This document shows positions 1 to 33,480 of a DNA stretch of 33,480 bases, one piece after another. Positions within the stretch are counted from its first letter, which is position 1. Each line of letters starts with the position of its first letter. A model generated the notes under the pieces. The model did no database searches. It was not told where the DNA came from and saw only the letters and a list, made by a program, of their open reading frames with translations. The translations under genes and the position numbers were made by a program. Origin of the DNA: Prochlorococcaceae cyanobacterium jk18x1bzbins.87 (GTDB lineage: Bacteria; Cyanobacteriota; Cyanobacteriia; PCC-6307; Cyanobiaceae). The stretch spans positions 1-33,480 of the forward strand of contig JAJDUS010000051.1 in assembly GCA_022826535.1 (NCBI GenBank), read 5' to 3'.

Positions 1-555
1 CCCAAGAGAGCACCAGGAGGAGATGGGTGATGGCCCAGTTGTTGGGGCTCAGCGCAGAGCAGGTTGATGGCATCCGCCCTTTGTTTCCCAAGGAACGGGG
101 TGGGAAGCGGGTGGAGGACAGGAAGGTGTTAAGCGGCATCATCCCTGTCATTCAGAAGGGGCTGCGCTGGGTGGATGCCCCCGGCCGCCTATGGCCCCCA
201 CAAAACCCTCTACAACCGTTTTCGCCGCTGGTCAGACAAGGGTATTTTTGATCTGATCTTTGACCTGCCGCCTGCGGCCACGGTGATCGGGGATCAAGGG
301 TATGACAGGGACAAAATCCGTCAGATGCTGTCCCAGCAGGGCATCACGCTTTGCATCCCGCCCCGTCGCTGCCGCAGGAAACCAGTGCATTACAGCAAGA
401 GATTGTATCGCAAGCGTCATAAAATTCGAGAATCTTTTTTCCCCACTGTAAAGACTGGCGGCCCATTGCAACCCGCTGCGACCGCTGCGCCCACGCCTTC
501 CATTCTGCCATCCTCCTGGCCGCCACTGTCCTCTTCTGGTGATGAGTCCTGGCCC
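1..555 (+). mobile_element. IS5/IS427-like element copy A, left end cut by window, internally deleted transposase
   Basis: Same nucleotide sequence as copies at 6381-7257 and 29089-29622; transposase C-terminus 'YDRDKIRQMLSQQGIT...KRHKI..'; right end ..GTCCTGGCCC followed by TA. Confidence 0.85.
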
Positions 556-568
556 TAGGGGGTGTGGA

Positions 569-826
569 TCAACCAGGCTCAAGGCGAACAGCGTACCACT
601 GCACCCGCTGGCCAGGAGCCACTTCCAGTTCACAAGCGGTATCCAAAAGATGGGCAGCCCGGGTTAAGGCATCGTGAAGGTGGTCAAGGCCAGCAGGAAC
701 ATGGTCCATTGCAGCAAGGGTCCGTGCCAGCCAAGCGGCGGTTTCCGCCTGATCAGCCATCCACTCCGCTTTGCCGGGCTCCAGGATCACATAGTGGTCC
801 ATGGCCCAAATGATGGGATCAGCCAT
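569..826 (-). CDS. CRR7 (chlororespiratory reduction 7) family protein
   Basis: MADPIIWAMDHYVILEPG...LLDTACELEVAPGQRVQWYAVRLEPG matches the remembered cyanobacterial CRR7 pattern (LLDTxCEL..GxxxQWYAVRLE); start overlaps the stop of the upstream GST gene. Confidence 0.7.
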   Translation of the reverse strand: MADPIIWAMDHYVILEPGKAEWMADQAETAAWLARTLAAMDHVPAGLDHLHDALTRAAHLLDTACELEVAPGQRVQWYAVRLEPG

Positions 827-1538
827 CACGCCCCACAGCCCCATAGAGCTGATCCCGCCAGGCAAACAGGGGTTCAAACAAGGGATGATCGGCGATGCCG
901 GAAACACCGCGGCCTGCCAGATCGGTGCCGGCCGTGGCGGGAAACTTCAGCCCATAGAGTTGGGCCGCCACAGCCAGATCGGCCACACAGTTCTGTGGGC
1001 CAACCAGGGGCCCACCACTGGCCACAAGCGTTGTCAGTTGCTCCAAGGCGTGCTTGAGTTGTTGAAGACCTGCATGGTGAAGCAGATGGCTGACACCCGA
1101 CACCATGCCCCCCGGAAGCGCCCCCAGCACATCCCGCAAGGGACCCGGCGTGGCCTGGGGGAGGAGGGCTTTGCGCAGGTGGTTGTCCTGGCTGATGGCC
1201 TGGAGAAGGGCGATGCGGGCCCCGTGGGCCAAGGTTGTATCGGCCCAGTTCTCCCACAGCAGGGCCCGGGCGCGCTCCTGGGGGTCTTCAGGAAGCAGAG
1301 GGGGCTCAGGAGCCTTGTTGTCCAGGTGACGGGCGATGGCCGCGGACCCTGCCACCAACACATCTCCATCTTGCAGCACCGGAACTTGTCGCTGCCCGGA
1401 GCGGCGAAAGAGATCCACTTGGCCCACCCCAGGGGTCACCTCTTCCATGACGTAAGGAATTCCCTTGGCATTCAGCAACAGCCGGGCTTTTTCACAAAAT
1501 GGGGAGTGACGGAATTGAAAAAGTTTCACAGGAGGCAT
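819..1538 (-). CDS. glutathione S-transferase family protein
   Basis: MPPVKLFQFRHSPFCEKARLLLNAKGIPY..., thioredoxin-like N-terminal GST domain with a C-terminal helical domain. Confidence 0.85.
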   Translation of the reverse strand: MPPVKLFQFRHSPFCEKARLLLNAKGIPYVMEEVTPGVGQVDLFRRSGQRQVPVLQDGDVLVAGSAAIARHLDNKAPEPPLLPEDPQERARALLWENWADTTLAHGARIALLQAISQDNHLRKALLPQATPGPLRDVLGALPGGMVSGVSHLLHHAGLQQLKHALEQLTTLVASGGPLVGPQNCVADLAVAAQLYGLKFPATAGTDLAGRGVSGIADHPLFEPLFAWRDQLYGAVGRDG

Positions 1539-1598
1539 TGATGATTTGGCAAAGTCTTTCCCATGCTCGCGGGCAAACCACAGTTTTGGGATGATGCC

Positions 1599-1808
1599 AT
1601 GGGAAATCTGCTCGCCACCCTGACCAAGTACCCCCGCTTTCTGCTGGGATTTATCCTGGGAATCTTTCTCTCTGCCGTCAAGCCCTTTCTGGCTTGGGGG
1701 CGGCGCAGTCCCATTGCGGCCGTGGCCCTGATGGGTGCCGTCATCAGTGGCTTGATCTGTCTCGTGCAGATTCTGGATGCCATGCTTGTGGTTTCAGGAG
1801 AGGCCTGA
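1599..1808 (+). CDS. DUF751 family small membrane protein (Ycf33-like)
   Basis: MGNLLATLTKYPRFLLGFILGIFLSAVKPFLAW...; pattern of cyanobacterial DUF751, directly upstream of rbfA. Confidence 0.65.
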   Translation: MGNLLATLTKYPRFLLGFILGIFLSAVKPFLAWGRRSPIAAVALMGAVISGLICLVQILDAMLVVSGEA

Positions 1809-1811
1809 GCC

Positions 1812-2189
1812 ATGGCGCAAGGGCGACGGGTCACGCGGGTGGCGGCCCTGATCAAGCGGGAGCTGGGTCAGATGCTGGGGGGGCAACTGAGGGATGAGCG
1901 GTTGACCCGCTCCATCATCACCATCACCACTGTGGACGTGAGTGGGGATCTGCAGCATTGCAAGGTGTTTGTCAGTCTCTATGGAGAGGAGGCGGGACAG
2001 GAGGCGGCTCTCAATGGTCTGAAGGCCGCCAGCGGCTTCCTGCGGACCCAGTTGAGCCGCCGTCTGGAGTTGAGGCGGTGTCCCAAGATCTGGTTTTACC
2101 AGGACAAGGGAATGGCAGCCGCCACAACCGTGCTCAACCTTCTTGAGAAACTCCGGCAGCAGAAGCCTTCAGGGGGACCTGAAAGCTGA
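1812..2189 (+). CDS. rbfA: ribosome-binding factor A
   Basis: RVTRVAALIKRELGQML...LRDERLTRSIITITTVDVSGDLQHCKVFVSLYG. Confidence 0.93.
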   Translation: MAQGRRVTRVAALIKRELGQMLGGQLRDERLTRSIITITTVDVSGDLQHCKVFVSLYGEEAGQEAALNGLKAASGFLRTQLSRRLELRRCPKIWFYQDKGMAAATTVLNLLEKLRQQKPSGGPES

Positions 2190-2342
2190 TGAACAAGCAG
2201 GCCTGTGGCTGGGCTCACGCTTGCTGGCTCCCTCATGCTGACCCAGGGTCAGCAGGTTGAGGAGAGCTTGGCGATCCTCTTGGTCAAGCTCCCCGTGGCA
2301 ATCCCAATCGAGCGTGAACAGTGTGGAGTCAAGGAGCAGCAT
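2169..2342 (-). CDS. possible small ORF (57 aa), not in supplied track
   Basis: Hand translation: MLLLDSTLFTLDWDCHGELDQEDRQALLNLLTLGQHEGASKREPSHRPACSSAFRSP*. Confidence 0.3.
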   Translation of the reverse strand: MLLLDSTLFTLDWDCHGELDQEDRQALLNLLTLGQHEGASKREPSHRPACSSAFRSP

Positions 2343-2528
2343 GAGGGGGGCGGAGCCTTCCGAATCTGATCAAATTATTCCCTGGAAAGGAAAAGATTCT
2401 CCGTGAGTTCAGAATCATTTAAGATATGAACGGCATTGTACTAGTGTGCCCCCTGGCCGTGGTGGGTAGTGGGCAATACTGGTGTTCGGCAAGATAAGCA
2501 CTACTTTTGCTGGAGCGCCTCAGCGTTG

Positions 2529-3428
2529 ATGTCCCGTGATCTTGGCTTTGCACTGCTGAAACTCTTGCTGTCCATCGGTCTCACCATTGCTGCGGTGAGA
2601 CTGCTGGTCATCAACGGCCTGGAGAGGCTTGCCCAGACTCTGGGGTGGTCAGCCAAAACCAAGGGACAGATCCTGGGCTATGCCACCAGCCTGCCGGAGT
2701 TGGTGGCGGTGTTGGCCACAGCGGTCAATGGCAGGGAGAGCTTGGCGGGAGGCTTTTGGAATATCGCCTCCAGCAACGTGATCAATCTGGTGCTGTTTCT
2801 GACCGCCGTGGTATTTTACCTGCGCCACTGGGAGCTGTTTAACCCTCGCTTCATTGAGGAAATCAGCTTTTGTGCATTTTCTGTACTGTTGCCCCTGGTG
2901 CTGGCCGCCACCGGCGTCCCCCCTTCTCTGGTGCTAGGACTGGCTTTGCTGAGCTGCTTTCTGGGCTATCAGCTCCTGGACCATAATCTGGCGGAATTGC
3001 AGGGGAAGCGGGGCCAGGAGGCCAATGCCCAGGCCCCCGGTGGCGCCCAAGAGATGGCAATGGAGCAGACGCCACCCAACCAGGGGACAGCCCTTGTCCT
3101 GTTGCTGATGGGAATTGTGGCCCTCGCCGTCACTGGCCACAGCTTGGGGAACAGTGCCGAATTGCTCATTGAGGCCATCCAATTGCCTGCCTGGCTGGTG
3201 GGCTGTTGCCTGGGTCTGGTCACGTCACTTCCGGAACTCACATCCTTCTTTGATCTCTACGGCCGTAGTACAGGCCAGGCGGAGACCCGCAGGCTTGAGG
3301 CCACCCAGGCCAATCTGGACACCCTGGTGAGTTCCAACATGGCCAATATCGGTCTCATCTACCCCTTGGGGTTGGTGGCCTTTCAACTGAGTGAGTGGCT
3401 GGGGCTGGACGGGCTGATTGGGGCTTAG
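2529..3428 (+). CDS. sodium/calcium exchanger family membrane protein
   Basis: Two repeats with GYATSLPELVAVLATAVNG and GLVTSLPELTSFFDLYGRST alpha-repeat motifs; multiple TM segments; stop TAG overlaps IS copy B end. Confidence 0.85.
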   Translation: MSRDLGFALLKLLLSIGLTIAAVRLLVINGLERLAQTLGWSAKTKGQILGYATSLPELVAVLATAVNGRESLAGGFWNIASSNVINLVLFLTAVVFYLRHWELFNPRFIEEISFCAFSVLLPLVLAATGVPPSLVLGLALLSCFLGYQLLDHNLAELQGKRGQEANAQAPGGAQEMAMEQTPPNQGTALVLLLMGIVALAVTGHSLGNSAELLIEAIQLPAWLVGCCLGLVTSLPELTSFFDLYGRSTGQAETRRLEATQANLDTLVSSNMANIGLIYPLGLVAFQLSEWLGLDGLIGA

Positions 3429-4327
3429 GGTCAGGCCTCATCACCAGAAGAGGACGGTAGCGGCAGGAGGATGGCAGAATGGAAGATGTGGGCGCAGCCG
3501 CCGTAGCGGGTTGCAATGGGCCGCCAGTCCTTCTGTCGGGAAAAGAGATTCTCGATTTTGTGATCCTTGCGATCCAGCCTCTTGCTGTAATGCACTGGTT
3601 TCTTGCGGCAGCAACCGGGCGTGATGCAAGGCGTGATGCCCTGCTGGACCAGCATCTTACGGATTTTGTTCCTGTCATCCCCTTGATCGCCCATCACCGT
3701 GGCCGTAGGCGGCAGGTCCTCAGCACCAGTGAAGTCACTGCATTGCCCCTCACGCATTTGATCCGATCTTTTCTGAGTTGTCAGCATCCGACTCCGCAGA
3801 GCCGCCTGATGCCCCAGAGCCAGAGGTGCTGATGATTGACGCCACTGGTCTCAAAGCCCGTCCCACGGCGTCCAGCCTCAACAAACGGGGGGTGCCCCCC
3901 GCCTGATTGGTGGCACCAAGGGGGGCATGACCAGCAAGCTCCATGAGGTCTGTGACAGCAAAGGTGGTCCCCTGCGACTCCACCTGCGGAGGGGCAATGC
4001 AGTGGCTTCACCGGTGCCGATGTGGTGCTCAAAGACCTGCCGCCTGCGGCCACGGTGATGGGGGATCAAGGGGATGACAGGGACAAAATCCGTAAGATGC
4101 TGTCCCAGCAGGGCATCACGCCTTGCATTCTGCCCGGTCGCTGCCGCAAGAAATCCAGTATATTACAGCAAGAGATTATATCGTAAGCGTCATAAAATCG
4201 AGAATCTTTTTTCCCGACTGAAAGACTGGCGGCCCATTGCAACCCGCTACGACCGCTGCGCCAACGCCTTCCATTCTGCCATCCTCCTGGCGGCCACTGT
4301 CCTCTTCTGGTTGATGAGTCCTAACCC
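3428..4327. mobile_element. IS5/IS427-like element copy B, rearranged head-to-head (two right ends facing outward)
   Basis: 3428-3757 is the minus-strand 3' half of the transposase; 3758-4327 is a plus-strand portion; both outer edges carry the right terminus (GGGTCAGGCCTCATCACCAGAAGAGG and reverse complement of GGGTTAGGACTCATCAACCAGAAGAGG) flanked by TA. Confidence 0.8.
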
Positions 4328-4335
4328 TAGGACAC

Positions 4336-5589
4336 TTAGGGACGCAGAGGGATGCGGCGCCAGTAGGTGCCATCCTCCACGGCCCTGCTCCGTTGTTGCA
4401 GCGCGGCCATATCTGCTGGAATGACAGTGATCTGCTGCTCCCGTCCTTGCTGCCAGACGGTCAGCCTCAGCCGGCCCCCCACCCCCGCAGCCTCCACGGC
4501 CTTGAGCAACTCCTCCGACTGGGTCACACGGGTTCCCCCCACTGCAAGGATCACATCCCCGGCGCGAAGTCCCGCCTGCTCGGCAGGGCTCAAGGCTAGC
4601 ACATTGAGGACCAGCACCCCTTGACGTTCTGGCAGTTGGAAGCCCCTGTCACTGTTCCGATTGAATTCACGGGCCATCTCAGGCGTCAGGGGACGTAGGC
4701 CGATCCCCACCATGGCATGGCTCACCTTGCCCGTTTGGATCAACTCTTTGGCAATACTGCGGGCCCGATTGATGGGAATGGCGAAGCCCAGGCCAGCCCC
4801 CGGTCCACTGCGGACCAGGGTGTTGATGCCAACCACCTCGCCAGCCGCATTCAGAAGGGGACCACCGGAATTGCCAGGATTGATGGCCGCGTCGGTCTGG
4901 ATCAACTCCAGCCGCTTGTCGGTAATACCCAGCTTGCTGATATTGCGGTTGAGACTGCTGATAATGCCCATGGTGACGGTGTTATCCAGCCCAAAGGGAT
5001 TGCCCACCGCAATGGCCCAGTCCCCCACCTCCATGGCGTCGGAATCCCCCAAGGGGGCCACCGGCAAGGGGGTGGGGGACATCACCCTCACCACTGCCAG
5101 ATCGGTCACGGAGTCCAGGCCCACAACAGCGCCAGTCAAGGTGCGACCATCCGTCAGGCTCACCTCCACCTGATCGCTTCGTTCCACCACATGGGCATTG
5201 GTCAGGATCAAACCTTCCTCGGCAAAGATGACCCCTGTTCCCTGCTCCCGTTGGGTGCGTTGGGTGGGGGGCAGGCCATTCTCAAAGAACTGGTTAAAAA
5301 ACTGATCAAAGAATGGTCCCCCCATGCCCTGGGGGGGCAAGCGGCCAGTGGTCACAGTGCGCACGGTATCAATGCGGACCACAGCGGGACCAACACGGCG
5401 CGCAGCTTGTGTGACAAAAGACTCGGGTGTGATGGGTTCCCGCTGCGCAAACCCTGTGGGGACCACCACCAGCGAGCCAAGCGCCAGACCCAGGGCCAAA
5501 ACGCCAGCACGGCAGCCGAGGTGCGGGAAAGACCGACCCCATGCCGATGGTCGTGGTGCTGGCGTCAGTGGAGGAGATGGAAGTGCCAT
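4336..5589 (-). CDS. HtrA/Deg family trypsin-like serine protease with PDZ domain
   Basis: [32 protein letters not shown] catalytic triad motifs; C-terminal PDZ ([29 protein letters not shown]). Confidence 0.93.
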
Positions 5590-5615
5590 GATCGTGTAGC
5601 GCGTGTAAGCTAGCC

Positions 5616-5891
5616 ATGAGCCAAATCATCCCCATACTCTACGGACTCTGCTTTGTCTTGCTGTTGGTCCAGGCCATGCGCCTTATGGGGCGCGGTTTTA
5701 GTGCGACCAGCGGCAAGAAAGACCACGCCTCCGCCAGGTCGGTCACCGTTCATCCCGAGTTGCTCGACCAGGAGGGCAATCTCCTGGAGGATGAGTTGCT
5801 CACGGTGCGCTTCACTGGGGATAACGAACCACCAGCAACTACCAGCCCAGGTCAACAGCCGGATGATTCTCCCCCCTTGGCCCCCCGCTAA
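5616..5891 (+). CDS. DUF2973-like small membrane protein
   Basis: [28 protein letters not shown]...[24 protein letters not shown]. Confidence 0.6.
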
Positions 5892-5937
5892 AGGTTGAGA
5901 TGGCCATGGCTGTGTCCTGGTCTTTTCCCGGTGTTCC

Positions 5938-6381
5938 ATGCTGAATGAATGCCCCACAAAGGCCCCCTTGGGGTTTCTCACCAATGCACCAGACCCCGTG
6001 AACAAGAGAATGCGAACCGTTGCTGCGGTCTTGAAAGGCCTGAAGCTCCCCCCTCGCTTCCAGCTTCGGCAGGTGAAGGAAAATCCGATTCGCCTTGAGT
6101 TGACGCTGACCCCTGCCTATGGCAAGGCCCCCATCCTGGTGGGCCTGGTGGAGTCCCAGGATCTGGTCACATGGCGTGATCGGGACGGACGGGCCCCCCG
6201 TGACCTGCAAGGCACCTGGGACTGGACTGTTCGCCACGGCGCCGTGAGTACAGGGGGCTGGAATCCCTACTTGAAGGAAGCGCTCCAAACCATGTTTGAG
6301 ACAGGGCTCCCCGCCTATCTCTATGAGGAGGTCACAGGGGAGACCTATCACCCTGTGGATGGGGCCCGGCACGTGCGCTAG
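5938..6381 (+). CDS. conserved hypothetical cyanobacterial protein
   Basis: Uninterrupted ORF with protein-like composition; stop TAG completed by IS copy C. Confidence 0.6.
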   Translation: MLNECPTKAPLGFLTNAPDPVNKRMRTVAAVLKGLKLPPRFQLRQVKENPIRLELTLTPAYGKAPILVGLVESQDLVTWRDRDGRAPRDLQGTWDWTVRHGAVSTGGWNPYLKEALQTMFETGLPAYLYEEVTGETYHPVDGARHVR

Positions 6382-7257
6382 GGTCAGGACCCAGTAATGT
6401 GAGGAGTAGCCCCCTGAGGGTGCCCCAAGGGAGCACCAGGAGGATGGGTGATGGCCTGGTTGTTTGGGCTGAGCCAGGGGCAGGTTGCAGGTATCCGCCC
6501 CTTGTTGCCCAAGGAACGGGTTGTGAAGCGGGTCGATGACAGAAAGGTATTGAGCGGCATCTTCTACGTGACCCGGAGGGATCTGTGCGGGTGGATGCCC
6601 CGGCGGCCGATGGCCCCCACAATCCTCTACAACTGTTGCCGCCGCTCCTCAGACAAGGATATTTTTGATCTGACCTTTTCCGGGTTGCCACCATCCGATC
6701 CGTCAGAACCATCCGATGCCATAGGGCCACCCGATTCCGCAGAGCCGTGCGATGTACCGGAGCCAAAGGTGCTGATGATTGAGGCCACCAATCTCAAGGC
6801 CCATCCCACGGCATCCAGCCTCAGCAAGGGGGGCTGAATCCCGTCTGATGGACGCACCAAGGGGTGCATGACCAGCAAGCTCATGGGGTCTGCGACAGCA
6901 AAGGTCCTCCTCTGCGGCTGGACCTGAGGGAAGGGCAATGGAGTGACTTCACTGGTGCTGATGGCTGCCGCCTGCTGCCGCGGTGATGGGGGATCAAGGG
7001 GATGACAGGGACAAAATCCGCAAGATGCTGGCCCAGCAGGGCACCACGTCTTGCATCCCGTCCCGTCGCTGCCGCAAGCAGCCAGTCCATGACCACAAGA
7101 AAGTCTACCGCAGGTGTCACAAAATCGAGACGCTCTTTTCCCGGCAGAAGGACTGGCGGGCGGCCCATTGCAACCCGCTACCACCGTTGCGTCCACGTCT
7201 TCCCCTCTGCCATCCTCCTGGTCGCCATTGGCCTCTTCTGGTGATGAGGCCTGACCC
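6381..7257 (+). mobile_element. IS5/IS427-like element copy C, degenerate transposase
   Basis: Terminal inverted repeats GGGTCAGGACCCA / GGGTCAGGCCTCAT, TA on both flanks (6379-6380, 7258-7259); DDE-like MIEATNLKAHPTASS and KIETLFSR.KDWR segments in different frames. Confidence 0.85.
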
Positions 7258-7274
7258 TAGGCCGTCCGATCCTG

Positions 7275-7990
7275 GTGAATGACGAGATGCACCGGCAGTG
7301 GTTCTGGCCCAGTGTGCTGGAGCAGTTGTTGCTGCCGCAGCCGCTGCAGCAGGGGCACGCCCAGGCGCTGATGGGGGCTTGGCGATGGGAGGAGTTGGCG
7401 CCGGTGTCGCTGGATTTGCTGCCCCCGGTACTGCAAGGGGGAGGTGTTGGATACCTGCGACACAGGGGGGGACGACGCCGGTACATTACAACACTTCTAC
7501 GGCTGTGGCCGTGACCGCTGCGGCACGTGGGGTCCCCATCGCCAAACATGGCAACAGGAGCCGCCTCAGGCAAGGTGGGGTCAGCCGATGTTCTGGAAGC
7601 CTGGTGGGGGTCAATCTCAAGGCCCCGCCAGCCGCCAGCCTCAATGCTTTGGCACAGGGATGGGGCTCTGTTTTCTCTTCGCCCCGGGATGGCATCCTGA
7701 CCTTGCCAAGCTGGCCCCGTTGCGGCGCAGCCTGGGGATCAGAAGCGTACCGTATTTAACCTTTTGGGGTCATTGGTCAATCCCCCAAGCCCGCCGATCA
7801 GGTGTTGGGTGTTGCGGATGCCGCCCTGTTGAACCCCATGGCCCCGGCCCTGGCCCAGTTGGGGGTGTAGTGCGCCGTTGCGATCCATGGCCATGGGGGG
7901 TTGGACGAAGCGGACCGGATCGGACCCAGGCCGATGGTCCATGTGGTGGCGTTGGCATATCCCACGGGCAAGAGTAAAGACGAAGACCAG
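7275..7990 (+). pseudogene. anthranilate phosphoribosyltransferase family (trpD-like) pseudogene
   Basis: Fragments in three frames: [109 protein letters not shown]; several frameshifts and an in-frame stop. Confidence 0.85.
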
Positions 7991-8314
7991 CTACACCAGG
8001 AGCACCAACAGGTAACGCACTGGGATGGGAATGAATTTCAGGTCAGTGATTCAGGCGACGGGGAAAGGTGTGGGGTGTTTAGCTACCGATTGCGACGGCC
8101 TCGGTTGCCCGAGTTTGAGGGATGGGAGAAATGGGTCTGTCTCTGGGAACCCACCCTGACGCTGAGCTGATGAAACACCCTGGGGCCAGAATTGGTTTGC
8201 AAGACGCCAAGTGACGGTCACAGTCCCGCAAGGGCTGACGGTAGAGAGGCAACAACAGGAATGGTCGGTTTTTCAGCTTCGGCACTTTGCGCTGTAAGTC
8301 TCCAAGCAAAACAA

Positions 8315-8352
8315 TTTCCAGGGTTTACAGCGGAGGCTGCGAACCCTGGAAA
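8315..8352 (-). terminator. probable rho-independent terminator of psaK
   Basis: Perfect 11-bp inverted repeat TTTCCAGGGTT/AACCCTGGAAA with inner CAGC/GCTG stem, followed on the minus strand by AATTGTTTT; about 45 bp past the psaK stop. Confidence 0.6.
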
Positions 8353-8396
8353 CTAAAGACGTGAACGCGGACAGGTGGGTGTGGGCAGGGATCAGA

Positions 8397-8702
8397 TCAG
8401 AGCAGCCCCTGGGCGGCCAGGCCCTGGATGGCGCCAATGCCAAACACGTGACCAAGGCTGGTGGTCCCTAGCACAGCGCCAGCGCTGAAGCCACCAAAAA
8501 ACTTGGCGTCACCGGGCATGGCTGGGCCTACACCGGGTTGCTGAATGGTGGCTTTCCCAATGGCAATGGCTGCCACATTGCATGCCAGCATCACCATGCC
8601 GACCGCAGGAGTCCAGGTGACGGTGGCAGGGGTCAGAGCAAAGAGTGATTCAATCAAAATCCTGGTCCTCCAACAAGGTGTGGGCACAAAGTGCGGTGAC
8701 AT
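8397..8702 (-). CDS. psaK: photosystem I reaction center subunit PsaK
   Basis: TWTPAVGMVMLACNVAAIAIGKATIQQPGVGPAMP...FFGGFSAGAVLGTTSLGHVFGIGAIQGLA; exact start uncertain. Confidence 0.88.
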   Translation of the reverse strand: MSPHFVPTPCWRTRILIESLFALTPATVTWTPAVGMVMLACNVAAIAIGKATIQQPGVGPAMPGDAKFFGGFSAGAVLGTTSLGHVFGIGAIQGLAAQGLL

Positions 8703-8758
8703 TTTTGCCGATCACCCCCAGCCAAACTTGACGTTCCGGGGACACCTGTAAGACTTTT

Positions 8759-9079
8759 TCACTTTCTGTCCAGATCCTTCCCGGCCCCTTGCCGCTGGCG
8801 CCCGGCCTGGGCAAAACCCAGGGCAACCAGCAGGTTGCTGGCGGTCAGGAAAGCCTCGGCACCCCCATGGAGGGGGTCCACATTCGCCAACTGCTGCCCA
8901 AAGCGCAACTGGGCAATTGCCCCAGCCACCACGGTGATCAGGACAAAAACAAGGGTGGCGGCAAATCCCCACCAAGCCAGTGGCGGGAATCGCTGGCTCC
9001 GCCCGGCATACCACAAAAAGACCAAAAAGGGAATGAGGGACAGGGCAAACAGATTGGAGGCCGACAGCAGCGACGCCAT
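8759..9079 (-). CDS. DUF3593 family membrane protein
   Basis: MASLLSASNLFALSLIPFLVFLWYAGRSQRFPPLAWWGFAATLVFV; adjacent to the DUF2499 protein. Confidence 0.65.
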   Translation of the reverse strand: MASLLSASNLFALSLIPFLVFLWYAGRSQRFPPLAWWGFAATLVFVLITVVAGAIAQLRFGQQLANVDPLHGGAEAFLTASNLLVALGFAQAGRQRQGAGKDLDRK

Positions 9080-9084
9080 GGGGA

Positions 9085-9396
9085 TCAGGGGGAAGTGTCG
9101 CGGGAGGGGGCCTGCTGCCACAGCCACCAGGCCGCCAAGGCCAAGGCGCTGTTGCCCAGCAAGGTGGCTGCGGCTTGCATGGTGACCAGCCACTGGAGGC
9201 TGCTGGCATTATCAAACACATGCCATGTGCAGGCGCAGAGGGCGCTCACCAGGGCTGGGGTCATGGCCATGGCCAACCAACACCAGTCCGACTCCCCCCG
9301 TAGTCGCCCGTAGCGCACCACCAGCCCCATGGCCAGGCACCACTCCAGCACGGAGCTGATGTGGATCCACCAAGTGGGGAGGGACAAGGCATGCAT
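9085..9396 (-). CDS. DUF2499 family membrane protein
   Basis: MHALSLPTWWIHISSVLEWCLAMGLVVRYG...WHVFDNASSLQWLVTMQAAATLLGN. Confidence 0.65.
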   Translation of the reverse strand: MHALSLPTWWIHISSVLEWCLAMGLVVRYGRLRGESDWCWLAMAMTPALVSALCACTWHVFDNASSLQWLVTMQAAATLLGNSALALAAWWLWQQAPSRDTSP

Positions 9397-9422
9397 GGGG
9401 AATGCTGGACTGGCCCCTCAGT

Positions 9423-10379
9423 TTAGGGCTCCAGTGCGGTGGCCAAGAGGTAGAGCAAGGCCATGCGGATGGGGATGCCATGGCTCACTTGCCGGTTCAC
9501 GAGGCAACGCTGTGGGTCAGCCAACAACTGGCTGCTCAGCTCCACATCCCGATTCACCGGACCGGGGTGGAGTACTGGCGCCCCGGGGCGGCAACGTTCC
9601 AGGCGCCCATGGGTGATGCCATAGGCAAGGTGGTAATCCTCCAGATTGGTAATCAGGTGGCGCTGGGCCCGCTCTTTCTGTAGCCGCAGGGTGATGACGG
9701 CATCCACGTCCGTCAAGGCCTCGTCCAGATTACGGAACAGGTGAACCGTTCCCCGCCGGGAGATGGGATCCCTGTCGCAGCCTGGGGGCATGGCCGCTAG
9801 GAAATCGGCAAAACAACTGGGCAAAAGGGCGCTAGGTCCGCAGAGGTGGATGGTGGCGCCCGCTGCGCTCAGTGCCCAAAGATTGGAGCGGGCCACCCGG
9901 GAATGGAGGATGTCGCCCACAATGGCAATGGTGCGGCCAGTCAGGGCCTCCATGGTGGGCTGCTGGGGGGCGAAGTGACGGGCCAGAGTGAACAGGTCCA
10001 GCAAGGCCTGGCTGGGGTGACTGTGGAGGCCGTCCCCTGCGTTCAGGACTGCAACCCTGTGACCCATGGCCTCCAGCTTCTGGGCCACGGCGCCGGGGAC
10101 ACCGCTGCCGCTGTGGCGGATCACCAGCAATTCAGCCCCCATGGCCGCATAGGTGAGGGCCGTATCCAGGAGGGTCTCCCCCTTCGCCACGGCGCTGGAG
10201 GCTGGCGCAAAGCTGGCAACATCAGCCGAGAGCCGTCGGGCGGCCAGTTCAAAGCTATTGCGGGTGCGGGTGCTGGGTTCAAAGAACAATGTGGCCACCA
10301 GCCGCCCTTGCAAAGCTGGCAGCCGCCGTGGTCCCCCGCTGGGGATGGCCCGGAAACGCTCCGCCAGCTCAAGCACCAA
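9423..10379 (-). CDS. pyrB: aspartate carbamoyltransferase catalytic subunit
   Basis: [41 protein letters not shown]; conserved-looking N-terminus ([19 protein letters not shown]) continues upstream of the called start. Confidence 0.92.
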
Positions 10380-10441
10380 CGCAAAATCCTGCTGTCCCAG
10401 ACCGGCAAGATCCAGCAGATGTCGGTGACTCCAGTGGTTGT

Positions 10442-11104
10442 TCAGGGCTTCAAAAGCTGGGCGCTGCTCCAGCAGTGTGCTTGATGGGGGCGTTGATCCC
10501 CTGGAATACGGCGGCTGATGCTGCGGCTGACCCCCAGATACCAGCGCCAGGCCAACCCCTTCCCGCGGGAGATGCCAATCCGCTGACCATGGCGCAGATC
10601 CATGGCACCGCTGGCCAGGGCTGTCGCCAGGGCTGGGGGGCGTTGAGTGAGCCAGAGCCCTGCCGTGGAATCGGTGGCCAGTTGGCCATCAAAGGAGCGG
10701 TCAATGCCGAGGCAACGGCAGAGGAGGCCAGGTCCTGCCGCCCGCCGCTCGTGCTGCACACCCAAGGGAAGATCCAACGCCCGCAGCAAAACGCCACTGG
10801 CCCAATCGGGGCGATCCGTCACCACGTTACAGCAGTGATGTACACCGTAACTGGTGTAGACATAAAAGTGCCCCGGCACGCCAAAAAGGGTTTCATTGCT
10901 GGGGGTGCGGCGGTGGTGCCCATGGCAGGCGGGTTCGCTTTGGCAATAGGCTTCCGTTTCCACAACCACCCCCCAGCGCAACTGCTCCCGGTGGCGGCGC
11001 ACCAATAGGCAGCCCAGTAAGTCAGGGGCCACGGCGGCGGCGGGGCGGTGGAATGTCTCCAACGGCAGAGACGACACACCGCCAGGGGCACTGTCCCCAA
11101 CCAT
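10442..11104 (-). CDS. DNA-3-methyladenine glycosylase (AAG/MPG type)
   Basis: [29 protein letters not shown]...[19 protein letters not shown]. Confidence 0.87.
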
Positions 11105-11156
11105 GGTTGGCGAAATGGGCAGAGGGGGCCAAACTGGTTCTGCTGCTGTTTGTCCC

Positions 11157-11294
11157 ATGGACGCCTCTGTCCCTGATTTTAGTCGCCTGTTGTTGCTGGC
11201 CTCCATCCTTTTCGTGGCCACGGCCCTCTACTTCGGAACCCAGGGAGGGTTCTATGACAGTGACGACTACCATGGCAACGGCTCGGCCCACTGA
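11157..11294 (+). CDS. small single-TM membrane protein
   Basis: MDASVPDFSRLLLLASILFVATALYFGTQGGFYDSDDYHGNGSAH; TM helix plus compact polar tail, looks conserved. Confidence 0.55.
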   Translation: MDASVPDFSRLLLLASILFVATALYFGTQGGFYDSDDYHGNGSAH

Positions 11295-11324
11295 CCGGCG
11301 CCATGGGGCCAACACGGGCCAACA

Positions 11325-11729
11325 TCATGGGGTGGTGGTCTCACCGGAGCTGTCGTGGCTCCCCTGGCTGATCTGCTCCTCCATGGGGCAATCCTCAGCG
11401 GTGGGGAGATCTTCACTTCCCCCGTTGCGGGGCAGGCTGGAGAGACGACTCATCACCGAGCCCACGGAATTCAGCCGCACCATTTCCTGCCAGGCTTGCA
11501 ACTCGCCGTCCTCGTCGGTTTCATAGCGCAGGGTCACCACCCCGCCACTCACCTCCACCACCTGAGCTTGCTCAATCCAGCGCTGCTGGTCCGAGAGAAA
11601 TACCCAGACGGGGCGACCCTCACACTGGGCCTCATAAAGCTTGCGGTCGAACATGGGACTCCCATTAATCACCCGGTCGCCAACCGCCTGCCGGTGATTG
11701 GAGACAATGTAGGGCCATGACGCTTCCAA
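11325..11729 (-). CDS. hypothetical cyanobacterial protein (possibly DUF6679)
   Basis: MFDRKLYEAQCEGRPVWVFLSDQQRWIEQAQVVEVSGGVVTLRYETDEDGE.QAWQEMVRL; likely initiates at the internal Met of MFDRKLY. Confidence 0.6.
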   Translation of the reverse strand: MEASWPYIVSNHRQAVGDRVINGSPMFDRKLYEAQCEGRPVWVFLSDQQRWIEQAQVVEVSGGVVTLRYETDEDGELQAWQEMVRLNSVGSVMSRLSSLPRNGGSEDLPTAEDCPMEEQISQGSHDSSGETTTP

Positions 11730-11745
11730 TGAGGCTGTATCCGCA

Positions 11746-12519
11746 ATGAGAATTCCCTCTGAATCCCCAAGCTGGCAACTCCAGCTTTGGACATGGCCTG
11801 AGGTGGAACACTATCTGGAGCATAACAAAGGCGTGATCCTGCCCCTGGGCTCTACCGAGCAGCATGGCCCTACAGGAGCTATTGGTACGGATGCCCTCAC
11901 AGCGGATGCCGTGGCCCAGGCGGTGGCGGAGCGAAGCCATGTGGTGGTGGCTCCTCCCCAGGCGTTTGGCATGGCTGAACATCACTTGGGATTTCCGGGC
12001 ACCATCAGCCTTCAGCCCAGCACCCTTCTGGCCCTGTTGCGGGATGTGGTGGTTTCCCTGGCCCGCCATGGCTTTGAGCGGATTTATGTGGTCAATGGTC
12101 ATGGGGGGAACATGGCCACCGCCCGGGCCGCATTTAGCGAGGCCTACGACCGGGCGGCCAGTTTGGGCCTGGCCAGTGCGCCACGGCTGCGCTGCAAGCT
12201 GGCCAACTGGTTTTTGGCCCCGGCGGTGATGGCCCATGCCCGTCAACTCTATGGGGCGCGGGAAGGCCAGCACGCCACCCCCAGCGAGATCGCTGTGACA
12301 CTCCATCTCCATCCCCACCTGGCCCGGAAACTCAGGCCCCTACCTGAACCTGCCCCCGCGGGTCCCATCCATGGGTGGGAGGATTTTCGTCGCCGCTACC
12401 CCGATGGCCGCATGGGCTCCGACCCCTCCCTGGCCACGGCGGCAGCGGGGCAGGACTTTTTGGAACGGGCGGCCACAGCCCTGAGTGAGGATCTGCAGCG
12501 TTTCTTGCAGACTCCTTGA
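11746..12519 (+). CDS. creatininase family protein
   Basis: VILPLGSTEQHGPTGAIGTDALTA, VNGHGGN, YGAREGQHATPSEIAVT. Confidence 0.88.
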   Translation: MRIPSESPSWQLQLWTWPEVEHYLEHNKGVILPLGSTEQHGPTGAIGTDALTADAVAQAVAERSHVVVAPPQAFGMAEHHLGFPGTISLQPSTLLALLRDVVVSLARHGFERIYVVNGHGGNMATARAAFSEAYDRAASLGLASAPRLRCKLANWFLAPAVMAHARQLYGAREGQHATPSEIAVTLHLHPHLARKLRPLPEPAPAGPIHGWEDFRRRYPDGRMGSDPSLATAAAGQDFLERAATALSEDLQRFLQTP

Positions 12520-12635
12520 GGTATCGGGGGGCTAGCGTTGGCTTTGGAACTCGGTTTTGGGCTTGGCAGCCATGACAAGGTAGGGCACATTGCTCTTCAA
12601 GCCAAGCAACGCACCAATTCCCTACAAACACAGTA

Positions 12636-13019
12636 ATGACTCTTTCTAAAGCCAAGAGGCGCGCCTACGAGCTTCGGCAGAAAGACACCGGATGGGGGCG
12701 GGTCATCGCCCATTTCATCCCCTATTATGGGCTCTACTACGCCATTAGCCGACGCACCATCACGCCGCTTTTCTACGCCCTCATCGCCTTCGGCATCATC
12801 ATCCTCATCCTCATCATCATCGAGTCGTTGAACTTGTTATCTCTGGAGCCAACCACTGAGTGGGCAGAGGGGGTAGCAGGTTTCATGGTGCTCGCCGCAA
12901 ACACCGCACAGACCATCGGAGTGAAGCTTGGGATCAATAAGGCCCGCAAGTACGCTCGTATTATTCTGGAGACGGAAGGCTGGAACCAAAGAACCACACC
13001 AACTTCTATACTCGTATGA
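12636..13019 (+). CDS. hypothetical membrane protein
   Basis: Intact ORF with central TM segments ([20 protein letters not shown]). Confidence 0.55.
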
Positions 13020-13078
13020 TTCTTGACGGTCTGCCACCCTTGAAGCCAGGCTATGGTGCAGGCCATTGTGAGGACACC

Positions 13079-13372
13079 ATGGGCTCAATCAGCAGGGATG
13101 ATGTGCGCCATGTGGCCCGGCTGGCCCGGCTGGCCTTGCCGGAGGAGCGTATCGCCACCATCACCAGCCAGTTGGAACCCATCCTGGACTATGTGTCCCA
13201 TTTACAGTCCATTGACACCAACGGGGTTCCACCCACTACCCGGGCGGTGGAGGTGGTGAATGTGACGCGAGGGGACCAGGTGCAACCCGGCACTGTGCGG
13301 GATGAACTGCTCGATCAAGCCCCCCAGCGGGAGGGTGACCTGCTGGTGGTGCCCCGCATTCTGGCGGAGTAG
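13079..13372 (+). CDS. gatC: Asp-tRNA(Asn)/Glu-tRNA(Gln) amidotransferase subunit C
   Basis: [56 protein letters not shown]. Confidence 0.93.
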
Positions 13373-13389
13373 GGGAACCTTCCCCTGGG

Positions 13390-14436
13390 TTAGGACCGGC
13401 GTGGCAAGGGGGTCACAGCCGTGCGATGGAGGATGTGCAACAACTGGCGACAGGCCCAACGGCTGGGCACAATGCGCGCCAAGTTGCGTAGACGGCTGCG
13501 ACTGCGCTTGTGGCTACGGATACCCAGAAAGACATCATAGAGAAAATTCAGCAGATCCCCGCGGGACTCGTAAATCCCCAGCCGCTGGGGTGAACCCTTG
13601 GCATCCAGAAGCGGCTTCACAGCCTCATAGGCGGGCTTGTAGTCAAACCAGGGGATGGAGGGCCAGAGGTGGTGGACCAGGTGATAGTTCTGCCCCATGA
13701 TCAGCCAGTTCATGGTCTTGCCGGGGTAGATCCGGGCATTGTGCCAACGGTTCCGTTCCGTGAAGGGGCGATGGGGAAGGTAGTCGAAAAACAACCCCAA
13801 GGTGACCCCCACCAGCAGTGCCGGGGCGAACCAGCAGTTGAATAGAAACGTTAAGAACCCCTGGTGGGCTGCGACCGCCACAATGGCCAGGAAGAGGCCA
13901 CGGGCAATGCCCCATTCCAATAACTCATGGCGGCGCCAGAGCCGACGACGGAAGAAGAAATACTCGTGGTAGAAGAAGCGTGGCGCAATGAGCCACAGGG
14001 GACCAAAGGTGGACACCGTGTGGTCCGGATCCTTCTCCGGATCGTTGACATGGGCGTGGTGTTCCAGGTGAACCCTCGTAAACACCGGATAGCTGAACCC
14101 CAGCAGCATGGCGGCCCCATGGCCCATGAAGGCGTTCCAGAAACGGTGGGGATGGGCAGCGCGGTGACAGGCGTCATGGATGACAGTACCCTGCAGATGG
14201 AGGGCCAGAAATCCTGTGGCCACCAGCAGGGGCAGGGGCCAGTGGCCCACAAACCATCCCCAGATGGTCAATCCTGCCAACAGGTAACCGCCCAAAAACA
14301 GGCCCACCGTCGGGTTCCATGGTTTTGGCGGCCTGAGGAAGCGCCGTGGCACGGAGCGACAGCGGTCTGTTGCCGTGGCCACGGCAACAGGGGAAGGCGC
14401 TTCTATCGAGGCAGGAATCACTGAGCGGGTCATCAC
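13390..14436 (-). CDS. crtR: beta-carotene hydroxylase (fatty acid desaturase superfamily)
   Basis: HDACHRAAH, HLEHHAHVN, QNYHLVHHLWPSIPW histidine boxes; overall pattern of cyanobacterial CrtR. Confidence 0.85.
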   Translation of the reverse strand: MMTRSVIPASIEAPSPVAVATATDRCRSVPRRFLRPPKPWNPTVGLFLGGYLLAGLTIWGWFVGHWPLPLLVATGFLALHLQGTVIHDACHRAAHPHRFWNAFMGHGAAMLLGFSYPVFTRVHLEHHAHVNDPEKDPDHTVSTFGPLWLIAPRFFYHEYFFFRRRLWRRHELLEWGIARGLFLAIVAVAAHQGFLTFLFNCWFAPALLVGVTLGLFFDYLPHRPFTERNRWHNARIYPGKTMNWLIMGQNYHLVHHLWPSIPWFDYKPAYEAVKPLLDAKGSPQRLGIYESRGDLLNFLYDVFLGIRSHKRSRSRLRNLARIVPSRWACRQLLHILHRTAVTPLPRRS

Positions 14437-14621
14437 CGGGGCTGCTTACCCGTCGGGCCCATGGTCCTTGGGCAGGTCCCTGGGTAATGGATGGGAGCCA
14501 CTTTAGGGAAGGATCGAACAAGCTGCTGAATGACCCGTCACCCGATCCTGCAGGTATGGCATGACACCTTGACCCAGTGGGTTGCGCCTACAGTTCGCCT
14601 GGCTCTTCGCCAGCGCGGCCC

Positions 14622-16304
14622 ATGGCCAACTTGAAACTCTTGGCACCCCATGGCTTTCATGGGCAAAATCTCCGCGGAGACCTGTTGGGGGGAATCACCG
14701 CTGCTGTGGTGGCCCTGCCCCTGGCTCTGGCCTTCGGCAATGCTGCCCTGGGGGAGGGTGGCGCTGTCTATGGCCTCTATGGAGCCGTGGTGGTGGGGTT
14801 CTTTGCAGCCCTGTTTGGCGGCACGCCATCCCAGGTGTCCGGCCCCACAGGACCCATGAGTGTTGCGGTGGCCGGTGTGGTGGCCACACTGGCGGAGCTG
14901 GGGGTCAACCAGGATGTGGCAGCCGGTGAGCTGCTGCCCCTGGTGATGGGGGCTGTGGTGCTGGGGGGACTCTTCCAGATCCTTTTTGGCCTCTTGCGGC
15001 TGGGACGCTACGTGACCCTGGTGCCCTATTCCGTGGTCTCGGGCTTCATGTCCGGGGTGGGGGTGATCATCCTGCTGCTGCAAATGGGACCTTTCATGGG
15101 CATCAGCACCAGGGGGGGGGTTGTGACCTCGCTCACCCAACTGCACCAGCACTTCACCACAGGCGGCGGCCCCAACCTGGCGGCAACCGGCATTGGGGTG
15201 ATGACTGTGGCCGTGGTCTTTCTGACGCCCAAACGCATTGCCCAACTCCTCCCCTCGCCCCTGTTGGCCCTGCTGACCATCACGCCCATCTCCTTGATTT
15301 GGGGGGAGCAGGTTCCCCGAATCGGTGCCATTCCCGAGGGGGGTCTGAGTCTGAGCCTGCCCGCCATGGGAGACCACTGGATTGCGTTGGTGCAGGCGGG
15401 GTTGATTCTCGCAGTTCTTGGCTCGATTGATTCCCTACTCACCTCGCTGGTGGCGGACAGTCTCACCCAAACCCAGCATTGGTCCGACCGTGAACTCATC
15501 GGCCAGGGCATTGGCAACAGCCTGGCGGGCCTGTTCTCCGGCTTGCCGGGCGCTGGCGCCACCATGCGCACGGTCATCAATGTGAAGTCCGGCGGCAAAA
15601 CGCCCCTGTCCGGGATGGTTCATTCCCTTGTCCTGCTCCTGGTTCTCATGGGCGCCGGTCCCATGGCTGCCCAGATTCCCAATGCCCTGCTGGCGGGCAT
15701 CCTGACCAAGGTGGGCATTGACATCATTGACTGGAACTTCCTGTTACGGGCACACCGCATCTCCACCAAAACCGCAGGGGTCATGTATGGAGTGTTGCTG
15801 ATTACGGTGTTCTGGGATCTGATCTGGGCTGTGCTGATCGGGGTCTTCGTGGCCAATCTCATGACCATTGAGAGCATCACGGCCTACCAGTTGGAGGGGA
15901 TGGAGACGCAGGACAACATGATGGCCAGCCCCGACTTGCCTGAAGATGAAAAGGCACTGGTGGATTCCTGTGGCGGTCATGTCATGGTGTTCCGTCTCAG
16001 TGGCCCCCTCAGCTTTGGGGCTGCCAAAGGGATCAGCGACCGCATGTCCCTGGTGCGCAATTACAAGGTCCTGATCCTGGATCTCTCCGCTGTGGCGCGC
16101 CTCGGAGTGACGGCTGCGCTGGCCATTGAATCCATGCTCAACGCAGCGGTGGGCCATGAACGTCATGTGTTTCTGATTGCGCCGGAGGGGCGGGTGCGGG
16201 AAAGGCTTGAGCGGCTCAGCCTCCAGGATCGGATCACCGGAGACCTGAGCATCAGCCGTAAGGCGGCCTTGCAGCGGGCGGTGGAGCTTTGCCGTTCCTC
16301 CTGA
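14622..16304 (+). CDS. SulP family anion transporter (BicA-like) with STAS domain
   Basis: LRGDLLGGITAAVVALPLALAFGNAAL..., FFAALFGGTPSQVSGPTGPMSV; C-terminal STAS-like region (VMVFRLSGPLSFGAAKG...VLILDLSAVARLGVTAALAI). Confidence 0.9.
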   Translation: MANLKLLAPHGFHGQNLRGDLLGGITAAVVALPLALAFGNAALGEGGAVYGLYGAVVVGFFAALFGGTPSQVSGPTGPMSVAVAGVVATLAELGVNQDVAAGELLPLVMGAVVLGGLFQILFGLLRLGRYVTLVPYSVVSGFMSGVGVIILLLQMGPFMGISTRGGVVTSLTQLHQHFTTGGGPNLAATGIGVMTVAVVFLTPKRIAQLLPSPLLALLTITPISLIWGEQVPRIGAIPEGGLSLSLPAMGDHWIALVQAGLILAVLGSIDSLLTSLVADSLTQTQHWSDRELIGQGIGNSLAGLFSGLPGAGATMRTVINVKSGGKTPLSGMVHSLVLLLVLMGAGPMAAQIPNALLAGILTKVGIDIIDWNFLLRAHRISTKTAGVMYGVLLITVFWDLIWAVLIGVFVANLMTIESITAYQLEGMETQDNMMASPDLPEDEKALVDSCGGHVMVFRLSGPLSFGAAKGISDRMSLVRNYKVLILDLSAVARLGVTAALAIESMLNAAVGHERHVFLIAPEGRVRERLERLSLQDRITGDLSISRKAALQRAVELCRSS

Positions 16305-16341
16305 GTGGGGCAGCAGGTGTGTGGAGAGAACAGTGGTGGTG

Positions 16342-16367
16342 AAAAAAAGGCAGCCCCCCCGGCTGCC
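16342..16367 (-). terminator. rho-independent terminator for the GIY-YIG-like gene
   Basis: Minus strand GGCAGCC-loop-GGCTGCC followed by TTTTTTT; about 50 bp past the stop at 16419. Confidence 0.8.
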
Positions 16368-16418
16368 TCGACGCACTTTCCACAACCCAATCCAACTCCT
16401 TCCTCCAGCGGGCTGTGG

Positions 16419-16865
16419 TTACCGTTCATACGGAAACAAAACTTTTTGTGGGGCTGTGGGGGGCACGGGCGCTTCTCCTGGTTGCCGGTTCGGTCGGGGC
16501 TGGGTGATCAAAACAGCGGCCACACCAACAGCCAGGCCAAGACCACAGATCCCCAGGACCACACCGGGGCTCACCCAATGGGCGTTGGCAGGGGCCTGAT
16601 CGGGGAACCAAGCCGTCTCCCCAGCCCGCCTGGCCAGGCTGCAAGCCCTTCTGCGCTCAGCCCAGCTCAGGGAAAAGTACTCCGATCCGTGCAGGCGCTT
16701 GTCCGCAAACAGTCGGTGCAACTGTTTTTCCAGATCCCTCTCCCTGGGTAGCTTCACAACCTGGCAGACCCTATCCGGCTTGAGTTCTTTCATGCGCCGC
16801 CGAATGTCAACGGTGATGCCGATCTTGGTTAGTCCCCTGTTTTTGATGATGTAAAGAAATCCCAT
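16419..16865 (-). CDS. GIY-YIG / T5orf172-like domain protein with C-terminal TM segment
   Basis: MGFLYIIKNRGLTKIGITVDIRRRMKELKP...LEKQLHRLFADKRLHGSEYFSLSW, then hydrophobic GVVLGICGLGLAVGVAAVLI. Confidence 0.7.
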   Translation of the reverse strand: MGFLYIIKNRGLTKIGITVDIRRRMKELKPDRVCQVVKLPRERDLEKQLHRLFADKRLHGSEYFSLSWAERRRACSLARRAGETAWFPDQAPANAHWVSPGVVLGICGLGLAVGVAAVLITQPRPNRQPGEAPVPPTAPQKVLFPYER

Positions 16866-16896
16866 GGGCGCTGGTGGGCATAGGCATGAAGAGAAG

Positions 16897-16978
16897 TGCC
16901 CACCGCGGGACTTGAACCCGCACAACCGAAGTCACTGGTACCTAAAACCAGCGCGTCTACCAATTCCGCCAGGTGGGC
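16897..16978 (-). tRNA. tRNA-Leu (anticodon UAG)
   Basis: GCCCACCTGGCGGAATTGGTAGACGCGCTGGTTTTAGGTACCAGTGACTTCGGTTGTGCGGGTTCAAGTCCCGCGGTGGGCA; acceptor, D, anticodon (CTGGT-TTTAGGT-ACCAG), variable and T arms fold. Confidence 0.95.
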
Positions 16979-17077
16979 TGTTTGCTGACACCCACACAAC
17001 TTAAATCAAGAAGCAGGGAGCTTGGCCAGTGCCCCTGGGCAGATCTGTCAGAATCCATGGCGCAGCAGTCATTGTGA

Positions 17078-18640
17078 ATGATGGATCCTGGGCATCCTGA
17101 ATATGGCCTTCTGGGGATTGTCTCCCTTGTCATCCTGGAAGGATGGCAACATACGGTGAATCCTGTGCTGAATACGCTCTTGGCCTTCTCCGGGCTGTCC
17201 CTTGTCCTGGGGTATGGAGTTCTGGCTCTGTCCCTGCCCTTGTTGCTGCTGCCCATTGCCTTCCCGGAACTCTCCCGTCCTCGCGATGCGGTCTGGTCCC
17301 TGGTGCTGGCGATCCTGGCGCCTTTGCTGCTGCTGAACCCCTTACCTGTCTTCAGCAGCGCTGGCTTCGGCGAGTTGATTGCCACGGTGCTGATAGGGCG
17401 TCTTGCTGCCGAGGTGGGACAAGGACGCTGGGAGTCTCTCACCCCGGACCAGAGAACCGCCCTGGGCCACCTGCCCCGGTGGCGTCGCGCTGGCGCTGAT
17501 TTGGTCACTGCTGTTGTGCAGGCAGCGAAGGCCGCCTGGAATGCCACTGCCCAGGCGACAAAGGCCACCTGGGCTGCAGTGTTGGACATCAAAAGCCCTG
17601 TTGAGCAACCCCAGGCTGAAAAATCTGCCCAAGAATCTCGCCAGAAGCCTGCCCGCAAACAGTGGATCCGTCCTGAATCGTCGGATGGGGGCCAGGTTGA
17701 CCAGGATGGTGGAACCAGTTCCGAAGTCCCGGACGTGGCTCCTGAAGTGGTGACCAGCGTGGTTGCAGCTAACACTGCCCTCGATGCTGAATCCGCTCAA
17801 CCGGTTGATGGTGAGGACGGTGATCCCGATGGAGCGCCAGCAGATGGGGCAGCAGCAGTTGTTGAGGGCCATGCCCAGACCCCAGAGCCCGCAGCGCAAC
17901 CATCTGAAGGGATTATAGCCGCTGCTGTTGGCCATGGGCCAGAGGCTGGGGAGGGTGGACCTGAAGAGCCAAGCTCTCCTGAGCCTGTTGTGCTTACCGA
18001 AGGCGCCCAACCCGCTCAATCGGTTGATGGTGGAGATGGTGATGCCATAGGCGCCCATGGCGGGTCAGGAGATGGAGCGCCAGCAGTTGTTGATCCCCCG
18101 GAGCCAGCAGCCCAATCTTCTGAAGGGAGTGTAACCGCTGCTGCTGGCCGTGGGCCAGAGCCTGGGGAGGGTGGACCTGAAGAGCCCAGCCCCCCTGAGC
18201 CTGTTGTGCTTGCCGAAGGCACCCAGCCCCCCCAGTCGGTTGGTGGTGGTGGAGATGGTGATGCCATAGGCGCCCATGGCGGGTCAGGAGATGGAGCGCC
18301 AGCAGTTGTTGAGGGCCATGCCCAGACCCCGGAGCAGCCCGCGACGCAACCATCTGAGGGGGGGGGTGTAACCACTGCTGCTGGCCGTGGGCCAGAGCCT
18401 GGGGAGAGTGGGCCTGAAGCGCCACCCCCCCCCGAGCCTATTCAGCTTGCGGAAGATGCCCAGCCCCCTGAACCCCTTGATGATGGTGGGGATAACCCTG
18501 GGGCCAGAGAAGCCCATGGGTCACTCCAGGATGCGGTCAACAGTCCATCCGTGGGCGTGGTGGCGCTGGAAAGCAGTCCGGGGGATAAGGGATGGTGGGG
18601 GGTGGTCGACAGTCTTGATGGAGTGGATCGGCAACTGTGA
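17078..18640 (+). CDS. hypothetical membrane protein with long Pro/Glu/Gly/Ala-rich tandem-repeat C-terminal region
   Basis: N-terminal hydrophobic segments followed by three degenerate repeats of about 73-76 aa (SEG..TAAAGRGPEPGEGGPEEPSPPEPVVLAEG..QSV.GGDGDAIGAHGGSGDGAPAVV). Confidence 0.75.
   Translation: MMDPGHPEYGLLGIVSLVILEGWQHTVNPVLNTLLAFSGLSLVLGYGVLALSLPLLLLPIAFPELSRPRDAVWSLVLAILAPLLLLNPLPVFSSAGFGELIATVLIGRLAAEVGQGRWESLTPDQRTALGHLPRWRRAGADLVTAVVQAAKAAWNATAQATKATWAAVLDIKSPVEQPQAEKSAQESRQKPARKQWIRPESSDGGQVDQDGGTSSEVPDVAPEVVTSVVAANTALDAESAQPVDGEDGDPDGAPADGAAAVVEGHAQTPEPAAQPSEGIIAAAVGHGPEAGEGGPEEPSSPEPVVLTEGAQPAQSVDGGDGDAIGAHGGSGDGAPAVVDPPEPAAQSSEGSVTAAAGRGPEPGEGGPEEPSPPEPVVLAEGTQPPQSVGGGGDGDAIGAHGGSGDGAPAVVEGHAQTPEQPATQPSEGGGVTTAAGRGPEPGESGPEAPPPPEPIQLAEDAQPPEPLDDGGDNPGAREAHGSLQDAVNSPSVGVVALESSPGDKGWWGVVDSLDGVDRQL
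17864..18510 (+). repeat. in-frame tandem repeat, units about 228, 219 and ~210 bp
   Basis: gcgcccatggcgggtcaggagatggagcgccagcagttgttg occurs at 18051 and 18270 (219 bp apart); gagggccatgcccagacccc occurs at 17864 and 18311. Confidence 0.85.
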
Positions 18641-18789
18641 AGCTCCAGTTAAGTGACCATCTGATCCGGGGGACAACACAGGCCTTGGGGTGGTGGTCAT
18701 CGCACCGGTTGTTGTTCCCCGATTCCTACAGCTTGGATGTGGTGGCTCTGATTTGATGGATACCCACGGGACCTACAGTAACCCCAGTT

Positions 18790-19560
18790 CCAGATAAGGG
18801 GCCATCAGGGAGGGTCGAGTTCCGGTGTGCGGCATCGCTGTGTCGGTTTTGTCGTAACGGGTGGTCCGCCCCGGTACTCCTTGGTGCTGGCAAAGACATT
18901 CTCCATCAGATGGCGCCCCTTGTCGGCTTCCCTGTCGCAGGCCCTCTGGTGTTTGCGGCTGGCCCTTGGAAGGATACCTGCTGTTGCTCCACGGGCATCC
19001 AGCTTGGTGAGCAACCCATTGGTGTCAAATGCTTTGTCCGCCAGCAGAGCGCCAAAAGGCACAGTCTTGAGCAGTGGCGCTACTCCCTTGCTGCTGTAGG
19101 TCTGTCCTGGAAGCAGGGGGAAGCCAAAGCCAATGAGAGTTGCCCAGCCCGCCACCAATGTCACCATCTTTGTGGTCAGCCCGCCGCGGGATCAGCCAAT
19201 GGACTGATGCTGAGTCCCCTTTTGTGCCAGTGGCCTTCTGGTGAACCGGGACAATAGCGCCGTCGATGAGCACAGACTCCAAGGTCGGGATGGCCACTGA
19301 GGGCTTGTACAATCGCTGCAATACCCTGCTGGTGGTCCATCGTCAGAAGTGGCGGAACTGGTTGTTCCACTTTGTCAAAGCCAGGCGGTAGACCCGTCAA
19401 GGGGCACCGGTTCTCACTCTCCAGAAGACGGCTTCGAGAAACAGGCAGTTGTCCCCTGCTGTAACGCCCCGATCCGGGGCCTTGCCCGGTAGCAGTGGGG
19501 CAATACGCCGCCAGAGCCGATCACTGATGACAAAACGGTGGTGGATCATGTCCAACCTCC
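18790..19560 (-). mobile_element. second, distinct IS5-family transposase remnant (frameshifted)
   Basis: Minus-strand pieces: HRFVISDRLWRRIAPLLPGKAPDRG, LQRLYKPSVAIPTLESVLIDGAIVPVHQKATGTKG, ALLADKAFDTNGLLTKLDARGATAGILPRASRKHQR.CDRE..KGRHLMENVFASTKEYR; boundaries approximate. Confidence 0.8.
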
Positions 19561-19710
19561 TTGCTCAAGGTTCAAGCACACCTCCACTAGCCGGGCAATC
19601 CCTTTTGTCCACAGGCCCTAACTCAAGGCCAACATCGGCACAGTCCCCATCGCTAATCTCTCTTCACCTTATCCAGAATTGGGATAAACTAGGGTGTCCA
19701 GTCTGGTTGG

Positions 19711-19872
19711 TCATTGGTGCCTCACCATACTTTGCACCGAACCAGCCACCAACACCGGCGCCGGTGCCAGTCCGGAGCGGTGATCCAGAAGGAGCACCAA
19801 TGCCAGATAGAGCAATGCCAAGGCAATGGAGAGGATACCTGTAATCAAGGCCACCAACTTGGGGCGATCCAT
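19711..19872 (-). CDS. small membrane protein (53 aa), absent from supplied ORF track
   Basis: Hand translation: MDRPKLVALITGILSIALALLYLALVLLLDHRSGLAPAPVLVAGSVQSMVRHQ*; TM helix, just downstream of the decarboxylase. Confidence 0.6.
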   Translation of the reverse strand: MDRPKLVALITGILSIALALLYLALVLLLDHRSGLAPAPVLVAGSVQSMVRHQ

Positions 19873-19883
19873 GGCTTGATGGT

Positions 19884-21266
19884 TTAACGGGATAGGCTTG
19901 CAGAGATGGTGTCCACCACTGTGGCAATCTGCTCCACCCCGGTGAAGGGATTGCCCAACACGGCTTTTAGATAACGTTCACCACGATAGAGGGGGCGGGA
20001 GAGCATGAGTCCTTGATCCAGGAGGAGTTCCCGGGTGCGGCGGCTCCAGGCCCCACTGCTCTCCCTGCTGCCGGCCATGTCGGGGCGGAAGCACACCATG
20101 TGCAGATCTCCAGACGGCATGACCAGGGGCAGGGGAGCCAGGGCTTGACGCAGCGCCTGGGCACGTTGTAAGGCCCCATCCAGCAAGTCGTCAATGCCAT
20201 GCTGCCCCAGTTGACGCAGACCCAGCCAAAGCTTCAACACCTCTGCCGGGCGGGTTCCCTGGAGGCCAGAGTCTCCACCGTGGGCCACACGGGCGGGCTC
20301 CATGTAGGCCAGGGGTACGGCAAAGGTATCCGTCAATCCCTGGGGTTGGCGCAGCAACACCATGGCGGAAGCCTTGGCAATGCCCAGCCATTTTTGGGGA
20401 TTCATGGTGAGGGAGTCGGCCCAGCCAAGGTGGGCGACCCGCCCTTGGTGATGCTGACCAAGGCCACAGACGGCGCCAATGGCCCCATCCACGTGGAGCC
20501 AGAGACCACGGCGGCGGCAGACATCCGCAATGGGACCGATGGGATCAACAGCGCCGCGGATGGTGGTGCCGGCAGTGGCCACCACCGCCAGGACCGGTTC
20601 CTTTTCCTGTTGCAGGGCGTCATCCAACAGATTGGGTTCCAGGCGTCCCATGGCATCGGTGGGCACCAGACGCAGGGCCGTGGCAGGCAAACCCATCACC
20701 CGCAAGGCCTTGGCCAAGGAGTTGTGGCAATCGACGCTAGCATAGAGGCAGGCCTGTTGGCCATCCAGCCCCCGCTGATGCCGGGCCGTGACCAGGGCGG
20801 TGATGGTGCAAATGGTTCCCCCGCTGCCCATGATGCCCCCAGCATCCCCCCCCAGGCCCAAACGCTGGGCAATCCAGCGCAGCAGGTGCTGCTCCAACTG
20901 GCTGAGCAGTGGTGAAAGCTCTTCAGCCAGCATGTTGTTATTGAGCCAGGCACAGACCAACTCCCCCACCACTGAGGCTGGATTGGGTGGGGGGTCCAAA
21001 TGGGCCATGGCCCCAGGATGCCAAGGGTTGTAGGAGCCACGCACCACCGGGTCCAGATCCTCCATGAGGCTGGCGCCATCCAACCCCCACAGCCCTGGCG
21101 CCACAGGGGGCAGGGCAACTGGACTGGGCAAGGGTGGGCGCCTCTGGGCGTCCTCCTGCCACCGCTCCAACCACGTCATTGCCTGACGGATCAGGGCCAT
21201 CATGGTGTGGCTGTGCTGGCCAGGGGGCAAACTGCTGGGGAAGGTGTCCAGGTCTGTTAATTGCAC
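19884..21266 (-). CDS. pyridoxal-dependent decarboxylase (group II, DABA/glutamate decarboxylase-like)
   Basis: GSGGTICTITALVTAR, VVATAGTTIRGAVDPI, WLHVDGAIGAVCGL, ADSLTMNPQKWLGI (PLP-lysine). Confidence 0.88.
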   Translation of the reverse strand: MQLTDLDTFPSSLPPGQHSHTMMALIRQAMTWLERWQEDAQRRPPLPSPVALPPVAPGLWGLDGASLMEDLDPVVRGSYNPWHPGAMAHLDPPPNPASVVGELVCAWLNNNMLAEELSPLLSQLEQHLLRWIAQRLGLGGDAGGIMGSGGTICTITALVTARHQRGLDGQQACLYASVDCHNSLAKALRVMGLPATALRLVPTDAMGRLEPNLLDDALQQEKEPVLAVVATAGTTIRGAVDPIGPIADVCRRRGLWLHVDGAIGAVCGLGQHHQGRVAHLGWADSLTMNPQKWLGIAKASAMVLLRQPQGLTDTFAVPLAYMEPARVAHGGDSGLQGTRPAEVLKLWLGLRQLGQHGIDDLLDGALQRAQALRQALAPLPLVMPSGDLHMVCFRPDMAGSRESSGAWSRRTRELLLDQGLMLSRPLYRGERYLKAVLGNPFTGVEQIATVVDTISASLSR

Positions 21267-21932
21267 AGAATGATGGAGTCAAGCTGGGATCACGATCTCG
21301 CCGCCATGTGGATGGGGCGCCTGCTGCGCTGGGCAGCCATGGTGGGAAGGGCCGGGGAGATTCCGGTGGCTGCGGTCATTCTGGATGGTGGCGGGCGCAG
21401 TATTGGTTGGGGCGGCAACCAGCGGGAACGGGACGCGGATCCCCTCGGTCATGGGGAACTGGTGGCCCTGCGGCAGGCGGCAGCCTTGCGGGGAGACTGG
21501 CGATTTAATGATTGCACCCTCCTGGTCACCCTGGAGCCATGCATCATGTGTGCCGCCGCCCTGACTCAAGCGCGCATGGGGTGTGTGGTTTTTGGCGCAG
21601 CCGACGGGAAGCGGGGGGGACTGGGGGGGGCTCTGGATCTGAGCAAAAGCCCTGCTGCCCACCATCACATGGTGTGTCGGGGTGGAATCCTGGCCAAGGA
21701 ATGCAGTGCGCTGTTGCAGGACTGGTTCAGACAGAGGCGGAAAGACGCTGGCGCAGCAGGCCGAGCAGCCGTTCCACATTCTCCGCTGCGCTGTTCTGAC
21801 CCATCAGCCCAATGCGCCACACCTTGCCAGCAAAGTCACCCAGTCCACAGCCAATCTCAACCCCTTCTTCATCCAGGAGGGATCGGGCAAATCCCTTCCC
21901 ATCCACACCTTCAGGAATATAAACCGTGGTGA
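21261..21932 (+). CDS. tadA: tRNA-specific adenosine deaminase-like protein with extended C-terminus
   Basis: GEIPVAAVILDGGGRSIGWGGNQRERDADPLGHGELVALRQAA...LEPCIMCAAALTQARMGCVVFGA; homologous part ends near 21740. Confidence 0.8.
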   Translation: MHRMMESSWDHDLAAMWMGRLLRWAAMVGRAGEIPVAAVILDGGGRSIGWGGNQRERDADPLGHGELVALRQAAALRGDWRFNDCTLLVTLEPCIMCAAALTQARMGCVVFGAADGKRGGLGGALDLSKSPAAHHHMVCRGGILAKECSALLQDWFRQRRKDAGAAGRAAVPHSPLRCSDPSAQCATPCQQSHPVHSQSQPLLHPGGIGQIPSHPHLQEYKPW

Positions 21933-22899
21933 GGGTGGGTAGGCGAAGATGCTCCTCCACCGCCAGCTTCAGGCCAAGGGACTGCAGGCCTTCCCACAGC
22001 AATTCAGCGTTGCGGCGGTGGCGCTGCCAGGCGGCTTCCAGTCCCTCCACCGCCAGCAGCCGCAACGCTTCCCGCAGACCGTAATTCATGTTCACCGGCG
22101 CCGTGTGGTGATAGACCCGGTCACTGCCCCAGTATTGACTCAGGAGGGTGACATCCAGGTACCAGTTGGGAACTTTGCCACGGCGGGATTTAAGGCGTTC
22201 TTCCGCCCGTGGTCCGATGGTCACCGGCCCCAGGCCCGGTGGGCAACTCAGGCACTTCTGGCTGCAACTGTAGGACATATCCACGCCCCAATGGTCCAGG
22301 AACAGGGGGACTCCCCCCAGGGAGGTGACCGTATCCAGCAGGAGCAGGGTCCCATGCCGGCGGCAGGCCTCCCCCACACCATCCATGGGTTGCAGGACAC
22401 CAGCGGAGGTCTCGGCATGGATGAGGCCCAACAGTTTGGGCTGATGCTCTGCCAGGGCTGCTTCAATTTCCTCCAGGCTGAAGGCCTGCCCCATGGGCCT
22501 GTGGATGGTGACCACATTGGCCCCATAGCGGCTGGCCATATCCGCCATCCGATATCCGAAATACCCATTGATGGCCACCAGGAAGGTGTCGCCCCGCTCC
22601 ACGGTATTGGCAATGCAGGTTTCCCATGCGGCACTGCCCGTGGCGCTCACGGGGATGGTGAGCCGGTTGTCCGTCTGCCAGGCATAGCGCAGTAACGCCT
22701 GCACTTCCCCCATCAGGTGGAGGAAGGTGTGGTCCAGGTGGCCCACAGGGGGACGGGAGAGGGCCGCCAACACATCAGGGTGGGCATTGGAAGGACCAGG
22801 GCCAAGGAGCAGACGCTCCGGCATGGCGAGAGGGTCCAGGGAGAGACGATGCGCCTGGTGGACTGGGAACGCTGTGGGAGGGGGCAGAGTCTGGGTCAC
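21727..22899 (-). CDS. class V aminotransferase (alanine/serine-glyoxylate aminotransferase)
   Basis: LLGPGPSNAHPDVLAALSRPPVGHLD, ETSAGVLQPMDGVGEACRRHG, LLLDTVTSLGGVPLFLDHWGVDMSYSCSQKCLSCPPGL. Confidence 0.9.
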   Translation of the reverse strand: MTQTLPPPTAFPVHQAHRLSLDPLAMPERLLLGPGPSNAHPDVLAALSRPPVGHLDHTFLHLMGEVQALLRYAWQTDNRLTIPVSATGSAAWETCIANTVERGDTFLVAINGYFGYRMADMASRYGANVVTIHRPMGQAFSLEEIEAALAEHQPKLLGLIHAETSAGVLQPMDGVGEACRRHGTLLLLDTVTSLGGVPLFLDHWGVDMSYSCSQKCLSCPPGLGPVTIGPRAEERLKSRRGKVPNWYLDVTLLSQYWGSDRVYHHTAPVNMNYGLREALRLLAVEGLEAAWQRHRRNAELLWEGLQSLGLKLAVEEHLRLPTLTTVYIPEGVDGKGFARSLLDEEGVEIGCGLGDFAGKVWRIGLMGQNSAAENVERLLGLLRQRLSASV

Positions 22900-22987
22900 G
22901 AAGGGCCGATACCGGAGGGGAGAGGGGAAAGGCTAAATCGCTGTGGGGTCAACCATGGACAACAGGTGTTATGGCAAGAAAAGGCGC

Positions 22988-23506
22988 TCAACGGTTGCGC
23001 ACATCCGCCTCCGCCAGGCCCCGGGCCAGATATTGAAAGGGGGCGCGCACCAGGGAGTCAGCGGGGATGCCGGCCTCCACAAGCATTTCCTCCACCACAT
23101 CGGCCATCAATGTGATGCTGCGGGCTGTGGGACCTGTGGGCACCCCCAGGGATTTATAGGTCTCGTTGAGTCCGCCGAGAACCCGCTCATCAAGGATCCG
23201 GTTATCGCCAGCCACCAACGCATAGCTGGCGTAGCGAAGGAAGTAGTCCATGTCCCGCAGGCAGGCGGAGAGGCGGCGGGTGGTGTAGGCATTGCCACCG
23301 GGATTGAGCAGGTCAGGCTCAGCGCGAAACAGGCGGGCGCTGGCCTCGCGGACGATGGTGCCAGCCGCGCCGCTAATCGTCTCCGCTGCCGCCAAGCGTT
23401 GCTCTGCCGCACTGAAATAATCACCAATCTGATCCGCAGCGTCCCGGTCCAGATGGCGACCGGTGAGGTCATACCGGCCGATCAGAGCAGCAAGCGCATC
23501 TGCCAT
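22988..23506 (-). CDS. apcF: allophycocyanin beta-18-like subunit (ApcF)
   Basis: [31 protein letters not shown]...[60 protein letters not shown]; ApcF-type pattern rather than ApcB. Confidence 0.82.
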
Positions 23507-23644
23507 GGAACTCAATTGACGGTCCAACCCAGCGTATCACTGGCGTTTGACGGGTTGCCCCGGGGGCGCCAGGGCCGGGGAAAATTTGACAGAAATGGTT
23601 ACGCTTCTCCACGTTCCCTGGATTTGGACGGTCCAGGCGAAACT

Positions 23645-23686
23645 GTTACCCTCGCTACAAAAATCCACTTTACTGGTTCCTACAGT
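23645..23686 (+). promoter_or_regulatory. NtcA-activated promoter of glnA
   Basis: GTT-N8-TAC (GTTACCCTCGCTAC), exactly 22 nt spacer, then TACAGT (TAN3T) upstream of glnA ATG at 23726; matches GTAN8TAC-N22-TAN3T with one mismatch. Confidence 0.8.
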
Positions 23687-23725
23687 GGACCCTTGGGGTG
23701 TCTCCCCTTGTTTCTAGCCCGATCT

Positions 23726-25147
23726 ATGGCCAAAACTCCTCAGGACATTCTGGATCTGATCCGCAGGGAAAGCATTGAGCTGGTGGATCTGAAATTCGTC
23801 GATCTGCCAGGAATGTGGCAACACCTCACGGTCCATGCATCCCAGATCAATGAGGATGCCTTCCACGACGGTCTGGCTTTTGATGGGTCCTCCATTCGTG
23901 GCTGGAAGTCCATCAATGAGTCTGATATGGCCATGGTGCCCGATCCGGACGCTGCATGGATTGATCCCTTCTACCGGGACAACACCCTCAGCCTCATCTG
24001 CTCCATCAAGGAGCCCCGCTCAGGTGAACCCTATGAACGCTGTCCCCGCAGCCTGGCCCAAAAGACGGTGAGCTACCTGCGGGAGACCGGCATTGCAGAT
24101 CAGGCGTTCTTCGGCCCTGAGCCGGAATTCTTCATCTTTGATGATGTGCGCTACCAGTCTGGTGAAAGTGGTTGCTACTACAAGGTGGATTCCATCGAGG
24201 GCCAGTGGAATACGGGTCGGGAAGAAGAAGGGGGCAATCTGGGCTATAAGCCCCGCTATAAGGAGGGTTATTTCCCAGTGCCCCCCAGCGACAGCTTCCA
24301 GGACATCCGCAGCGAGATGTTGCTGACCATGTGCAAATTGGGCTTGTCCATGGAGAAACACCACCATGAGGTGGCCACCGCTGGACAGAACGAAATCAAC
24401 TTCAAGTTTGATGAGTTACTGGCCACCGCTGACAATGTGATGATTTATAAGTACGTCATCCGTAATGTGGCGCGGAAGTATGGAAAGACCGTCACGTTTA
24501 TGCCGAAGCCAATTTTCAATGACAATGGCACGGGAATGCATGTGCATCAAAGCCTCTGGAAAGACGGTGCTCCCCTGTTCTTTAGTGAAGCGGGCTATGC
24601 CAACCTTTCCCAGACGGCCCGCTGGTACATCGGGGGGATCCTCAAGCATGCCCCTGCATTTCTCGCCTTCACCAATCCCAGCACCAACAGCTATAAACGC
24701 CTGGTGCCAGGCTTCGAAGCGCCTGTAAACCTGGTTTATTCCCAGGGAAACCGTTCCGCGGCTGTGCGGATTCCCCTCACGGGTCCTGATCCCAGAGCCA
24801 AACGTCTGGAATTCCGCCCCGGTGACGCCTTGGCCAACCCCTATCTTGCCTTTAGCGCCATGGTGCTGGCGGGCCTGGATGGCATCAAGAACCAGATTGA
24901 CCCGGGCGAGGGGACGGAAATTGACCTGTTCGAGGCATCCGCTGAAGAGTTGTCACGGATTCCCACGGTCCCCGCTTCCCTCAATGGGGCCCTGGAGGCC
25001 TTGGAAAACGACAAGGACTTCCTCAAGCAAGGGGACGTCTTCACCGACGACTTCATTGAGAATTGGATTGCCTACAAGTATGAGGAGGTGCAGCAGTTGC
25101 GCCAACGGCCCCATCCCTACGAGTTCACCATGTACTACGACGGTTGA
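23726..25147 (+). CDS. glnA: glutamine synthetase type I
   Basis: [65 protein letters not shown]; 473 aa from ATG at 23726, not the track start at 22943. Confidence 0.97.
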
Positions 25148-26520
25148 AGCTCAGCCGCAGCCAGGGAGGCCAACTTCCGACACCACCGGTCCACCGCCGT
25201 TGTCTCCCTGGCTTCCACCATCACCCGCAACAGCGGCTCCGTGCCGCTGGCGCGAATCAAAACCCTGCCCTCTTGCCCCATGGCAGCCTCCGCAGCTGCA
25301 ATCCCGTCCCGCAGGCGGGAATTGTATCTCCATCCTTCTCTGGCCTGCTGGTCTATTATTCTCACATTAATCAATTTCTGGGGATAGGAGTAGAAACTTT
25401 CCCCAGCCAATGTCGCGAGGGAATGGCCGCTTTTAGCGGTCAGTTGTGTCAACTGCAGGGCCGTCATCAAGCCATCGCCAATGGAATGGTGTTGGCTCCA
25501 AAGCACATGGCCCGACTGCTCCCCACCCAGGGCGGCGCCAGTGCGTTCCATGGCGGCATAGACATGCTGGTCCCCTACTGGGGTTTCCTCCAACACCCCA
25601 CCCCGCCCCATCCATGCCCGCCGGAAGCCCAGATTGGCCATTTGGGTGATCACCAGGCGACGGTTCGGTAGCCCGCCCCGGTTATCCAGAACCCCACCCC
25701 AGAGATACAAAATATGGTCCCCATTGACAGGCTGACCACGGTGATCCACCGCCAGGCAGCGGTCCGCATCCCCATCAAAGGCAATGCCCAGATCCGCCCC
25801 CTGCTCCACCACGGCCTGCTGCAGAAGATCCAGGGCGGTGCTTCCACAACCCACATTGATCTGATTGCCATCCGGCTGGCCGTGGAGCACGGTCACCTGG
25901 GCGCCAAATCGCTCAAACAGACTGACTGCACAAGAGGCGGCTGCGCCCCAGCACAGATCCAGAACCACCCGCAAGCGTCGGTCCCCCCCAGGCTCCAACT
26001 GCTCCAGAAGTCCCTGTTCATAGACCTTGAGTAGATCATGACATTGGTGGCTGCTGCCCCCCGCATGGCGCCCCAGGGGCGCTGGACGTTTGAGCCACTC
26101 CTCCAGATTCCGCTGCTGCTGATGGGTCAGCTTGCACCCATCCTGGGCAAACACTTTGATGCCGTTATCTGCTGGAGGATTATGGCTGGCAGAAATCATC
26201 AGCCCCCCTGCCGCCTGCTGGTGGCGGGTCAACCAGGCCACTGCCGGGGTGGGACAGAGGCCCAGATCCCACACCTCCCGCCCGGCTGCCAAGAGACCTG
26301 CCTGGAGGGCAGCCATCAGCATGGGGCTGCTCTTGCGGGAATCCCGACCCAGCACCACAGGTGGTCCCTGGTTCAGCACATGGCCACAGCCGTAGCCCAG
26401 CCGTAGGGCTAGAGTGGGTGTCAGCTCTTCCCCCACCCGTCCACGGATGCCGTCAGTCCCAAAGACCGGTGCGGGAGGCTCCACAGCAAATCCGGTTTCA
26501 GCGAGAAGCAGGTGGCCCAT
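25135..26520 (-). CDS. glmM: phosphoglucosamine mutase
   Basis: [65 protein letters not shown]. Confidence 0.94.
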
Positions 26521-28513
26521 AAAAGAATTCCCGTGGCTGGACCTTACCCAACAGAACCAGAGGGTTGCTAGTGGGTCTCCTCTTCAATCAGCAGCGCGGC
26601 GCGAAACATTGCGGAGGGAATTGGCGGCACGGGTCAACCGTAGACGCTCCGGCTCCCCATCCCCCTTCCACAGCCGTTGGCATGGTTTGTGGCTGGGCAT
26701 GGCCCTATTGGGGGGCGTCAGCCTGTTGAGCTGGGTCCTGCTGGTGGCTGGGCGCAATGCTTTGGCCCAGCAACGCCCTTTCCTCAATCGCTGGAGTTCC
26801 ACGGTGCTCCTGCGGCGCACGGCCCGCTATAGCCCTGATCCTTCGCGACGGCGTCAGGCCCGCCTGGTGTTGGCGGCTGCATCGGACAGCCCCTCCGATC
26901 ACCTGTACTGGTTGACGGGGCAGGCCTGGGGTGAGCACCGTGGTCTGCGCACAGAGCCCTCTGTGGTGCTGGCCTTGTTGGCCATGGCGGAGCAGCGCCG
27001 TGGCCAGAAGGGGGCTGCAGAGCGCCATTGGCGCAATCTATTGGCCCGCTTTCCGGAAACCCCAGCCAGCGCCGATGCCCGTTACTGGCTGGGGGACCCT
27101 GGTGATGCCCTTCATCAGCAACTGCTGGAGCAGTTCCCGGCTCACCCGTCCAGCCTGGCCTCAGCCCTCACCATGGCCCAAACCGCCGGTCCTCACCAGT
27201 TGGACGGCGCTCTTCACCTAGCCCGTTGGGGACCACGGCAGGTGGGGAGTGAATACCTGCTGGCTAAACTCTGCTTCCAACAAGGGGGCCAACTTCCCGC
27301 CACCGCTGCCGCCACCCTGGCTGATGCCCTATTGCGGGTGGACAATCCCGCAGCAGCAGAGGCTTGTCAGCCCGGCATTGCCCAGCCCGGCAACGCCACG
27401 GAGGATCCATGGCCTGCCATCCGTGAGTTGCTACTGCAACGATCCTGGTCCCAGGCCCAAACGGCTCTGGCCACTGCGATCAAGAGCCCCCACCTCACCC
27501 TGGCCGAGGCCATCCGCCTTGACTTCTGGCATGGTTTTGTCCAGCAGCAACTGGGGCAGTTTGAGGAGGCCCAGCGCCTCTGGCATCGGGTGACCCAGCG
27601 GGCCCCATTGAGCTACTATGGCTGGCGCAGCCAGGTGCGCCTTGGGACGGCGGGTTGGCCGTCTCCCCTGCAGTGGCCCCCCACCCTCTCCCCGGCGGCA
27701 TCGTTGGGGCCCATCAGCAGGGACGATGCAGTGACATGGTTATGGAACACCGGCCTGGATGTATTGGCCTGGGAGCACTGGCGTCATTGGCGTAGCGCCA
27801 CGGCGCCTCAGGATCCTGACACATTCTGGATCGAAGGGCAACTCCGTCTGGCTGTCATGGATCCCTGGATGGGGCTGGAGCAGTTGGATGCCGCCAGTTG
27901 GAATCGCCCCGCCAGTGAAGGTCAGCTCCTGGCCCTTGAGCAGGCCCGTCACCCCATCTTCTATGGCCAGATCCTGGCGACCGCAGCCCAGCGTCACGGA
28001 CTGGATCCAGCATTGCTGCTGGCCACTGCACGCCAGGAAAGTCGTTTCCGGCCGGCCCAGCGCTCGGTTGTTGGCGCCCTGGGCCTGCTGCAACTCATGC
28101 CGACCACCGCAGCACAACTCATGGACAGCGCCTCGATCCCCACAGAGTTGGCAGACCAGGATCTGGAGACCCAACTCCTGGACGCGGAGACCAATGCAAA
28201 CTTGGGCGCCCGCTATTTGGCCCAGCAGTTACGGGATTGGCAACAGCAGCCCATTCTTGCCATTGCCAGCTATAATGCCGGGCCTGGGGCTGTTGCCAGT
28301 TGGGGCATGGATGGCCTGGAGGAGCAACCGGAGCTTTGGATTGAGGCCATCCCCTACGACGAGACGCGAATCTATGTCAAAACGGTTCTAGGATCCTGGT
28401 GGGCCTATAGCTGTCTCCACGGAACACCATGTCTTCAAACGGCAGAGGCGGAGATGGTCCAGGACGACAAACCCCAAGCGGGCCCCCAGGCTGGCGCGTG
28501 GCGTCACCCCTAG
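26414..28513 (+). CDS. soluble lytic murein transglycosylase-like protein
   Basis: LLLATARQESRFRPAQRSVVGALGLLQLMPTTAAQ, NLGARYLAQQL, ASYNAGPGAV; true start probably within 26520-26640. Confidence 0.88.
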   Translation: MGVSSSPTRPRMPSVPKTGAGGSTANPVSARSRWPIKEFPWLDLTQQNQRVASGSPLQSAARRETLRRELAARVNRRRSGSPSPFHSRWHGLWLGMALLGGVSLLSWVLLVAGRNALAQQRPFLNRWSSTVLLRRTARYSPDPSRRRQARLVLAAASDSPSDHLYWLTGQAWGEHRGLRTEPSVVLALLAMAEQRRGQKGAAERHWRNLLARFPETPASADARYWLGDPGDALHQQLLEQFPAHPSSLASALTMAQTAGPHQLDGALHLARWGPRQVGSEYLLAKLCFQQGGQLPATAAATLADALLRVDNPAAAEACQPGIAQPGNATEDPWPAIRELLLQRSWSQAQTALATAIKSPHLTLAEAIRLDFWHGFVQQQLGQFEEAQRLWHRVTQRAPLSYYGWRSQVRLGTAGWPSPLQWPPTLSPAASLGPISRDDAVTWLWNTGLDVLAWEHWRHWRSATAPQDPDTFWIEGQLRLAVMDPWMGLEQLDAASWNRPASEGQLLALEQARHPIFYGQILATAAQRHGLDPALLLATARQESRFRPAQRSVVGALGLLQLMPTTAAQLMDSASIPTELADQDLETQLLDAETNANLGARYLAQQLRDWQQQPILAIASYNAGPGAVASWGMDGLEEQPELWIEAIPYDETRIYVKTVLGSWWAYSCLHGTPCLQTAEAEMVQDDKPQAGPQAGAWRHP

Positions 28514-28947
28514 ACAGGGCGGGTCTTGCCGCCTGGCTGCGCTGGCAGATTCAGACTGATGGCCCCCAGGGGGCAACTGGGAATACACTGCTCGCACACC
28601 ACACAACGCCGGGCTTCAAAATGGAGGAGCCAACGGGGCCGTTCCATGTGCAGCGCCCCTGTGGGGCAGATTGTGGTGCAGATGCCGCAGTCCACACAGC
28701 GGTCCCGGTCAATGCTGAGTTGGCCCACTGCCGTGGTCACCACCAGCCCCTGGCGCCGCAGCCACGCCGTGGCTGCCGCCAGGTCATCAATATCCCCTGC
28801 CAACTCCACCACCATCACCCCCTCCTGGTTGGGGCCAATCTGGGCCCGAATGATTTTGGAGGCCACGTCATAGTCAATGGCCAGCCGGTAGGTGATGGGC
28901 TGGTTCAAAGCCTCCCGAGGCAAGCGCAACGTCAACCGCTGCTTCAT
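28510..28947 (-). CDS. NIL domain plus 4Fe-4S dicluster ferredoxin-like protein
   Basis: MKQRLTLRLPREALNQPITYRLAIDYDV...; CVDCGICTTICPTGAL and CVVCEQCIPSCPLGAI. Confidence 0.87.
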   Translation of the reverse strand: MKQRLTLRLPREALNQPITYRLAIDYDVASKIIRAQIGPNQEGVMVVELAGDIDDLAAATAWLRRQGLVVTTAVGQLSIDRDRCVDCGICTTICPTGALHMERPRWLLHFEARRCVVCEQCIPSCPLGAISLNLPAQPGGKTRPV

Positions 28948-29088
28948 GGCAAACCAGACGCTGGGGCCAGCGTAGCGGGTGAGAGTCCACCACCCCTTTG
29001 TCAAGATCAAACCTTGAACACCCTGCCTTGACCGCTTTCCATCTCCCACTCACGTTCAATCATTGAAGAGTCATGGATTCCCGCGTTA

Positions 29089-29622
29089 GGGTCAGGACTC
29101 ATAACATGAGGAATGATCCTCTCACCAGAGAGGGAGACCCAAGAGAGCACCAGGAGGAGATGGGTGATGGCCCAGTTGTTGGGGCTCAGCGCGGAGCAGG
29201 TTGCCCGTATCGGCCCCTTGTTTCCCAAGGAACGTAGGTGGGAAGCGGGTGGATGTCCCTGCTGCCTATAAGCCCCCATAAAACCCTCTACAACCGTTTT
29301 CGCCGCTGGTCAGACAAGGGTATTTTTGATCTGATCTTTGACCTGCCGCCTGCGGCCACGGTGATCGGTGATCAAGGGTATGACAGGGACAAAATCCGTA
29401 AGATGCTGTCCCGGCAGGGCATCACGTCTTGCATTCCGCCCCGTCGCTGCCGCAGGAAACCAGTCCATTAAGAGCAAGAGGCTGGATCGCGAGGGTCACA
29501 AAATCGAGAATCTTTTTCCCGACTGAAGGACTGGCGGCCCATTGCAACCTGCTACGGCCGCTGCGCCCATGTCTTCCGTTCTGCCATCCTCCTGGCTGCC
29601 ACTGTCTATGGGTCCCTGACCC
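29089..29622 (+). mobile_element. IS5/IS427-like element copy D, internally deleted non-autonomous derivative
   Basis: TIR GGGTCAGGACTCAT / GGGTCAGGGACCCAT, TA flanks at 29087-29088 and 29623-29624; same internal deletion junction as copy A. Confidence 0.85.
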
Positions 29623-30137
29623 TAGGGTTTGCTCCAGGTGCAGTCCCACGTGATAATGCCGGTGCTGGCGCTGAGATACCGGGTCTCATAGGAACATCGA
29701 CCAGCAATGTTGGCATATTTGCCTGTGCCGCCCACCAGGTTCACATGACCCATGCCCCCCCGGTTGGCGGCGCCTAGGTCTCCCTGCTCCCTGGTCAGAA
29801 GGGCAAACAGCTCATCCCCGCCATCCTCGTTTGATTCCATGAGTGTGCAAGGGGCCTTTACACTGAGATTACCGGCGGATTCTTCCGAGAACACCACGCA
29901 GGACCGGAGAAAACTTTGGCCTTCCGGGAAGAGGGGACCCTGGCCGCTGGAAACGATGACGCCACCCTCCAGACTGCCTGCTGTAAATGTTGTCCTGCCT
30001 TGTTGAATCTGATCGTAGGAGTAGGCGTAACTCCCTGTCAAGGCAAACTGACCACTGGTTTGGGCGAGAACAGGAGAGAGGGGGGCAGCCAGGCCAGCCA
30101 GGATCAGCCAGAGACTGGACCTGTGGAAGAAACGCAT
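29622..30137 (-). CDS. secreted hypothetical protein
   Basis: MRFFHRSSLWLILAGLAAPLSPVLAQTSGQFALTGSYAYSYDQ..., clear Sec signal peptide; stop TAG formed at IS copy D boundary. Confidence 0.65.
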   Translation of the reverse strand: MRFFHRSSLWLILAGLAAPLSPVLAQTSGQFALTGSYAYSYDQIQQGRTTFTAGSLEGGVIVSSGQGPLFPEGQSFLRSCVVFSEESAGNLSVKAPCTLMESNEDGGDELFALLTREQGDLGAANRGGMGHVNLVGGTGKYANIAGRCSYETRYLSASTGIITWDCTWSKP

Positions 30138-30236
30138 GAACACCGGATCGCAAGACTCTTCCAAAGTATACTTTGAAGCGCCCCTTCAGCGTGCAATATG
30201 CAATTTGATGCCAGCAACACACCATTTTAAGCCAAG

Positions 30237-31313
30237 GTGTATCCCCATGGAGATGAGGAGGTTGTGCTTTGGCGCTTTATCTCCGGCTCCTGTTGCGGCA
30301 AACTAGGGTTCCCTGCCCCGCCTCAACTGAAGGTCTCCTTCAAGCAATGCCTGATACGCTCCTCGTGGCGCTGGCTGCTGCTGCCCCTGCTGGTGATGGT
30401 GTTCTGGGGAGGCCAGTTGGCCTTCTTCTCACCCGAAGTGCGCAACCGCTTCAGCCGTCCTGGCAATGTGGTGCTGCTGGGCATTGATCCCATTGGCGCC
30501 AATGCCGATGTGGTGCTTGCCGTTCGCTTGCAAGGTGAGCCGATGCGGATCACCCAGATCCCGCGTGACACCTTTACCTATAGCGAGGCTCTCGGCTCTT
30601 GGAAAATTGGCGAGCTTTACGGTCTGGCCGGCGCCGAGGCCATACAAGAGCAGGTCACCGCCCTTGTGGATGCTGATTTCCCCTACCTGGTGGTGGTGCA
30701 TGGGGGGGTTGTGGCTGCATTGGTGGATGCCCTCGGTGGCCTGACCGTCACGGTTCCCCAGCGGATGGTCTATAGCGACTGGAGTCAGGGCCTGTTCATT
30801 GACCTGCACCCAGGCCGGCAGCGGCTTGACGGCCAGCAGGTGGAGGACTTCATCCGCTGGCGTGGCTTTTACGGTGATATCGGGCGCCTGGAGCGGCGTC
30901 AGGAGGTGATCAATGCCTTGGACGACGCTTTTCAGAGGCCCACAATCTGGGCCCGCCTGCCCCTGCTGAAACAGGTTCTGGAAGATGAGGTGGGGGCGGG
31001 TCGTCTCGTCACCAATCTGGATCTACAAGCCCTTCCCGCCATTGCTAGGGGCTTCGCCAGCCGCGGCGTCACCATCGAAACTCTTCCAGGCAGGGAGGGC
31101 TCCTACAGGGGATTGAGCTACTGGTTTGCGGAGCAAGGCACATTGCCCCATGGATTGACATCCCCCCCGCAGGAAGACACCTTCCAGGAAGACCCTTTTC
31201 CACCTGGGGCTGCCCCTTCCCCGCAGCAAGGTCCCTTGCCGTTGAACATTCCCCCACCCCCCTCCATTCCCCCGTTTACGGAGCAGAACGACAATCCAAC
31301 GGGGGAATCCTGA
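30237..31313 (+). CDS. LytR-CpsA-Psr (LCP) family protein
   Basis: NVVLLGIDPIGANADVVLAVRLQGEPMRITQIPRDTFTY, LYGLAGAEAIQEQV, ALVDALGGLTVTVPQRM, LDGQQVEDFIRWR; start uncertain. Confidence 0.87.
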   Translation: MYPHGDEEVVLWRFISGSCCGKLGFPAPPQLKVSFKQCLIRSSWRWLLLPLLVMVFWGGQLAFFSPEVRNRFSRPGNVVLLGIDPIGANADVVLAVRLQGEPMRITQIPRDTFTYSEALGSWKIGELYGLAGAEAIQEQVTALVDADFPYLVVVHGGVVAALVDALGGLTVTVPQRMVYSDWSQGLFIDLHPGRQRLDGQQVEDFIRWRGFYGDIGRLERRQEVINALDDAFQRPTIWARLPLLKQVLEDEVGAGRLVTNLDLQALPAIARGFASRGVTIETLPGREGSYRGLSYWFAEQGTLPHGLTSPPQEDTFQEDPFPPGAAPSPQQGPLPLNIPPPPSIPPFTEQNDNPTGES

Positions 31314-31333
31314 GGAGCAGTTGCAGGGTTGCC

Positions 31334-31507
31334 GTGCTCCCTTTGGCTTTGATCACCGCCCTTGTGCTCTGGGGCACCATGGCGGCGGTGCAGACCTGGT
31401 CCCAGTTGCGCTACCAGCGGGTATTGCGCCAAGAGCAGGCCCAGCAACGGACCGATGCCGAACACAATGAACGCATGGGCCGACTCCAAGCCCAGGAGGG
31501 TTCATGA
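31334..31507 (+). CDS. small TM plus coiled-coil protein (57 aa), GTG start, absent from track
   Basis: VLPLALITALVLWGTMAAVQTWSQLRYQRVLRQEQAQQRTDAEHNERMGRLQAQEGS*; stop TGA overlaps the next ATG (TCATGATG). Confidence 0.55.
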   Translation: MLPLALITALVLWGTMAAVQTWSQLRYQRVLRQEQAQQRTDAEHNERMGRLQAQEGS

Positions 31508-31992
31508 TGCCTGTCCTGGGAGGACCCTTGCTGTCCCTTGGCGCCTCCAAGGGCAAGGACCATGGCCTGCCGGGGTGGCGCCAGCGGATGATCTCCAGCG
31601 CCGGCTTCACCCTGGTGGAAGTGGTGGTGAGCAGCAGCATTCTTGCCTTCGCCTTGGCCGGCAGTTTCAGGGGGTGGAGCCAAGGCCAGAGCCTGGTGCA
31701 ACAGGCCAACCAACGGCAGATGCTCCTGGATGCCATTGCCCAGGATCTGGAACGACAACAGGGACTGGTGATCCAAACCCTCAGGACGACCTTGCCATGG
31801 ACTTGTGACGTAACCCTTTCTGCATTGCAACAGCAACTCCAGGCCCTCTCCCATGATCTGCCGGATACCGTGGAGCGCCAGTGGCTCATCCTGGGTAAGC
31901 CGCCCGCCCTGGCCATCCGTTACACGGCGCCCAATCTGCAAGTGCCCCGGGAACGTTTGCTGGCACTCAGTGGAGGTTCAGCGTGTGAATAA
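31504..31992 (+). CDS. type IV pilin-like/pseudopilin protein
   Basis: G/FTLVEVVVSSSILAFALAGSF prepilin N-methylation motif. Confidence 0.8.
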   Translation: MMPVLGGPLLSLGASKGKDHGLPGWRQRMISSAGFTLVEVVVSSSILAFALAGSFRGWSQGQSLVQQANQRQMLLDAIAQDLERQQGLVIQTLRTTLPWTCDVTLSALQQQLQALSHDLPDTVERQWLILGKPPALAIRYTAPNLQVPRERLLALSGGSACE

Positions 31993-32515
31993 GCCATGGC
32001 TGCCCGGATCACCGAGGCAAGCAAGGGCGCAGCAAGAGGGATTCAGCCTGGTGGAGCTGCTGATCACCGCTGTTCTTCTAGGCTTGTTGGCTGGTCTTGT
32101 GTTGCCCAGGGGCCAGAGCTGGCTGGCGCGGCAACGCCGTGATGGGGCCTTGCAGTCTTTATTCCATGGCCTGGAGGTGTCCCGGGCGGGGGCTGTGGGT
32201 AAGGGCAAAGCCTGCGCCATGGCGTTAACCCCATCTGGTTGGGCAGAGCCCCTCAGCAGTTCTTCACCCACCTGCTCCGGCATCAACGACATCACTGCGA
32301 ATGCGCCAGGCCTCCGCATCACAAGCAACATGACGGGAGATGTGGAGATTGGCCCCACGGGACTGCTCAGTGGGGCCGCTGGAACCGTGGTGGTGGGTCA
32401 CAAGGACCTGACCATGGAACGCTGCTTTGTGATGGCCCTGCCGCTGGGCACCCTCCGTACAGGCATTTACGACAACGACAGCAGGAAGTGCATCAAACAT
32501 GAGAAGAACAATTAA
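31985..32515 (+). CDS. GspH/FimT-like pseudopilin
   Basis: G/FSLVELLITAVLLGLLAGLVLPRGQSWLARQRRDGALQSLFHGLEVSRAGAV; GTG start overlapping the upstream gene. Confidence 0.8.
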   Translation: MNKPWLPGSPRQARAQQEGFSLVELLITAVLLGLLAGLVLPRGQSWLARQRRDGALQSLFHGLEVSRAGAVGKGKACAMALTPSGWAEPLSSSSPTCSGINDITANAPGLRITSNMTGDVEIGPTGLLSGAAGTVVVGHKDLTMERCFVMALPLGTLRTGIYDNDSRKCIKHEKNN

Positions 32516-33173
32516 GCCCCTGGCCCTGCGACCACACCCCAGACGACAGGGCGTTCATCCTGGCGGCGCCCGCGGCTTCACCTTGCTGGAGTTGCTCATT
32601 GTGTTGCTGCTGGCTTCCGGGTTGGCCATGGTTTGCTTCAATGCCCTGCTAACGGATGGGCAATTGGTGGGCCGCATGGTGGATGGTTGGCGGCAACGGC
32701 AAGAGCGGGAGCGGGCCCTGGATCTGATCCGCCACGACCTGATCCAGGGGGACGATGTATTGCTGAATCCACACCAGGCCCAGCACCGCTGCTCCATGAG
32801 CAAGCGGCAGCCAGTATTGGCAATTGTTACCAAGGCCGGGACGATCACCTACGCCATTGGTTCTCCCCCCTCCAATATCTGGGCCAGCCGTGTGCTGATG
32901 CGATGTGGGCCAGCCTTCACCAAATCGGGTGTTTGGAGCCAGAAGTCTTTTCAAAACAGGGTGCTCATTGATGGGCTCCAGCCTCCGGCAACACCGTGGC
33001 ACCAGTGCCCCGTGGCTGGGGGTGTGGAGGTGGGCAATTCCTTTGCCCTTCCCCTATCCATCTGCAAGGAGCATGCCACAGGAGTGGTGACGATTCGCCT
33101 AAGCCAAGGCCAGGAGGACTCCACCGCCAGCGCTGTGGTGGGCCTGAGCCATTTCACGGCGGCCACGCCTTGA
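32499..33173 (+). CDS. prepilin-type N-terminal cleavage/methylation domain protein
   Basis: G/FTLLELLIVLLLASGLAMVCFNALLTDGQ; overlaps the preceding pseudopilin. Confidence 0.82.
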   Translation: MRRTIKPLALRPHPRRQGVHPGGARGFTLLELLIVLLLASGLAMVCFNALLTDGQLVGRMVDGWRQRQERERALDLIRHDLIQGDDVLLNPHQAQHRCSMSKRQPVLAIVTKAGTITYAIGSPPSNIWASRVLMRCGPAFTKSGVWSQKSFQNRVLIDGLQPPATPWHQCPVAGGVEVGNSFALPLSICKEHATGVVTIRLSQGQEDSTASAVVGLSHFTAATP

Positions 33174-33202
33174 GCCTGGTCACCGTCTTGCTCTACCTGT
33201 GC

Positions 33203-33325
33203 TGATGCGCCCGTCTGGTCCTCCACCACAGCGCCCAAGAATGGGACAATCACGGCAACAACGAGCAAGGAGCATGGGAACTGAAGGATTGGGTCAAGCC
33301 GCCAATCCTGGAAAAACAGGACTCC
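33203..33325 (-). pseudogene. possible truncated ycf66-like fragment
   Basis: Minus-strand GVLFFQDWRLDPILQFPCSLLVVAVIVPFLGAVVEDQTGAS resembles the Ycf66 core (xxLFFQGWRLDPILQF); upstream part replaced by AT-rich inverted-repeat sequence. Confidence 0.4.
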
Positions 33326-33338
33326 CCTAATTTTATCG

Positions 33339-33421
33339 AAGGCGTTTATCCCCTCACAGCAAGTACGTCTCAAGTCTGAGACGATTTTGATATTTACTTG
33401 CTGTAAGAAGACAAACGCCTT
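33339..33421. repeat. nested three-stem inverted repeat
   Basis: AAGGCGTTT..ACAGCAAGTA.CGTCTCA-AGTC-TGAGACG..TACTTGCTGT..AAACGCCTT. Confidence 0.75.
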
Positions 33422-33480
33422 ATTATTTGAATCAAAAGCAATCAATTCAACCAAGTGCTTGACAACTGCTCTAAGCCGTG

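Follow-up and report, generated by a model that had tools for sequence, protein, structure and literature searches.

Does a mobile element that sits exactly on the stop codons of its neighbours seek out stops, or do its copies simply survive there? The question is raised by the stretch of DNA analysed here (the window), 33,480 nucleotides that make up contig C128 of genome G000 (2.49 Mb, 145 contigs) and in which four copies (A–D) of one repeat are present. An earlier note on this DNA proposed that at three genes the stop codon consists of a host TA and the first G of the element, that UAG is thereby rebuilt and the host protein stays full length, and that either survivorship or a genuine target preference could be responsible. 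We favour, at a probability of about 0.8, a coincidence of the element's target motif with stop codons combined with the survival of harmless insertions, not stop-codon targeting.

Copies in the window and the genes beside them

Copy C (positions 6381–7257, plus strand) is an IS5-family element with degenerate transposase genes and the ends GGGTCAGG and CCTGACCC, its right-end terminus being confirmed. The left TA duplicate (6379–6380) forms, together with G6381, the TAG stop of the upstream coding sequence; the junction at 6379–6381 reads TA plus G and continues GGTCAGG, and the right TA duplicate (7258–7259) is also followed by G, which gives C-TA-G as the pre-insertion target. The span of 6379–7259 originally assigned to this copy had the site right but takes in both TA duplicates. 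The coding sequence whose stop copy C rebuilds (5938–6381, plus strand, 147 aa) has no match in Pfam, and its end codon is the same in orthologues from genomes G001–G012.

Copy B (3428–4327) rebuilds the stop of a Na+/Ca2+ exchanger gene (2469–3428, plus strand; PF01699) from TA (3426–3427) and G3428. It had been taken for one copy of the element, and its stop junction was correctly read, but the copy is not a simple one: it is made up of two right-end halves inverted relative to each other, with right ends on both sides. TA still flanks this rearranged element on both sides. Copy D (29089–29622, plus strand) carries internal and right-end deletions and rebuilds the stop (29624–29622) of a 180-aa coding sequence on the minus strand (29622–30164). 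All three junctions of host TA and element G are confirmed in the sequence, as is the reported nearness of two further ends to stops: the right end (555) of copy A (1–555, plus strand, 5' end lost at the contig edge) lies 12–13 bp from a minus-strand stop at 571–569, and the right end of copy B (4327) lies 7–10 bp from the stop (4338–4336) of an htrA-like protease gene (4336–5589, minus strand; Pfam Trypsin_2 and PDZ). Elsewhere in the window, at 17797–18497, tandem direct repeats of ~216–237 bp (families D2 and D7) lie inside or adjoin a long frame.

The element and its target

Across the genome, patterns anchored within the element located 98 left and 108 right ends, with no matches from reversed-pattern controls; 184 ends were left after filtering, 182 of them not nested in another copy. 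The stretches read around the copies, window included, come to ~740 kb of the 2.49 Mb genome, which holds ~100 copies of the element. Right ends number 101 in G000 versus 0–11 in each of nine congeners, and with the proviso that a search pattern built from G000 copies will miss diverged congener copies in this count, the element underwent a lineage-specific burst.

What kind of element is it? The consensus is 863 bp long, both of its ends begin with GGG, and the short terminal inverted repeats start with G (GGGTCAGGACTCAT... at either end), as in the IS5 family. A hand-joined consensus transposase matches NCBIfam NF033580 (IS5 family) at 224 bits, the cut-off being 110, and Pfam DDE_Tnp_1 and DUF4096 are also above cut-off; the domain halves lie in two overlapping frames, 0 and +1, around a G run. 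Membership of IS630/Tc1-mariner was rejected, as no IS630 model was among the HMM matches and the best of them was IS5. Full-length copies are mostly 85–94% identical to the consensus, and very few have long open frames. The element is, in other words, a degenerate IS5-family insertion sequence, which we take to belong probably to the IS427 group (orfA/orfB type). Elements of that group are 800–1000 bp long, and their orfA and orfB are joined through a programmed frameshift.

The outer flanks read YTA at 131 of the 184 ends, and at the 182 non-nested ends position −3 is C in 71% and T in 23%, position −4 is C in 60% and position −5 is C in 54%. Among clean paired flanks (n = 29), the target is CTAG in 16 cases, CTAA/TTAG in nine, TTAA in two and another sequence in two, against a background of 4947 non-coding TA sites that include 274 CTAG, 547 CTAA/TTAG and 333 TTAA; CTAG thus makes up 16/29 of clean targets versus 5.5% of non-coding TA sites, a roughly tenfold enrichment. 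The element prefers YTAR, and CTAG above all. The preference extends more widely, to a preceding CC and, by symmetry, a following GG (consensus near CCYTARGG), and the best target (CCCTAGGG) looks like two element ends joined via TA. The duplication comprises TA rather than the whole of YTAR, since at asymmetric targets (CTA..TAA, TTA..TAG) the element still begins with G at either end. On this ground a 4-bp CTAG duplication as in IS5 was rejected, and so was membership of IS5 sensu stricto (E. coli), the asymmetric flanks showing duplication of TA only.

Host stops before and after insertion

Insertion at YTAR would have a particular consequence at the end of a gene. Wherever a pyrimidine precedes a TAA or TAG stop, the two together make a YTAR site; an element inserted at such a site always gives TA plus G, i.e. 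TAG, and leaves the protein unchanged; since both element ends start with G, either orientation restores TAG. An in-frame TAR is always a stop, and YTAR stops are therefore the sole in-gene targets that spare the protein.

Genome-wide, 25 of ~186 readable ends fall exactly on a predicted gene stop, with genes called not from curated annotation but by a home-made three-periodic Markov finder trained on the fetched stretches. By this finder, coding density appears low, at 69% of unmasked stretches. Could the insertions have truncated these genes, TA plus G being merely the first stop met? The 25 at-stop ends provide 19 genes with congener homologues, and three of these (L129, L077 and L081) have no stop at the same codon in any congener: the first two end 1–13 codons earlier than their congeners do, and the gene end of L081 could not be aligned. 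The remaining 16, however, share their end codon with at least one empty congener, and ten of the 19 do so with all congeners read; the stop at the shared codon in empty relatives is usually TAG or TAA. These empty sites refute truncation for most cases, and as a general account of the at-stop copies it is exceedingly improbable.

In the window, the end codons at copies B and C are shared by all congeners read: the exchanger stops there with TAG or TAA in 7/7 congeners, and the gene at copy C does so in nine congeners that lack the element, where the codon is TAG in eight and TAA in the ninth, more distant genomes having TGA, TAA and TAG at that stop. For the gene at copy D, three congeners share the end codon. 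The ancestral stops did not lie elsewhere, and paired flanks give the stop before insertion as TAG for copy C and TAA for copy D. One of the three congeners that share the end codon at copy D, G005, carries at that stop a diverged element of its own with an internal deletion (contig C99, L249:1906–2356) and with an unrelated far flank; this remnant stems either from an independent insertion or from an ancient one, common to both genomes, that was later rearranged. Because 16/19 checkable genes share their end codon with empty relatives, host proteins at at-stop copies are kept, or nearly kept, full length. The pattern is repeated in congener genomes, where seven right ends close coding-like frames with TAG.

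The rebuilt stop does not always last. The junction TA is changed to CA or TG at 37/182 ends (L031–L130 and the window), usually on one side, and T to C at the junction TA (16%) is about four times as frequent as inside the element (4.4%); CA as an alternative target, suggested by the CA/TG ends, was rejected because paired flanks usually show TA at the partner. The proposal that UAG is rebuilt and the protein stays full length accordingly stands for copies B, C and D, whose empty orthologues end at the same codon, but has exceptions: in four other genes, decay of the junction TA has abolished the rebuilt stop (L107:4354, L033:1146, L092:7651 and L059:3482). In these, a strong gene frame enters CAG or TGG and then the left end, reaching a stop after 6–9 element codons, and read-through is predicted to add C-terminal tails such as QGQDSSYEE; the congener genes end either right at the junction or a few codons from it, the last stretch being poorly aligned in three of the four. 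Decayed ends make up 4/20 of those at gene ends (frame score >15), a fraction similar to that elsewhere, and no strong selection for keeping the rebuilt TAG is therefore visible. In G000, 4/15 left and 0/11 right at-stop ends have decayed (p = 0.11, on small numbers), and one congener right end (L230) has lost its stop.

Might the GGG terminus and the YTAR target have evolved specifically to spare host proteins? The G at the start of both ends, by which TAG is rebuilt in either orientation, and a second in-frame stop nine codons into the left end of the consensus are both consistent with such an adaptation, but the right end has no back-up stop: read inwards in the same frame as the rebuilt stop, on the strand opposite the transposase, the consensus is open for ~149 codons. 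Moreover, neighbouring sites are used as much as stops, and YTAR/CTAG targets are known in other elements (IS5 of E. coli, PMC11894529; IS630, Tenzen and Ohtsubo 1991, cited in PMC2170065) without being read in this way. An adaptation of this kind is very unlikely.

Are stops hit more often than expected?

When at-stop ends are set against motif-weighted random non-coding YTAR sites, a control that includes promoters and missed genes, 24 are found versus 11.1 expected with weighting by tetramer, an excess of about twofold (p = 0.0005); three gene-score cut-offs were used, and the stricter two give 17 versus 9.5 (p = 0.018) and 12 versus 7.0 (p = 0.08). The comparison with random intergenic TA sites that the earlier note had called for thus yields an enrichment of stops genome-wide, but none appears against local 3' sites. 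Occupancy is 17/127 at YTAR stops versus 8/87 at YTAR sites 1–60 bp downstream (OR 1.5, 95% CI 0.6–4.3, p = 0.39). In other words, stops and sites just downstream are indistinguishable within these wide limits, whereas a stop-codon-targeting element should occupy stops more than equivalent nearby sites. With congeners pooled in, the comparison is 23/140 stops versus 12/102 downstream sites (p = 0.36), and the pooled p becomes 0.09 and 0.006 when the downstream control is widened to 150 bp and 300 bp, respectively; in G000 alone, occupied versus empty downstream YTAR sites number 8 versus 79 at 60 bp, 13 versus 139 at 150 bp and 14 versus 203 at 300 bp.

How should this distance effect be read? 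The transposase, or a DNA state such as a terminator, supercoiling or replication fork collisions, could genuinely favour gene 3' ends, i.e. stops and the sequence just after them, which would agree with the twofold excess of stops over random non-coding YTAR sites and with an occupancy that drops off at distances above 150 bp. The same drop is predicted, however, if insertions into promoters and unannotated genes are selected against, and between stops and the first 1–60 bp there is no detectable difference; we hold such a preference to be decidedly unlikely. The effect that rises with distance is as expected for insertions reaching needed sequence, and equally for a true 3'-end preference, and we tentatively put the excess over all non-coding YTAR sites down to the promoters and overlooked genes that this control contains. 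A combined account, in which a modest real 3'-end preference (up to ~fourfold) acts on top of YTAR and stops are a safe haven, the left end having a back-up stop nine codons in and the right end depending on the rebuilt TAG alone, is conceivable but unlikely.

Motif coincidence and survival remain our preferred explanation. The IS5-family element would have expanded in this lineage by inserting at TA in YTAR and duplicating TA; insertions at any other in-gene YTAR would break the frame, and copies of that kind would mostly be lost; at-stop copies would build up as fast as those at other harmless 3' sites, without any special recognition of the stop. We infer that in-gene copies are missing because disruptive insertions are lost and not because the element chooses other targets. 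As to the original choice between survivorship and target preference, a preference does exist, for YTAR and CTAG, but it is not for the stop codon as such, local sites being equally occupied.

Significance and comparison with known systems

With a simple target motif that coincides in part with stop codons, an insertion sequence can reach ~100 copies in a small genome and still leave many host proteins intact. There is also a caution here; before targeting is invoked as a mechanism, adjacency to stop codons should be compared with the occupancy of equivalent sites close by. The 25 sites, together with the empty congeners, constitute a data set for the study of stop-codon replacement (TAA to TAG) and of C-terminal extension by mobile elements. 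On elements that rebuild stop codons, we found nothing on point in the literature searched, the coverage of which leaves out most subscription journals.

Similar targets are known from several systems. MITEPsy1 of Pseudomonas syringae inserts at CTAG or YTAA (PMC3189936), a comparable target, but is a 100-bp non-coding element with a 4-bp duplication. For IS630, TA within 5'-CTAG-3' is the reported target of choice (Tenzen and Ohtsubo 1991, cited in PMC2170065); IS630 and ISY100 (Tc1/mariner) share both the TA duplication and the target choice with the present element, whose transposase is instead of the IS5 family. IS5 of E. coli has the target consensus C(A/T)A(G/A), with CTAG at fucAO (PMC11894529), and is similar in target and related at the family level only. 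It is the IS5 family of insertion sequences as a whole that the element most broadly resembles, in its HMM-assigned transposase family, its length of ~860 bp, its two overlapping frames, its G-starting ends and its YTAR/CTAG-like target, whereas it differs from IS5 itself in duplicating 2 bp (TA) rather than the reported 4 bp (CTAG) and in that nearly all of its copies here are degenerate.
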